Shown here piece after piece: positions 1-64,000 of a stretch of DNA of 64,000 nt. This DNA is from Methanococcus voltae (GTDB taxonomy: Archaea > AGJL01 > Methanococci > Methanococcales > Methanococcaceae): assembly GCF_024807655.1 (NCBI RefSeq), contig NZ_JANUCR010000001.1, positions 1 through 64,000 of the forward strand, given 5' to 3'. The translations under genes and the position numbers were made by a program. Under the pieces are notes generated by a model, which was not told where the DNA came from, searched no databases, and saw nothing but the letters and a program-made list of their open reading frames with translations. The stretch's first letter is position 1, and each line of letters starts with the position of its first letter.

Positions 1-114
1 TTAGGTTATTATTTTATTAGGTTATTATTTTATTAGGTTATTATTTTATTAGGTTATTATTTTATTAGGTTATTATTTTATTAGGTTATTATTTTATTAG
101 GTTATTATTTTTAT
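1..114. repeat. 16-bp tandem repeat, about 7 copies
   Basis: The unit AGGTTATTATTTTATT repeats in register from position 3 (units begin at 3, 19, 35, 51, 67, 83 and 99) with no mismatches until the last copy. It touches the window edge, so the array may be longer. It lies directly upstream of the ABC ATPase gene. No coding function is visible; replication slippage could change its copy number. Confidence 0.95.
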
Positions 115-195
115 CAATAATCAAAACTTATTAAATATATAAAATTCAAAAATAATATATGATTAAAAGTAGGTATAAAATTTTAAAGTGGGATT

Positions 196-1065
196 ATGGA
201 AATTGAAGAAAAAGAAAAAGAAAATTTAAAAAATAACGCCAATAATATTAATAATAATTTAAATACCTCGCACGATGGCGAATTACATAGCGAAAGGGAA
301 TACTGTAAAAAGATTTTAGACGTAAAATATAACCCATATGAAGGATTTCACCCGGCTACAGAAAAAGATGACAAAGGAAAAAAAGTTTTTATTGATGCTA
401 AAAAAATATGCAGGATATTTGGCACAGACGTAAAAACGAAAGTTCTAAACGATGTAAACCTTAAAATCTATGAAAAAGAATTCGTAATGATATTGGGACC
501 GAGTGGGTGCGGTAAAACTACTTTAATGAATATATTAGGCTTATTAGATACGCCTTCATCAGGCAAATTATACATAAATAACAAATTAACCAGTAATATG
601 GCAGAAAGCGAGAGAGCCGTTTTCAGACGTAAAATAGGCGGATTTATATTTCAACAATTCCATTTAATCAATACTTTGACAGCTTTGCAAAACGTCGAGC
701 TACCGATGGTTTTAGATAATTTAGAAACTGAAACTCGAACTCAAAGAGCAATGCGATTATTAAACTTAGTGGGTTTAAAAGGCAAAGAACACAATAGACC
801 ATCTCAATTATCAGGAGGGCAACAGCAAAGGGTTGCAATAGCAAGAGCTTTATCGAACAAACCTAAAATATTATTTGCTGACGAACCTACGGGTAATTTA
901 GATAGTGTCAGTGGTAAACAAGTCATGAAACTTATAAAAGAATTACACGACCAAGGAATAACGGTTATTATGGTCACACACGATAGTACACTTTTAAAAT
1001 ACGCTACAAAGGTTATTAAAATGAAAGATGGACTTATTGAAGAATTATTACAAAGGGATGAATAA
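196..1065 (+). CDS. ABC transporter ATP-binding protein, LolD/MacB type
   Basis: Predicted nucleotide-binding subunit of an export-type or lipoprotein/peptide ABC transporter. Walker A (GPSGCGKT) is at residues 101-108, the Q-loop follows near 153, the signature LSGGQ at 205-209, Walker B ILFADE at 225-230 and the switch His at 262, so the ATPase looks complete. The family is usually about 220-235 residues; this protein has an extra N-terminal stretch of about 65 residues rich in Glu, Lys and Asn with no recognised fold. The start is supported by GTGGGAT just upstream. No permease lies to the right (fwdC is convergent), so the FtsX-like partner is probably left of the window. Substrate unknown. 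Confidence 0.9.
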   Translation: MEIEEKEKENLKNNANNINNNLNTSHDGELHSEREYCKKILDVKYNPYEGFHPATEKDDKGKKVFIDAKKICRIFGTDVKTKVLNDVNLKIYEKEFVMILGPSGCGKTTLMNILGLLDTPSSGKLYINNKLTSNMAESERAVFRRKIGGFIFQQFHLINTLTALQNVELPMVLDNLETETRTQRAMRLLNLVGLKGKEHNRPSQLSGGQQQRVAIARALSNKPKILFADEPTGNLDSVSGKQVMKLIKELHDQGITVIMVTHDSTLLKYATKVIKMKDGLIEELLQRDE

Positions 1066-1149
1066 ATTTAAATTTTAATTTAAAATAAAATAAAATAAAA
1101 TAAAAAAGATATTATATTTTTATATATGCTTATATTATTGCGATTATTA

Positions 1150-1980
1150 TTAATATACTGGGTCATTATGCTCTACAGATAAGTATAATTGCCCTTTTGG
1201 TTTATTATTTACGAAATCACCAATGTATTTGTAGTATGCACCTTTTATTTGGGTTCCTTCGTCTTTTTTAGTTAATTTAATAAGTGGGTCTTCAACGATT
1301 CCCTCATATTCGAAAGATGGCAATTTGGATTTTAAAGGACCGTTAATTACAATTGCCCCTTTTAACATTTCTCCGCCCGCTCTTCCTTCAACTTCACCGT
1401 TGAGCATAATTATTCCACCATTTTGGTGAACACCCGGCATAATTTTACAGTTTCCATTTATTACAATTAAACCTTTTTTCATATATTCTCCGATTTCGGT
1501 TCCTACATTTCCGTTAATTGTAATTTTACCGCCGTTCATTCCTCTCCAGTCGCCCCTATAAGCTGAACCTACGTAATCTTTTGCATTTCCGTTAATTACG
1601 ATTTCGCCACCTTTTAAGTTTTGACCTACCCAGCACTCTGCATTTCCGTTTACAGTGATTTTACCACTTTTCATTTCAGCTCCGACGTACATACCAGCAT
1701 CACCATTTACGATGATTTCGCCGCCATCCATTTTTTCGCCGATTCTTTTTAATTTCATTGAAGAGCCATTGATTATAACTTTTAAAGTCGCATCTCCGTC
1801 ATCATTTTCATTTACAACTACATCACATAATTCATCTACGGAAATTTTTTTATTTCCTTGAGGTAATTGAATTTTTTTGATTTCTTCGATACCCATATCT
1901 TGGAGATTTTTAGGCAATAAGCTGTCTAATTCCACAGGCACGTCAATCTCTGCATTAACTGTGAATATAACTTCTTTCAT
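1150..1980 (-). CDS. fwdC: formylmethanofuran dehydrogenase subunit C
   Basis: Subunit C of the enzyme that reduces CO2 with methanofuran to formylmethanofuran, the first step of hydrogenotrophic methanogenesis. The 276-residue protein is built from repeated Gly-rich strands of the form GGxIxVNGNA (residues about 85-215), the right-handed beta-helix shared with the C-terminal domain of glutamate synthase. Length matches the family. The start ATG follows GGGTGA. It is the last gene of the fwdF-G-D-A-C set on the minus strand, 186 bp after fwdA, and converges on the ABC ATPase gene. Confidence 0.95.
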   Translation of the reverse strand: MKEVIFTVNAEIDVPVELDSLLPKNLQDMGIEEIKKIQLPQGNKKISVDELCDVVVNENDDGDATLKVIINGSSMKLKRIGEKMDGGEIIVNGDAGMYVGAEMKSGKITVNGNAECWVGQNLKGGEIVINGNAKDYVGSAYRGDWRGMNGGKITINGNVGTEIGEYMKKGLIVINGNCKIMPGVHQNGGIIMLNGEVEGRAGGEMLKGAIVINGPLKSKLPSFEYEGIVEDPLIKLTKKDEGTQIKGAYYKYIGDFVNNKPKGQLYLSVEHNDPVY

Positions 1981-2166
1981 TATTTCACCCGTTTATTTGG
2001 TGATTATTTAATAATTTGAATCCATTTTATTATTTTTATTATTTTTATTATTTTATTGGTGTTATTATATTATTTTATTATTTTATTATTGAGTTATTTT
2101 AATTTTTATTTTAAGTTATTTAAGTTTAAAAAATTAAATTAGTTGATATTTTAGTATTTTAGTATT

Positions 2167-3870
2167 TTATTTAATTTCTGTTGCATCGATGTTTATAGGT
2201 TCCCATTGATTAGCGTAAGCTTCTTGAACTGGGTAATTCTCGATGTTAACTGAGTAATATTTCTTAAATCTTACTGTTAAATCCTTCATTAATTCAGCTT
2301 CTAATTCTTCGTTTATCTTAGCATCTACGTAGATTGTGTTTCCGAATACTTCTTTAACTACATTTCCATCTTTAACTACGATTTCACCGTCTTTAAATGC
2401 GTAGCTTGCTTCAAGGAATGCTTTTTCAATCTTTTTACCGTTTTTCTCTTCTGGGTCGATGTCGTAGATTGCGATGTCTGCTCTTGCACCTAAACCTAAG
2501 TGTCCCCTATCGTCGCTTAAACCGAGTACTTTTGAAGTATTAGCTCTTGTAATTTTAGCTATTTCGTACATGGTGTACTCTCTGTCTGTATCGGTTATAT
2601 GGCTCTTTTGAGCTGCCCATTTGTGAACTCTGTTCTCAATCCAGTCTTTTCTGTATTCTTCACTGATTAACCACGCAATAACTCTTGGATATCTGATAAA
2701 TGGTCCTGCGTTAGGGTGGTCAGTTGTTAAAATAACTTTATCGGAATTAGCGTGTAAGAATAAATCTAAACCGATAGCCCATTGTAATGAGTATACGGGT
2801 CCTTTAGGTGAGTAGATAAATGGAACTACACCGGAACCTGTTTCAAGCTCAACATCACAGTTTGCCCATTTTAAACCATTTGTCATATGCAAATCATATT
2901 CCATTGGTCCGTCTGCGGTCATTGTGGTTGTTTCGTCAAGTGTAATCTGCCCAATGTCCACCATTAAGTGGTCATTCTTGTTTACATACTCCGCCATTTC
3001 TACACCTTTACTTACACAGTCTTTCCAGCTTGTACCGCCGTAAGAGTGGAATTGTAAGTGAGTATTGTAGTAAACTGTGTCCCTTTTACCGAACTTAGGT
3101 TTTGCTTTGATATCTTTTACGCATTCCATAGTTTCGAGTGTAGTTTCCCAGTTTCCAGGGTGTCCTAAATTGTTAGGATGTACGTGAATTGAGTGAGGGA
3201 GACCTAACATTTCGTTTACTTGCGCTAAACCTCTTACAATGTCTCTTGGAGTAATTCCAAAGTAAGGGATTTCGTCATCTAATCCGTGAACGTTTTTACC
3301 CCAACCCCAAGCTTCCGTACCGCCAGGGTTAACGATTTTAATTGCAAATCCTCTTGTAGCTTTCAAAAGCCAAGCTACGTAAGCTGCACACATATTTAAA
3401 TCGCCAGCTTTTAAGTATTCTAAAACCATCCAGTTATTACCAAATAATGGCATAGCTGCTTTGTCGATTTGTGGCAAGTCGATGAACTCTTCGTGTGTGT
3501 GTCTTGCGATTAATGGAGGCATAGCTGCTTCTATAACTGTTGTATATCCCATACCAGAATATTGGTATCCTGTTTTATATGTGGAAGGTACTGAAAACCC
3601 AGAACCTTTTCTTAAGCCTTCTCTGTTCCAGATATCTTTTTTACTGTCTTCTGGTCTTAATGTTCTACCCGTATTTACCTTAGCACCTGCAATGTGGCTG
3701 TGAGAGTCTACACCGCCCGGCATTACTATTTTATTGTTTGCATCAAGCACAGTAGCGTTGTTAGAAACACTTTCTACAATTCTGCCGTCTTTGACACAGA
3801 TATCCATTTTTTCGCCGTCTACTTTATTGGTAGGGTCGTATACGGTACCATTTTTAATGATGTATTCCAT
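2167..3870 (-). CDS. fwdA: formylmethanofuran dehydrogenase subunit A (amidohydrolase)
   Basis: The subunit that couples formate, made from CO2 by FwdB, to methanofuran. It is an amidohydrolase-superfamily protein with a binuclear metal centre. Visible ligands are the HSH motif at residues 57-59, Lys178 in FAIKIVNPGG (the position known to be carboxylated in characterised FwdA), His229/His231 in HVHPNN, and the catalytic Asp384 followed by His385 in LTTDHPNAGP. Length 567 is normal. The start follows GGGTGAT. It lies between fwdD (213 bp upstream) and fwdC. Confidence 0.97.
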   Translation of the reverse strand: MEYIIKNGTVYDPTNKVDGEKMDICVKDGRIVESVSNNATVLDANNKIVMPGGVDSHSHIAGAKVNTGRTLRPEDSKKDIWNREGLRKGSGFSVPSTYKTGYQYSGMGYTTVIEAAMPPLIARHTHEEFIDLPQIDKAAMPLFGNNWMVLEYLKAGDLNMCAAYVAWLLKATRGFAIKIVNPGGTEAWGWGKNVHGLDDEIPYFGITPRDIVRGLAQVNEMLGLPHSIHVHPNNLGHPGNWETTLETMECVKDIKAKPKFGKRDTVYYNTHLQFHSYGGTSWKDCVSKGVEMAEYVNKNDHLMVDIGQITLDETTTMTADGPMEYDLHMTNGLKWANCDVELETGSGVVPFIYSPKGPVYSLQWAIGLDLFLHANSDKVILTTDHPNAGPFIRYPRVIAWLISEEYRKDWIENRVHKWAAQKSHITDTDREYTMYEIAKITRANTSKVLGLSDDRGHLGLGARADIAIYDIDPEEKNGKKIEKAFLEASYAFKDGEIVVKDGNVVKEVFGNTIYVDAKINEELEAELMKDLTVRFKKYYSVNIENYPVQEAYANQWEPINIDATEIK

Positions 3871-4083
3871 GAAATCACCCTTGAATATCCATATTTATAA
3901 TTTTAATATTCTAATTTCTATCAGTATTTAATAATTTAAGGTCATTTAGTTGATATTTTTTGAATTTTTCAATTAGTAATGATATATAACAACATATTAA
4001 TTTTTAATAAAACCAATTATAATTTATTATAAACTATTACAATCTACTATATTTTAGTATAATTTAGCAATATTTATCAAAAA

Positions 4084-4470
4084 TTACTCAATATATGCTT
4101 GTCTCATCAATTCAGTCATCATTAAGACTTTTTTATTGGTTTTTTCAACATCCACCGCAATAGGTCCCTTAAAGGAAGGCATTGCCGTACTTTCAGTATC
4201 TGGAAGAACAACTCTGTTTGCCCAAGGTCCCATCGGTATGAATATCATTCCTGCAGGAGCTTCTTCTTTGGTGGTTATTACATTTACAACGACGTTTCCA
4301 TAGTCTGATATAACTTCAATGGCATCACCGTCTCTAACGCCCAATTTAAGCATATCATTACCGTTCATGTAGCAAACTGCCGCAGCCTTTTTGTAAAGTT
4401 CCAAGTTTTTGCCTGCTTCTATGGCTTCACCTTGCCATATGGTTCTACCTGTATTTAGCATGAATTTCAT
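4084..4470 (-). CDS. fwdD: formylmethanofuran dehydrogenase subunit D
   Basis: A 128-residue molybdopterin-dinucleotide-binding domain protein. In the Fwd complex this small subunit is the separate C-terminal pterin-binding domain that completes the FwdB active site around the W/Mo-bispterin cofactor. Typical features are the N-terminal NTGRTIWQGEA segment and the central beta-barrel pattern LGVRDGDAIEVISDYG (about residues 42-57). The start follows AGGTGATTAT. It is cotranscribed in direction with fwdG (251 bp upstream) and fwdA. FwdB itself is not in this window. Confidence 0.93.
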   Translation of the reverse strand: MKFMLNTGRTIWQGEAIEAGKNLELYKKAAAVCYMNGNDMLKLGVRDGDAIEVISDYGNVVVNVITTKEEAPAGMIFIPMGPWANRVVLPDTESTAMPSFKGPIAVDVEKTNKKVLMMTELMRQAYIE

Positions 4471-4721
4471 ATAATCACCTATTCAGTTAATAACCGTTAA
4501 TTTATTAACTAAATTCAATTTATGATTTAATTCTAATTTAAATTTTATTTTTTAAGCTTAAATCTTATTTAATAAAGTTTTAGTTGATTAATTAATTATT
4601 AATTTTTTTTTGATATTTTATGGATTATGAAATATGTTAATATTAATTTAAGAATTACACCGCTATAATTCAAAAATTAAAATTTTATTTAAGGTATTTT
4701 ATTATTTTATTATTTTATTAT

Positions 4722-4967
4722 TTATTTCTTGATAATTTCGAGTTCTATTGCATCTACAGGGCAAGCTTCAATACAAGCACCGCAACCACCGCATAATTCC
4801 GGTTTTAAAACGGTTACAACCCCATTTTCAATTCTCATTATCAATTTTTCATCACTACTTGGACCTTTGCCACCGAATACATCAGCATCTTGTGCGTTTA
4901 CAGGACAAGCTACAACACAGTTTCCGCAACCGTGGCATCTTTCAGGGTACACTTTAAGACTGTACAT
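4722..4967 (-). CDS. fwdG: FwdG, 2[4Fe-4S] ferredoxin-like subunit
   Basis: An 81-residue protein with two complete [4Fe-4S] motifs: CHGCGNCVVACP near residues 11-22 and CGGCGACIEACP near 59-70. In the Fwd complex it passes electrons between the polyferredoxin FwdF and the FwdB active site. The start follows AAAGGTGATTAA. It sits 66 bp downstream of fwdF and upstream of fwdD, in the expected operon order. Confidence 0.93.
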   Translation of the reverse strand: MYSLKVYPERCHGCGNCVVACPVNAQDADVFGGKGPSSDEKLIMRIENGVVTVLKPELCGGCGACIEACPVDAIELEIIKK

Positions 4968-5033
4968 TTAATCACCTTTATGTATTTACGTTTAATATGT
5001 TTAAAGAATCTGAAATCAATTTAAAAAATTAAA

Positions 5034-6089
5034 TTAATTCAATAATTTTGAGAATGCTTTTTCCCAAGCTGGCGCTTTTGCATCAGTCATGTTTATTTTT
5101 GTTCTCTTAACTTCTAACGCACTTACCGGACAAGCGTGTGTACAAGCTCCGCATAATACACATACATCCTGGTTAACTTCAACTCTCGGAGTAATTTCCC
5201 CTTGTACTTTTGATTTAGGGAATACTAACGCATTACATGGGCATACTGAAACACAAGCTCCACAGGCATTACATGCTTTTTCGTTAACAATTAATTCTCC
5301 TTCGAAAGGCTTTTGAACTTCGATAGCTTCAGCAGGACAGATGTTAGCACACCATCCGCAAGTCACACATAATTCCTTATCGATGTTTGTTTGTCCTTTA
5401 ATTTCCTTGTAAAGCTCAGGTTTTGGAATTCTGCTTGCTAATGGACATTTGTAGCAAATTGCTTCAATTGCATCGTGTGGACAAGCTTTTTCACATACTT
5501 TACAGTATACACAAGCATCTGTATCTACAACGATTTCTTTGTATGGTTTCAATGATTTAGAGTTTAAATCATTTGGTATTAATTGAATAGCGTCAGCAGG
5601 ACAGTATTCTGCACAGATACCACATAAAACACACTTGTCATTGAAGTTAATTTCTCCTAAAACAAGTGTTTTTCTTTCTGGGAGCTCTCTTTCAACTTCG
5701 ATAGCGCATTGTGGACATACGATTTCACATTGCTCACATAAAACACATTTATCTTGGTTTAAAGTGATGTCTCTTTTTATTTTTGGGTATTGTTCCATTT
5801 CTTTGATGGATTTGCCGTTGATTGACAAGTTCATTGCATCAAATGGACAAGCACAGGCACACATACCGCATAAAACACATTTTTCGGAGATATCTACTTT
5901 ATCAGCTTCGATGTCCCCTCTGAAGATAGCACCTAAAGGTCCCATTTCAATAGCTTTTGTTGGGCAAATTTCACTACAAATTCCGCAACCAACACAAACA
6001 CAATCTTCCCATTTTAAGATTCTGCTTTCCACGCCCTCTCTTTTAATTTGGATGACGCCTTCATTTTGGTCTTTAATAACATTTTTCAT
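5034..6089 (-). CDS. fwdF: FwdF polyferredoxin subunit
   Basis: A 351-residue polyferredoxin with eight CxxCxxCxxxCP motifs, for example CVGCGICSEICP, CVLCGMCACACP and CVLCGACTHACP at the C-terminus. Eight clusters is the normal FwdF number. An extra partial motif, CYKCP, lies after the fifth cluster. It wires the Fwd complex to its electron donors (heterodisulfide reductase/hydrogenase or formate dehydrogenase in known systems). It is the first gene of the fwdFGDAC run. The strong ribosome binding site GGAGGC precedes the ATG. Confidence 0.95.
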   Translation of the reverse strand: MKNVIKDQNEGVIQIKREGVESRILKWEDCVCVGCGICSEICPTKAIEMGPLGAIFRGDIEADKVDISEKCVLCGMCACACPFDAMNLSINGKSIKEMEQYPKIKRDITLNQDKCVLCEQCEIVCPQCAIEVERELPERKTLVLGEINFNDKCVLCGICAEYCPADAIQLIPNDLNSKSLKPYKEIVVDTDACVYCKVCEKACPHDAIEAICYKCPLASRIPKPELYKEIKGQTNIDKELCVTCGWCANICPAEAIEVQKPFEGELIVNEKACNACGACVSVCPCNALVFPKSKVQGEITPRVEVNQDVCVLCGACTHACPVSALEVKRTKINMTDAKAPAWEKAFSKLLN

Positions 6090-6505
6090 TATATGCCTCC
6101 ATCCATACGTACAATTACAATGAATAACTATTATGAATTATTAACTAAGCATAAATAATAGATATTTAGCTAATTTATCATAATAAAGGTATTAAAATTA
6201 TATTTGTGGGTTATATAATTCAATAATGATTAGTCAATAATTATTGATTGATATATAAATAATATTTAATTAATAATTAAATGATAGTTAACCGATATCT
6301 AATTAATATTTGATTAATATTCATAGAATATCGATATTTTAAAAATATATTAATTTACCGTAGTAATATTGATTAACATTTAAATTATATCCATAAATTT
6401 AATATTATTCGTATTTTTATATGTTTATATTTTCATATTTCACATTTCATATTTTCAATGTTTATGAAAATTACAAATCACAACAATGCGGCATCAAATT
6501 ATATT
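6090..6505. promoter_or_regulatory. fwd operon upstream region with candidate TATA box
   Basis: This 416-bp gene-free stretch separates the regulator gene from fwdF. It is almost pure A+T. On the minus strand AATTATATAA at about 6211-6220 is a reasonable TATA element; initiation about 25 bp downstream would give a leader of roughly 95 nt before fwdF. No repeat, hairpin or RNA gene was recognised. The TATA assignment is weak because the whole region is AT-rich. Confidence 0.35.
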
Positions 6506-6997
6506 TTATGGCTGGTCAAAATCCTGAGAAATCAGTTCAAATTTTAATTTTCCAGTACTTTTAAATCGTATTGCTGAAACAGGGCACTCATCAATACAAT
6601 CACCACATAAAACGCACGCTTGATGGTCTATAGAAATACCGATGTTGTCAGTATTGTTTACAGCACCATAAGGGCACTCTAAACACTTTCCACAACCTAT
6701 ACAAGCATTTGATTTGTAGATTATCGCAATGTCATACAAAGAATTTATTAATTTCTTAGTAAGTTGTTTATTATCACTCAATGAACTTATTATGGGTATA
6801 CTTAACTCCATTGGTAATTTAACAATCTTTTCAGAAACTTCAATTACTTTTCTGGAGGGATACCTACCGTGCAAATAATGGGAAACGATTGAGCGGTCCA
6901 TTTCAAGATAGTCGGCAATTTCACGTTGTAATTTACCGTCTTTCCTTAAATTTAGTGCTACTATCGATTTAATCCCTGACAATATATGTTCTGGCAT
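6506..6997 (-). CDS. HTH-ferredoxin fusion transcriptional regulator
   Basis: Probable iron-sulfur-containing DNA-binding regulator. Residues about 1-50 form a helix-turn-helix resembling the Xre/resolvase type (LQREIADYLEMDRSIVSHYLHG). Residues about 95-155 carry two cluster motifs, CIGCGKCLECPYGA, whose last Cys is one residue closer than normal, and CVLCGDCIDECPVSA. Domain order and 163-residue length suggest a redox or iron sensor, not an electron carrier. Its position upstream of, and on the same strand as, fwdFGDAC suggests that it controls that operon; this is inference. The start follows GAGATGA. Confidence 0.8.
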   Translation of the reverse strand: MPEHILSGIKSIVALNLRKDGKLQREIADYLEMDRSIVSHYLHGRYPSRKVIEVSEKIVKLPMELSIPIISSLSDNKQLTKKLINSLYDIAIIYKSNACIGCGKCLECPYGAVNNTDNIGISIDHQACVLCGDCIDECPVSAIRFKSTGKLKFELISQDFDQP

Positions 6998-7084
6998 ACT
7001 TTCATCTCGTGTGAGTCATATACATATAGTCTCGTAGAGTATATAAATAATTGCTCTAAATTCAAGTCGAAAGATATATATAGT

Positions 7085-7106
7085 AATGTGGGTTAGGCTA
7101 ACATCC
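7085..7106. promoter_or_regulatory. inverted repeat GTTAG-G-CTAAC upstream of HTH-ferredoxin gene
   Basis: GTTAGGCTAAC at 7092-7102 is a perfect 5-bp inverted repeat around one base, in GC-richer surroundings (ATGTGG...CATCC) than its neighbours. It lies about 95 bp upstream of the HTH-ferredoxin gene. A related sequence, CTAACTCACAT on the minus strand, occurs just after the HAD gene at 7322-7332. It could be an operator or part of a transcript end; the sequence alone does not decide. Confidence 0.35.
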
Positions 7107-7284
7107 TATTAAGCGTGATTAAAAAATAAAATTTTTAAAATATGAAAATTTTAGGGAGTAAATGTAATTTAAAGAATGATTAACTTAGTTTACTATGTTA
7201 ACGTATTTTAATTACATATGTTAAAAAGTTATAACTAAAAAGTAATTAAATATTGTCTTAAATTTACTAAAAATTGCTAAAAAT

Positions 7285-7340
7285 TTGCTAAAAAAATATT
7301 TTTTTTATAATTTTTATAATTATGTGAGTTAGCCACACGT
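7285..7340 (-). terminator. probable transcript end of HAD gene
   Basis: Directly after the stop codon of the HAD gene, on the minus strand, TGTGGCTAACTCACA (7337-7323) can form a short TGTG/CACA hairpin. It is followed by an A7-T7 tract around 7289-7306 that ends in T residues. Archaeal termination depends on oligo-T runs, so this is a plausible terminator for the 8327-to-7341 gene pair. Confidence 0.4.
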
Positions 7341-8015
7341 TTATAATTTTTCTACTATAATGGGTAATTCCGAAAGACTATTTATGGAATAATCTGCAAT
7401 TGTTTCTTTATTATCACTGTATTTTCCTTTAAATATTCTAACCGTTTTCATACCTAACGATTTAGCAGGTATTATATCCCTATCTTCCCTATCGCCCACA
7501 TAAACAACTTCTTCAGGCTTTAAATCCATTTTATTTAATCCGTGTTGAAAAAATTCAGGATAGGGCTTCCCAAGTCCAAACTCTTCTGAAGTAATTACTT
7601 CATCAAAAAATGGACATATTGACAATCTTATTAATTTTTCCCATTGTTTTAGGGTAACTCCATCTGTTAATATCCCTAATTTCAAACCTTTGCTTTTTAA
7701 GTTAATTAAAGAACTTGTTGTATCGGGAAACGGTCGTAATAATGAAAATTTAACATTATGGTAGGTTATAATCCCTGTAGCAATAATTTTTGGGTCGTGA
7801 TATCCCTTTAAAGCCTTTACTAAATCATTAAAGTGCATACTATAGTTAGAACCCTTTTGTAAGATTATACGATTAAGAACTTTTTCAGCTTCTTCTTCAG
7901 ACGTGTGCAATCCTGCATCCATCATTGCTTTTAAAGCTTCTTTTCGTGCTCTTCGAGCAAATTCTGAAGAATTATACAGGGTATCGTCAAGGTCAAATAA
8001 TACGCCTTTAATCAC
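7341..8015 (-). CDS. HAD-superfamily hydrolase (phosphatase)
   Basis: A 224-residue HAD hydrolase. Motif I is VLFDLDDTLYNSS (nucleophile Asp near residue 8), motif II is LGILTDG (about 115-121), and motif III/IV is KPYPEFF ... VVYVGDREDRDIIPAKSLGM (about 150-185). The helical cap between motifs I and II puts it in subfamily I. The substrate is unknown; relatives act on small phosphorylated metabolites. It starts 27 bp after the preceding small gene on the same strand, so the two are probably cotranscribed. Confidence 0.85.
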   Translation of the reverse strand: MIKGVLFDLDDTLYNSSEFARRARKEALKAMMDAGLHTSEEEAEKVLNRIILQKGSNYSMHFNDLVKALKGYHDPKIIATGIITYHNVKFSLLRPFPDTTSSLINLKSKGLKLGILTDGVTLKQWEKLIRLSICPFFDEVITSEEFGLGKPYPEFFQHGLNKMDLKPEEVVYVGDREDRDIIPAKSLGMKTVRIFKGKYSDNKETIADYSINSLSELPIIVEKL

Positions 8016-8042
8016 ATTTTCACCAAAATTTCTATTTCTTTA

Positions 8043-8327
8043 TTATTGGGTATTTTTAACTTTATTTTGCACCATTTTAAAAATACCTACAAAATCGTCC
8101 TCTGTGCTAATTGGAACTATGATTAAGCCTAAATCTTTGTGTCTTTCGACCCATTCATTGTCATAAGCCGGTATATCAATTTTAACAGGCTCATCCAGTG
8201 GATTTCCTACGATTACGTTTTGATAAGGGAATGCTTCAGCTTCGCCTTCTTCATAGGGCTGTACAGTTTCTCTGATATAGCCACCCAATGACATAGTTAG
8301 TTTGGGTAATAATACCATTTTGGGCAT
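8043..8327 (-). CDS. small conserved methanogen protein, possibly DUF1894
   Basis: A 94-residue soluble protein starting MPKMVLLPKLTMSLGGYIRE, with an acidic middle and no membrane segment or Cys motif. I associate it tentatively with the methanogen family DUF1894, mainly because the divergently transcribed neighbour at 8686 looks like DUF1890. A clear GGTGG site precedes the ATG. The biochemical role is not known to me. It is probably cotranscribed with the downstream HAD hydrolase. Confidence 0.6.
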   Translation of the reverse strand: MPKMVLLPKLTMSLGGYIRETVQPYEEGEAEAFPYQNVIVGNPLDEPVKIDIPAYDNEWVERHKDLGLIIVPISTEDDFVGIFKMVQNKVKNTQ

Positions 8328-8685
8328 AATTCCACCTGTTTTAAGTTTATTAACTAATATTAACTAATATCGAGTAATTGCGCATATTATAATTACTCTT
8401 CTAATAAATAAAAATATATAAAATATGCGATAATATTTCTATAACAGTAAGTATCTTAAATTTAACGTAATTTAATTTAAGTTGTTTAAAATTAATATAT
8501 TGGTAAGTTATATATTTTTATATAATATTTATAGATTTAGGTGATTCATTTTTTAAAAAAATCTTATAAAAATATTATAAAAATATTATAAAAATATTAT
8601 AAATTAGTTATTAAAAATTTATATTATAACTTAAAATTAAATTGGAAAATTAAAAACTTAAAACAAATAAAAGACAGGTGAATTT
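8328..8685. other. divergent gene-free region with 11-bp repeats
   Basis: This 358-bp AT-rich stretch between divergent genes must hold promoters for both. An 11-bp unit ATAAAAATATT repeats about 3.5 times at 8565-8603. TATA-like sequences occur on both strands but cannot be ranked. No RNA gene or small ORF with a ribosome binding site was seen. Confidence 0.6.
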
Positions 8686-9129
8686 ATGAATATTTTGATA
8701 TTATTGGGTTGCCCAGAACCTCCGTTATTAATTCCATCATTTATGTTTTTATTGAATTTACTCAAAAACAAAGGTCATCAAGTTTACGTAGCGGGAAACC
8801 CCTCTGCATTAAAATTAATCGAATCTGCAGACCCCGAACATCACTATTTAAAAGGAGTAGGATTCCAACCAATCGACAATGGGCTAAAAGAAAAATTCGA
8901 TGTTGATTATATTTTTGGATTAACACATAACGATGCAGGCGTTAATTACATTATTACATACAAAATGGTATACAATAAAGATACTTCCGCTTTAGTATTT
9001 GGTACTGGCGATTTAGAAAGTTTATCCAAAATATTAAATGAAAATGGTGTCGAAAATAAAAGTATGCGTGCATTCCATAATCCTACGCCCATAAATGTTA
9101 TGTTAAAAAGAATATTCAGTGATTTTTAA
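8686..9129 (+). CDS. conserved methanogen protein, possibly DUF1890
   Basis: A 147-residue soluble protein with an alternating beta/alpha pattern: ILILLGCPEPPLLIPSFMFLLNLLKNKGHQVYVAGNPSA at the N-terminus looks like a small Rossmann-like fold. I place it tentatively in DUF1890, a family of archaeal, mostly methanogen, proteins of unknown function. The start ATG follows AGGTGAATTT. It is divergent from the possible DUF1894 gene, and the pairing itself suggests a shared pathway. No catalytic residues can be named. Confidence 0.6.
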   Translation: MNILILLGCPEPPLLIPSFMFLLNLLKNKGHQVYVAGNPSALKLIESADPEHHYLKGVGFQPIDNGLKEKFDVDYIFGLTHNDAGVNYIITYKMVYNKDTSALVFGTGDLESLSKILNENGVENKSMRAFHNPTPINVMLKRIFSDF

Positions 9130-9222
9130 AAAGTAATATAATTTATATAATTTAAAATAAATTAAAAAAATTAAAAAAATTAAACTTAAAAATGTAAGTA
9201 AAAACAATTAAAATTTATTTAA

Positions 9223-9471
9223 TTAGTTTTTTTCCAATTTTATTTCATAATCGTGGATTACAGGATTTGCTAATAATTTATTGCACATTTCTGTTAATCT
9301 TTCCATTGCTTTTTCTTCATTTTCTGCGTCGAACTCTAATTCAATACTTTTGAATGATTTAACATCATTTACTTCATTAAATCCTAAAAAGTTTAATGCT
9401 TTTAATATTGTTTGTCCTTCAGGGTTTAAAACACCTTTTTTTAATTTAACAGTAATTTCAGCTTTATACAA
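9223..9471 (-). CDS. purS: phosphoribosylformylglycinamidine synthase subunit PurS
   Basis: The 82-residue small subunit of the three-part FGAM synthase (PurS/PurL/PurQ) of purine synthesis. The sequence YKAEITVKLKKGVLNPEGQT is typical of the family, as is the later LGFNEVNDVKSFKSIELEFDA segment. The best start is TTG at 9471, preceded by GGTGATAA; no ATG is available in frame. It lies 108 bp downstream of purC on the same strand. PurL and PurQ are not in the window. Confidence 0.93.
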   Translation of the reverse strand: MYKAEITVKLKKGVLNPEGQTILKALNFLGFNEVNDVKSFKSIELEFDAENEEKAMERLTEMCNKLLANPVIHDYEIKLEKN

Positions 9472-9479
9472 ATTATCAC

Positions 9480-9536
9480 CTTTATTATTAGTATTACTAT
9501 TAATATTACTATTAGTATTACTATTAGTATTATTCT
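9480..9536. repeat. ATTACTATTA-type tandem repeat in purC-purS gap
   Basis: The spacer between purC and purS holds imperfect repeats of TATTAGTATTACTATTA with an internal 12-15 bp period. It encodes nothing obvious and may simply be slippage-generated. Confidence 0.6.
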
Positions 9537-9579
9537 TTAATATTCTTGTTTTAATTAATTATAGTTAATATATATTCAA

Positions 9580-10314
9580 TTATTCCAATAATCCCATTCT
9601 TTTAGCTACTACTTCATATTTTTCAAGAACGTTTCCTAAATCTTTTCTAAATACGTCTTTGTCCATTACGTCATTTGTTTCTTTGTCCCATAATCTCATT
9701 GTGTCAGGGCTTATTTCATCTGCTACAACTAATTTACCGTCATTTGTGAGACCGATTTCAATTTTATAATCCACTAATTTTATGCCGATATTGTCAAAGT
9801 ATTTAACTAAAACGTCATTTACTTTTAAACCGATTTCCTTAATTTCGTTTAATTGTTCAAGTGTAGCAATTTCAAGAGCTAAAGCAATGTCGTAGTTTAA
9901 CATGGGGTCGCCGTAATCGTCATTTTTATAGTCAAACTGTACAATAGGAGTTTTTAACGTTTTTCCTTCTTCGAATGGGTATCTTCTGCATAAGCTACCT
10001 GCGGTTATGTTTCTAACGATTACTTCGATTGGTACGATTTTAACACTTTTAGCGATTGTAGTTGTAGGTTCGATGTATTCGATGAAATGTGTAGGAATTC
10101 CTGCTTCTTCAAGGACTCTAAACAATTCTGCTGAAATCAATGCGTTTAAGTATCCTTTTCCACTTTTTACGTCGTGTTTTGCACCATTTCCTGCTGTTAT
10201 GTCGTCCCTAAATTCAACTAAAACGGTATCGTTGTCAATTTCGTAAATTGATTTAGCTTTTCCAGTATATAATGGTTGTTTTGACTTTATTTGTTCTAAA
10301 TCGTAAGATGTCAT
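9580..10314 (-). CDS. purC: SAICAR synthetase
   Basis: Phosphoribosylaminoimidazole-succinocarboxamide synthase joins aspartate to CAIR in purine synthesis. The 244-residue length is normal. Signature segments are LYTGKAKSIYE (residues about 15-25), VEFRDDITAGNGAKH (about 33-47), VIVRNITAGSLCRR (about 98-111) and the ATP/Mg site LVVADEISPDTMRLWD (about 195-210). The start follows TGGTGATAAA. It forms an operon with purS downstream. Confidence 0.96.
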   Translation of the reverse strand: MTSYDLEQIKSKQPLYTGKAKSIYEIDNDTVLVEFRDDITAGNGAKHDVKSGKGYLNALISAELFRVLEEAGIPTHFIEYIEPTTTIAKSVKIVPIEVIVRNITAGSLCRRYPFEEGKTLKTPIVQFDYKNDDYGDPMLNYDIALALEIATLEQLNEIKEIGLKVNDVLVKYFDNIGIKLVDYKIEIGLTNDGKLVVADEISPDTMRLWDKETNDVMDKDVFRKDLGNVLEKYEVVAKRMGLLE

Positions 10315-10489
10315 TTTATCACCAGTATTATGATATATTCATATGATTAGTTTATAATAATTAGTTATTGTATTCGATTAATTGGAATTATTTTATATTG
10401 TATTCATTATTAATTATATTTTATAATATGGTATCCATTTTTAATATTTAAACCTAATTAAGAATATATTTTATTAGAATATAAATTCA

Positions 10490-10606
10490 TATTTACTTTT
10501 CGCCGACCGCCCAGAGGCAGTTGGGCAGAGGCAGTCAAACATAATGTATAAAATATATTTACTTTTCGCCAATCGCCCAGAGGCAGTTGGGCAGAGGCAG
10601 TTGGGC
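10490..10606. repeat. GC-rich direct repeat pair, 45 bp, 66-bp period
   Basis: Two 45-bp copies (10490-10534 and 10556-10600) differ at only two positions. Each holds TTTTCGCC, then GCCCAGAGGCAGTTGGGC, which can form a 5-6 bp hairpin, then a second GAGGCAG. The second copy ends with another TTGGGC. The block is strikingly G+C-rich for this genome. It lies in the purC/ACT divergent region, immediately upstream of the ACT gene's TATA box, and each copy is followed by a TATA-like run. It could be a regulator-binding site, an RNA element or a dispersed genomic repeat. Confidence 0.9.
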
Positions 10607-10618
10607 ATAAGATATAAA

Positions 10619-10626
10619 TTTATATA
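10619..10626 (+). promoter_or_regulatory. TATA box of ACT-domain gene
   Basis: TTTATATA is the consensus methanogen TATA box. Initiation about 25 bp downstream, near 10650, would give a leader of about 60 nt before the ATG at 10710. It begins 13 bp after the GC-rich repeat pair, so those repeats occupy the upstream regulatory position. Confidence 0.55.
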
Positions 10627-10709
10627 TTATGAATTATTAGTTAAAAGTACATAAAGTATAATTTTATTGATTTAAAAACATAAAATTTGAATGATTAAAA
10701 GGTGTTATT

Positions 10710-10982
10710 ATGGAAAACGTTGTTATAACAGTTATTGGATTAGATAAACCTGGTATTGTAGCAGGAATCACAAAAATCATTGCAGACAGCAATTCGAACG
10801 TTATTGATATAAAACAAACCATTATGGAAGATTTATTCACTATGATTATGATGATTGACATTGAAAGTTCAAACAAACAATTATCAGAACTCAAAGACGA
10901 ATTAGAAAAATTAGGGGCAGAAATAAACGTTAAAATTACTGTTCAGCACGAAAACATCTTTAAATATATGCATAGAATTTAA
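10710..10982 (+). CDS. ACT-domain protein, UPF0237 type
   Basis: A 90-residue single ACT domain: ENVVITVIGLDKPGIVAGITKIIADSNSNVIDIKQTIMEDLFTM fits the UPF0237 family of small-molecule-sensing proteins. It has the beta-alpha-beta-beta-alpha-beta pattern and a Gly at the usual ligand-binding turn (DKPGIVAG). The ligand is unknown; ACT domains usually bind amino acids. The start follows AGGTGTTATT. It is divergent from purC. Confidence 0.85.
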   Translation: MENVVITVIGLDKPGIVAGITKIIADSNSNVIDIKQTIMEDLFTMIMMIDIESSNKQLSELKDELEKLGAEINVKITVQHENIFKYMHRI

Positions 10983-11275
10983 TTCTATTATTTTATTTTA
11001 TTATTATTTTATTATTATTTTATATATTTATTTTTGGAGTTATTCATTTATTTTTTTTAATAATTTTTAGTATTGGGTTTATTTTCAAGTTTTAATGCGC
11101 TTATTGTATTATACTACATATTTTTATTATCCTACACAATACTCTTATAAAAATATAAATTATTTATACGATGATAAAATAAATTAAACTAAATTAAAAT
11201 AAGAAAATGAATAAATCAAAATATTTAAAGTTAAAATTTAAACGTTAAAATTAAAAGTTAGAAATAGGCGATTTT

Positions 11276-12577
11276 ATGATATGGAATAAAACCATCGAAT
11301 GTATGGAAAGAGAAGAAATGCGAGAACTACAAAGCAAAAGACTTTGCGAGACTGTTAACCGTGTTTATTACAATGTGCCATTTTACAGAAACAAAATGCA
11401 AGAGTTGGGTGTATACCCTGAAGACATCGAAAGTATTGATGACATAGTAAAATTACCATTCACTACAAAACAGGATTTAAGAGATAACTACCCTTTTGGA
11501 ATATTTGCAAGCCCGATGGAGGATATAGTCAGAGTTCACGCATCTTCTGGTACTACGGGTAAACCTACAGTTGTAGGATATACACGTAAAGACATTACCA
11601 TTTGGTCAGAAATCGTAGCAAGGACCTTGAACTTTGCAGGAGTTTCTAAAGATGATTTCATACAAATTGCATATGGTTATGGTCTTTTTACCGGAGGATT
11701 AGGTTTGCACTATGGCGGTGAGAGACTCGGTGCCACAGTTGTACCGATATCTGGAGGAAATACGGAAAAACAGATACAATTGATGCAAGACTTTAAATCA
11801 AGTGTAATTGCTTGTACTCCATCTTACGCCCTTTATTTAGCTGAATCTATGCAAGAACGTGGTATCGACCCTAAAAGTTTAAATTTAAAGGTAGGTATTT
11901 TCGGAGCTGAGCCTTGGACTGAAGCAATGCGTGAAAAAATAGAGGATAGCTTTGACATTAAAGCATACGATATATACGGATTGAGTGAAGTTATGGGTCC
12001 TGGGGTAGCTTGCGAGTGTGAATCGAAAGCTGGTTTACATATTAATGAAGACCATTTCGTACCAGAAATTATTGACCCTAATACACTTGAACAACTCCCT
12101 AATGGTCAAAAAGGTGAGTTAGTATTTACAACCATCACAAAAGAGGGTTTACCACTCTTAAGATACAGGACAAGGGATTTAACAAGTCTTAATTATGAAA
12201 AATGCGAATGTGGTAGGACACTTGTAAGAATGAACAAATGTACGGGTAGAAGCGATGATATGCTCATTATTAGAGGTGTTAATGTATTCCCATCACAAAT
12301 TGAGAGTGCTTTGCTCAAAATAAACGAAGTTTTACCTCACTATATGCTTGAAGTGGATAGAGTAAATAACTTAGATGTATTGAATGTTCTTGTAGAAGTA
12401 GACCCTGTATTTTTCTCCGACAAGATTAAAGAACTTGAACAACTAAATAAAAGGATTAAAAAAGCAATTGTGGACATAATTGGAATTAACGTAAGTGTAA
12501 AATTAGTAGAACCTAAAACACTCGGTAGAAGCGAAGGAAAATCAAAAAGAGTAATTGACAAAAGAATTATTCAATAA
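11276..12577 (+). CDS. phenylacetate-CoA ligase family adenylating enzyme
   Basis: A 433-residue member of the PaaK / coenzyme F390 synthetase family, which activates an aryl acid with ATP. The AMP-binding motif [14 protein letters not shown] lies at residues about 90-103, [14 protein letters not shown] near 237-250, and the hinge motif YRTRDLT near 297-303, with a conserved CECG-type segment close by. Substrate choice cannot be read from sequence. In methanococci relatives are linked to indolepyruvate oxidoreductase and the recycling of aryl acids into aromatic amino acids. The ACT regulator downstream supports an amino-acid connection. Confidence 0.88.
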
Positions 12578-12782
12578 TAAAATATAATAAAATATTTTGG
12601 AGATATAAGCTGTTATTATATACTGAATAATAAATAATTTGAGAATAAATCGAATATTGCTTATATCACAAAATATAAAATAAATAATAAAAATATAAAA
12701 TAAATAATAAAATAAATGAGTTCATATAGTTCATATAATTAATAATTTTAATAATTTTAATAATTATTCAGTGGTGAAGGTT

Positions 12783-13208
12783 ATGATTGCTAAACAATTG
12801 TCTGTATTTTTAGAAAATAAATCTGGTAGATTATACGAAGTAATGGAAATTCTCGAAAAAGAAAATATTAATATCGTAGCTTTGAGTGTTGCAGATACTA
12901 CAGAGTATGGAATTTTGAGGATGGTAGTTTCAGACCCTGAAAAAGCTTTAAAAGCACTTAAAGATAATTTATTTTCCGTTGGCTTAACAGATATCGTATG
13001 TATTTGTATACCAAATGTAGTTGGCTCATTTTCAAAAGCTTCAAGATACCTCTCTGAAGAAGGTATTAGTATTGAATATATGTATGCTTTTGCGTTAAAT
13101 GACAAAGCATTAGCAGTTTTAAGAACAGAAGACAACGAAAAATGTATTGAAGTACTTACTAACAAAGGTATTGAAGTTGTAAGTTCAGAAAGGTTAAAAA
13201 AGATTTAA
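12783..13208 (+). CDS. tandem ACT-domain regulatory protein
   Basis: A 141-residue protein with two ACT domains, about residues 1-68 (AKQLSVFLENKSGRLYEVMEIL) and 70-138 (VGSFSKASRYLSEEGISIEYMYAF). I chose ATG 12783 over the in-frame GTG at 12771 because GGTGAAGG sits at the right distance before the ATG. It follows the PaaK-type ligase on the same strand. This pairing is common in archaea and suggests amino-acid feedback or sensing; the ligand is not known. Confidence 0.85.
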   Translation: MIAKQLSVFLENKSGRLYEVMEILEKENINIVALSVADTTEYGILRMVVSDPEKALKALKDNLFSVGLTDIVCICIPNVVGSFSKASRYLSEEGISIEYMYAFALNDKALAVLRTEDNEKCIEVLTNKGIEVVSSERLKKI

Positions 13209-13551
13209 TTACGATATTTTAAAAATTTTAAACATTTATTTTTTATTTTACTTTATTATTTTACTTTATTATTTTACTTTATTATTTTACTTTATTATTT
13301 TACTTTATTATTTTACTTTATTATTTTACTTTTTTAGTTTATATTATCATTTAGTATTTTTATGGTTATACTTTATCTTACTTTATCTTACTTTATTTTA
13401 TTTTATTTTATTTTTATATTTTTAGAATCATTTATAATAATCATTTACATATAGTTTATATTGTTAAAGTATTAAATATAATTAAAATAATTACTAAAAG
13501 TAAAATTAATTAAGAGTATAATATTATTAAGATTATTATTGTGTGATACCA
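13209..13551. repeat. 13-bp tandem repeat in gene-free region
   Basis: In this 343-bp gap the unit ACTTTATTATTTT repeats six times exactly (13250-13327), followed by a shorter CTTACTTTAT array near 13370-13400. It lies between the ACT-domain gene and cobS. No gene or stable RNA is seen. Confidence 0.9.
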
Positions 13552-14334
13552 ATGTTGCAAGAAATCAAAGCATTAATTGCATTTATGACTAAAATACCTA
13601 TTTCAAATATAACTTGTGGTTTTGAAGATATGGCCAAATATTTTTGGGTTATGCCACTAATCGGGACACTGATAGGAGTTTTTGGAGCTTTAATAGCTTA
13701 TGGGCTTCATCTTATTGAATTTTCAGCCCCATTAATTGCAAGTATTATAATATTATGTACACTTCTTTACATGCAAGGATTTCATCACGTTGACGGATTG
13801 GGGGATTATGGCGATGCTTGGATGGTTATGGGGACTAAAAGAAAAAAATTAGACGTAATGAAAGATGTAAATATTGGTATAGGCGGAATAATGTTCTTAC
13901 TTTTAGTTGAACTAACGTCGATATTTGCAATAGCACATATTTACAGCACCGTCTCAATTTTTGAATTTATGAAATATATAATACTTGTAGAAACTTGTTC
14001 AAGACTTGTATTATTGGCGTGTGCTACTTGTGGTATTCCTGCAACCGAAGGTACTGGTCGCTATTTAGTTAAAAAATCTAATGAAATGTTCTTATTAATA
14101 GGTTTATTAACTCCTTTAGCACTTGGTTATCTATTGGGCGCATTTAAAATAGCAATTATGCTTGCCACGGTTTCAGCATTCTTTGGAATGTATTTTGCTT
14201 GGAATTCAAACAAGAAACTTGGCTGTGTCACGGGCGATATATTAGGGGCTTCTGTTGAATTAAGTAGAGCTTTACTATTAGTTTTGATTATTGCATTAGC
14301 TCCTGCTGTTAAATATGGTATTCTTAACATATAA
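13552..14334 (+). CDS. cobS: adenosylcobinamide-GDP ribazoletransferase (cobalamin synthase)
   Basis: Integral membrane enzyme that joins the lower ligand nucleoside to adenosylcobinamide-GDP, the late step of corrinoid synthesis needed for methyl transfer in methanogenesis. Visible are the N-terminal FMTKIPI motif, the acidic motif DGLGDYGDAWM (residues about 82-92) thought to bind Mg, and at least six hydrophobic segments. I chose ATG 13552 because GTGTGAT precedes it; the in-frame GTG at 13543 is less likely. Length 260 is normal. It is followed closely by cofE. Confidence 0.93.
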   Translation: MLQEIKALIAFMTKIPISNITCGFEDMAKYFWVMPLIGTLIGVFGALIAYGLHLIEFSAPLIASIIILCTLLYMQGFHHVDGLGDYGDAWMVMGTKRKKLDVMKDVNIGIGGIMFLLLVELTSIFAIAHIYSTVSIFEFMKYIILVETCSRLVLLACATCGIPATEGTGRYLVKKSNEMFLLIGLLTPLALGYLLGAFKIAIMLATVSAFFGMYFAWNSNKKLGCVTGDILGASVELSRALLLVLIIALAPAVKYGILNI

Positions 14335-14398
14335 GTATTAAATGATTAAGTAAACTAATAAAAAAATAGGATTAATAAAAAATTATTTTAGTGGTAGA

Positions 14399-15172
14399 AT
14401 GTTAAAAAATTCAGAAATAATCGAAAATGGCATAATTGAAAAAAGAAAAATGGAATTAATTGGTTTAGAAATCCCCTTAATTAAAGGAGGGGAAGATTTA
14501 GCGGAAATTATTGTTAAATACTCCCTTGAAAACAATGATATAATTGTAATCGCCGAAACAGTTGTCGCAAAGTCGGAAAACAACGTAATTAACAAAAAGG
14601 ACGTTGTAGCATCAGAAATAGCAAAAGAAATTGCCAAAAAACTTGACAAAGACCCCGAAGTTGTTCAGATAATATTAAATGAAGCTAATGAAATTGTAAA
14701 ACTTGGAGATAAGTTTATAATTACCGAGACTAAACACGGTTTTGTTTGTGCAAATAGTGGTGTAGATGAAAGTAATTCTAAAGACCTGGTTAAACCATTA
14801 CCTGAAAATCCTGATTACAGTGCTAAAAAGATAAGGGAAAGAATTAAAGAATTAACAAATCTTGACGTTGGTGTCATTATTAATGATAGTATGGGTAGAC
14901 CGTTTAGAAATGGTTCCTGCGGTGTTGCTATTGGCGTAAGTGGTGTCTGTGCATTATGGGACAGAAAAGGTGAAAAAGATTTATTTGGGCGTGAACTAAA
15001 AACTACCGAAGTGGGAATCGCTGATGAGTTAGCCGCTGCTGCTTCAGTTGTTATGGGTCAATGCAATGAGGGTATACCCGTAGTTATTGTTAAAAACGCA
15101 CCTATTCCATTAGAAAATGGTACAGGAAAAGATTTAATTCGAAAAAAAGAGTTCGACGTATTTAGACCATAA
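14399..15172 (+). CDS. cofE: coenzyme F420-0:L-glutamate ligase
   Basis: GTP-dependent ligase that adds gamma-linked glutamates to F420-0, producing the hydride carrier of methanogenesis. The 257-residue length matches the archaeal stand-alone enzyme. Signature segments are PLIKGGEDLAEII (about 25-37), CANSGVDESN (about 118-127), and IINDSMGRPFRNGSCGVAIG (about 160-179). It begins 64 bp after cobS on the same strand, so cofactor genes are grouped here. Confidence 0.95.
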   Translation: MLKNSEIIENGIIEKRKMELIGLEIPLIKGGEDLAEIIVKYSLENNDIIVIAETVVAKSENNVINKKDVVASEIAKEIAKKLDKDPEVVQIILNEANEIVKLGDKFIITETKHGFVCANSGVDESNSKDLVKPLPENPDYSAKKIRERIKELTNLDVGVIINDSMGRPFRNGSCGVAIGVSGVCALWDRKGEKDLFGRELKTTEVGIADELAAAASVVMGQCNEGIPVVIVKNAPIPLENGTGKDLIRKKEFDVFRP

Positions 15173-15295
15173 TAAAATTATTTTATTATTTTATTTTTAG
15201 TTTCGACTATTGTAAATTTAAAATATACATTTTATATATCATTGAATATATTATACTGATATACTCAAATTATAAAATTAAAGTTATACGATATT

Positions 15296-15338
15296 ATATC
15301 ATATTTATATCATATTTATATCATATTTATATCATATC
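15296..15338. repeat. 11-bp tandem repeat upstream of ribL
   Basis: ATATCATATTT repeats just under four times, 60 bp before the ribL start. It is AT-only except for one C per unit, and may include or disturb promoter elements. Confidence 0.8.
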
Positions 15339-15397
15339 ACATAAACGTCTGTAAATTTTATTTTTATGTTAATAACTTTATGATTATCGTGATTATT

Positions 15398-15904
15398 ATG
15401 CCTAAAAACGAAAATAACCCCAATATAAAAAATAACAACCATCAAAGTCCTAAAAAAAGAATTGCGTTAACTGCAGGTACTTTTGATTTATTACATCCAG
15501 GACACTTTAATACGCTCAACTTTGCCAAAAAACACGCTGATGAGTTAGTAGTTGTTCTTGCTCGAGATGAAACTGTTAAACGTATTAAAGGTAGGAGACC
15601 CGTAATACCCGAAGAACAACGTAAAATAATGATAGAAACACTTAAACCAGTTGATAAAGCCATATTAGGAAGTTTAACTGATAAATTAGAACCAATACTT
15701 AGTGTAAAACCCGATATCATTGTTTTGGGGCCTGACCAAACCACTTACCAACTCGAAGAGTTAAAAAACCAACTTTTAGAAAGAGGTTTTAAAACAGAAA
15801 TCGTTAAAGTTGAAGAATATGTGAAATGTCCATTCCATAGTTCATACGATATATTAAAAGAAATCATCAGAAGATGGTGCAATAAAGAAATTGAGTTAAA
15901 ATAA
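15398..15904 (+). CDS. ribL: archaeal FAD synthetase
   Basis: Nucleotidyltransferase that adenylylates FMN to FAD, of the archaeal RibL type. The HIGH-like motif is [16 protein letters not shown] (about residues 26-41), and the later motif IIVLGPDQ (about 113-120) fits the cytidylyltransferase-like superfamily. ATG 15398 is preferred because GTGATT precedes it; the in-frame ATG at 15380 lacks a site. An N-terminal Asn-rich stretch of about 20 residues precedes the catalytic domain. Two Cys residues near the C-terminus, one in VKCPFHSS, match the redox-sensitive Cys known in RibL. Confidence 0.9.
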
Positions 15905-16295
15905 TCATTATAAATTTGTAATTTAATTTAAAACTTATATTTATCTAAATACACTCGACGATAAAACATAATAAAAACTAATTTATACCATAACAAATAT
16001 ATTTATTATCGGGCTGATTGACATAATGTAAATTCCATATAATTATTAAATACACATATTTGGATAAATAGAGATATTTAATACAAGCATATATTAAATA
16101 TGGTTTATATATTAAATAAATTATTTATCGACACATAATTCAAATATAAATTTAATAAATACTATTATACTATAACTATACTATTTCGGGACAATATAAA
16201 TATCATATTAGTAAGTGTATATCATACAACTCTTTAAATATGTGAATAACATAACATAACATAAGTTAGACAAGTTTTATATTTGCAATGATTGT

Positions 16296-16366
16296 GTGTG
16301 CAATGATGAGTGCCGACTTCGCGGAGAGTAATACTCGATGAAGACAACGGGGACGACTGAGCACAT
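16296..16366 (+). ncRNA. C/D box guide sRNA (2'-O-methylation guide)
   Basis: A GC-rich island in an otherwise AT-only 646-bp gap. Box C is ATGATGA at 16303-16309 and box D is CTGA at 16357-16360. A flanking stem TGTGC/GCACA closes the RNA. An internal D'-like CGGA is at 16322-16325 and C'-like ATGAAGA at 16338-16344. Both spacers, 16310-16321 and 16345-16356, are exactly 12 nt, the usual archaeal length. TTTATATT at 16276-16283 may be its TATA box and TCTTTTATT follows. By the D+5 rule the targets would be CGAAGUCGGCAC and UCGUCCCCGUUG. Confidence 0.8.
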
Positions 16367-16551
16367 CTTTTATTGACTTTAAATATCAAAAATAATAGAA
16401 ATAATACTATTTTGAAAAGATTAAAAAGATTAAAAAAGTTTAAGTTAATTTTATATTATTTTTACGTTAGTTAATATATTTAATATTTAATATTTAATAT
16501 TTAACATATTCAGTATATTATTAGTAATATTGTTCTAATTTTATTATAAAT

Positions 16552-17415
16552 CTATTTTGTATTAATTTCTTCATCACATAACGATTTTAAATATTCTTTA
16601 AATCCAGGTATGTTTTCAATTCCTAACTCAACGTTTGCCTCTAACCATCCTTTTATATCCCCAATATCGTATCTCTTGTAATTTAATTCGATTCCGATAA
16701 TTTTTTCTTCGGTTAACAAGGTTTTCATTGCGTCTGTTAATTGGATTTCATTTCCACGTCCTGGTTTTGTATTTTTAATGTGTTCAAATATCTTTGGAGA
16801 TAACAAATAAGCTCCTGTAATGATTAAATTTGATGGAGCTTCTGAAACTGGTGGTTTTTCCACTAAATCGTGAATGTTATAAACCCCTTCTTCGATTTGC
16901 CCGCCCTCAATTACACCATATTTTGAAACGTCTTCCATAGGAACTCTTTCGAGTGCTATTACTGAACAACCATATTTTTCGTGTGCATCGATTAGTGCTT
17001 TTGCAACATTTTGTGAGTATATTGTATCGCCCACCATTAAAATAGAATACTCATCACCTACAAATTCGCCCCCACAACCTATTGCGTGCCCCAATCCAAG
17101 TTGCTTGCCTTGTCTTGTATAGTAAATCGTTGCAAGATTATTAATATCACTGATTGCCTTTAAAGCATCACATTTTGCATCTTTCTTCAATCGTTCTTCA
17201 AGTTCAAAATTCTTATCAAAATGGTTTTCTATTGCATATTTGCCCTTTCCAGTAACGATTATTACATCAGATACGCCTGCTTCTGCCAAATCTTCGATTA
17301 CATACTGGATTATTGGTTTACCCAACACCGGAAGCATCTCTTTGGGTTGTGCTTTTGTAATTGGTAATAATCTTGTACCAAAACCTGCTGCTGGAATTAT
17401 CGCTTTTTTAACCAT
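16552..17415 (-). CDS. galU: UTP-glucose-1-phosphate uridylyltransferase
   Basis: Makes UDP-glucose for glycan synthesis. The 287-residue protein has the nucleotidyltransferase signature IPAAGFGTRLLPITKAQPKEMLPV at residues 6-29, the GLGHAIGCG segment near 112-120, the metal-binding Asp in MVGDTIY (about 132-138), and VEKP near 185. Length and motif spacing fit bacterial-type GalU proteins that are common in methanogens. The start follows GAGGGAAAAA. It stands alone on the minus strand. Confidence 0.93.
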   Translation of the reverse strand: MVKKAIIPAAGFGTRLLPITKAQPKEMLPVLGKPIIQYVIEDLAEAGVSDVIIVTGKGKYAIENHFDKNFELEERLKKDAKCDALKAISDINNLATIYYTRQGKQLGLGHAIGCGGEFVGDEYSILMVGDTIYSQNVAKALIDAHEKYGCSVIALERVPMEDVSKYGVIEGGQIEEGVYNIHDLVEKPPVSEAPSNLIITGAYLLSPKIFEHIKNTKPGRGNEIQLTDAMKTLLTEEKIIGIELNYKRYDIGDIKGWLEANVELGIENIPGFKEYLKSLCDEEINTK

Positions 17416-17469
17416 TTTTTCCCTCTTTCGTCGCTTAAATATAAATACGCCATTGTATTTTTAAATTAT

Positions 17470-17531
17470 GATTATAATTATATTAATTATATTAATTATA
17501 TTAATTATATTAATTATATTAATTATATTAA
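17470..17531. repeat. 10-bp tandem repeat ATTATATTAA
   Basis: About five to six copies of ATTATATTAA lie in the divergent region between galU and the flap endonuclease gene. It is pure A+T and may overlap promoter elements of either gene. Confidence 0.85.
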
Positions 17532-17679
17532 ATATGTTAAATATGTTAAATATATTGTACTTATATTGTGTCATCTATGATATAGTAATTCATTTTATTT
17601 AATATATAATATATATAATTTAAAATTAATATATAAAGTAGTACAATATAATTCTATAATCAAAATATATGGTGTTTTT

Positions 17680-18663
17680 ATGGGAGTACAGCTTAATGAA
17701 TTAATTTCAAAAAAATCAATTTCAAAAAAGGAACTTAATAATAAAAAAATTGTAATCGATGCTATGAATGTAATTTATCAATTTTTATCGAGTATACGAT
17801 TGAGGGACGGAACGCCCTTAAAAAATAGTAGTGGTGAAACAACTTCCGCATATAATGGCATATTTTACAAAACCATAAATATGCTTGAAATGGGTTTAAC
17901 TCCGATATGGGTTTTTGATGGACAAGCTCACGAATTAAAAGAAATTACCCGGGAAGAAAGACGTAAAACACGTCAAAAAGCACTTAGTGAGTATCTTGTT
18001 GCAAAAAAAGAAGAAGACACAGAAAAAATGCAAAAATTTGCAAAAAGAATGAATTATTTGGATACAAATATGGTTTTAAACTGTAAAAGACTATTGGATT
18101 TAATGGGCGTGCCTCATTTAACCTCGGGCTCTGAAGGGGAAGCTCAATGTGCAGAAATAGTAAAAAAAGGGGATGCTTTTGCAGTTGTTAGCCAGGATTA
18201 TGATTCTTTACTATATGGCGCAGACCGAGTAATACGAAATATAACCAGTTCAAGTTCTAAAGAATTCGAATACATAGAATTAAAAGACGTTTTAGACGAA
18301 TTGGATATAAACCGTAGTCAACTTATTGATATGTCCATTTTAATAGGTACGGATTATAATCCCAAAGGTGTTAAAGGATTAGGCCCTAAAAAAGCCCTTG
18401 ACGTCGTTAAAAATAATCAAATGGAGAAATACGCCCCTGAAATAGAAAATTATTCAGAAATCAGAAAAATATTTGACGAGCCAGTACTTAGCGAATATAA
18501 AAAAAGCGATTTAAAATTAAAAAGACCGGATTTAGCAGGTATTTTTAAATTTTTAGTTGAAGAAAATGATTTTTCAGAAGATAGGGTTAAATCGTCGTCT
18601 GAAAAATTAGACGGATTAGTTAAAAGTAAATTATCACAGAGTAGTTTAGAAAGCTGGTTTTAA
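17680..18663 (+). CDS. fen: flap endonuclease 1
   Basis: Structure-specific nuclease that removes 5' flaps during Okazaki fragment maturation and repair. The 327-residue protein has the N-terminal XPG domain starting MGVQLNELIS, with VIDAMNVIYQFL (about 26-37) and VFDGQAHELK, and the internal domain with EGEAQCAEIVK and VVSQDYDSLLYGA (acidic metal ligands), then the helix-hairpin-helix GTDYNPKGVKGLGPKKAL. It ends with the PCNA-binding peptide QSSLESWF. The start follows GGTGTTTT. A possible TATA box ATATATAAAG is at 17629-17638. Confidence 0.96.
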   Translation: MGVQLNELISKKSISKKELNNKKIVIDAMNVIYQFLSSIRLRDGTPLKNSSGETTSAYNGIFYKTINMLEMGLTPIWVFDGQAHELKEITREERRKTRQKALSEYLVAKKEEDTEKMQKFAKRMNYLDTNMVLNCKRLLDLMGVPHLTSGSEGEAQCAEIVKKGDAFAVVSQDYDSLLYGADRVIRNITSSSSKEFEYIELKDVLDELDINRSQLIDMSILIGTDYNPKGVKGLGPKKALDVVKNNQMEKYAPEIENYSEIRKIFDEPVLSEYKKSDLKLKRPDLAGIFKFLVEENDFSEDRVKSSSEKLDGLVKSKLSQSSLESWF

Positions 18664-18897
18664 ATTTTAAATCGTATATATCATATAATTAATATCTATA
18701 ATTAATATCTATAATAATATAATATACAGATAGTTTAATATAGGTAATTCGATATATTCTATATAATTGATTTATAATTAAAATAAATTTAAACTTTAAA
18801 CTGATAAAGTAAAGTTAAGTTAAATTAAGTCAGATTAAGTTAAGTTATAAACTTAAAATTAAATTTAATATAAATGACACTAATCAAAGGTGTTAAT

Positions 18898-19797
18898 ATG
18901 ACAATATATGTAAATGGAAAATCTTCTTCAATACCTTTATTTTTAAAAATAATCTTTTGGATAGGAATACTTTTATTAATTCCATTTATTATAGCAGGAA
19001 TTTTCGTATTATTCGGATATTTCACACTAAAATGGATTTATAAAAAACTTACCAAAGTAGATAGAAAACTTAAGACTAAAAAAATCAAAATTTACGAAAG
19101 TGAAGAAGAATTTGAAAATGCAAAAAGCTCCAAATCATTTTTTGGGGAATTTATGGACTTTATGAATTCACTTAATATTAAAAGGTTTTTAAATCCTTTT
19201 GAGAATTCAAGTAATAAACCAGTTGACAAAAACGAAAATATGGATAAATATGTAAGTTTCGAAGACTTCAACGGTAAAACTGACGTAAATAAAGAAGAAC
19301 TTGACAAAAACGAAAATAATAATGAAAATATTAAAAATAATGAAAATATTAAAAATAATAATATAAAAATTGAACAATTTGAAGATGATAGTAATATCAC
19401 TATTAATATCTCAAATAAAGAAAATGACGAAGATAAAAAGTTCAATAATGAAAATATTAACAATACTGCAAATAAAAATTTAGATGGAAACATTAATAAA
19501 TTAGAAATGGATTTTAAAACTAAAAAATTTGTAGAATATTTAAAATCTAATGGAATTATTGAAAAAGAAAATGGTAATTTATACTTATTTGACAAACCAA
19601 TTCACCCAATATATAGAGGTTCATACCCGGTCAATGAATTAATACATTTGTATGATATAAAGCCAGAAACTGACATTATCATATTAGGACTCAAAGGAAA
19701 ACCCTCTGCACCTAAAAAAATGTACAATATTCCAGTTAATCTGACGGAAGATAAAATGAAATTAGATGAATTAGAAGAATTTGAAATTAAATTATAA
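18898..19797 (+). CDS. membrane-anchored protein with Asn-rich linker
   Basis: I do not recognise a family. The 299-residue product has one long hydrophobic stretch at residues about 13-45 (IPLFLKIIFWIGILLLIPFI onward), a basic stop-transfer, a low-complexity Asn/Lys/Glu-rich middle (about 110-200), and a globular C-terminal domain of about 85 residues beginning LEMDFKTKKFVEYLKSNGIIEK. This suggests a single-pass protein with a tethered soluble domain. ATG 18898 is preferred over ATG 18874 because AAAGGTG precedes it. It follows the FEN-1 gene on the same strand, 234 bp away. Function unknown. Confidence 0.75.
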   Translation: MTIYVNGKSSSIPLFLKIIFWIGILLLIPFIIAGIFVLFGYFTLKWIYKKLTKVDRKLKTKKIKIYESEEEFENAKSSKSFFGEFMDFMNSLNIKRFLNPFENSSNKPVDKNENMDKYVSFEDFNGKTDVNKEELDKNENNNENIKNNENIKNNNIKIEQFEDDSNITINISNKENDEDKKFNNENINNTANKNLDGNINKLEMDFKTKKFVEYLKSNGIIEKENGNLYLFDKPIHPIYRGSYPVNELIHLYDIKPETDIIILGLKGKPSAPKKMYNIPVNLTEDKMKLDELEEFEIKL

Positions 19798-20095
19798 AAT
19801 TAATTCAATAATAGTTTTTAATAATTAATACTTAATTAATACTTAATTATTACTTATTTTTTATTTATATTATTATTTTATATTATTATTTTAGATTACT
19901 AAATGGAATTATTCAATAAGCATTCATTTTTAGATTTTATTTTAAATAAGATATATATAGTTAAACATTTATTATCTAATTACAATAAGTTATATATTAT
20001 GCAAAATTAATATGCAAATGTGTAAACACGGCACTAAATGATACGTCAACATATTATGATAAACGTTCATATTAGTGTAGGAATTGGTGAGAACT

Positions 20096-21160
20096 ATGGC
20101 AAGAAAAAGAAGAGTAGAAGCAAACCCGTTTAAAGAGATGCCCTCTATATTATACCCGGATGAATTAATGGATAAAGCATATTTAAGAGCTGAAAAATTA
20201 GCTGGCGAATTAAGGACTACGACAAGAGGGTTAAGTACTCCAAAATCAAGAATTATCGAAGATAACAAGATTAGAGTTATTGCCTCTGTTTTAACAGACA
20301 ATTTAATAAAAATTGTTGAGAAAACACCGTCTGTTGACAATTTACAACCATTTTATAGGGAAATATTGGAAATTATGGTCGGAAGTGATGAATTTAAGAA
20401 ATCACTTGCTGCAGTACAATGGGCTTCAGATATTATCAAAAGATTAGGGATACAATATTCAAGAAGGGCTAAAAAAGCTAAATCTCCACAAGATGCTTCA
20501 TTTTATAGAAAACAATTTGTAGGTAGGGTTTCTTCAATTATTAAACAGATTTACCCTAATTTAGCATTTTTGGGCGTTGCGCAAAACAAATTAAAGAATA
20601 TTCCAACAGTTAAAGACTTGCCTTCAGTAGTTATTGCAGGATATCCAAATGTGGGTAAATCTACATTGTTAAAAACAATTACAAATGCAGAACCAGAAGT
20701 AAATACCTATCCATTTACAACAAAAGGTTTAAACATCGGTTATACTGATGAAGGAATTCAAATTGTAGATACCCCAGGTGTTTTGGACAGACCTATTTAC
20801 GAAAGAAACGATATTGAGCTTCACGCAGTTATTGCAATAAACTACCTATCTGACGCTTTGATTTATGTGGTTGACCCGACAGAACACTGTGGTTTTACAA
20901 TTGACGCACAGATTAGTTTACTTAAGGAAGTAGAAAAGACATTTAAAGTTCCTGTAATTGTTGTAATGACTAAATCCGACTTGGAAAATACTGATATGGA
21001 CGAAGATAAAATTACAAGAATTGAAAATATGGAAAAAGAATTGGAAGACTTTAACGTAGTCAAGGTTTCTTCAATAAGCAAAGAAGGTATTGAATTATTA
21101 AGATTAGAAATCCTCGAAACAATTGAAGAAGTGGGATTATCTGAATTATTAGAGCAATAA
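20096..21160 (+). CDS. NOG1-family GTP-binding protein
   Basis: A GTPase of the NOG1/Obg group, related to the eukaryotic nucleolar protein needed for 60S ribosome assembly. The N-terminal 160 residues are helical and basic (MARKRRVEANPFKEMPSILYPDEL). The G domain has G1 AGYPNVGKSTLL (about 181-192), the switch region YPFTTKG (about 205-211), G3 VDTPGVLDRP (about 224-233) and G4 VMTKSDL (about 285-291). Length 354. ATG 20096 is preceded by TTGGTGAGA; the upstream TTG in frame is part of that site. A role in large-subunit assembly is inferred from the family. Confidence 0.9.
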   Translation: MARKRRVEANPFKEMPSILYPDELMDKAYLRAEKLAGELRTTTRGLSTPKSRIIEDNKIRVIASVLTDNLIKIVEKTPSVDNLQPFYREILEIMVGSDEFKKSLAAVQWASDIIKRLGIQYSRRAKKAKSPQDASFYRKQFVGRVSSIIKQIYPNLAFLGVAQNKLKNIPTVKDLPSVVIAGYPNVGKSTLLKTITNAEPEVNTYPFTTKGLNIGYTDEGIQIVDTPGVLDRPIYERNDIELHAVIAINYLSDALIYVVDPTEHCGFTIDAQISLLKEVEKTFKVPVIVVMTKSDLENTDMDEDKITRIENMEKELEDFNVVKVSSISKEGIELLRLEILETIEEVGLSELLEQ

Positions 21161-21479
21161 AATAATTTTAAATACCACTTTATTTTAGTTTTTATTTATT
21201 ATTCTTTATTTTATTATATTATTATTCGTTATTTTATTATTCCATATTTTATTATTCTATATTTTATTTTCAAATATTATCAATTTGTATAACATTAATA
21301 TATAGCGTGAAAATATAATATATATTATAGGAAAATTAAGATTGTGAAATAATTATAATTATGTTAATATATTAAATATATTGGATATATTGGATATATT
21401 GGATATATTAAATATGTTAAAACTAATGAATTGTGTTATTAAAAACCGAGTATACTTCAATATCGAGGAGGGGGTTCTT
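21161..21479. other. AT-rich gap before AMMECR1 gene
   Basis: The gap starts with TTATTATTCTATATTTTATT-like imperfect repeats (21180-21270) and later has four tandem TTGGATATA-type units at 21377-21412. An ORF runs in frame through the latter into the AMMECR1 gene, but the strong ribosome binding site at 21464-21474 marks the real start downstream. Confidence 0.6.
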
Positions 21480-22109
21480 TTGAAGCTATCTCTTGAAGAA
21501 GGAACTTTTGCAGTGAAAGAAACAAGGCAAATTTTGAAGAATTATTTAAATGGTACAGACTATCACATCTCCGATGCTCCAAAAATATTTAATGAAGCGA
21601 GGGGTGTTTTTATATCTTTGTATGAAAATTCCAAAAATACGTTAAGGGGTTGTATTGGTATCCCCGAACCGGTTATGCCCCTAAAAGATGCTTTAAAAGA
21701 AGCTGCAATTAGTGCTGCAGTGCACGACCCAAGATTTACACCCATTACTCGAGATGAATTAAAAAAAATAGATATTGAAGTCAGTATACTAACACACCCA
21801 AAACTCTTAGATGTTGAAAATCCTATGGAATACATAAAAAAGATGAATATCGGAAAACACGGTTTAATTATTGAATTTGGCACATATCGAGGTTTATTAT
21901 TACCCCAAATTGCCAAAGAATATAATTGGAGTAAAAAACAGTATCTTTCAAATTTATGTACAAAAGCAGGTATGCACCCTACGGCGTGGCTTGAGTATGA
22001 TGTAAACATTTATTCATTTGAAGCTCAGGTTTTTAGGGAGTTAAAACCCGAAGGAATGATTACAGAACGTTTGGAGTTTAGGGGCTGTGGATTAGATAAA
22101 AAATTTTAA
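21480..22109 (+). CDS. AMMECR1-domain protein
   Basis: A 209-residue AMMECR1-family protein, conserved from archaea to humans, of unknown molecular function. The diagnostic hexapeptide LRGCIG lies near residues 56-61 (NTLRGCIGIPEP), followed by AAISAAVHDPRF and the C-terminal domain GLIIEFGTYRGLLLPQIAKEYNW. I chose TTG 21480: it lies 5 bp after a near-perfect GAGGAGGGGG site, and the conserved domain starts there. The longer frame from ATG 21381 would add a repetitive, unlikely leader. Archaeal copies often have radical-SAM or Memo-family partners, not seen here. Confidence 0.88.
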   Translation: MKLSLEEGTFAVKETRQILKNYLNGTDYHISDAPKIFNEARGVFISLYENSKNTLRGCIGIPEPVMPLKDALKEAAISAAVHDPRFTPITRDELKKIDIEVSILTHPKLLDVENPMEYIKKMNIGKHGLIIEFGTYRGLLLPQIAKEYNWSKKQYLSNLCTKAGMHPTAWLEYDVNIYSFEAQVFRELKPEGMITERLEFRGCGLDKKF

Positions 22110-22200
22110 TAAAATAGGGTTGTTTATTAGTTAATAAGTATTGTAATTATTGATTAGTTAGTATACCTATTAAGTAAATATTTGTAAATTGGTGATTAAT

Positions 22201-22356
22201 TTGGATTTTGAAAGTGATGAATTAAAAAAATATACTATAATTGACGAAAAAAATTTAAAAGTTAAAAAAGTAGTTTGTAAATTCTGCAATCACAGTTTTG
22301 AAGCAGTTGGTTCTAAAATAATATGTGAAAAATGTGAAAAAATTCAAGAAATTTAA
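22201..22356 (+). CDS. 51-residue zinc-ribbon protein
   Basis: A small gene not easily found by length cut-offs. TTG 22201 follows GGTGAT at 22191-22196 and reads 51 codons to TAA. The product has two Cys pairs, CKFCNHSF near residues 31-38 and CEKCEK near 44-49, a classic minimal zinc ribbon in a Lys/Glu-rich context. It sits 91 bp after the AMMECR1 gene on the same strand and converges with the next gene. I do not recognise the family; a role in transcription or translation is common for such ribbons but not shown. Confidence 0.65.
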   Translation: MDFESDELKKYTIIDEKNLKVKKVVCKFCNHSFEAVGSKIICEKCEKIQEI

Positions 22357-22383
22357 ATTTATTTTTTAGATTTGATATACTTA

Positions 22384-23949
22384 TTATATTTTTCCCAAAG
22401 CATTTAAGAATTTCTTAGTTTTCTTTTTCTTAATTTTATTATATTCTTGTAATTTTGCAATATCAAAAGGTTCACAATCTAATTTTTTAGTAATTTCTTC
22501 GATATTACAAATTATTTTTAAAGCAGACTCTATTTCAGGTTTTGAATAGCCATAACTTTCCACAACATCCCAATCATATGCCAAATACAATAAAATTCCA
22601 CCGGTTAATTTTATAGGCAAGTCATATTTTGGGAATTCTTTTTCTAAATTTAATTTGTAGTTTAAAACTTTTTTATAATCATTTTTAAGCCTTAACCAAG
22701 CTAATTGTGATTTTGAAGGGGCTACCAATATAGAAGGGAATAAATTAGAACGTGTTCTTTCATCAGCGGTATTATTTAAGTAATATCTTAGTAAATCGTT
22801 TGATAAATGAGATAATGGAACATTTAAACAAGCATCTTCAAATATTGCATTTTCAACTTCAAGAGATTTCTCAAGACATTTTAATGGTTTTCCTTCTTTA
22901 TAAAGACCGCAATCTTCTAATTTGGAAACTAATTGCAACTTCTTGAATTTTAACTCGTTTATTTGCCTTACATCGATTATACCACCTTCACAGTCGGCAC
23001 GTTCATAATTTTGACAAATTTGTTTGTATTGTGCAATTAAAGATAATTCATTCATCTTTAACATTTTTGAAACATTTTCTAATATTTTATCGCCAATTAA
23101 AGACTGATATGTATGCAAATATGCTAAAGCAAGAATTTTCTTAACGTATTGGTCATTTAAAAGCTTACTTTTGGTATAATTCTTTTTTATAGATGTAATT
23201 ATAGCATCGCCATAATTATCTCTAATATATTTTTCATAATCTTCTTCTTCAACTTTTATACGTTTAAATCTTCGTCTTCCATTCTCTTTTACTACAATAG
23301 CTAATGTGGTAGAACTTAATGAGGATTTACCTTCTGAATTCAATATGGTTAAGAATTTTTTATATGTTTTCACAACATAATGGGGTAATTGCAATAAAGA
23401 TTCTTTGTAAGAGCCATTGTAAGGTAAATTACAGATTAAATCTAAATTACCGTCGTCTTGTAGATTTCCAATTGCTATTTTATGGGAAACTATGGCATAT
23501 TTTACACGTTCGAGTGTGCCTTTTTTTTCATCCACTACACGCCTCAAATATGACGAATAATTTAATATATCATATATATCATCTTCTTCGCCACCATTTA
23601 GTTTACCAACACCGATATACGGAGTATCAAAACCTTTTAACTCCATTTTTTCCCTATAACTTTCTAAAATGTTTAAATTTTTTTCTAAATCATTTAATAA
23701 CTGGGTTTTAGATGAATAAACACCATATTTATCAAAATTTTTGAATTTATTGGGTTTATTATATTCTAATAGGGTATTTTCATCTTCAAAATTTATATTT
23801 TCCAATTCTATGTTATCAAACGTTTTAAGTGGATTATCATCATTTAAAATGTTTAAATTATCGTATACAGTACAATATACCTTTAAATTTAAATCCGCCA
23901 AGCTATCCAAAAATTCATTACAATCTAAGATTAATGTACTGCTGTCCAT
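22384..23949 (-). CDS. conserved archaeal protein of unknown function, possibly DUF530
   Basis: A 521-residue soluble protein that I cannot assign with confidence; length, composition and occurrence in methanococci suggest the archaeal family DUF530. No nucleotide-binding or protease motif is visible. There is a GGEEDDIYDILNYSSYLRRVVDEK segment near residues 119-142, a helical middle, and a very basic C-terminal tail (KIKKKKTKKF). Cys residues are scattered, without a metal motif. The start follows GTGAAATT. It lies downstream of cca on the same strand, 457 bp away. Confidence 0.6.
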   Translation of the reverse strand: MDSSTLILDCNEFLDSLADLNLKVYCTVYDNLNILNDDNPLKTFDNIELENINFEDENTLLEYNKPNKFKNFDKYGVYSSKTQLLNDLEKNLNILESYREKMELKGFDTPYIGVGKLNGGEEDDIYDILNYSSYLRRVVDEKKGTLERVKYAIVSHKIAIGNLQDDGNLDLICNLPYNGSYKESLLQLPHYVVKTYKKFLTILNSEGKSSLSSTTLAIVVKENGRRRFKRIKVEEEDYEKYIRDNYGDAIITSIKKNYTKSKLLNDQYVKKILALAYLHTYQSLIGDKILENVSKMLKMNELSLIAQYKQICQNYERADCEGGIIDVRQINELKFKKLQLVSKLEDCGLYKEGKPLKCLEKSLEVENAIFEDACLNVPLSHLSNDLLRYYLNNTADERTRSNLFPSILVAPSKSQLAWLRLKNDYKKVLNYKLNLEKEFPKYDLPIKLTGGILLYLAYDWDVVESYGYSKPEIESALKIICNIEEITKKLDCEPFDIAKLQEYNKIKKKKTKKFLNALGKI

Positions 23950-24406
23950 AATTTCACTTGCGTCCTGTTGTCATATTTGCGAGTAGGTTATACTCAATAC
24001 CTAAGATATATTAGTAAAATACCGATATATGGGTAAGTAAAATACCATTATTTTCAAATAAATTGATTAAATTTGATTAAATTTGATTAATATTGACTAA
24101 ACTTGATTAAAGTCAGTTAAATTTGCTAAAAATGTATTATATTGTTTAAAACATAATACATATTGTAATACTTGTGTAATACATAAACCGTAAAAATAGG
24201 TTATTTAATAGGATATATTTGTCAATTTGTTAAATATTGTTTTATAGTTTATATAGTTATCATTACGTAATTAACATTATTTTAGTATTTTAAATCTGTA
24301 TATTCACATATTTATATTTATTTATCTATTTATTATTAGTTAGTTATTATTAATTATTAATTATTTATTAGTATTATTATTCTTAATTATTTACTATTGA
24401 AATTGA
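23950..24406. other. gene-free AT-rich stretch between cca and the 521-residue gene
   Basis: These 457 bp include imperfect repeats of AAATTTGATT at about 24055-24130. Otherwise the stretch is featureless A+T sequence with several TATA-like runs. No RNA gene or ORF was supported. Confidence 0.5.
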
Positions 24407-25996
<1,590 letters not shown>

Positions 25997-26198
25997 ATAA
26001 TCACTCTATATAATTCTGAATCACTCTATATAATTCTGAAATCAAGATTTTTAAAAGTAGAAGCATTTTGCTTAAAATAATTGACTAAAAGATAGGTTAA
26101 AATTAAAATTAAAAATTAGGATTATTTTATTATACGTAAGTATATTGTACGTAAAAAATTAAAGTTTCGTAAAATCAAAATCAAAATCGATAAAAACT

Positions 26199-26555
26199 TT
26201 AATTACGAACCAGCCCCTTTGAATCACCTGCATTTATCTTATGCAATGTGTCTTCAGTAGTAGTATTGAGTTTTTCGGTTGATTTCGTATTTATATATTT
26301 GAAAGCGTTATCTGCAAGTCTTTTCGACAAGTTATCTGGGATTGTACCGTCTTTTTCAGATAAACCTTCTGCAATACACGCTGCAAGTAAAAATATAGCT
26401 GCTCTTTGTTCTGTTTTTAATTTGTGGATGTGGTGAGGTTTTACATCTAATTTTTCGTAAATTTCGTAATATTCACAGTTATTTTGGTCAGGCATTATTT
26501 CTTTAAATACGTGTACAAAAAATTGATGAAGTTCCATAAGTTGTTCTTTATGCAT
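26199..26555 (-). CDS. UPF0058 family protein
   Basis: A 118-residue helical protein. MHKEQLMELHQFFVHVFKEIMPD and the later KPHHIHKLKTEQRAAIFLLAACIAEGLSE segment match UPF0058, a family of small archaeal proteins of unknown function. I prefer ATG 26555 to the upstream in-frame ATG at 26567 because GGGAGAA lies at the right distance before it. The last 25 residues look disordered. It has no cotranscribed neighbour. Confidence 0.8.
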   Translation of the reverse strand: MHKEQLMELHQFFVHVFKEIMPDQNNCEYYEIYEKLDVKPHHIHKLKTEQRAAIFLLAACIAEGLSEKDGTIPDNLSKRLADNAFKYINTKSTEKLNTTTEDTLHKINAGDSKGLVRN

Positions 26556-27002
26556 ATTTTCTCCCATATTATGGTTGTAATGAATAACAATTAAAAAGTA
26601 ATTATGTATTAATTATATTATGTTGTTAATTTTATAAATATATTAGCAATATATCAACAATATAAAAATCAACATACGTATAAGTATTCTTATAAATATT
26701 TCCCTTTATCATATATAAATTAACTGCAAGAATTAAATAAATACACTCGATTGCAATTTAACAGTAATATCATTTGTAATTTAAAATAAATAGTAAATAA
26801 ATAGTAAATAAATATTAAATAAATATTAAATAAATATAAATAATAAGTTTATATACATTTGATGTAATTGTTATCTCAGATTTATGTTTATCAAAAATAT
26901 AAGAAAATTATTAAAAAGTATAAAAAATTGCAAAATATGAGCCATATATAGAGAATATATATAGGTTTTATAAGATTATTGATGTAATTATTAGGTGATA
27001 GT
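26556..27002 (+). promoter_or_regulatory. divergent region with hisG TATA box at 26848-26855
   Basis: In this 447-bp gap a consensus TTTATATA lies at 26848-26855 on the plus strand and would start a hisG transcript near 26880 with a leader of about 120 nt. A second AT-rich run near 26955 is an alternative. Imperfect AAATAAATATT repeats precede the box. Confidence 0.4.
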
Positions 27003-27884
27003 ATGATATTACTTGCACTACCAAACAAAGGAAGAATTTCAAAACCAGTTAATGAAATATTGGAAAAAGCAGGCTTAAAAATAACTGTAAGGGGAAGAAG
27101 CTTGTTTGCAAATACCGTAGATGAAGAAATAAAAGTTATGTTTGCACGTGCGAAGGATATTCCTGAATTTGTAGCCGATGGAGTTGCAGATGTTGGAGTC
27201 ACGGGCTATGATTTAATGTTAGAGAGAAATACGGAAGATAGAATCGATACACTACTCGATTTTAAATTTGGAAATGCGAGATTAGTTATTGCATCTCCAG
27301 AAAACTCTGAAATAAATAGTCTCGAAGATATTAAAGACGGTATGAAAATAGCCACTGAATTCCCTTGTTTAACAAAGAAATTTTTGGAGAAAAAAGGATT
27401 AAATCTCGAAATAATAGAATTAAGCGGTGCTACGGAAATAGCTCCATTTATAGGTATTGCAGATTTAATTTGTGATTTAACTTCTACAGGAACCACATTG
27501 AAGTTAAACAGACTAAAAGAAGTTTGCGAAGTAGTTTCCTCGACAACTCGACTTGTAGCAAATAAAAACAGTCTTGTAGATGACGAAAAAGCTCGAAAAA
27601 TAAGCGAATTAATAAATGCGATAAAAAGCGTTATGTATGCACAGTCTAAAAGGCTCCTTATGTTAAATGCTCCGAAAAGCAATTTAGAAGAAATTATAAA
27701 AGTAATTCCTGGTATGAATGGCCCTACAATTTCAGAGGTAAAGCCATACAAAAATGATGATGTACCGATGGTCGCAATACAAGCTGTAGTGGAAGAAAAT
27801 CAGATATTTTCAATTGTTAACCAGTTAGAACAGTTGGAAGGGCGAGATATTTTGGTTGTACCAATTGAAAGAATTATAAATTAA
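27003..27884 (+). CDS. hisG: ATP phosphoribosyltransferase, long form
   Basis: First enzyme of histidine synthesis: joins ATP and PRPP. The 293-residue length and C-terminal regulatory ACT-like domain (about 215-290, with [13 protein letters not shown]) identify the long, HisZ-independent, histidine-inhibited form. The N-terminal [12 protein letters not shown] and the phosphate-binding loop [14 protein letters not shown] (about 159-172) are intact. The start follows TAGGTGATAGT. It stands alone, with no other his genes in the window. Confidence 0.96.
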
Positions 27885-28204
27885 AACTAAAATAAAATAA
27901 ATAAACTAATTAAAATAATCATAAATTTATTCCTATTGCATATATTTCTATTACATATTACTTTTATACTTCATTATTATATCCATCTCGATTTTTAAAG
28001 TTATTTAAAATCAGTTAAATTTATTTAGATTTAAATAGTATAACTTATATAATCGTAAAAACGTATAAGGTGAATAGAATATATAAAATTGAAGTAAATT
28101 GAATTAACGTATAGTAAATAAATTGACTTATATTAAATTATTATCTTTTGATTATCAAATTTAAACTTAACTTTAATATTGATATTAATTTATTCGGTGG
28201 AAAA
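27885..28204. other. gap between hisG and gatB
   Basis: 320 bp of A+T-rich sequence. CTTATATAA at about 28045-28053 is the most plausible gatB TATA element. A frame continues from gatB upstream to TTG 28148, but the sequence between reads as non-conserved low-complexity residues and is probably not translated. Nothing else seen. Confidence 0.4.
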
Positions 28205-29611
28205 ATGAGCGATGAGTTATCAATGAAATGTGGTCTTGAAATCCACGTACAAGTGGATACAAACTCCAAATTATTTTGTATGTGCCCTACAAACTACAAA
28301 GATGTAGAACCAAACACGAACGTATGTCCTGTATGTATGGGTCATCCTGGTGCAAAACCAATGCCACCCAACAAAGAAGCAATTGACGTTGCAATTATGG
28401 TTGCTAAAATGTTAGATTGTGAAATGGTTTACGATAAGGACATTTATTTCCAAAGGAAACATTATAATTACCCGGATTTACCGAGCGGATACCAAAAAAC
28501 TTCCGTACCCATCGGGGTAAAAGGGAATTTCTTAGGTGTAGAAATTACAGAAGTTCACTTGGAAGAAGACCCTGGTCAATATAAGCCAGATTTAGGTACT
28601 GTGGACTATAACAGAAGTGGTACACCATTAGTTGAGATAGTTACAGAGCCAGATATGAAAAGCCCTGAAGAAGCAAGGGAATTTTTAAGGCAATTAATGA
28701 GATTGTTTAGATACATCGGACACCTTAGAGGAGAAGGTACCATGAGAGCCGATACTAACATATCCATTAATTACAACGGCATTCAAGGTAAAAGAGTTGA
28801 AGTTAAAAACGTTAACTCCATAAAAGGTGTTTTCAAAGTATTGAAGTATGAAATCATCAGACAGAAGAATGTGTTAAGAAGAGGCGGAGAAATTAAAATG
28901 GAAACAAGAGCTTTCATGGAAGCTCAGATGATTACAAAGTCCATGAGAAGCAAGGAAACCGCTGACGATTATAGACACATTCCTGACCCTGACATACAAC
29001 CTATTGTATTAGATACCAACTGGGTTGATGTAGTTAAAGAAAGAATGCCTGAAACCCCTATCGATAAGGAAAAAAGATTCGTAGAAGAATACGGAATCAA
29101 AGAAGATGATGCTAAGGTTTTAGTTTCAGACCTTGAACTTGCAGACGTATTTGAAAAGGTAGTTTCACACTTTGGTGCAGATGCGAAAAGTATTGCCTTA
29201 TCCGTAACTTGGATTAGAAACGAATTAAAAAGAGTTCTTACATACAATAAAGTTGATTTCGTAGACAGTGGATTAACAACGGAGCAAATTGTTGAATTAA
29301 TCGAATCAATTGCTAATAAAACCATCAGCCAAAAGATTGGTAAAAAAATCATTGAGTTAATGGTTGAAAATAAAGGTGCAAAATCACCAAAACAGATTAT
29401 TGAAGAAGAAGGTCTTACCGTTGTTGGTGATGATAGCGAAATAGAACAATTCTGTGAAGAAGCTATTAAAAACAGTGCTGTTGCTGTTGAAGATTATAAA
29501 TCAGGTAATTCCAAAGCTCTTAACTCAATCGTTGGGCAAGTGATGAAATTAACACGTGGTAGAGCTGAACCTGGAAAAGTTGTAAAAATTTTAAAATCTA
29601 AATTGGATTAA
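28205..29611 (+). CDS. gatB: Asp-tRNA(Asn)/Glu-tRNA(Gln) amidotransferase subunit B
   Basis: Subunit of GatCAB, which converts mischarged Asp-tRNA(Asn) (and, where used, Glu-tRNA(Gln)) with amide nitrogen from glutamine. The 468-residue protein begins SMKCGLEIHVQVDTNSKLFC and has the family signature around DYNRSGTPLVEIVTEPD (about 138-154). The zinc-binding Cys set is present: Cys25, Cys27, then VCPVCMGHPG near 41-50. The C-terminal tail domain follows about residue 330. ATG 28205 is preceded by GGTGGAAAA. Confidence 0.96.
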   Translation: MSDELSMKCGLEIHVQVDTNSKLFCMCPTNYKDVEPNTNVCPVCMGHPGAKPMPPNKEAIDVAIMVAKMLDCEMVYDKDIYFQRKHYNYPDLPSGYQKTSVPIGVKGNFLGVEITEVHLEEDPGQYKPDLGTVDYNRSGTPLVEIVTEPDMKSPEEAREFLRQLMRLFRYIGHLRGEGTMRADTNISINYNGIQGKRVEVKNVNSIKGVFKVLKYEIIRQKNVLRRGGEIKMETRAFMEAQMITKSMRSKETADDYRHIPDPDIQPIVLDTNWVDVVKERMPETPIDKEKRFVEEYGIKEDDAKVLVSDLELADVFEKVVSHFGADAKSIALSVTWIRNELKRVLTYNKVDFVDSGLTTEQIVELIESIANKTISQKIGKKIIELMVENKGAKSPKQIIEEEGLTVVGDDSEIEQFCEEAIKNSAVAVEDYKSGNSKALNSIVGQVMKLTRGRAEPGKVVKILKSKLD

Positions 29612-29892
29612 TTAAATTAATTGAATTAATTAAATAGGTTAATTAGATTAAATAATTTAATTCCATTTTATTATCTTTTTTACATCTATTATCTTTTTTT
29701 AAAACGTTGTTCGTATAAAATTATAAATACTTCGAATACATATTATCATTATTAATTTTGGTTTTATTTTATAGAAAAATTTAAAAGTTTCACAAGTTAT
29801 TTGTCAAATTAAAATGCAATACTAAAATATTAAAATATATAGATAATCAAATAAACAGATTAATATATAAAACCTGAGTTAACGGTGATATT

Positions 29893-30837
29893 ATGGAGAT
29901 AACTGTAATAGGGGCTTCCGGTAAAATTGGTTCACAATTATCATTTTTATTAGCACGTGAGAAATACATAAGAAATATTAACCTTGTAGCTCGTGAAAAA
30001 TCATTGAATATGCTTGAAGGCGTAAAAATGGATATTTATGACGCATTGGCGGCTTCTGGGCGAGATGCAGAAATAAGAATCCATAGTGATACGGAAATTG
30101 AAAATTTATGTAATAGCGATATGATAATAATTACATCAGGCGCTAAAAGAAACGGCAATATGTCACGTTTAGACTTAGCCAAAACAAATGCGAAAATTAT
30201 AAAAAATTATTCACAGGAAATTGCAAAGCACTGCGATACTAAAATATTTATGGTATCTAATCCGGTAGATGTAATGACCTACAAAGCACTAATGGAAAGC
30301 GGTTATGATAAAAGCAAGGTGTTTGGATTAGGTACGCACTTGGATTCCATGCGTTTTAAGGTAGCAATTGCCAAATTTTTCAAAGTACATATTGATGATG
30401 TAAGAGCAAGAATTGTTGGCGAACACGGCGATAGTATGGTACCACTTATAAGCTCTGCAGCTATCGGTGGCATCCCAGTACGTAGATTACCTAATTATGA
30501 GAATTTCCCATATTACGACATTCTCAATAGTATAAAAACGCACGGAAAACGTATTAATGGGTTAAAAAACGGCTCTGAATACGGTCCTGCTTCCGCAATA
30601 GTTAATATTGTTAAGTGTATGGCAAACAATGACAGAAGAATATTAACACTCTCTACATACCTTGAAGATGAAATCGAAGGTATAGAAGGTAATGCTTGTG
30701 TGGGCGTGCCTGTAAAAGTTGGTAAAAAAGGAATTGACGAGATAATACCAATTAAAATGGAAGACTGGGAATACGAAGCATTTAAAAAATCTGTGGATGT
30801 TTTAAGAGGTTATTGCAAATCTGTTTCAGATATCTAA
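29893..30837 (+). CDS. mdh: malate dehydrogenase (LDH/MDH family)
   Basis: Interconverts malate and oxaloacetate in the partial reductive TCA branch of methanococci. The 314-residue protein has the Rossmann loop IGASGKIGSQ (5-14), the substrate loop AKRNGNMSRLDL (with the Arg that selects malate over lactate) near residues 84-95, the catalytic Asp/Arg helix GLGTHLDSMRFK near 146-157, and the catalytic His in GEHGDSMVPL near 176-185. The archaeal relatives can use NADPH; cofactor preference is not settled by sequence alone. The start follows ACGGTGATATT. Confidence 0.9.
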   Translation: MEITVIGASGKIGSQLSFLLAREKYIRNINLVAREKSLNMLEGVKMDIYDALAASGRDAEIRIHSDTEIENLCNSDMIIITSGAKRNGNMSRLDLAKTNAKIIKNYSQEIAKHCDTKIFMVSNPVDVMTYKALMESGYDKSKVFGLGTHLDSMRFKVAIAKFFKVHIDDVRARIVGEHGDSMVPLISSAAIGGIPVRRLPNYENFPYYDILNSIKTHGKRINGLKNGSEYGPASAIVNIVKCMANNDRRILTLSTYLEDEIEGIEGNACVGVPVKVGKKGIDEIIPIKMEDWEYEAFKKSVDVLRGYCKSVSDI

Positions 30838-30987
30838 AACAGTTGTAAAAAATAATTTAATTACATTATCTATTTATTTTATTTTTGGTTAAAAAGAAGT
30901 TAAAAAAAGCTAAATAATATATTATATACATATATATTATTTTATTATTTTATTATATATTATTATGTTTATGTTAATTAAATTATA

Positions 30988-31566
<579 letters not shown>

Positions 31567-31977
31567 CTAATCACCGTCAAATTACTTGGTTAATATCCTC
31601 AATTTAGATATAACGCCATAATACTCGTGGAACTATATTCGATTATATATGAATATATGAGTATATACGAGTATATACGACATTTGATATATCATTAATT
31701 TATTCAACCCACTTATATATTTAAATCTCAATATATATAAGTTACCCTAAATTGCTGAAATTATATGAAATTATAGACTATTATCTAAACTTTTGAAAAC
31801 AAAACTTTTGAAAAATATAAAAATACCAATTAAAAATTAAAAATTAAAAATATAATCTTAATTAGGAGATTATATAAAATAAAATTAAAAAAAATAAAAT
31901 TTTGTGTTTAAATATATTATTTTGTATATACTACGATAAAGAAATATTAATTAAAATAATTACTAAATAATTAGTAA
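31567..31977. other. gene-free region between adkA and the cohesin-protein gene
   Basis: 411 bp of AT-rich sequence holding the adkA promoter and the 3' end of the cohesin-protein gene. Repeats of GAGTATATAC at about 31659-31680 are the only visible pattern. No RNA or ORF is supported. Confidence 0.5.
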
Positions 31978-34900
31978 TTAGTTTACTTTTTTAGCTTCGC
32001 CATTTACCCATTCTACGTAAATAGGTTCTTCAGGAACTTCTTCAAGTGTTTTGAAGTATTCAACAGCAGCTTGTGTACCAAATCTATCTGAACCTGCGAG
32101 TAATACAACGGTGTACTCTGATATTATACCCGTACCTTCTGATTTAACAGTTATCATTTGTATTACACCTTTATTTTCTCCAGGGTTTGAATTTGTGATT
32201 GATACAGCAAATTCATTCATATAAGCATTTGCTAAGGGGTTAGCTAATGGACCACCTACGATAATTGTATCATCGTTTATTGTGTATCCTTCTGTACATT
32301 TATTAACTGAGCTCTTTAATTCTGTTGCATAGTTTTTGTCTAAGTTTGCATAAACTATGTTTGCACTTGAAATTAAATTGCTTGTAGTTATTGATTCTGA
32401 AGCACTGCTACTGTGATGTCTGCTTGAGCTTGATGATGAGCTTGAGCCAGAATCTGATGTTGGCAATGTTTTTTCCATTTCGACTTCTACTTCAGGGTCT
32501 TGTAATAATGTTAATTCTAATTCTTTAGCACCATTATGGTCTAATATTTTATACCATCCGAATTCTGATTTTTCAGTGGTTATTGTATGTTCTGTAGCAT
32601 TTGCTGTAATTGTTATTTTCTTTAAGCTAAATGCACTTAAAGGTATTCTGAATATTACATATCCTTTTTCAGTGTTATTTGTAGCAACGAATTTAATTTT
32701 TGCTGAAACAACGTTTGAACTTGTTGTCATTTCTGAAGTAATGTTTGATACATTAAATCCATTGTTTAAAACTTGTCCATTTGTCATTGCTTCTTTAATT
32801 TTATTCAATGATTCATTTGCTTGAGTAGTTGTTTTTACTTCCGTATTTAACTCTTCAGCTTTTTGAGTTGTAGTTTCAAGTTTTAACATTAATTCTTTTG
32901 AGATACTTGTTGAAACGTTTTCCATTACAGGAATATCTAATGTTTCATTTTCTAAAGCAATTGATGTAATACTATAACCGTCGTGTTCTTCAGTTGTGAT
33001 ATTACTAATGTTTAACTTATCCCAAACGTCTGCACTAATATTAATAGTTTTTAAAGCTTTTTTAATTGTATTATTTGTAATCAATTGGTTAACAAATATC
33101 TTACCATAACTAAAGCTATTTTCGTCAGATAAATCTACTTTTTTAACAACTACACTGCAAGGTGCTGATGTGTTAATTATTCTTAAGTTGAATTCTGCAA
33201 GTCCAAATTTACCATATTTATCTTCGGTAAAGTTGAAACCACCGAAATAGCCTGTTTCGTTATTAAAGTTTGACAATGTACCAGCTAATTCATAATCACA
33301 AACTACTAAGTTCTCAAGGTTTAATGTACCTTCATATCCAGCACATTTTCTGATTTCTTCTACATTACTTACGTTAAATGAGATATTGAAATTTTCTGCA
33401 TCAATATCTGTTTTTGTAATGTTTACATATACAGGTTTTTCAACTATCTTTACAGATTTTGAAACCCTGTTGTTTGATTCATTTTCTTCAGCTATGATGT
33501 TGCTTTCATCTGCGATAATTGTTATTAAAGTGCTTGTTCTTGCTTCAACGTCCCAACTGAACTCTAATGTTTCAGTGGTATTTTTTGCTAATGAATCGAT
33601 TGTTTTTTCAATAGGGTCATTAGCATCAACGTATAATTTTACCTTGAAAGGTGATGCAATATCCTGATGACCATCATTTCCGACGACAACTGATAAAGTT
33701 GCATTTTGTCCAAAGTTATATGTATCTGGGATAGAGGTACTTAGTACAATATCAGGACCTTCTACGGTTATTTTTGTACTATTTAATTCTACATTGTTAA
33801 ATTCAGCAGCTACATCGGAAACTGATACGTTGGTTAATGTGAAACTTGACATACCAGGTTTTAAAGCTTTAAATTTAGCTTTTGCAACTGTAATATTGTC
33901 ATTTATTCCTTCACTGATGTTTGTAATTATTGCATAATTAACTACACCATTTGCGTTGTCAATATCAATGTTTTTTAAACTAATATTGCCTTCTGAAATT
34001 TCAAATTGGAAATCTTCACAATTTACAATACTTTTATCGAAATGAAGAACACCTTCAAATCCACATACTTTCCTAAAACCATCCATTTTGTTTAAATCAA
34101 TACTTACGTTGAAATATTGGCTTGTGTTAACTAATGAACTGTTTTCAGTTAAATTTAATGAAATTGGTTTTTCAACAACAATTATTGTTTTTGAAAGTTT
34201 CTCATTTGTAGTATATTCATCTTCAAAGTTTAATTCTGCAATTATTTTTGTACTTGCCTTTTCTGGAGTCCAATCAACAAGTATGTCTTGTTTTTCGCCT
34301 GCAGTTAATGGATTTATTTTAACAGTTTTTAATAATTCAGAATCTGCATAAATTGATATTGTATATGTTGTCTTATTTTCCAAAGTTGCTGTACCATTGT
34401 TTGAAACTGATACATTTACTTTTGCGGGTGTTGAGTAATAAGGTTTGTCAACACTTATTGAATCAATTGAAATATCTGGAACTTCAACATCGATTGTAGT
34501 GTCTTTAGTAGCAGTTTTTCCGTCGGTGTTTTTAACCACAACGGTTCCTGTTAAACTACCTACGCCTAAAACCATATCAAATAATTTTACTTCATATGCT
34601 TTTGTAGTATCATTGTACATCATCGTGTAATTTGTATCTTCTAACGAAAAGTTTACACATAATGTATCATTTGCATAATTAGGGTCAGTTATCTTCGCTG
34701 ATACAGTTAAAGTATTTGTTCCTTCGTAGATTGATTCTGGAAGTACTGTTATTTCCTGAATAATAGGAGTGTTATCTAAAACTTCAACACTTGCATCCAA
34801 GATATGTTCATCAGTTGGCATTGTAGAAATACCGCCTTGATTGGTAATATCCAAATTTCTTAATCTTATTTCGTTTGATGAAACATTGAAAGTTTCAAAT

Positions 34901-35289
34901 GTAAGATTAGCGATATTAACGTTGCTTTCAGTGATTCCGCCGCCCATCCACGCTAAACTAATTGAATTATCAGATACATCAACAGTTTTAAGACCTGCTG
35001 TATTAGCAATGCCGGATAATTGAATAGCGGTCAAATTTACATTACTTGAATCATATACAAAATTTGATTCAAATGCACTTATAGTTATGTTCGAATTGTT
35101 TACCCAAAGTTCTAATACGAACTGGTCTCCATTATTTACTTGCTGTGTTTGAGGAGCTAAGCTAACAACAATATTATCATTTGTAGCTGCTGAACAACTC
35201 CCTAAACTTACAGAAACCATAAAAATTGCCAATAATGACATTATTATGATTTTTAACTTGTTTTTAGAGTTTATTTTTGAATTTTTCAA
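31978..35289 (-). CDS. secreted S-layer-type scaffold protein with three cohesin-like domains
   Basis: A 1103-residue surface protein. A signal peptide (residues 1-35) is followed by cohesin-like domain 1 (37-172, typical NNGDQFVLELWVNNS... FVYDSSNVNLTAI), an Ig-like domain (173-271), CARDB 1 (272-375), cohesin-like 2 (377-511), CARDB 2 (512-617), a more divergent cohesin-like 3 (620-740), a linker region, a Ser-rich stretch (944-966) and a C-terminal module with VGGPLANPLANAYM and VVLLAGSDRFGTQAAVEYFK, typical of methanococcal S-layer proteins. Many NxS/T sites suggest N-glycosylation. The start is TTG after GGTGTTAA. Upstream on the same strand is a dockerin protein, the expected partner. 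Confidence 0.8.
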   Translation of the reverse strand: MKNSKINSKNKLKIIIMSLLAIFMVSVSLGSCSAATNDNIVVSLAPQTQQVNNGDQFVLELWVNNSNITISAFESNFVYDSSNVNLTAIQLSGIANTAGLKTVDVSDNSISLAWMGGGITESNVNIANLTFETFNVSSNEIRLRNLDITNQGGISTMPTDEHILDASVEVLDNTPIIQEITVLPESIYEGTNTLTVSAKITDPNYANDTLCVNFSLEDTNYTMMYNDTTKAYEVKLFDMVLGVGSLTGTVVVKNTDGKTATKDTTIDVEVPDISIDSISVDKPYYSTPAKVNVSVSNNGTATLENKTTYTISIYADSELLKTVKINPLTAGEKQDILVDWTPEKASTKIIAELNFEDEYTTNEKLSKTIIVVEKPISLNLTENSSLVNTSQYFNVSIDLNKMDGFRKVCGFEGVLHFDKSIVNCEDFQFEISEGNISLKNIDIDNANGVVNYAIITNISEGINDNITVAKAKFKALKPGMSSFTLTNVSVSDVAAEFNNVELNSTKITVEGPDIVLSTSIPDTYNFGQNATLSVVVGNDGHQDIASPFKVKLYVDANDPIEKTIDSLAKNTTETLEFSWDVEARTSTLITIIADESNIIAEENESNNRVSKSVKIVEKPVYVNITKTDIDAENFNISFNVSNVEEIRKCAGYEGTLNLENLVVCDYELAGTLSNFNNETGYFGGFNFTEDKYGKFGLAEFNLRIINTSAPCSVVVKKVDLSDENSFSYGKIFVNQLITNNTIKKALKTINISADVWDKLNISNITTEEHDGYSITSIALENETLDIPVMENVSTSISKELMLKLETTTQKAEELNTEVKTTTQANESLNKIKEAMTNGQVLNNGFNVSNITSEMTTSSNVVSAKIKFVATNNTEKGYVIFRIPLSAFSLKKITITANATEHTITTEKSEFGWYKILDHNGAKELELTLLQDPEVEVEMEKTLPTSDSGSSSSSSSSRHHSSSASESITTSNLISSANIVYANLDKNYATELKSSVNKCTEGYTINDDTIIVGGPLANPLANAYMNEFAVSITNSNPGENKGVIQMITVKSEGTGIISEYTVVLLAGSDRFGTQAAVEYFKTLEEVPEEPIYVEWVNGEAKKVN

Positions 35290-35411
35290 ATTAACACCAT
35301 TCTAAATTCAATAATAGTTTTCTTTTGTTTTTGTTTTTTATTTTTAGTTTAATATTTATTTTAATATTTATTTTAATAGTTATTTTAATAGTTATTTTAA
35401 TTCTAATTTTA

Positions 35412-35423
35412 TACTATATAGTA
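35412..35423. promoter_or_regulatory. palindrome TACTATATAGTA upstream of scaffold gene
   Basis: A perfect 12-bp palindrome about 125 bp upstream of the cohesin-protein start. On the minus strand it runs into GTATAAAA, so it may overlap a TATA box and act as both promoter and operator. It gives the scaffold gene its own possible promoter, in addition to read-through from the dockerin gene. Confidence 0.35.
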
Positions 35424-35512
35424 GGAATAATAATTAAATTCAAATTATAATGCATAATAATCATCATTTAATTATTTTATTTTCATATCCCTTATTAATT
35501 AATTTAATAAAA

Positions 35513-36874
35513 TTATGCTGTATAAGGCGTTGCTTCGTTAGTTTCTGGATTATATGCCAATAAATACTTAGTTGTACGCCCTTCAAAGTCTTCTGGGTAA
35601 AGTATAGTTCCCATATCCATTAAAATTTCATCAGTGTTTACAACACCCGTCTGATAGAAGTCTGCTGAATAACAGAATATTTTTCCATTGATTACAGGGT
35701 CTAACTGGTCATAACCTGCGTGTCTTTCTTTGAAAGCAGACAAATAAGTTATTGCAGAAGATACAACCCAAACATCTGCGTTTTTAGTAGTTTCAAGGAA
35801 TTCTTCTTTACTTATTTTTGCAAATCCTGTTCCCGTGTAATCTGTGAACAAGTATGTTGCTTTACAGTTTTGACAGATACCTCTTGCATAGTATGATTGC
35901 GCACAAGGGATTGATGCGTATCCTTTACTTGTAATGTATCCCCATGAAACTTCCGGAGCATCATTACCTGAAGCACTTCTCTTAGCATTCAAAGCTTTCT
36001 TTTCTACTTTTGAGAAGTATTCATTTGCGTATGGTTCTTTATTATAGAATGCAGCTATTGCTTTTGCCCATTCACATCTACCTAAGAATGTCTGTTCTGT
36101 CCAGGAAGGGAGTGCAACACAAGTGATACCCTTGTCTTCACAATTACTGTATATTGTACTACCCCTATTACCGTCAAGGGAATTCATAACGAAATCAGGA
36201 TTTAATTGAGTCAATTTCTCGTAATCCATACTATCAGGATGACCTAAATCAACTATTTTACTATCACTGCCTTCTACGCCCTCTTTATGCTCATTCATAT
36301 AATCAAAGTACCACGTTTTTGTGGTGGTAGAAATGCCACTTATGGTATCCATAATATCATTATTTTCATCCATTGCGCATAGGTAAGCTACGTGTACTGA
36401 AGATGTTGGCACAATATTCTCAACGGGGGTGATGATTACATCGTCGTATTTACCAGTTGCCCAGTCAGGTATTGCTTGGCTTTCATTCTTCAATAAATAT
36501 CTTACATCTGCTCCGTCGGTGAATATCTTATATTCATAACTTTCACCGTTGTATGGGTTTACTTCCATACCGTCAGCGTCATAATATACTAAATCCATAC
36601 TTTCAGCATAGGAAATAGGTTCTGACATTTTGTCGTAATAATTGAACAAATAAACAACGTCTGAAACTGAGATTTTATTATCTGCGTTAACGTCTCCGTC
36701 TTCAATGTCCATATTTCTATTATTAAACAAATAAACAACGTCTGAAACTGAGATTTTACCATCACAATTGACGTCACCTAATCTATAGTCGTAATTTCCA
36801 CTCGCAAAACTTGATGGAATTAAAAAAATTGTTAAGAGGATTAAAAAACCCATTTTAGTTTTAAAACTACTCAA
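35513..36874 (-). CDS. dockerin-fused Fe3+/corrinoid-type solute-binding protein
   Basis: A 453-residue exported protein. Residues 1-25 are a signal peptide. Residues 32-83 form a type I dockerin with two Ca-binding loops, DVNCDGKISVSD and DVNADNKISVSD, each followed by VVYLFN. The rest (about 85-453) is a type III periplasmic-binding domain of the siderophore/cobalamin family (PF01497 type), for example LGRCEWAKAIAAFYNKEPYANEYF and DVWVVSSAITYLSAF. The start is TTG after AAAGGAGGCTAAG. It is upstream of, and on the same strand as, the cohesin scaffold gene (223-bp gap). No permease or ATPase genes adjoin. The ligand (iron chelate, corrinoid or tungstate-like) is not determinable. Confidence 0.85.
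   Translation of the reverse strand: MSSFKTKMGFLILLTIFLIPSSFASGNYDYRLGDVNCDGKISVSDVVYLFNNRNMDIEDGDVNADNKISVSDVVYLFNYYDKMSEPISYAESMDLVYYDADGMEVNPYNGESYEYKIFTDGADVRYLLKNESQAIPDWATGKYDDVIITPVENIVPTSSVHVAYLCAMDENNDIMDTISGISTTTKTWYFDYMNEHKEGVEGSDSKIVDLGHPDSMDYEKLTQLNPDFVMNSLDGNRGSTIYSNCEDKGITCVALPSWTEQTFLGRCEWAKAIAAFYNKEPYANEYFSKVEKKALNAKRSASGNDAPEVSWGYITSKGYASIPCAQSYYARGICQNCKATYLFTDYTGTGFAKISKEEFLETTKNADVWVVSSAITYLSAFKERHAGYDQLDPVINGKIFCYSADFYQTGVVNTDEILMDMGTILYPEDFEGRTTKYLLAYNPETNEATPYTA
36645..36758. repeat. 33-bp perfect direct repeat inside dockerin
   Basis: Positions 36645-36677 and 36726-36758 are identical over 33 nt, 81 bp (27 codons) apart. They encode the KISVSDVVYLF part of each dockerin loop. 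Identity at third codon positions implies recent duplication or gene conversion. Confidence 0.9.
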
Positions 36875-37060
36875 GACTTAGCCTCCTTTAATAGCTATTT
36901 GGTAAGTATTACATATTATTGATAAATTATTACTACTATTTACTATAATTGTAGTTATGTTATAGTTATGTTTATAATTTTTAAACAAAACTTTAATTGA
37001 CTCTCAAAATATATATAATTATTGATTAGTTTAATAATTTTAAAGATAACTTTATTAAAA

Positions 37061-37082
37061 ATATAGCATATTCGTGCTATAT
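37061..37082 (-). terminator. inverted repeat, probable comC terminator
   Basis: ATATAGCA (37061-37068) and TGCTATAT (37075-37082) are perfect 8-bp inverted repeats around TATTCG. Read on the minus strand, the hairpin is followed by TTTTTAAT, resembling an intrinsic terminator 155 bp after comC. Its position about 190 bp upstream of the dockerin gene also allows an operator role. The rest of the 361-bp gap (36875-37235) shows TATA-like runs near 37010-37020 for the dockerin gene. Confidence 0.45.
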
Positions 37083-37235
37083 GGTATGAAAAATAAAAAA
37101 TAAGTAATAATAAAAGTATTACGTAATAAAAATAATAAAATAAAAGTTAAAAATTAAAAATAAAATTAAAAATAAAAGTTATAAAAAAAGTAAAAGTAAT
37201 TAAAGCATATAATTTAAATAATTTAATCAATAGTC

Positions 37236-38273
37236 CTATTTTACGTATTTTAAAATATCAATGTCATTTTTTTCACAAATTTTAGATAGTTTATCATATA
37301 ATTTTTTATCTAACTCATAACCATCTTTTTTACTTTCCCAAATTCTTTTTTCAGGTTCTCCAGCAACTAAAATTTCGTCAAAGCCTGTTAAAAGGTTGGA
37401 ACTTTTTAATTCAGTTATTAATTCATCAGTTCTATTCTTAAAGATTTCAGAACCTCCGAAAAACTCAGGATTAATTGCTAAAAACAAATCGCCTTTTGTA
37501 CATCTTGCTTTTGGGTCAGCTGTTCCCTTAACATTAGTTCCGACTTCAGCACCGCCCAAAGCGGACAATAATTCGATTGCTGTCGCAATACCGTATCCTT
37601 TAATTCCCCCAAATGGCAAAATGCAACCATTTAATGCTTCTTTTGGGTCATTTGTTGGATTTCCGTTTTTGTCGAGTGCAGAATTTTCAGGTAATTGCTT
37701 ACTTAATCTGTCTGCTTCAAAGATTTTTCCCCTTGCAATTGATGCTGTTGCCATATCTAAAGAAAATTTTGTTTCATTACCCTCTATTGCAATAGCTACG
37801 GGATTTGTACCTAATATTTTATCTGTTCCGCCGTATGGAGCCATTGCAGGTTCAGTATTTGTAATGGCAATACCGATAAGTCCTTCTTTCATTGCCCTTT
37901 CGGAATAATGACCTGTGATACCAAAATGGTTAGCGTTATATGTGGAAACCATACCAATACCTACATTTTTAGCTTTTTCAATTGCTAAATCCATTGCATA
38001 AGCTCCAATCACATAACCTAAACCTAAATTTCCGTTGATTAATGCAGTTGCAGGACTTTGTTTTTCAATTTTTATATCTGCATTTGGTACAATTACCCCA
38101 GCTTCTAATCCGATTACGGTTTGGTGGAATCTACCGATTCCGTGAGAGGTAAAACCTTTTAAATCAGCTTCTGTAAAAATTTCAGCTGTTAATTGGGCAT
38201 CTTTTTCATTTACCCCATATTTTAATAAAATTTGTTTTAATAGTCGAATTTGGTTTTCAGGAGTTATAAACAT
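37236..38273 (-). CDS. comC: L-sulfolactate dehydrogenase-type oxidoreductase
   Basis: A member of the LDH2/MDH-II family (not Rossmann LDH). In methanogens the characterised member is ComC, which makes sulfopyruvate for coenzyme M synthesis; malate dehydrogenase activity is an alternative. Family segments are ADLKGFTSHGIGR (about 31-43), the catalytic HFGITGHYSERA (about 110-121), PMAPYGG-like PAMAPYGGTDKILGTNP (about 136-152), and the C-terminal FGGIKGYGIATAIELLS. ATG 38273 follows CGGTGAATA and is preferred to the GTG at 38282. Length 345 is normal. No other com genes are nearby. Confidence 0.8.
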   Translation of the reverse strand: MFITPENQIRLLKQILLKYGVNEKDAQLTAEIFTEADLKGFTSHGIGRFHQTVIGLEAGVIVPNADIKIEKQSPATALINGNLGLGYVIGAYAMDLAIEKAKNVGIGMVSTYNANHFGITGHYSERAMKEGLIGIAITNTEPAMAPYGGTDKILGTNPVAIAIEGNETKFSLDMATASIARGKIFEADRLSKQLPENSALDKNGNPTNDPKEALNGCILPFGGIKGYGIATAIELLSALGGAEVGTNVKGTADPKARCTKGDLFLAINPEFFGGSEIFKNRTDELITELKSSNLLTGFDEILVAGEPEKRIWESKKDGYELDKKLYDKLSKICEKNDIDILKYVK

Positions 38274-38515
38274 ATTATTCACCGATTTTTAATGTATAAT
38301 TAATAGATATATGATAAAATATGATAGAATTAGATATATGTGATTTTTTGTATATAATTATAATGATTTAAACAGAATAATCATAAAAAAATTAATAAAA
38401 TAAGAAAATAAGAAAATAATAATTATAATAATTATAATAATATGGTATACAAATAACAAACCAATATAAAAAATATAAAAAATATAAAAACTAAAAATTA
38501 AAAATTAAAAATTAA

Positions 38516-40333
38516 TTAATATTCTAATTCATTTAATGAATAAACGTCTAATTCTGCGTTATTATTTATTGATTCGATTGCTCTTAAAGATGCTAATGCA
38601 CCTTGCAATGTTGTAAAGTATGGGATATTAAGTTCTACTGCAACCCTTCTTATTAAATATCCGTCTGTTTTTGCTTTATCTCCAGATGAAGTGTTTATCA
38701 TTAAATCAACTCCACTTTTCTGAGCAAGCTCTATAATACTGCCTTTTTTACCTTCAGATATCTTTTTAATTTCCATTACATCCATACCGAATTGTCTTAA
38801 TTCACGAGCTGTTCCTGCTGTAGCAACGATATCAAAGCCCAAATCAGCGAATTTTTTTGCAATGTCAACTATATTGTCTTTATCCCTATTTCTAACACTT
38901 ATAAATACAGTTCCTGAAGTAGGTAATTCCATATTTGCAGATAACTGGGATTTGTAGAATGCTAAACCGAAATCTTTATCAATACCAATTGCTTCACCGG
39001 TTGATTTCATTTCCGGGCTTAAAACTGGGTCTACCCCAGGTAATTTTAAGAATGGGAATACGGCTTCTTTTACACTAACATATTTAGCTTTTGCTACGCC
39101 TTCACAATCCATATCTTTTAATTTTTTGCCCATTATAACATTTGTAGCTATTTTAGCCAAAGGAACGCCTACAGATTTACTTACATAAGGTATAGTTCTT
39201 GAAGCTCTTGGGTTTGCTTCAATAATGTAAACTTTTCCATCTTTTATGGCATATTGGATATTTAAAAGTCCCACCACACCCAACTCCAAAGCTAAATTAG
39301 TAGTATGCTCTTGTATCGTGTTTAAAGTTTCTTCAGAAAGCGTTTGTGGTGGAATTACGCAAGCACTGTCTCCACTGTGGATACCTGCTTCCTCGATGTG
39401 CTCCATAATTGCCCCTAAAAATACGGTTTCTCCGTCGCATATTGCATCCACATCAATTTCAGTAGCTTCTTCTAAGAATTTATCTACTAAAATAGGGTGG
39501 TCTGATGATACTTTAACAGCTTCACGCATATAATCTTTTAATTCCTCAGTATTATATACAATTTGCATAGCCCTACCGCCTAAAACGTATGATGGTCTTA
39601 CAAGTACCGGATAACCTATTTTTTCAGCAATAACTATCGCTTGGTCTTCACTAAATGCGGTTGCACCTTCAGCTTGTGGTATTTGTAATTTATCGAGCAC
39701 TTTTAAGAATTGTTCCCTGTCTTCGGCTAAATCAATTGAGTGAGGGCTTGTACCTAAGATATTTACGCCAGAATTTTGTAATTTCATAGCAAGGTTAATG
39801 GCTGTTTGACCGCCGAATTGTACGATTACACCTAAAAGATTATCTTTTTTGCTCTCGTTTTCGATTATATCCATTATTTGTTCGTAAACTAAAGGTTCAA
39901 AGTAAAGTTTATCTGATGTATCATAATCCGTACTTACGGTTTCAGGGTTGTTATTTACGATTATTGCCTCGATACCCATTTCTTTTAAAGCAAAAATAGC
40001 GTGTACAGTGGAATAATCAAATTCTACACCTTGACCTATCCTAATAGGTCCTGAACCTAATATAATTACTTTTTTTCGGTCTGAAGCGTTGCTTTCGTTT
40101 TGCGCCTCATCGATGTATCTTTCATAACAGGAGTAGTAATACGGAGTCGCTGCTTCAAATTCTGCGGAACAAGTGTCCACCATTTTATAAACAGGTGTCA
40201 AATTTAACTGTTTTCTAAATTCCCGAATTTCTTCTTCGGATTTATTCAAAAGATTTGCTAATTGTACATCGGAAAAACCATACATTTTGGCCTTTAAAAA
40301 TACTTCTTTTAATTTTTTATTATCTATAATCAT
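38516..40333 (-). CDS. carB2: carbamoyl-phosphate synthase large subunit, C-terminal part
   Basis: Second half of CarB, encoded as its own gene: it holds the oligomerisation region, the carbamate-phosphorylating ATP-grasp domain (KVIILGSGPIRIGQGVEFDY at about 76-95, VLVRPSYVLGGRAMQIVY near 228-245, EANPRASRTIPYVSK near 370) and the C-terminal allosteric domain, from about 465, with FISVRNRDK and NTSSG. ATG 40333 follows GGGGATTTT; the frame upstream to 40375 lacks a site. The N-terminal half lies 112 bp upstream on the same strand. A split CarB is known from other methanococci. Confidence 0.95.
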   Translation of the reverse strand: MIIDNKKLKEVFLKAKMYGFSDVQLANLLNKSEEEIREFRKQLNLTPVYKMVDTCSAEFEAATPYYYSCYERYIDEAQNESNASDRKKVIILGSGPIRIGQGVEFDYSTVHAIFALKEMGIEAIIVNNNPETVSTDYDTSDKLYFEPLVYEQIMDIIENESKKDNLLGVIVQFGGQTAINLAMKLQNSGVNILGTSPHSIDLAEDREQFLKVLDKLQIPQAEGATAFSEDQAIVIAEKIGYPVLVRPSYVLGGRAMQIVYNTEELKDYMREAVKVSSDHPILVDKFLEEATEIDVDAICDGETVFLGAIMEHIEEAGIHSGDSACVIPPQTLSEETLNTIQEHTTNLALELGVVGLLNIQYAIKDGKVYIIEANPRASRTIPYVSKSVGVPLAKIATNVIMGKKLKDMDCEGVAKAKYVSVKEAVFPFLKLPGVDPVLSPEMKSTGEAIGIDKDFGLAFYKSQLSANMELPTSGTVFISVRNRDKDNIVDIAKKFADLGFDIVATAGTARELRQFGMDVMEIKKISEGKKGSIIELAQKSGVDLMINTSSGDKAKTDGYLIRRVAVELNIPYFTTLQGALASLRAIESINNNAELDVYSLNELEY

Positions 40334-40445
40334 AAAATCCCCTAATAAACCTATAATCTTATTCTTATAATCCAATTTAGAACTTTAATTAATAATTAAT
40401 TACTTTAGTAAATTAATTTAAACTTAATTTAAACTTAATTTATTA

Positions 40446-41885
40446 TTAAATAAGTTTTCCTAAAACTTCGAGTTCTTTTTTTGTTTCAATTATCTTATTC
40501 ATTTCTATGATGAAAAATTCATCAATTCCTGTTAATTCACAGACTTCCCTAATTGACCAGCCTTTATCTAAAGCTTCAGCAATTATAAATATCCTTTCGT
40601 CTGTTGCATTCTTTAAAATTTCGTTTATTTCGTCGTTAGAGTGTTCATTATCCTTTCCATCTCCAATAATACCATATCTACCGATATCTAAACTTCTAAT
40701 TGCTTTTTGAAGTGCTTCCTGGAAAGTTCTTCCTATAGCCATAATTTCACCAGTTGATTTCATAGCTGTCCCTAATCTTTTATCAACGGTTCTAAACTTG
40801 TCAAATGGCCATCTTGGGATTTTTACAACTACATAATCTAATGTAGGCTCAAAACTTGCAGGTGTTTCCTTTGTAACGTCGTTTAAAATTTCGTCAAGTG
40901 TCATACCTAAAGCTATTTTTGCAGCTATTTTTGCTATTGGGTAGCCAGTTGCTTTACTTGCAAGTGCAGAGCTTCTTGAAACCCTCGGATTTACTTCAAT
41001 TACTACATAATCAGTTCCTTCAGGATTTACTGCGAATTGAACATTACAGCCACCTTCAATTTGTAAGTGTCTTATAATTTGTAAAGCAGAATCCCTTAGT
41101 AATTGGTGTAATTCATCGCATAAAGTCTGTGATGGTGCTACAACGATACTTTCACCGGTATGTATACCCATAGGGTCTATATTCTCCATATTACATACTA
41201 CAATACAGGTATCGTTCTTATCTCTCATAACTTCGTATTCAAATTCTCTCCAACCCAATAAACTTTGGTCGATTAAAACTTGATGTATCATTGAATAAGC
41301 GAGTCCTTTTTCCGTTATCTCGATTAATTCTTCCTCGTTATTAGCTACACCGCCACCAGTTCCACCTAATGTAAATGCAGGTCTTACAATTGCAGGATAG
41401 CCCAATTCTTTAGTAGCTTTAATTGCATCTTCCACTGAATTAACAGCTGCAGATTTAGCAATAGGCTGATTTATCTCTTCCATTGCCTTGTTGAATAAAT
41501 CACGGTCTTCCGAGGTTTCGATTACCTCTTCAGTTGAGCCTAAAAGTTCAATGTTATATTTTTCCAATATTCCTCTTTTGGATAATTCAATGGCGAGATT
41601 TAGCCCAGTTTGTCCCCCCATTGTAGGTAAAATAGCGTCCGGTGTTTCTTTTTGTATGATTTTTTCAAGTATTTTTGGATTTAAGGGCTCCAAGTATACT
41701 TTATCTGCAATGTTGGTGTCTGTTTGAATTGTTGCAGGATTTGAGTTAACCAAGATGGTGTAAATACCTTCTTCTTTTAATGATTTACAGGCTTGAGAAC
41801 CTGAAAAATCAAATTCTGCGGCTTGCCCGATTACAATGGGTCCTGAACCCAATATCATTACCTTTTTAATATCTTGTCTTTTCAA
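40446..41885 (-). CDS. carB1: carbamoyl-phosphate synthase large subunit, N-terminal part
   Basis: First half of CarB, which phosphorylates bicarbonate during carbamoyl phosphate synthesis for arginine and pyrimidines. Visible are [20 protein letters not shown] (about 10-29), the ATP-grasp lid and Gly loop [17 protein letters not shown] (about 164-180) and the metal-binding [20 protein letters not shown] (about 298-317). The protein ends at residue 479 with the start of the oligomerisation domain, which continues in the next gene. The start is TTG preceded by AAGGTGGAAC. Confidence 0.95.
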
Positions 41886-42132
41886 AGTTCCACCTTATGA
41901 TATTGTAAAATTTTTAAAATTTTTAAAATTAATGTAATAAGCCATAATTTAAGATTTTTCAATTTTAAAATTGATATTCAAATTATCAGAATATTATATA
42001 TTAACATATTTATAGTATCGCATAATTGATATAATTAAATATATTAATTAATATCCCATATATAAAATAATATTATTATAGCTTATTTTAATCTATTAAT
42101 CCATTATTCTATTATTCTATTATTCTATTATT

Positions 42133-43474
42133 CTACTTTAATTTTCTCAGCGTTAATATGCTCATTAAAACTGAAATCATTGTCGAAGAAAGCAAAGTGG
42201 CGAATGCACCACCCAATATTCCATATATCGGTATTAATAACAGGTTAAATACTGCGTTTAAGACTATTCCTAACGATATTACATATAAGGGTATTTTTGC
42301 ATAACCCATTCCTTGAAGAGAAGATGCACAGAGTGTATAAATACTCATTACCGATGCAGATAATGACAAGACTATTAAACTATTTGATACATTCACATTT
42401 GAAATTCCAAAAGATAATTTTAAAATATCATTTGCAAAAATTATAAAAATTGCCAATAATGGTAGTAATATTGTAAAATTTAATAGTAGGGACTTCTTTA
42501 AGTATTTTAAAGACTTTACAGATTTTATGTTGGATTTTGCCATTCTCGGGATTAGTACGGTTGAGATGGAAGCAGCAAATAAAAACAATAACTTAGAAAT
42601 TAAAGACGCATAGCCGTATAATCCATTATCATAAGCTCCCAATATGCTCATTATAAATATACTGTCCAAATCATTTAATAAACGGTAAGATGTAGCAGTT
42701 AATGCAATAGGAATAGCATAAATTAACACTTTGTTTGCCATTATCTTGTTATCGTTAGAATTACTATATTTAGTACTTTCAAATCTTTCAGTTTGTCTTT
42801 TATACCTATTGAGATACTTGAAAATTATATAAAGCCCTAAAAGACCACCTAACAAATATCCTACTGAAACAGATAGTAAAACGCCAGTTATTCCGAAAAA
42901 TAACGCCAATGGGATTAAAAATACAACTTTTGAAGTATGTTCTAATATCCAAGTCAAAGATAATTGCTTTATTTTTAGATTACCTTGCAATACACCTCTT
43001 GACCAAGAAATAAACGCTGAAAGAGGTATTGAAAGTGCTATGGCATAATAATAAATATCTGGAAGGGTTTTATAATCCCCACCTAAGATATATTTCAAGG
43101 AAATTGCCAGCAAGGCTCCAAAAAATGAAAAAAATACCATATATTTCAATATTTTAAATTCCCATACATTAGTATTTTCAACATAGTAATCTGTTTCGAA
43201 TTTTTCCATTTGTTTTTTTGAATTATCTTCCGATATAAATTTAGCCATTGCTGGAGGAATTCCCGAGCAAAAAAAGATTACAATAGTGTCCGTAATCGGT
43301 AAAAGTCCCCTTACTACACCAAAACCTTCAGTACCTACCATAAAAGGTATTATTAAAAAAAATAAATATAATATTAATTTAGAGTAGAGATTTGACAATA
43401 TCATATAAAAACTATCTTTAAAAAGACCATCTTCTGAATTTTTAAGTCCTTTTAATTTGTTTAATTTTTTTAAT

Positions 43475-43503
<29 letters not shown>
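42133..43503 (-). CDS. polysaccharide flippase (MATE/Wzx-like)
   Basis: An integral membrane protein of about 456 residues with roughly 12-14 hydrophobic segments, of the polysaccharide transporter (Wzx/MurJ-like) superfamily; IIPFMVGTEGFGVVRGLLPITDTI and VFLIPLALFFGITGVLLSVSVGYLLGG are typical. It should flip lipid-linked sugars for surface glycans, fitting the N-glycosylated surface of methanococci. The start is uncertain: ATG 43503 and ATG 43494 both fall inside the 3' end of the upstream TPR gene, which ends at 43475, so the genes overlap by 20-29 bp and are probably translationally coupled. A longer frame to 43575 is less likely. Confidence 0.82.
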
Positions 43504-45124
<1,621 letters not shown>

Positions 45125-45229
45125 TTAACTCACTCCCACTATGCTCTCCGTTATATCTATTATTTTATGATGGACATTTATGGATATAATAAATATGGGT
45201 ATGATACTATATAAAATATTTTATATAAT

Positions 45230-45335
45230 CGTTATAAATTCACTAAATTAAAATTAAAAAATAGTAAATAATAAATAAAAAATAATAAATAAAAAATAAT
45301 AAATAAAAAATAATAAATAAAAAAAGTTATGGTTA
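45230..45335. repeat. AAATAATAAATAAAA tandem repeats
   Basis: Imperfect 15-bp repeats of AAAAAATAATAAATA, about four copies at 45262-45320, lie in the gap between the two TPR genes. Confidence 0.7.
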
Positions 45336-45369
45336 ATAAAAGAATAAATAAATAATTAGGTATGTTATA

Positions 45370-45708
45370 TTATAAATTAAGCACTTTTGAAAACTCTAAC
45401 GCTTTTTTAAAACATTTTTTAGCTTCTTCAGGATTGTCTTGTTCTAATAACTGTGCTTTTTGAATCCACAAATTAGGATTTTTAGGTGCAAGTTTTAAAG
45501 CATTTGTGATGCATTGCATTGCAAGATTATCACGCCCTAATTCGTGATATATTGAAGACATAAGGTTCCATATCTCATATTCATTTTCAGCCATCTTTCT
45601 TGAGGAAATTACTCTTTTGAAGCATATTAGTGCTTTTTCATAATCTGGCTTATTTGAATTACAGTTTAAAACTCCTTCTTCAAACCAATTTACCGCTGTA
45701 TCTTCCAT
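45370..45708 (-). CDS. small TPR protein
   Basis: A 112-residue protein made of about three TPR motifs: VNWFEEGVLNCNSNKPDYEKALICFKRVIS, YEIWNLMSSIYHELGRDNLAMQCITNALKLAPKN, and LWIQKAQLLEQDNPEEAKKCFKKALEF. ATG 45708 is preferred over GTG/other upstream codons because AGGTG lies 7 nt before it. It precedes the larger TPR gene on the same strand by 245 bp; the gap is filled with A-rich repeats. A protein-protein interaction role is inferred from the fold only. Confidence 0.78.
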   Translation of the reverse strand: MEDTAVNWFEEGVLNCNSNKPDYEKALICFKRVISSRKMAENEYEIWNLMSSIYHELGRDNLAMQCITNALKLAPKNPNLWIQKAQLLEQDNPEEAKKCFKKALEFSKVLNL

Positions 45709-46168
45709 ATTTAACACCTGGGACAATATATGTCAATATGCACAATATAAATTTAATAAGTATGTTTTTTTGGGCTTTGACATAACTTATAAGTTTATAC
45801 ATTGTTGCAAAGCTTAGCGATTGCCAATACATATTGTTAAGTTTAATTATGCCTTAAGTGAGTATATAAAATTTTTGTGTATGTTGTTTGTGAGGTAAAA
45901 TCTACAAAAAAATTATGTAATGTTTATATCATATGGGGGAAATATGTAATAGTGAAATAATCTGAATAAATTACAGTATAAAGGTAATTTAGATAAAATA
46001 ATTAGTTTAATAAAGGCAAATAATAAATGTAAATTAAATAACTAATTAATGTAAAAATAAAAAATAATAACATATATAAAAAATAATTATAAAATAATTA
46101 TAAAATAATTATAAAATAATTATAAAATAATTGTAAACTAAAAATATTACAAAAAACAAGGAGATACG
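45709..46168. other. divergent gene-free region, 460 bp
   Basis: The region contains a TATA-like AGTTTATACA near 45791-45800 followed by a locally less AT-rich stretch (GCAAAGCTTAGCGATTGCC at 45809-45827). That stretch could begin a small transcript, but I see no guide-RNA boxes or cloverleaf in it. An 11-bp unit AAAATAATTAT repeats nearly five times at 46081-46133, just before the metallo-beta-lactamase gene. Confidence 0.5.
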
Positions 46169-47032
46169 ATGATATTAACGATATTGGTAGATAACAACGC
46201 AGAACTTTTAAGCAGAGATTTATATGGGGAACACGGATTATCACAGTTTATTGAAGTAGATGGAAAACAAATATTACACGACACTGGTTTTTCAGATTTA
46301 TTTATTGAAAATGCTGAAGAATTAGGTATTAATGTGGCAAATATTGATTATTTAGTATTTTCACACGGTCATGATGACCATACTGGCGGTTTAAAATATT
46401 TAATAGAATATATGAAAGAATTTAGAACCAAAAAACAAAAACCAATTTTAATTGCTCACGAAGCTGTTTTCGATAGGAAATTTAAAAGGGACGAAGAAAT
46501 CGGTTGTATGGTAGATATTAAAGAAATTAAAAAAGCTTTTAACGTACAATTGTCTAAAAAAATGCAAAAGATAACTGATAATTTATATTTCTTGGGTGAA
46601 ATTGAAAGAAATAACGATTTTGAACTTATAAATAACCCATATAAAAAACTCGTTAAAGATGAAAATGGCAACGATGTGTACGTTGATGACTATATTGTTG
46701 AAGATAGTTCTCTTGTATACGTTAAAACCGACGAAAAAAACCCCGATAAAAAAGAACTCGTAATAATCAGCGGTTGCGCACACTCTGGTATATGTAATAC
46801 AATTGAAATGGCTAAAAAATTAATTGGAGACTACCCTGTAATTAGTGCAATTGGCGGTATTCACCTTATAAAACCTTCAGAGGACAGAATTGTTAAAACC
46901 TGCGAGTATCTTAAAGGTTTAAATATGGAATCATTATATGCTTGCCACTGTACTGATTTAAATTCAAAAATCAGACTTGCACAAGAAAATCCTGTAAAAG
47001 AGCTTGGTGTTGGTACAATCTTAGAATTTTAA
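46169..47032 (+). CDS. metallo-beta-lactamase-fold enzyme (pterin-related, MJ0301-like)
   Basis: A 287-residue MBL-fold hydrolase/transferase. The metal motif FSHGHDDHTGGL is at residues about 66-77, with a further His/Cys cluster ISGCAHSGICNT (about 199-210) and GIHLIKPS near 232-239. This pattern matches the archaeal family to which the unusual M. jannaschii dihydropteroate synthase MJ0301 belongs, giving a possible role in methanopterin or folate-like pterin synthesis; the substrate is not proven. The start follows AAGGAGATACG. Its stop codon overlaps a 14-bp tandem repeat. Confidence 0.82.
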   Translation: MILTILVDNNAELLSRDLYGEHGLSQFIEVDGKQILHDTGFSDLFIENAEELGINVANIDYLVFSHGHDDHTGGLKYLIEYMKEFRTKKQKPILIAHEAVFDRKFKRDEEIGCMVDIKEIKKAFNVQLSKKMQKITDNLYFLGEIERNNDFELINNPYKKLVKDENGNDVYVDDYIVEDSSLVYVKTDEKNPDKKELVIISGCAHSGICNTIEMAKKLIGDYPVISAIGGIHLIKPSEDRIVKTCEYLKGLNMESLYACHCTDLNSKIRLAQENPVKELGVGTILEF

Positions 47033-47080
47033 ATTATTGAATTTAAATTATTGAATTTAAATTATTGAATTTAAATTATT
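47031..47080. repeat. 14-bp tandem repeat AAATTATTGAATTT
   Basis: About 3.6 exact copies begin at the stop codon of the MBL-fold gene. The unit resembles the last codons of the gene (GAATTTTAA), so the array may have grown by slippage from the gene end. Confidence 0.85.
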
Positions 47081-47227
47081 GAATATTGATTTTACCAAAT
47101 TATATTTATTTTTTTTATTTTTTTAAAAAAGTTTCTTATTTTTTTATTTTTATTCTTAAGTTTAAGTGCATTTATTTTTAATTAAAAATTATAAAATAGT
47201 AAAAGATTAAGAATTAAATCATTAATC

Positions 47228-47884
47228 TTATTGTGCTTCAGCTTTTTCTTCTTCAGCTTTTTCTTCAGCAACTGGTGTTTCAACACCGATTTCCATTACA
47301 TCGGATTTGTAAACTTCTACTCTTCTTAATGGGAATAATTTTTTACATTCGCCGTAGATTTTTGAACCCATAGCGCCCATTAACATAGCGTGAACAAATT
47401 CAGGGAATGTTAATTCTTTTGACATATCTCTGATGATTTGTTCTGTTTTTAATCTGATTTCTGTTTTATGGTGGTCTCTTGCTCTAACAGCTGTTAAAAC
47501 TAAAGCTTTAACTCTTAATTTGAAGCCGTCTTTTGTTCTTACATCAATGATTGTTGTAATTTTGCTTCTTCTTCTTCTAACTTGTGATTTCAAGTATTCT
47601 CTTGTTGTATCGTGTCCTACAAATTGAGTAACAGCGTTTTTACCACTTACTGAGTTTACTTTAAACTGCATTCTGATTGAGTGCTTTGAGTGGTCGTTTG
47701 TTAAATCCTTTAAGCTGATTTCTGAAACTCTACCGATTAAACCTGCTGGGTCGTTTGCAGGTGTTTGTCCGATTTCTGCTCCACCAAAGGATTTAGGAGC
47801 AACAATATTATACCATACTTTGGTTTTCCAAGTATCTCTGGTCATTCTTTTTCCTTTGGTTGACCTTGCTTTCATTCTTGCCAT
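47228..47884 (-). CDS. rps3ae: 30S ribosomal protein eS1 (S3Ae)
   Basis: Archaeal/eukaryotic small-subunit protein eS1. The 218-residue sequence has DTWKTKVWYNIVAPKSFGGAEIGQTPANDP near residues 18-47, the RRRRSKITTIIDVRTKDGFKLRVKAL segment near 101-127, and TFPEFVHAMLMGAMGSKIYGECKKLFPLRRVEVYKSDVM. The C-terminal 15 residues are Glu/Ala-rich. The start follows GAGGTGTAACC. Confidence 0.96.
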   Translation of the reverse strand: MARMKARSTKGKRMTRDTWKTKVWYNIVAPKSFGGAEIGQTPANDPAGLIGRVSEISLKDLTNDHSKHSIRMQFKVNSVSGKNAVTQFVGHDTTREYLKSQVRRRRSKITTIIDVRTKDGFKLRVKALVLTAVRARDHHKTEIRLKTEQIIRDMSKELTFPEFVHAMLMGAMGSKIYGECKKLFPLRRVEVYKSDVMEIGVETPVAEEKAEEEKAEAQ

Positions 47885-48085
47885 GGTTACACCTCAATAT
47901 GAATTCCTATTTTTGAATCCAATGAATATTACATGTTTCCTATATTTTTATTATAAGTTAAAATGAATTAATAAATTACTAAATTAATAATTTATGAATT
48001 AATGAACTAATACATCATAAATAAATTATAAATTTAAATTAGTTATTATTCTGATTAATACTTATTTAATCGAATATACAATTAA

Positions 48086-48763
48086 TTAAATTACATAATC
48101 AGTTAAATCAATGAAATCCCTCATAGGACTTACAGGTTCCGAGTAAATTCTCACGATTTTCCTTGCAACTTCTCTGGTGAAATATCCTTTTTCTGCTTTT
48201 ATTCTTTTTATCCTAAAAAACAGTTCACCCGCCCTATAAATTTGGTCTTCTTCGAAAGCTTGATTATGTGAAACTAAGACGCTAAATGAACGAGTTATTC
48301 CACCAGCACTAACAGAAATGTTGACTTTTTTGGGTACGTCCAAAGATTTAGCCCATATCATTTTAATGTCTTTTGCCATTGCAGATTCTACTCTTCTTGA
48401 ACCCTCGAGTTCTACACTTGTTATTTCAACATTTTCGCCTTTTACTTCGATTGTATCCTCAACGCTCAACTTTTCGTCATCTGGAATGTCGACAGTGAAT
48501 TGTTCAGATTGATTGTATCTACTTACAACAACTTTGAGGTGTTGTAATTTACATCTTTTCTCGATGTTGTGTACATTTCCACAATCTTGGCACTTTACGG
48601 TGTATCTCAAAAGTTTCTTTGTTTCAACTTTTTTGATTAGTTCGTGAGGAGTAATATCATTGCATATAGGACATTCAAAATATAACTGTTCTTCAAATGT
48701 TTCGCATTCTTCATCATTTCCATCTTGAAAATTTTCATTGTTTAAGTTCTGGTTCTCGCTCAT
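48086..48763 (-). CDS. archaeal zinc-finger protein, HVO_0476-like
   Basis: A 225-residue protein with an acidic N-terminal tail (about 25 residues), then a zinc ribbon: CPICND at about 34-39 and CQDCGN at about 59-64. The remainder is beta-rich, with LKVVVSRYNQSEQFTVDIPDDEKLSVEDTIEV and a second repeated barrel around residues 140-200. This fits a family of archaeal zinc-finger proteins annotated as HVO_0476-like, function unknown. Its position between rps2 and rps3ae on the same strand suggests a translation link. The start follows GTGGTAAA. Confidence 0.7.
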   Translation of the reverse strand: MSENQNLNNENFQDGNDEECETFEEQLYFECPICNDITPHELIKKVETKKLLRYTVKCQDCGNVHNIEKRCKLQHLKVVVSRYNQSEQFTVDIPDDEKLSVEDTIEVKGENVEITSVELEGSRRVESAMAKDIKMIWAKSLDVPKKVNISVSAGGITRSFSVLVSHNQAFEEDQIYRAGELFFRIKRIKAEKGYFTREVARKIVRIYSEPVSPMRDFIDLTDYVI

Positions 48764-48936
48764 TTTACCACTGTTTCTAATTATATCGTTAAATTCAAAT
48801 TATTTCAAATTAAATCCTTTGATTAAATTCTGTAATTAACCATTTGATTAAATTTGAACAAGTATTTTATATAAGTATTATATTTTTAAGTATATATATT
48901 CTGATTACCAATTATATGTGATAAACAGCAAGTCAA

Positions 48937-49593
48937 TTATCTTCTTCTTCTGTTTTGTCTTCTATTTGGTCTCTTTTTCATTTTAACTTTTGTATTCATT
49001 GATTTTTCTAAGAAATCATCGTATTTAAATGGTATTTCATCACCAATTAATCCTCTGTTTTTCATATATTCTCTTGCGATTAAGTAGTACATTAAAGATA
49101 CTGATTTTCTACCTTTGTTGTTGGTAGGAATAATAAAGTCAATGTGTGAGGTTAAATGTTCTGTGTCGCACATACCTACAATAGGGATTCCGATTTCAAT
49201 AGCTTCTTTTAATGCTTGTTTGTCTACTCTTGGGTCGCTTAAGAATAAAACTTCTGGTTCCATGAACTTTCTTGATGCAGGGTTTGTTAATGTACCCGGA
49301 ACAAATCTGCCTGCGAGTGTTTTGATTCCTGTTGTTTTACCGAATTTTTCTAAAGGTCCTACTGTGTAAACTCTTCTTGAAACTGCCAAAATTTGTTCTG
49401 GTTCATAGTTTGATAAGAATTTTGCAGCTAATCTTAATCTTTCATCAGTTTTCCTAACGTCTAATACATATAAACCGTCAGCCCTAACTCTGTAGATAAA
49501 TCTTCTCATATCTTCGGTTTTTTGCTGTGTACCGATGTGGATACCTGATGCTAAGTAGGTGTCCAACGATGTTAATAGGTTATCGTCTGCCAT
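48937..49593 (-). CDS. rps2: 30S ribosomal protein uS2
   Basis: Small-subunit protein uS2. The 218-residue protein shows the family pattern [42 protein letters not shown] and [35 protein letters not shown], with a basic C-terminus [18 protein letters not shown] 49593 is fixed by a GGAGG site 8 nt upstream; the frame continuing to 49659 has no site and is not conserved. Confidence 0.96.
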
Positions 49594-50252
49594 GTTTTTT
49601 TCCTCCAAAATAGTGGTTTCTTGACTTTTTAAAACTAAAGCCTTTAACATGTTTTCCAAACACTAAAAACTTAGAATTTTACAATTTAATTTGTAATTAA
49701 TTAATTTGTAATTAATTAATTTAATGATTAATTAAAAAATTCCCGTTTATGTAGTAATTTGGACTTTTTTGTTTTATGAATGATTAATTTACATTAAAAT
49801 ATACCATTATAAAATATATATTTACAATTATAAATTTATTGACAATCATTCTTTTAATTTTTTAATATAGTTATTTAACGTTTTTCTTATTATTTGGTTT
49901 AAAATCTTTTAAAATCGTTTAAAATCAAATTTTAAAGAAAGTATCTAATTCGGTTTTATAACCTAATAGATGTTTTATCACTTAATATATATAGTTTTGC
50001 CATTTCTAATTCGAACATTTTATAAAGGACTATATATCAAATATTATAATAGTAATAGTAAATATAGTAAATTAGATATAAAATTAGATATAAAAATTAG
50101 ATATGAGATATATAAAATAAGGTAAATTTCATAACGAATTTCATAAAAATAAGGTATGTGGGAATTAAATAATAAATAATAAATACTCATATTTACAAAT
50201 TTATATGTATGAGGGTTACATGCCCTACCCAAACGAGGGATTGGTGTAAAAA
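49594..50252. other. 659-bp gene-free region with GC-rich leader at its end
   Basis: Mostly featureless A+T sequence between divergent rps2 and the coiled-coil gene. At its right end, 50211-50245, is a GC-richer segment (GAGGGTTACATGCCCTACCC then AAACGAGGG). It includes an ATG at 50209 opening a 20-codon frame that overlaps the start of the next gene and stops at 50271. No ribosome binding site supports that small frame. A short GGGT/ACCC hairpin is possible. Confidence 0.5.
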
Positions 50253-50858
50253 ATGGAATATGAACCTATAAAAACTCAACTTGACACGATAAATACTAAA
50301 ATAAAAGAATTGTACGAAGAAGCTAAAGACTTAAAGAAAATAAGAGACGATGCAAACGAAAAAGTTAAGGAATTTAAAGAAACTCGGGAAGCCATTAACA
50401 CAGATGTAAAAAATAGAATTGAAGAGATTAGGGAATTAAAACAGAAAAGGGCAGGACTTCTTGAAGAATTTAAGATGATGAAATTAACAAAAACTCAAAT
50501 TGCTGAAAAAATTGAGCAATTGGAAATGCAACTCGAAACGAGTGCTACGGATATGGATAAAGAGCAAGCTTTAGCAGCTCAAATTCAGTCATATCAAGAA
50601 TTATATAAAAGAGCTTCAGAATTAGAAAAATTAAACGAAGTAATTAAAGAAATGTCTGATAGTATATCAATATTGGTAAATGAATCATCAGAAGAACATA
50701 AAAAAGTTTTAGAAAATGCGAGAACCAGTGCGGAAAAACACCAAGAATTATTATTGGCGTACAATGAGATAAATGAATTAAAAACTAAAGCTTCAGAGCT
50801 TCACGAACAACTTAAAAATCTAAAATTACAAGAGATTTCACAAGATACAACAGAATAA
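50253..50858 (+). CDS. coiled-coil protein
   Basis: A 201-residue protein that is almost entirely predicted coiled coil: heptad-like patterns run from IKTQLDTINTKIKELYEEAKDLKKI through QKRAGLLEEFKMMKLTKTQIAEKIEQLEMQLE to LKTKASELHEQLKNLKLQ. It belongs to a set of conserved archaeal coiled-coil proteins sometimes misannotated as phosphoserine phosphatases; no enzymatic motif exists here. The start follows GGTGTAAAA. It stands alone, with aRF1 543 bp downstream on the same strand. Function unknown. Confidence 0.8.
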   Translation: MEYEPIKTQLDTINTKIKELYEEAKDLKKIRDDANEKVKEFKETREAINTDVKNRIEEIRELKQKRAGLLEEFKMMKLTKTQIAEKIEQLEMQLETSATDMDKEQALAAQIQSYQELYKRASELEKLNEVIKEMSDSISILVNESSEEHKKVLENARTSAEKHQELLLAYNEINELKTKASELHEQLKNLKLQEISQDTTE

Positions 50859-51401
50859 TTAATAATTAATAATTAATTAGAGAATAATTTTGTGATAACC
50901 TATTATTGTATTGTTTTATATGATTTATTTTATTATTCTTTTTTACATATTTTTAGAAGTAGTTAAATAATTTAAAGAACTTTTATCACTATTTTAATGT
51001 ATTTTTTGAGATATTTTATTTTAAATATTAACGCCGTAAGTTTATATATTATTAAATCATAATATATGACAAAAATAGTATGGAATTAAAAACAAATGGA
51101 TAAATTTTGAACTATTGTATAAATATGTATACTTATTTTAAAGTTCAGTACATCAAGGATTTATTTTATAAACACTATTAAACACTATTGTATTATAAAC
51201 GTGAAATTATGAATTTAAAATTAAACTTAGAATTATCTTTTAAAAATTTGGTATTTAAAATATGAAACACTTGCTTTATTTGGTTTTTAATTTTAATATG
51301 AAAAATATAGCAAATTAATAAATTAATAAATTAATAAAAAAATAAGATAATTAATAAAATTAACAAAAATAAGATAAATTAACAATTAAGGTGTGTGTAT
51401 T
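50859..51401. promoter_or_regulatory. gene-free region upstream of aRF1 with TATA box near 51031
   Basis: A TTTATATA element occurs near 51031-51038 (AAGTTTATATATTATT) but it is about 360 bp from the aRF1 start, which would imply a long leader or a separate small transcript. I saw no guide RNA boxes or supported ORF in 51060-51400. Confidence 0.35.
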
Positions 51402-52658
51402 ATGAGTCAAACGTCAACCGAAGCATACTTATTCAAAAAATCACTCAAAGAATTAAAGGGAAAAAAAGGAAAAGGTACTGAATTAATTAGTGTTTACGTA
51501 CCTGCAGGTAGAAGAGTATCTGATATATCCCAATATTTAAGACAAGAATTATCACAATCTTCTAACATTAAAAGTAAAACCACGATGAAAAACGTTCAAT
51601 CAGCTATCGAGGTAATTTTGCAAAGATTAAAACTATTAAAAGAGCCTTTAGAAAACGGTGCAATAATCTTTGCTGGAATGATACCACGAGGTGGTCCGGG
51701 TACTGAAAAAATGGAAGTTTATGTATTAGAACCGCCTGAACAAGTTAAAACTTTTATATATAGGTGTGATTCTCAATTTTTCACCGACCCACTTGAAGAC
51801 TTCATACAAGATAAAGAAGTTTATGGAGTAATCCTCGTAGATAGAAACGAAGCTACAATCGGTACAGTTAAAGGTAAAAGCATTACTATCTTAAAAAAGT
51901 TAACAAGTGGTGTACCAGGTAAATTTAAAGCAGGGGGTCAATCTGCAAGGAGATTGGAGAGATTAATTGACGATGCTGCCCATCAATTTATGGTAAGGAT
52001 TGGAGAATATTCAAATGAAGCATTTATGCCAATATTAGAAGAAAAAAAATTGAAAGGGCTATTACTTGGCGGTCCTGGGAATACTAAAAACGAATTCGTT
52101 GAAAAAGGGTTTTTACACCACGAATTAGGTAAAAAGGTAATTGATACTTTCGATTTATGTTATACTGAAGAATTTGGAATTAGGGAATTATTGGATAAAG
52201 CTTCCGAATTACTTAGAGATATGGACTTAATGAAAGAAAAAGTAATCATACAGAAGTTCTTTAAAGAATTAATTAAAGATGATGGCGGTCTTGCAGCTTA
52301 CGGTGAAAAACAAGTGATGAAATACCTTGAAATGGGTGCAATTGAAACACTTATCGTAACTGAAGACTTAAACACAACTCGTATAACAATAAAATGTAAT
52401 AATTGTGGTGCCATTACACACGTGAATGTTAAAAACAACGAATTATACAAATTTGAAGATGAATTAAAGTCAAAATCTTGTCCAAATTGTGAAGGTTCGT
52501 TATCAATTGTTGAAGAGATGGACATAATTGAATATTTAGCGGAACTCTGTATAATAAACGGTTCAAATATTGTCGTTGTTTCGACTGATACTGAAGAAGG
52601 AAACCAGATATCAAAAGCATTCCGTGGAATTGCTGCAATATTAAGATATAAAGTTTAA
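51402..52658 (+). CDS. prf1: peptide chain release factor aRF1
   Basis: Archaeal release factor that reads all stop codons and triggers peptide release. The 418-residue protein has the NIKS decoding motif (SSNIKSKTTMKNV, about residues 54-66) and the catalytic GGQ motif (KAGGQSARRLERL, about 175-187). The C-terminal domain has a zinc-type Cys set (CNNCGAITH and CPNCEG). ATG 51402 follows AAGGTGTGTG; the in-frame GTG at 51393 belongs to that site. Confidence 0.97.
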   Translation: MSQTSTEAYLFKKSLKELKGKKGKGTELISVYVPAGRRVSDISQYLRQELSQSSNIKSKTTMKNVQSAIEVILQRLKLLKEPLENGAIIFAGMIPRGGPGTEKMEVYVLEPPEQVKTFIYRCDSQFFTDPLEDFIQDKEVYGVILVDRNEATIGTVKGKSITILKKLTSGVPGKFKAGGQSARRLERLIDDAAHQFMVRIGEYSNEAFMPILEEKKLKGLLLGGPGNTKNEFVEKGFLHHELGKKVIDTFDLCYTEEFGIRELLDKASELLRDMDLMKEKVIIQKFFKELIKDDGGLAAYGEKQVMKYLEMGAIETLIVTEDLNTTRITIKCNNCGAITHVNVKNNELYKFEDELKSKSCPNCEGSLSIVEEMDIIEYLAELCIINGSNIVVVSTDTEEGNQISKAFRGIAAILRYKV

Positions 52659-52888
52659 TTAGTTAATTTATATAATTACTAATTATTTAATTATTTTATA
52701 AATATTATTTTTACATTTTCATTTACGTTTAGCATTTTTTTAATATGAAATAATAAATTATAAAAATAGAAAAAAATAAAATAATGAGTATTATTAAAAT
52801 TAATAACAATATCGATATAAAACATTAAAAATAATTTAAAAATATCGATAAAATACATAATAGAATTAAAAAAACCTATTGTGATAAG

Positions 52889-53842
52889 ATGCTTGAAATT
52901 CTTGGTTATGTTGAGAAAGATATTCGGAAAATGGACTTTAATGAAGTTTTAGATGAAGAACCCAAACTTATTTGGATGGATTGCTACGACCCATCTGATG
53001 AAGAATTATATGCGATATCTGAAAAATTAGGTATTGATACTGATGAGTTAGCTTTAGGTCTCGACGAGCAGGAAGTTCCAAGGGTTGAAGAGGAAGAAGA
53101 TTACTATTTAATAGTTTTTAAAGCTCCATTGTTTGAAGAAGACATCACTACAACTTCTTTCGGTGTCTTTGTAAAAAATAACATAGTATTAACGATACAT
53201 AAAGATAAAATTAAAGCAATAGGTAAATTACATAGGGCAATATGTTACAAAAAACCTCGCAATGTATTGGACAAAGGAAATGGGTTTTTTATATACACCC
53301 TCTTAAATCAAATCATAAGTAGTTATTCCAAAGTATTGGTCAAAGTAGAGGACGATTTAGACGTTTTAGAGGATAGAATCCTTCAAGACCACAACAAAAA
53401 CCTTACAGACGATATATTACAACTTAGGAAAATGCTTGTATATTTCCACAAGGCGCTTATATCAAACAAAGATGTTATTTCGCTTTTAAAACGTAAATAC
53501 TTACCAATAACCACACAAGAAGACAGATGGGAATTTGAAGACCTCTATTACGATATTATTCAGTTAATAGACATGGAAACTACATATAGGGAATTGTTAT
53601 CCTCTATGATGGATATGACATTGTCAATTGAAAACATTAAAATGAACCAGATTATGAAAATTTTGACAATGGTTACAGCACTTTTTGCGGTTCCCGTGTG
53701 GATTACAGGTATTTACGGGATGAATTTTAAATATCTACCATTTTCCGAAGACCCCAATGGTTTTTGGATTATATTGTTAATCTCAATGATATTAATTGTA
53801 GTAGTTATGTATATTTTCCTCAAAGAAAAATGGATACGTTAA
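52889..53842 (+). CDS. corA: CorA-type magnesium/divalent metal transporter
   Basis: A 317-residue pentameric channel subunit of the CorA family. The cytosolic N-terminal domain (about 1-245) is acidic and contains the long stalk helix; two transmembrane helices follow, the first ending in the ion-selective motif YGMNFKYLP (about 274-282), the second at ILLISMILIVVVMYIFL. A basic end (KEKWIR) completes the protein. The start follows ATTGTGATAAG. It precedes srp19 by 71 bp on the same strand. Confidence 0.94.
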   Translation: MLEILGYVEKDIRKMDFNEVLDEEPKLIWMDCYDPSDEELYAISEKLGIDTDELALGLDEQEVPRVEEEEDYYLIVFKAPLFEEDITTTSFGVFVKNNIVLTIHKDKIKAIGKLHRAICYKKPRNVLDKGNGFFIYTLLNQIISSYSKVLVKVEDDLDVLEDRILQDHNKNLTDDILQLRKMLVYFHKALISNKDVISLLKRKYLPITTQEDRWEFEDLYYDIIQLIDMETTYRELLSSMMDMTLSIENIKMNQIMKILTMVTALFAVPVWITGIYGMNFKYLPFSEDPNGFWIILLISMILIVVVMYIFLKEKWIR

Positions 53843-53913
53843 ATAAATTAAAAAGATTTAAAATAATAAAATAAAATATAATAAAAAATAAAATATAATA
53901 AAATGGTGAAATA

Positions 53914-54204
53914 ATGACAAATAAAGAATTTGTAATATGGCCTGCTTATTTCGACGTTCAAAATAGCCGTTCAAAAGGTAGAAAATTAAATAAAGAATTT
54001 TGTACTCGAAACGTTAAATTAAAAGAAATAGTTTCTGCAGTTAAAAAATTAGGCTATTCATACGAACAGGTAAATTCAAAGGCATACCCAAAAGAACCCT
54101 GGGAAAATAACGGATATGTTAAGGTTAAGATTGAAAACTCCGAAAACTCAACTATTGGAAAATATGAGTTATTACTTCAAATAGGCAAACAACTCTGTGC
54201 ATAA
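53914..54204 (+). CDS. srp19: signal recognition particle 19 kDa protein
   Basis: Binds SRP RNA and orders it for SRP54 binding in archaeal membrane targeting. The 96-residue sequence has the family hallmark VIWPAYFDVQNSRSKGRKL (about 7-25), the basic helix-tetraloop contact, and KEPWENNGYVKVKI near 55-68. Length is normal. The start follows ATGGTGAAATA. It may be cotranscribed with corA. SRP RNA itself was not found in this window. Confidence 0.95.
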   Translation: MTNKEFVIWPAYFDVQNSRSKGRKLNKEFCTRNVKLKEIVSAVKKLGYSYEQVNSKAYPKEPWENNGYVKVKIENSENSTIGKYELLLQIGKQLCA

Positions 54205-54512
54205 AATAATATTATCAAAATAATTTTTTTAAATACAAATTAAAATTTTTAGAATTTATTAAATTTAAATAATCTATTTTAAAATCGTTTCTTTAATTGG
54301 TTTAATTATAAAAATAAATAAATAAAAAAGAAAATACCTAATTTATAATTGATTTTAAAATCATATAAATTAAGTAAAATTTGAAATAATTACTATTTCA
54401 AATCTAATGCTTTTTAAAGCCACACGTATATGCTTGAATGCCACAATATAATTATTTATTTAACTAATTTCTATTTCAAATTAGATAGCTAACTATCTAA
54501 ATAAATAGCAAA
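54205..54512. other. convergent gene-free region, 308 bp
   Basis: Between the convergent srp19 and winged-helix genes. GCTTTTTAAAGC at 54408-54419 is a perfect 12-bp palindrome. ATTTCAAAT-like segments occur twice (54392-54401 and 54474-54482), and TAGATAGCTAACTATCTA at 54483-54500 is a near-perfect inverted repeat just after the stop codon of the winged-helix gene; it may end that transcript. Confidence 0.5.
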
Positions 54513-54923
54513 TTAATTTTTACCATCGATATTAATCTCAATATTTATTGGTCCATTTGTTGTAGCTGGCTTACCATCGATTCTTTCATCGATATCAACC
54601 AAGTCGTTTAACCGTTCTTGAACTTTTTCAGAAATTTTTTGAATAATTGCGGAAGGTTCAACTGCTGAGTAAATGTATGGTTTTTTGCCTAAACCTTCTT
54701 TTTTCATTTTTTCTCTATTTACATATCCTAAATTATACATCTCGAGAATTGATTCTCTTACAGTTGAGGGGTATATGCCAGTACCATTTGCGATTTCTTC
54801 CACAGTACTTTTCTCAAATTTTCTAAGGAATATGTATATCTTAGCCCTTACCTCACTTGCCATTAAGTTAGAGATGTTTTGAACTAAAATTCTATCTACA
54901 TTTTCAATGATTTTTTGAGTAAT
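54513..54923 (-). CDS. winged-helix transcriptional regulator with probable non-AUG start
   Basis: A DNA-binding regulator of the TrmB/ArsR-like winged-helix class: MASEVRAKIYIFLRKFEKSTVEEIANGTGIYPSTVRESILEMYNLGYVNREK is the wHTH. The C-terminal 35 residues are acidic. The only ATG in frame, 54863, has no ribosome binding site, yet the frame stays open upstream as NITQKIIENVDRILVQNISNL and a clean GGTGAC lies at 54932-54927. An ATT codon at 54923 is correctly spaced after it, giving 136 residues. If ATG 54863 is used instead, the protein has 116. Target genes are unknown. Confidence 0.72.
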   Translation of the reverse strand: MTQKIIENVDRILVQNISNLMASEVRAKIYIFLRKFEKSTVEEIANGTGIYPSTVRESILEMYNLGYVNREKMKKEGLGKKPYIYSAVEPSAIIQKISEKVQERLNDLVDIDERIDGKPATTNGPINIEINIDGKN

Positions 54924-56168
<1,245 letters not shown>

Positions 56169-56438
56169 ATGAAAATCATTAAAGCATTAAATAAAAGCAA
56201 AGCTATCGAAATATTACAATATCTTATGAATGAAGATAAGTCATACTTTAGTGAAATCGTAGTTATAACTCATTCTAATAGTTCTACCACCTATCGAGCA
56301 CTTGAATGTTTAAACGAAGCAGGTTTGGTTTCAAGATATGAAGAAGGAGAAAAAAGAAACGACAAAGTATACTATAACATTACGAATAAGGGCATTAAAG
56401 TAATGGATTTAGTTAAAAAAATAGATGATATAGAATAG
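56169..56438 (+). CDS. small winged-helix DNA-binding protein
   Basis: An 89-residue winged-helix protein. KSKAIEILQYLMNEDKSYFSEIVVITHSNSSTTYRALECLNEAGLVSRYEEGEKRNDKVYYNITNKGIKVMDL reads as a complete helix-turn-helix with wing (MarR/PadR/HxlR-like single-domain regulators). There is no effector domain, so it probably acts as a simple dimeric repressor. The start follows ATGGGATAAATT. Upstream lies the 1.2-kb gene-free region, which may contain its operator. Confidence 0.8.
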   Translation: MKIIKALNKSKAIEILQYLMNEDKSYFSEIVVITHSNSSTTYRALECLNEAGLVSRYEEGEKRNDKVYYNITNKGIKVMDLVKKIDDIE

Positions 56439-56660
56439 ACCAACCACTATACTATATACATTATTTTAATCTATAGTACACTAAAGAATTTAAATATTGA
56501 TATATAATATCGACATATAACGTTCATAAGTATATTTTATTACGAATAAAAATTAAAATATAACTCTTTTTAATTAATTACTATCCAAAATATCTTTTTT
56601 AAATAATAAGTATGTATTAAAAGGATATAATATAAAAAAATTAAAAATAGTAATTTAAAA

Positions 56661-58268
56661 TTATTCGTTTAACATTTCACTCTTTTCTTCAGATGACAAT
56701 ATATCTACAATTTCTGAAGGTTTTCCGATTTTTATTAATTTACCGCCCCTTACAAGACCTGCCCTATCGCATACGTTTAATACAAAGTCCATATCGTGCG
56801 ATACGATAATATATGTTTGGTCAAGTTCTTTTCTTGAGTACTGAATTGATTCTGCAACCATATTTCTTGTAATTGGGTCCATTGTACCGGTTGGTTCATC
56901 TAAAAGTACTAAGTGAGGCTCTCTGATTAAAACCTGAGCTAAAGCAACCCTGTGCTTTTCACCGACACTTAACTCTTTAGGGTACTTGTCCAACATTCCA
57001 GTAGCTTCTTCTTCGGTGAAACCTACAGATATTAAAGTATGCTCTGCTTTCATTTTTGCGAACTCAGCAGGCATTTCAAGACCGATTGATTCAGTTAAGT
57101 TATAAAGTATAGTTCTGTGAGGGTATAAACTGTATTCTTGGAATAAAATACCTATGTATCTTCTTGCTCTTCCCCTGTTAGCAGGTCCTGCTTTTGTCAT
57201 ATCCACAAGTTGTTCACCCAATCTAAATGTATAATTACCTTTAGAAGGTGGCAAAATACCTGCAATTATTTTTGACAAAGTTGTCTTACCTGCACCACTT
57301 AAACCAACAAGTCCGAATATTTCTTTTTCGTTGATTGAAAGGTCAACACCATTTACAGCTTTTACGATACCTCTTTCAACTGATACATATCTTTTTTCAA
57401 CGTCTTTCAAGTTAATAAGTTCATCTTTTATTTCCACGTCATCGAACTTTTTCATGGAAGTAATGGTTTTCATAAACTCATCTACTACCTTTTTACTTTC
57501 GTCAAACATCTTAACTTTACCATTTTCAAGCCAAATTGTAGACTGTGAAAGCTCTTCGATAACTTCAGGCCAGTGTGATGTGATAACCATTGCAATATTA
57601 TGCTTAACAACTGTTTCAGCTAATGCTGTGTGTACCAACTGTGCTGTTTTAGGGTCTAATGTACCTGTTGGTTCGTCTGCTAAAAATATAACTGGGTCTT
57701 TAGCGATTTGTCTTGCTAAAACTACCCTTTGCTTTTCCCCACCACTCAAGTCTCTGGAAATGTGGGTAATTCTATGCTCCAATTTTACCATTTTAATTAA
57801 TTCGAGTGCTTTATCACTTGCTTCCTTTCCTTCTACACCTGCATTTCTTAAAGCTTCCAAAATGTTTTCTGCTACAGTTCTCTCACCATAAAGTGCGAAA
57901 GTCCTTTGCAACATAATTGCAATTTTCTTCTTTAAGTTGTAGGTCATTTCGTCGTTTTCCCAGAAATCAACTGCTTTTTCTTTAAATTCTCCAACCTGCT
58001 CTTCATTACACTGGCATGGTTGACCTGCTTTTGATGGAACTTCAACTTTACCACATTTATTACATACTGCAACGTGGTAGATTACACTACCTTCAGTAGG
58101 TTCATAACCTTCCATACCTCTTAACATGTGTAATAAAACAGATTTTCCGGAACCACTCCTTCCCAAAACACCTAAAACTTGCCCTTCATCGAGGGTAAAA
58201 TTGATATTTTTTAAAACGGTATGGTCTCCAAATTTTTTAGTAACGTTTTTTACTTCTATTAAACGCAT
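56661..58268 (-). CDS. atwA: methyl-CoM reductase activation component A2 (AtwA)
   Basis: ATP-binding component A2 required to activate methyl-coenzyme M reductase by reducing its nickel F430. The 535-residue protein has two ABC domains: Walker A GRSGSGKS (about 36-43) and GLSGAGKT (about 323-330), signatures DLSGGEKQR and ELSVGEKHR, Walker B VIFLADEPTG and LVLLDEPTG. A Cys-rich insert, CNKCGKVEVPSKAGQPCQC (about 70-88), in the first domain is characteristic of AtwA. The start follows AAGGTGATTTT. The gene stands alone, away from mcr. Confidence 0.96.
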   Translation of the reverse strand: MRLIEVKNVTKKFGDHTVLKNINFTLDEGQVLGVLGRSGSGKSVLLHMLRGMEGYEPTEGSVIYHVAVCNKCGKVEVPSKAGQPCQCNEEQVGEFKEKAVDFWENDEMTYNLKKKIAIMLQRTFALYGERTVAENILEALRNAGVEGKEASDKALELIKMVKLEHRITHISRDLSGGEKQRVVLARQIAKDPVIFLADEPTGTLDPKTAQLVHTALAETVVKHNIAMVITSHWPEVIEELSQSTIWLENGKVKMFDESKKVVDEFMKTITSMKKFDDVEIKDELINLKDVEKRYVSVERGIVKAVNGVDLSINEKEIFGLVGLSGAGKTTLSKIIAGILPPSKGNYTFRLGEQLVDMTKAGPANRGRARRYIGILFQEYSLYPHRTILYNLTESIGLEMPAEFAKMKAEHTLISVGFTEEEATGMLDKYPKELSVGEKHRVALAQVLIREPHLVLLDEPTGTMDPITRNMVAESIQYSRKELDQTYIIVSHDMDFVLNVCDRAGLVRGGKLIKIGKPSEIVDILSSEEKSEMLNE

Positions 58269-58621
58269 AAAATCACCTTAAAATTAATATAAACATAAAA
58301 TTACGAATTAAATAACTATATTACATAAAGAATTATCGTATTCATAATATAATCCACGTGATAAACCCATAACATATATAATTAATATTTAACATAGTAT
58401 ATGAATTTTACCCATAAGTGCACATATTATAAATCCATAAAATTATTTAAGTGTTTTCATTTAAAACATGGTAAAATTACATAACATACAATATTTTAAC
58501 TTATATTATATTTATTTTTAGTTATATTAATCTTGTATGAAATATAAAAGATTTATGTTAATTTATGTTAGATATAAAGATATAAAACATTTTAAATTTT
58601 ATAAAAGCCCAGATTTACAAG
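58269..58621. other. gap between atwA and the DUF134 gene
   Basis: 353 bp of AT-rich sequence. It should hold the atwA promoter, and TAACATATATAATTAATATT near 58370 contains candidate TATA runs on the minus strand. Nothing else is recognised; the plus-strand frame starting at 58537 is antisense to the DUF134 gene and not supported. Confidence 0.45.
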
Positions 58622-59092
58622 TTAAACGCCTTTTCGTTCCTTCCAATTGCAATGTCTTACTCTATAATTACATCTGCCCCCACCACAAACATCTCCGCAA
58701 TTTCTTAATTTGTAGTGTCCTCCACCTATTTGGAGTACTTTACCATTTATTAAAGCATCTGAAACTTTTTGTCGTGCAGATTTTAAAATATTCCAAAAAA
58801 CACGCCTCGAAATACCCATAGAATTTGCTGCATCTTCGTGAGAATAACCGATATAATCAACAAGTCTTAAACTCTCTAATTCTTCCACAGTTAATTGTAA
58901 AGGCTCTAATTCATATCTTGGCTGACCAACTGGTTTAAAATACTCCACTTTTGGCTCTTCACTTATCAACCTTGGTATTTTAGGCCTACCTTTCCTTTCA
59001 TCATTTTTTGAGCCAGATTTGTTGTTTTTAACATCTTCAGCACCATCGATATTTTCTTTCGAAATATCTTGATTATTTTTATTTTCTTCCAT
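58622..59092 (-). CDS. DUF134 family DNA-binding protein
   Basis: A 156-residue protein of the DUF134 (UPF0251) family. After a charged, Asn-rich leader (about 40 residues) comes RPKIPRLISEEPKVEYFKPVGQP, then a sigma-70 region-4-like helix-turn-helix LTVEELESLRLVDYIGYSHEDAANSMGISRRVFWNILKSARQKVSDAL. The C-terminal tail GGGHYKLRNCGDVCGGGRCNYRVRHC has four Cys and could bind metal. Family members often sit next to metal or redox-related genes. The start is uncertain: ATG 59092 follows GATGATATT and is preferred to ATG 59137. Confidence 0.82.
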   Translation of the reverse strand: MEENKNNQDISKENIDGAEDVKNNKSGSKNDERKGRPKIPRLISEEPKVEYFKPVGQPRYELEPLQLTVEELESLRLVDYIGYSHEDAANSMGISRRVFWNILKSARQKVSDALINGKVLQIGGGHYKLRNCGDVCGGGRCNYRVRHCNWKERKGV

Positions 59093-59627
59093 AATATCAT
59101 CAAAAGTATGTTTAATTATATTAATTATATTAATCATGTTAAGTATGTTAAGTATGTTAAGTATGTTAATTATATCTAATTAGTTTCAATCATTTCAATC
59201 ATTTCAATTATGTTTAACCATATTATATTATTCATTTTGTGGCCATTATATCAAATCTTCATTAATCATCGTCAAATGAATAATATTCTCAAATTTTATA
59301 AGGTTAATAAATTTGGAAGATTTAATAATATAATACCTCGTAAAATACATAAATTTACAAATATACACACTATTATATTGTACTATTAGTTTATTAATCT
59401 AATTGTTATTAGTACTATTTTTAATATCCTAAAATAGAGAATAGAATTAAAAAAGAAAAATTGATTTAAATGAATAATAAAATTTAAGATAAAATACAGT
59501 AATATTGTAATATAACAATATAATTTAACAAATTTTATTCCAAATAGCACATTTACTAAATAAATTTATTATATGGACTGAAATAATAAAATAAAAAAAC
59601 AATGAAGATAGAATACGTATTATACCA
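59093..59627. repeat. gene-free region with short tandem repeats
   Basis: Within 535 bp, ATTAATTAT-type units and then GTTAAGTAT units repeat at about 59112-59170, followed by three ATTTCAATC units at about 59184-59206. The rest is AT-rich without visible genes. Confidence 0.65.
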
Positions 59628-59963
59628 TTAATCATTTTCAGGGTTATTAATTGTCATACCTAAAACAGGCATCATAATCATTGTGTATTTTTCATCTTCG
59701 AGTCTTTCGTGTATCTTTTCTTTAAGAGAAGGTACTACGTCCATATTTACAACAGTATTTATCAATAAAGTGTTTTGAGACAACTGTTTTACAAAATTAA
59801 TTGCAAGTTCTGGCTCTTCAGAAAGTAAAAACCCTTGCCAATCATAAGGTGATAGTCCAGCATATTCTTTAATATAAAATCCTGAGACTCCGCCTTCAGA
59901 AAGTGCATTTATTGCTTTTCCAATATTTTTAGATTCGATGAATAGTTTTATCAACAATTTCAT
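59628..59963 (-). CDS. small conserved protein, possibly PII-like
   Basis: A 111-residue protein, MKLLIKLFIESKNIGKAINALSEGGVSGFYIKEYAGLSPYDWQGFLLSEEPELAINFVKQLSQNTLLINTVVNMD... The beta-alpha-beta layout and length resemble the PII/CutA ferredoxin-like fold, and I recall similar uncharacterised methanogen proteins (MJ1244 type), but the assignment is tentative. ATG 59963 follows CGGGGGAAAC and is preferred to ATG 59993. There are no cotranscribed neighbours. Confidence 0.6.
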   Translation of the reverse strand: MKLLIKLFIESKNIGKAINALSEGGVSGFYIKEYAGLSPYDWQGFLLSEEPELAINFVKQLSQNTLLINTVVNMDVVPSLKEKIHERLEDEKYTMIMMPVLGMTINNPEND

Positions 59964-60287
59964 AGTTTCCCCCGTTATGAAATTATTATTCATATTGATA
60001 TATTTAAATACTTTATTATACCTCCATCTAAGTTATCCATATTTATTTTTAGATATAATTTAGTATATTATAATATATTCACTTAAGTAATTTATAGCTT
60101 TTTATATATTTTTAATTTGTCCCCCATTAATTATAAAATAAGTTATAATTTTTGCATAATTTAGGAACTAATAGTCTTAAAATATGGCAGTTAAAAAGTA
60201 TAATTAATTGATAAAAAAATAAAATTTAAAAATAAAATTTAAAAATAAAAGATAAATAATAAAAGATAAATAATAAAATGATATGAG
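59964..60287. other. gap between nadX and the PII-like gene
   Basis: 324 bp on the 3' side of nadX. Repeats of AAAAATAAAATTTA and GATAAATAATAAAA occur at 60224-60275. A TTATATATT run near 60094 could be a minus-strand promoter element. Nothing else was found. Confidence 0.45.
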
Positions 60288-61109
60288 TTAAGTTCCTATT
60301 CTCAAAGGTTCTGATAAGTCTTTTATTAACCTAATAACTGAATAAGCTGCCAAAGCCGAAGTTTTAGGATTATCTTTACAAGGATTATTTTCAACACAGG
60401 TTTTTATAGTACCTATTGAACCCTTAACCAATATTTCGTGTCTATTTGTATTTAAGGACGGGTCTGCAACTATTTTAACATTTGCTGGCACTTTTGAAGC
60501 TAAAGATAATACCACAGATACATTTATGTTTTGCGGAAACTTTGAAATCGCTTCGAAAACTGTTCCATCAAATACGACAGTCGGCTCTCCCTTTTCTTGA
60601 ATCTCTGATATTTGTTCTTCCGTCATCCCGTTTTTCAAAAGTGCATTTGCTAAACCAAATACTGGTTTTGTAGTTGTTAATTGAACTGATTTAATATGTC
60701 CCAAAGAACCTGCTTTTATTGCATCAATACCTGCAATAGCTCCTGACGGAACATATACTTTTTTGTTGTTTTTTTCCGCTAAATCGTGTAATTTGATAAA
60801 TAAATCCTTATCTACCAACGCCCCTACACTCATTATTATAACATCCTTACTTGAAGTTAGTGATTTCGTAGCTACGTCATTTACTGCATTTACAGAAGCA
60901 CATTCTACAACTAAATCAATATCTGAATTTAAGAAATCTTCCAAAGTCTCGTAAGATTTTGAATTAGTTTTTTTTGCAATTTCTGACGATTTTTCATAAT
61001 TCGTATCATACAAACTTATAACTTCGGCTTTTTTAACTCGCTCGGTTTCTAACGCTTTGCATATTAATGATGCGATTGCTCCGCATCCCACGATACCTAT
61101 CTTTAACAT
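60288..61109 (-). CDS. nadX: L-aspartate dehydrogenase
   Basis: NAD(P)-dependent oxidation of aspartate to iminoaspartate, the first step of NAD synthesis in archaea lacking aspartate oxidase. The 273-residue protein has the Rossmann motif [13 protein letters not shown] (4-16), [10 protein letters not shown] (about 74-83), [15 protein letters not shown] (about 123-137), and the C-terminal [16 protein letters not shown] with the conserved His region [14 protein letters not shown] 61109 follows GTGATTAGA; the upstream in-frame GTG is part of that site. The neighbours are unrelated. Confidence 0.92.
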
Positions 61110-61320
61110 TCTAATCACTACGCTTATAAATAATTTTTAAGATTAATTTTTAAGATTAACTTTTAAGATTAACTTTTAAGATTAATTTGATAGTTTTAAT
61201 AGTTTTTTATATATTATAACTTCATAGTATATAAAAATAAATATGGTATGATTAAACATTTTAAGTACAATTCTCTTTAAAAATAAAAAATAGGATAAAA
61301 TAGAATAAAAATAAAGTAAT

Positions 61321-61372
61321 TAAATGAAATAATTAAATGAAATAATTAAATGAAATAATTAAATGAAATAAA
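61321..61372. repeat. 13-bp tandem repeat TAAATGAAATAAT
   Basis: Almost four exact copies lie between nadX and the PRC-barrel gene, ending just before the latter's stop codon. Confidence 0.85.
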
Positions 61373-61398
61373 TTATTTAACAATAAAATAAGATATAA

Positions 61399-61653
61399 TT
61401 AAAATTTAGATGTTATTGGCGGTTTGATTAAGATAATATTACCTATAGCGGTTATTAACTGGAATGGTAAAACTACTTTTTTTGATGGGTCGTCTATTGT
61501 TTCCTTTAAACAGCCGTTTGCAACGTCTGCAATAACAATACCCCCCACTGTTGACTTGTCGGTATCAAGCATTGCGTCGAATACTTTACCAACATAAATA
61601 GCTTCAGTTGTGTAGATTTTTTTGTTTAATAAATCACTTATTTTAATCGCCAT
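61399..61653 (-). CDS. PRC-barrel domain protein
   Basis: An 84-residue single PRC-barrel: [46 protein letters not shown], then [23 protein letters not shown]-barrels occur in RimM and the photosynthetic reaction centre H subunit; archaeal stand-alone copies have no assigned role, although ribosome maturation and cell-division partners are suggested for some. A strong GGGAGGC site fixes ATG 61653. The longer frame to 61674 is not needed. Confidence 0.85.
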
Positions 61654-62050
61654 AAGTATGCCTCCCAAATTCACTAACTGATTATATAAATAATATTTTA
61701 ATATAAATACTTATAGTTATGAACGTATAATTTTATTAGGTTAAAAAGATATAAACATTATATTGATAATCTGTAACATTAACATATATTGGTATATTTA
61801 TTATGTGATTATATTTAATAAGTTTGATTAATATATTTATAATATATAGTATTAATTTTAAAATATATTAATTTAAATACCTTGTACCCCATATAGTCGA
61901 TAAATTATAATTGCATCATAATATACTAATAATATACTATATTGTGTAAATTATATAAATTAACGCTATTTAAATTTAATATGTGCAATAGCCGAAATAA
62001 CTTTAATATATGTTAACCAAATAATGGCAAAATAGTACTAAGGGGAAAAT
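61654..62050. other. divergent gene-free region, 397 bp
   Basis: AT-rich promoter region between the PRC-barrel gene and the small gene at 62051. Several TATA-like runs; a slightly richer CCTTGTACCCCATATAGTCG at about 61881-61900 has no recognised meaning. Confidence 0.45.
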
Positions 62051-62257
62051 ATGGCAATTAGACGTTTCGTAAAGTTATATTTTAAAAAAGATGAAGATAT
62101 ATGGATAGAAGTTATGAATGCCGAAGAAACCGTTGAAGTTCTTGAAAAAATAAAAAAATCGGTAATGATTGATGGTTATATGTTAATTGGTTGGGAAGAA
62201 TGGTATAATGAAGATTTATCTTTTAATTCCAAAACCGAATATCGAATTACTGACTAA
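62051..62257 (+). CDS. small hypothetical protein
   Basis: A 68-residue protein of mixed charge with many aromatic residues, starting MAIRRFVKLYFKKDEDIWIEVMNAEE and ending EYRITD. It has no Cys, signal or membrane segment. The AAGGGGAAAAT site before ATG is good, so translation is likely. I do not recognise a family. It converges with the CBS-domain gene. Confidence 0.65.
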   Translation: MAIRRFVKLYFKKDEDIWIEVMNAEETVEVLEKIKKSVMIDGYMLIGWEEWYNEDLSFNSKTEYRITD

Positions 62258-62705
62258 ATATGACTTGAAAATTAAAAATAAAAAATTAAAAATAAAAAAT
62301 AAATATTTTTTTAAACAATTTTAAAAGTAATTTAAAAAGAAAAATATATTAAGTTTATTCAAACATATGATTTATTTTAATTATTCCGTATATATTAATA
62401 TGTATATATCCCTATTATTTCAAAATTAAGCTTTATCTATTGCTGTCCTAAAAAATAATACAATAATAGTTATACTACTATTATACTTTATACCATCAAT
62501 TAATTATTAAAATATTGATTTTGATAACTTAAATATATTTGGGGGAATGGGGGGAATCTTTAAATTATCTAATATAGTTTACTATTTTTAATATCCTAAT
62601 TATTGAATAAATTTAAATATTTATGATATTGATATTGATATTTTTATTATTTGACCTAAGATATAATTTAAATTTAAAATTTAAAATAAAAGAATGATGA
62701 ATGAA
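62258..62705. other. convergent gene-free region with G-rich run
   Basis: 448 bp containing GGGGGAATGGGGGG at 62541-62554, two runs of five and six G on the plus strand and exceptional here. It also contains an inverted repeat AATAGTTATACTACTATT (62465-62482). No genes seen. Confidence 0.6.
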
Positions 62706-63944
62706 TTATTTGATTATATCATTTTCGAGTTCTTCAAGTTCTGCAAGAATTTCTTTTTTATTATGATTTAAATTTTTAGACCTACCTTTTTGTCTATTCA
62801 TTTCTATTTGCTTTTTAACAGATTCTAAGGCATCCTTCAAAACTTCTATGAAATCCCATCTTTGTTTTTCTGCAATTAATTCAATATCTTCTCCATCGAA
62901 TTCATACCGTTTAGTAGATGATAATTTAGGTTTTGACTCACCTACGAATAATTTTCGAGGAGTTTTCACATATACTTTAACGTTATATAGAGGACTACCT
63001 CCCTTATCTCGTTCTTTCTTAATGGATATTTTCATCCATTGCAACTGTCTGGAATATTTCACAATCTTATTAACTTCTGAACTTAAAATTCTCTCTGCAA
63101 GCTCTCGTTGTTCCTCTTCGAGTTCACCCCTAATTTCTACCTCAATCATTGATTCTGCTTTGAGGTCGTATATGTATTTCAGTATATCATATCGAGTAAT
63201 AATTCCTCTTAATGTACCATTCTTGTAGACTGGCATTCCTCTAATATCATTTTCTTTTAATACTCTCGCAACCTCAGGTATTGAGTCCGTTAATTCCACA
63301 TTAACCATTGGATAACTCATTATTGAAGAAACTGGTTGTGACATTCTTGATATTTTTTCGCCTTTAATATCACCAATCGTCATTTTAATTTTTGGTTTGT
63401 ATATTCTTTTAATTATGTCGTCTTCTGTGATGATGCCCTCAGGCTCACCTTCTTCATCCAATACTATTAATCTACCTATTCCATATTTAGACATTAAATT
63501 CTTTGCCTTGCCTACATTTTCATCTTTATCTATTGTAATGGGGTTTTTGGTCATTAGCATATCTACTGAGACGTCTTTCAAAAGTTCCGAAGTTGAAACG
63601 GCTTCTATGATGTCATAATCAGTTATTATTCCAGAAAGATTGTTCTTACTGTTATATACTGGAGCCACTCTTTGACCACTATTTACAATGTCAAAGCACG
63701 CATCTATGACAGTTGCATCTTCAAGAACTCCATATGGTTTGTACATCAAATCGCCGATTGGTTGACTTACAGAATTTGAAAGCAACAAATCGTGAATATT
63801 TACAAGGTATATTATACCCTCCTTTTCCACGAGTAAATTGTGGAACCTATTAGTTTCCATCATACTAATTGCTTTAGAAACTGTGGTTTCCGGCGTTACT
63901 ATAACGACGTCTTTTGTAGAAATATCTTTAACGAGCTTGCTCAT
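62706..63944 (-). CDS. four-CBS-domain protein with C-terminal ribosome-associated-type region
   Basis: A 412-residue protein with two Bateman modules, four CBS motifs: residues about 5-55 (DVVIVTPETTVSKAISMM), 65-120, 130-185 (MLMTKNPITIDKDENVGKAKNLMSKYGIGRLIVLDEEG) and 210-265 (SIMSYPMVNVELTDSIPEVARVLKENDIRGMPVYKNG). The rest (about 270-412) contains an alpha/beta segment EIRGELEEEQRELAERILSSEVNKIVKYSRQLQWMKISIKKERDKGG reminiscent of a sigma-54 modulation/HPF-like or RNA-binding fold, and a charged tail. CBS pairs usually bind adenosine ligands. ATG 63944 follows GGGGTGA. The function is unproven. Confidence 0.85.
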   Translation of the reverse strand: MSKLVKDISTKDVVIVTPETTVSKAISMMETNRFHNLLVEKEGIIYLVNIHDLLLSNSVSQPIGDLMYKPYGVLEDATVIDACFDIVNSGQRVAPVYNSKNNLSGIITDYDIIEAVSTSELLKDVSVDMLMTKNPITIDKDENVGKAKNLMSKYGIGRLIVLDEEGEPEGIITEDDIIKRIYKPKIKMTIGDIKGEKISRMSQPVSSIMSYPMVNVELTDSIPEVARVLKENDIRGMPVYKNGTLRGIITRYDILKYIYDLKAESMIEVEIRGELEEEQRELAERILSSEVNKIVKYSRQLQWMKISIKKERDKGGSPLYNVKVYVKTPRKLFVGESKPKLSSTKRYEFDGEDIELIAEKQRWDFIEVLKDALESVKKQIEMNRQKGRSKNLNHNKKEILAELEELENDIIK

Positions 63945-64000
63945 CAAATTTCACCCCGCCTAAATCCATGGTATATATTTTGTTTTTTCACTATTATATC

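Follow-up and report, generated by a model that had tools for sequence, protein, structure and literature searches.

Outside cellulosomes, the function of cohesins and dockerins has been described as unknown (PMC5244752; similarly PMC9012536). The closest described systems are found in ANME archaea, in which dockerins were reported on NikA/OppA- and TroA-type binding proteins, together with proteins that carry up to five cohesins (Chadwick et al. 2022, PMC9012536). According to the same paper, binding between archaeal cohesins and dockerins has been verified in other work (PMC9012536). As ANME archaea already provide published examples, binding proteins with a dockerin are not new in principle.

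Here we describe two genes of Methanococcus voltae, located in a 64-kb stretch of DNA that was analysed as a whole (the window), which encode a dockerin-tagged solute-binding protein (SBP1) and a cohesin scaffold. We consider it probable that they are part of a cohesin-dockerin-anchored corrinoid ABC import system of the Methanococcales. As in the ANME archaea, dockerins on ABC substrate-binding proteins, multi-cohesin proteins and S-layer domains occur together. In ANME, however, the multi-cohesin proteins themselves bear a dockerin, and neither a partner nor a locus nor a role in anchoring was established (PMC9012536), whereas the Methanococcales have a conserved locus with an importer, membrane-type cohesins and an exchange between lipobox and dockerin. 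With the type I cellulosome of bacteria the system shares the module families, as judged by profiles, and a multi-cohesin scaffold with a wall-attachment module. Unlike in the cellulosome, we found no enzymes and no carbohydrate-binding module, the putative cargo is the binding protein of an importer, the dockerin is N-terminal, and anchoring appears to be by membrane segments at the C-terminus and by an S-layer module of archaeal type. Importers of the BtuFCD type have the same class III binding fold, FecCD/BtuC permeases, FecE/BtuD-like ATPase and cobamide-salvage neighbours, but here the binding protein would be held by a dockerin and not by a lipid, and two binding proteins per genome are the rule (types A and B; the window genome has two of type A). 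BtuG of Bacteroides, which is a surface-held extra B12 capture protein ahead of a transporter (Wexler et al. 2018, PMC6143338), is comparable by analogy only, being a different protein with a lipoprotein anchor in an organism with an outer membrane (PMC6143338). In the literature searched, no published description of the Methanococcales locus was found; as far as this search extends, what is new is the locus with its cohesin partners of membrane type, the exchange of lipobox and dockerin, and the link to corrinoids.

Results

SBP1 (35513..36874, minus strand; 453 residues, TTG start) is a secreted protein in which a two-loop dockerin is fused to a binding protein of BtuF/FepB fold. Its signal peptide (about residues 1-25; 36800..36874, minus strand) was set against those of lipobox proteins and has no lipobox cysteine. 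The dockerin module occupies residues 30-84 (36623..36787, minus strand), with calcium loop 1 at residues 34-45 (36740-36775) and calcium loop 2 at residues 61-72 (36659-36694), both on the same strand, and was recognised by Pfam, by alignment, by a solved-structure profile and by counting the loop pattern. Against Dockerin_1, SBP1 scored 19.3 bits in hmmscan, under the cut-off of 22.9, and 25.3 bits in the genome search, where neighbouring stretches are included and the cut-off was passed. In an alignment of 26 homologues, the calcium-ligand columns D34, N36, D38 and D45 of the first loop and D61, N63, D65 and D72 of the second were invariant. A degenerate dockerin loop pattern occurred twice in the 64 kb, both times inside SBP1, where 0.05 occurrences were expected from shuffles. 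Two D-x-N-x-D...D loops with a helix after each, the pattern of a type I dockerin, were present, the helices of the SBP1 model spanning residues 43-51 and 70-83. The solute-binding domain was matched by Peripla_BP_2 over residues 174-404 (35663..36355, minus strand; 5.7e-21), and the AlphaFold model of SBP1 (pLDDT 89.5, pTM 0.85) had class III binding proteins of the FepB/CeuE/BtuF type as its best PDB matches, including CeuE, haem binders and BtuF. A profile of the 26 homologues likewise led to solved dockerins (5lxv_B, 2.4e-4) and to siderophore-type binding proteins. NCBIfam gave a name to neither SBP1 nor the scaffold.

The scaffold gene (31978..35289, minus strand; 1103 residues, TTG start) lies on the same strand, with 223 nt between it and the SBP1 gene, and encodes a secreted protein with an S-layer-type C-terminus. 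In a direct Pfam scan CARDB was found at 1.2e-20 and S_layer_C weakly; the Pfam Cohesin profile did not detect the window scaffold, and profiles of orthologues were required. Among solved structures, the profiles of domain 1 (residues 42-173; 34771..35166, minus strand) and domain 2 (residues 374-512; 33754..34170, minus strand) matched cohesins only (5lxv_A 7.9e-9; 1g1k 1.3e-4), which supports their assignment as cohesins. Chain A of 5lxv is the best match of domain 1, and chain B of the same structure is the best dockerin match of the SBP1 family. The profile of a third domain (residues 614-752; 33034..33450, minus strand) matched no cohesin among solved structures. Because the domain-1 and domain-3 profiles match each other (3.6e-4 to 4e-8, Z=1000), the third domain is read as a divergent relative, homologous to domain 1, and a docking role for it is doubtful. 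The orthologous scaffolds at L067 and L072 have three Pfam Cohesin stretches each, and both proteins passed the cut-off. In the scaffold model the candidate cohesin domains were beta-rich, with pLDDT of about 70-94, but Foldseek with the whole protein gave generic multi-Ig matches only, and sequence profiles were preferred to it.

Between these domains lie CARDB spacer 1 (about residues 268-373; 34171..34488, minus strand; two CARDB stretches in Pfam) and CARDB spacer 2 (residues 512-610; 33460..33756, minus strand). They are followed by a Ser-rich disordered segment (about residues 945-965; 32395..32457, minus strand; pLDDT <50 in the model) and by a C-terminal S-layer outer-domain module (about residues 985-1103; 31981..32337, minus strand), which reached 36.9 bits against S_layer_C in the genome search, above cut-off, and matched the solved S-layer protein 9fsa. 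The S_layer_C module is also carried by about a dozen surface-type proteins of the window genome (G000, about 13) and looks like a general wall-attachment module. The initial annotation had described two secreted open reading frames, a two-loop dockerin fused to a siderophore/cobalamin-type domain in the first, and CARDB spacers, a Ser-rich segment and an S-layer-type module in the second, all of which agrees with our analysis; of the three cohesins that it counted, domains 1 and 2 stand, and domain 3 does not match solved cohesins.

The other parts of the system are scattered over the window genome, with permeases, a second dockerin-tagged binding protein (SBP2) and three further cohesin-type proteins on contig C3 and an ATPase on contig C7. 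At E<=1e-3 the genome has two dockerin proteins, SBP1 and SBP2 (L004:9482-10852), the latter answering the earlier suggestion that other dockerins be sought. Both are binding proteins, and no dockerin-bearing polysaccharide-degrading enzyme was found among the dockerin proteins at this threshold. The SBP2 dockerin shares 89% identity with that of SBP1, and the two binding domains are 41% identical. SBP2 has as neighbours two BtuC-type permease genes, CbiZ, a CobN-type chelatase, ChlI/ChlD-type subunits and a nitrogenase-like D/K pair (L004:2615-5648). This pair adjoins CbiZ, BtuC and CobN, has its top NCBIfam scores with NifE, far under cut-off, and was seen in such a setting only here and in the two genomes most closely related to the window genome; it may act on an imported tetrapyrrole. 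A 308-residue Cys/Gly/Ala-rich repetitive protein with GGQACGGDAC-type repeats is encoded at L004:18357-19283.

A second BtuC pair is located at 171.8-174 kb of contig C3 (L115:6814-9020), without an adjoining binding protein, and is a candidate partner of SBP1. The ATPase on C7 is 74% identical (residues 1-259) to the ATPase of the relatives' locus. A class III binding protein fold, a FecCD permease and a FecE-type ATPase, the parts of an importer, are all present. The initial annotation had rightly stated that no ABC permease is adjacent in the window and had placed the transporter elsewhere, where we found it as the two BtuC pairs on C3 and the ATPase on C7. The window genes themselves are not linked to a permease; this genome has its permeases on contigs C2 and C3, and in relatives the linkage exists. 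The three further cohesin-type proteins, COH794, COH318 and COH195 (C3:217756-221739), include one with a Pfam Cohesin match (COH794). COH794 and COH318 have a predicted C-terminal transmembrane helix, and COH195 ends in an amphipathic segment in most species, with no clear transmembrane helix. As two of the three (L005) end in transmembrane helices, docking at the membrane, next to the permease, is no less likely than docking confined to the wall. The earlier proposal of wall docking, with up to three binding proteins per scaffold, is upheld as regards the cohesin-dockerin pair, the dockerin on a nutrient-binding protein and the S-layer-type module of the scaffold, but the third cohesin is doubtful and the scaffold is one of four cohesin-type proteins. 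With the parts at several places in the genome, the C3 cohesins are candidate partners of SBP1, and the choice of permease pair is likewise a candidate assignment.

We then compared 36 Methanococcales genomes; a phylum-wide search gave the same 36. The dockerin-cohesin system was conserved in about 25 of them. In 21 loci the gene of a type A dockerin binding protein immediately precedes the scaffold gene in the same orientation, with gaps of 26-223 nt, and a single-cohesin gene often lies divergently upstream of this pair. At three loci (L064, L071, L072) the scaffold and binding protein are on one strand and COH195, COH318, COH794 and BtuC genes on the other. Because the permease is within the same locus in these relatives, the separation of SBP1 from its permease in the window genome is explained by rearrangement. 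In one Methanothermococcus-type relative we observed a separate second locus (L068:4239-12500; G023:C2:484000-503000), where a dockerin protein of 1751 residues (37.8 bits) adjoins cohesin/scaffold-like proteins of 413 and 501 residues.

In the window genome, a lipobox cysteine is found in the three other Peripla_BP_2 proteins and is absent from SBP1 and SBP2. The reverse arrangement was seen in five Methanocaldococcus-type genomes (G002, G004, G007, G008, G014), which have both types of binding protein with a lipobox in place of the dockerin; in their orthologues, the match to the family profile starts only at about residue 81-105. No cohesin was found in these five genomes with the Pfam, COH318 or COH195 profiles. 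Among the classified genomes, which are not independent of each other, cohesins were present in 24 of 25 with dockerin binding proteins compared with none of five with lipobox binding proteins. The lipobox pattern missed one of 10 lipobox leaders, which reads LPGC, and fired on one of 41 dockerin proteins. Within each binding-protein type the lipobox forms make up one clade, so the exchange counts as one evolutionary event and its p-value is not to be taken at face value. The closed Methanococcus-type genome G015 is the single exception, with a type B dockerin protein (L092:9053-10324) and no cohesin by three profiles. The genome of Methanocaldococcus sp. SG1 (G005) combines dockerin binding proteins with one cohesin protein with a terminal hydrophobic helix and has no scaffold alongside the binding proteins. 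These sequences are best read as cases in which a dockerin takes the place of the lipid that anchors the binding protein of an ABC importer.

Type A and type B binding domains are only about 30% identical. Within a genome, the dockerins of the A and B paralogues had a mean identity of 79%, compared with 68% when partners were shuffled (p=5e-5); in the same shuffling, the binding domains gave no effect of belonging to one genome (p=0.32). In three genomes (G023, G033, G013) the dockerin DNA of the paralogues was 97-99% identical, with sharp edges and unrelated upstream sequence, and this identity and these edges point to recent copying of the dockerin module. For the window genome we considered recent gene conversion and found it the less likely cause, as the two dockerins use the same codon at only 27 of 51 shared residues. 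Since synonymous sites have diverged, selection for the same dockerin interface is more likely there. Whether by copying or by selection, the two binding proteins appear to be kept to a common docking partner.

The substrate was approached through gene neighbourhoods. In the window genome the transporter adjoins CbiZ (adenosylcobinamide amidohydrolase), CobN and ChlI/ChlD-type subunits. The binding protein has bacterial relatives that match it from past the dockerin onward and are only about 24-32% identical to the archaeal proteins. Rfam detected a cobalamin riboswitch in 17 of the 23 bacterial loci that were scanned, and also in L171, with no other RNA family. In the window itself and in those archaeal loci that were scanned, Rfam detected no RNA family. 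L171 is a B12-salvage operon with CobU, CobT, CobS, a CobC-superfamily phosphatase and a TonB receptor, and L189 is another, with CobD/CbiB, CbiZ, an adenosyltransferase and a TonB receptor. As CbiZ and CobN adjoin the transporter and the bacterial relatives lie in cobalamin-riboswitch operons, a corrinoid cargo is suggested, and the substrate of the SBP1/SBP2 system is probably corrinoids. Protein structure does not discriminate between the candidate ligands; the closest solved structures are mostly siderophore and haem binders.

Discussion

In the mechanism that we propose, SBP1 would be secreted without a lipid or membrane anchor, and its N-terminal dockerin would clip onto cohesins, presumably in a calcium-dependent manner. 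The membrane-type cohesins (COH794, COH318, COH195) would keep the loaded binding protein close to the BtuC permease. Further copies of the binding protein would be held at the wall by the window scaffold, through its S-layer-type C-terminus, forming a reservoir for capture. The dockerin would be a non-covalent anchor, doing the job of the lipobox in ordinary archaeal importers. What the sequences show are the identities of the domains, the conserved linkage of the genes, the missing lipobox, its exchange with the dockerin in step with the absence or presence of cohesins, and the homogenised dockerins; binding, calcium dependence, location, the reservoir role and the substrate are inferred from these. 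More generally, we lean somewhat towards the view that in archaea that have no outer membrane, cohesin and dockerin form an interchangeable and reversible substitute for the lipoprotein anchor, with paralogous binding proteins that differ in their binding domains sharing membrane and S-layer sockets for corrinoid capture.

Other readings of the same data have to be weighed against this mechanism. The scaffold could be an S-layer-bound rack that stores binding proteins off the membrane while the membrane cohesins serve other partners, which is in essence the view of the initial annotation and would suit its S_layer_C module and the position of its gene, next after that of the dockerin protein in 21 loci. 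We regard such display at the wall only as improbable, however: Methanocaldococcus sp. SG1 keeps dockerin binding proteins without an adjoining scaffold and with only a hydrophobic-helix cohesin protein, the lipobox exchange points toward anchoring in the membrane, and the cohesin trio adjoins BtuC genes in several relatives. A reading without any cohesin partner, in which calcium in the EF-hand-like loops serves only to stabilise the binding protein or to make it dimerise, would account for the dockerin protein of G015 with no detectable cohesin, and it draws on the fact that dockerin-cohesin binding is read here from sequence. It is hard to reconcile with cohesins and dockerins occurring together in 24 of 25 genomes and both being absent where the lipobox appears, with a homogenisation of the dockerin that is independent of the binding domain, and with the adjoining dockerin and scaffold genes, and we hold it to be very improbable.

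A further alternative keeps the anchoring and changes the cargo, to an iron chelate, haem or a nickel tetrapyrrole (an F430-related compound). The preponderance of siderophore and haem binders among the closest solved structures would fit, and the nitrogenase-like pair and CobN-type chelatase beside SBP2 would also suit a nickel tetrapyrrole. Against this, CbiZ adjoins the transporter, and the bacterial relatives are found in B12-salvage operons under cobalamin riboswitches; a cargo other than corrinoids is possible but, in our judgement, unlikely. We retain dockerin-anchored corrinoid import as the preferred reading.

The Methanococcales system provides a concrete, conserved and genetically testable case of cohesin and dockerin outside cellulosomes, in methanogens. 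Here the fastener appears to hold the binding protein of an importer, and the occurrence of a lipobox where cohesins are absent amounts to a natural control experiment. Collectively, our results suggest that the scavenging of a cofactor, and not the digestion of plant polymers, maintains cohesin-dockerin pairs in the Methanococcales.
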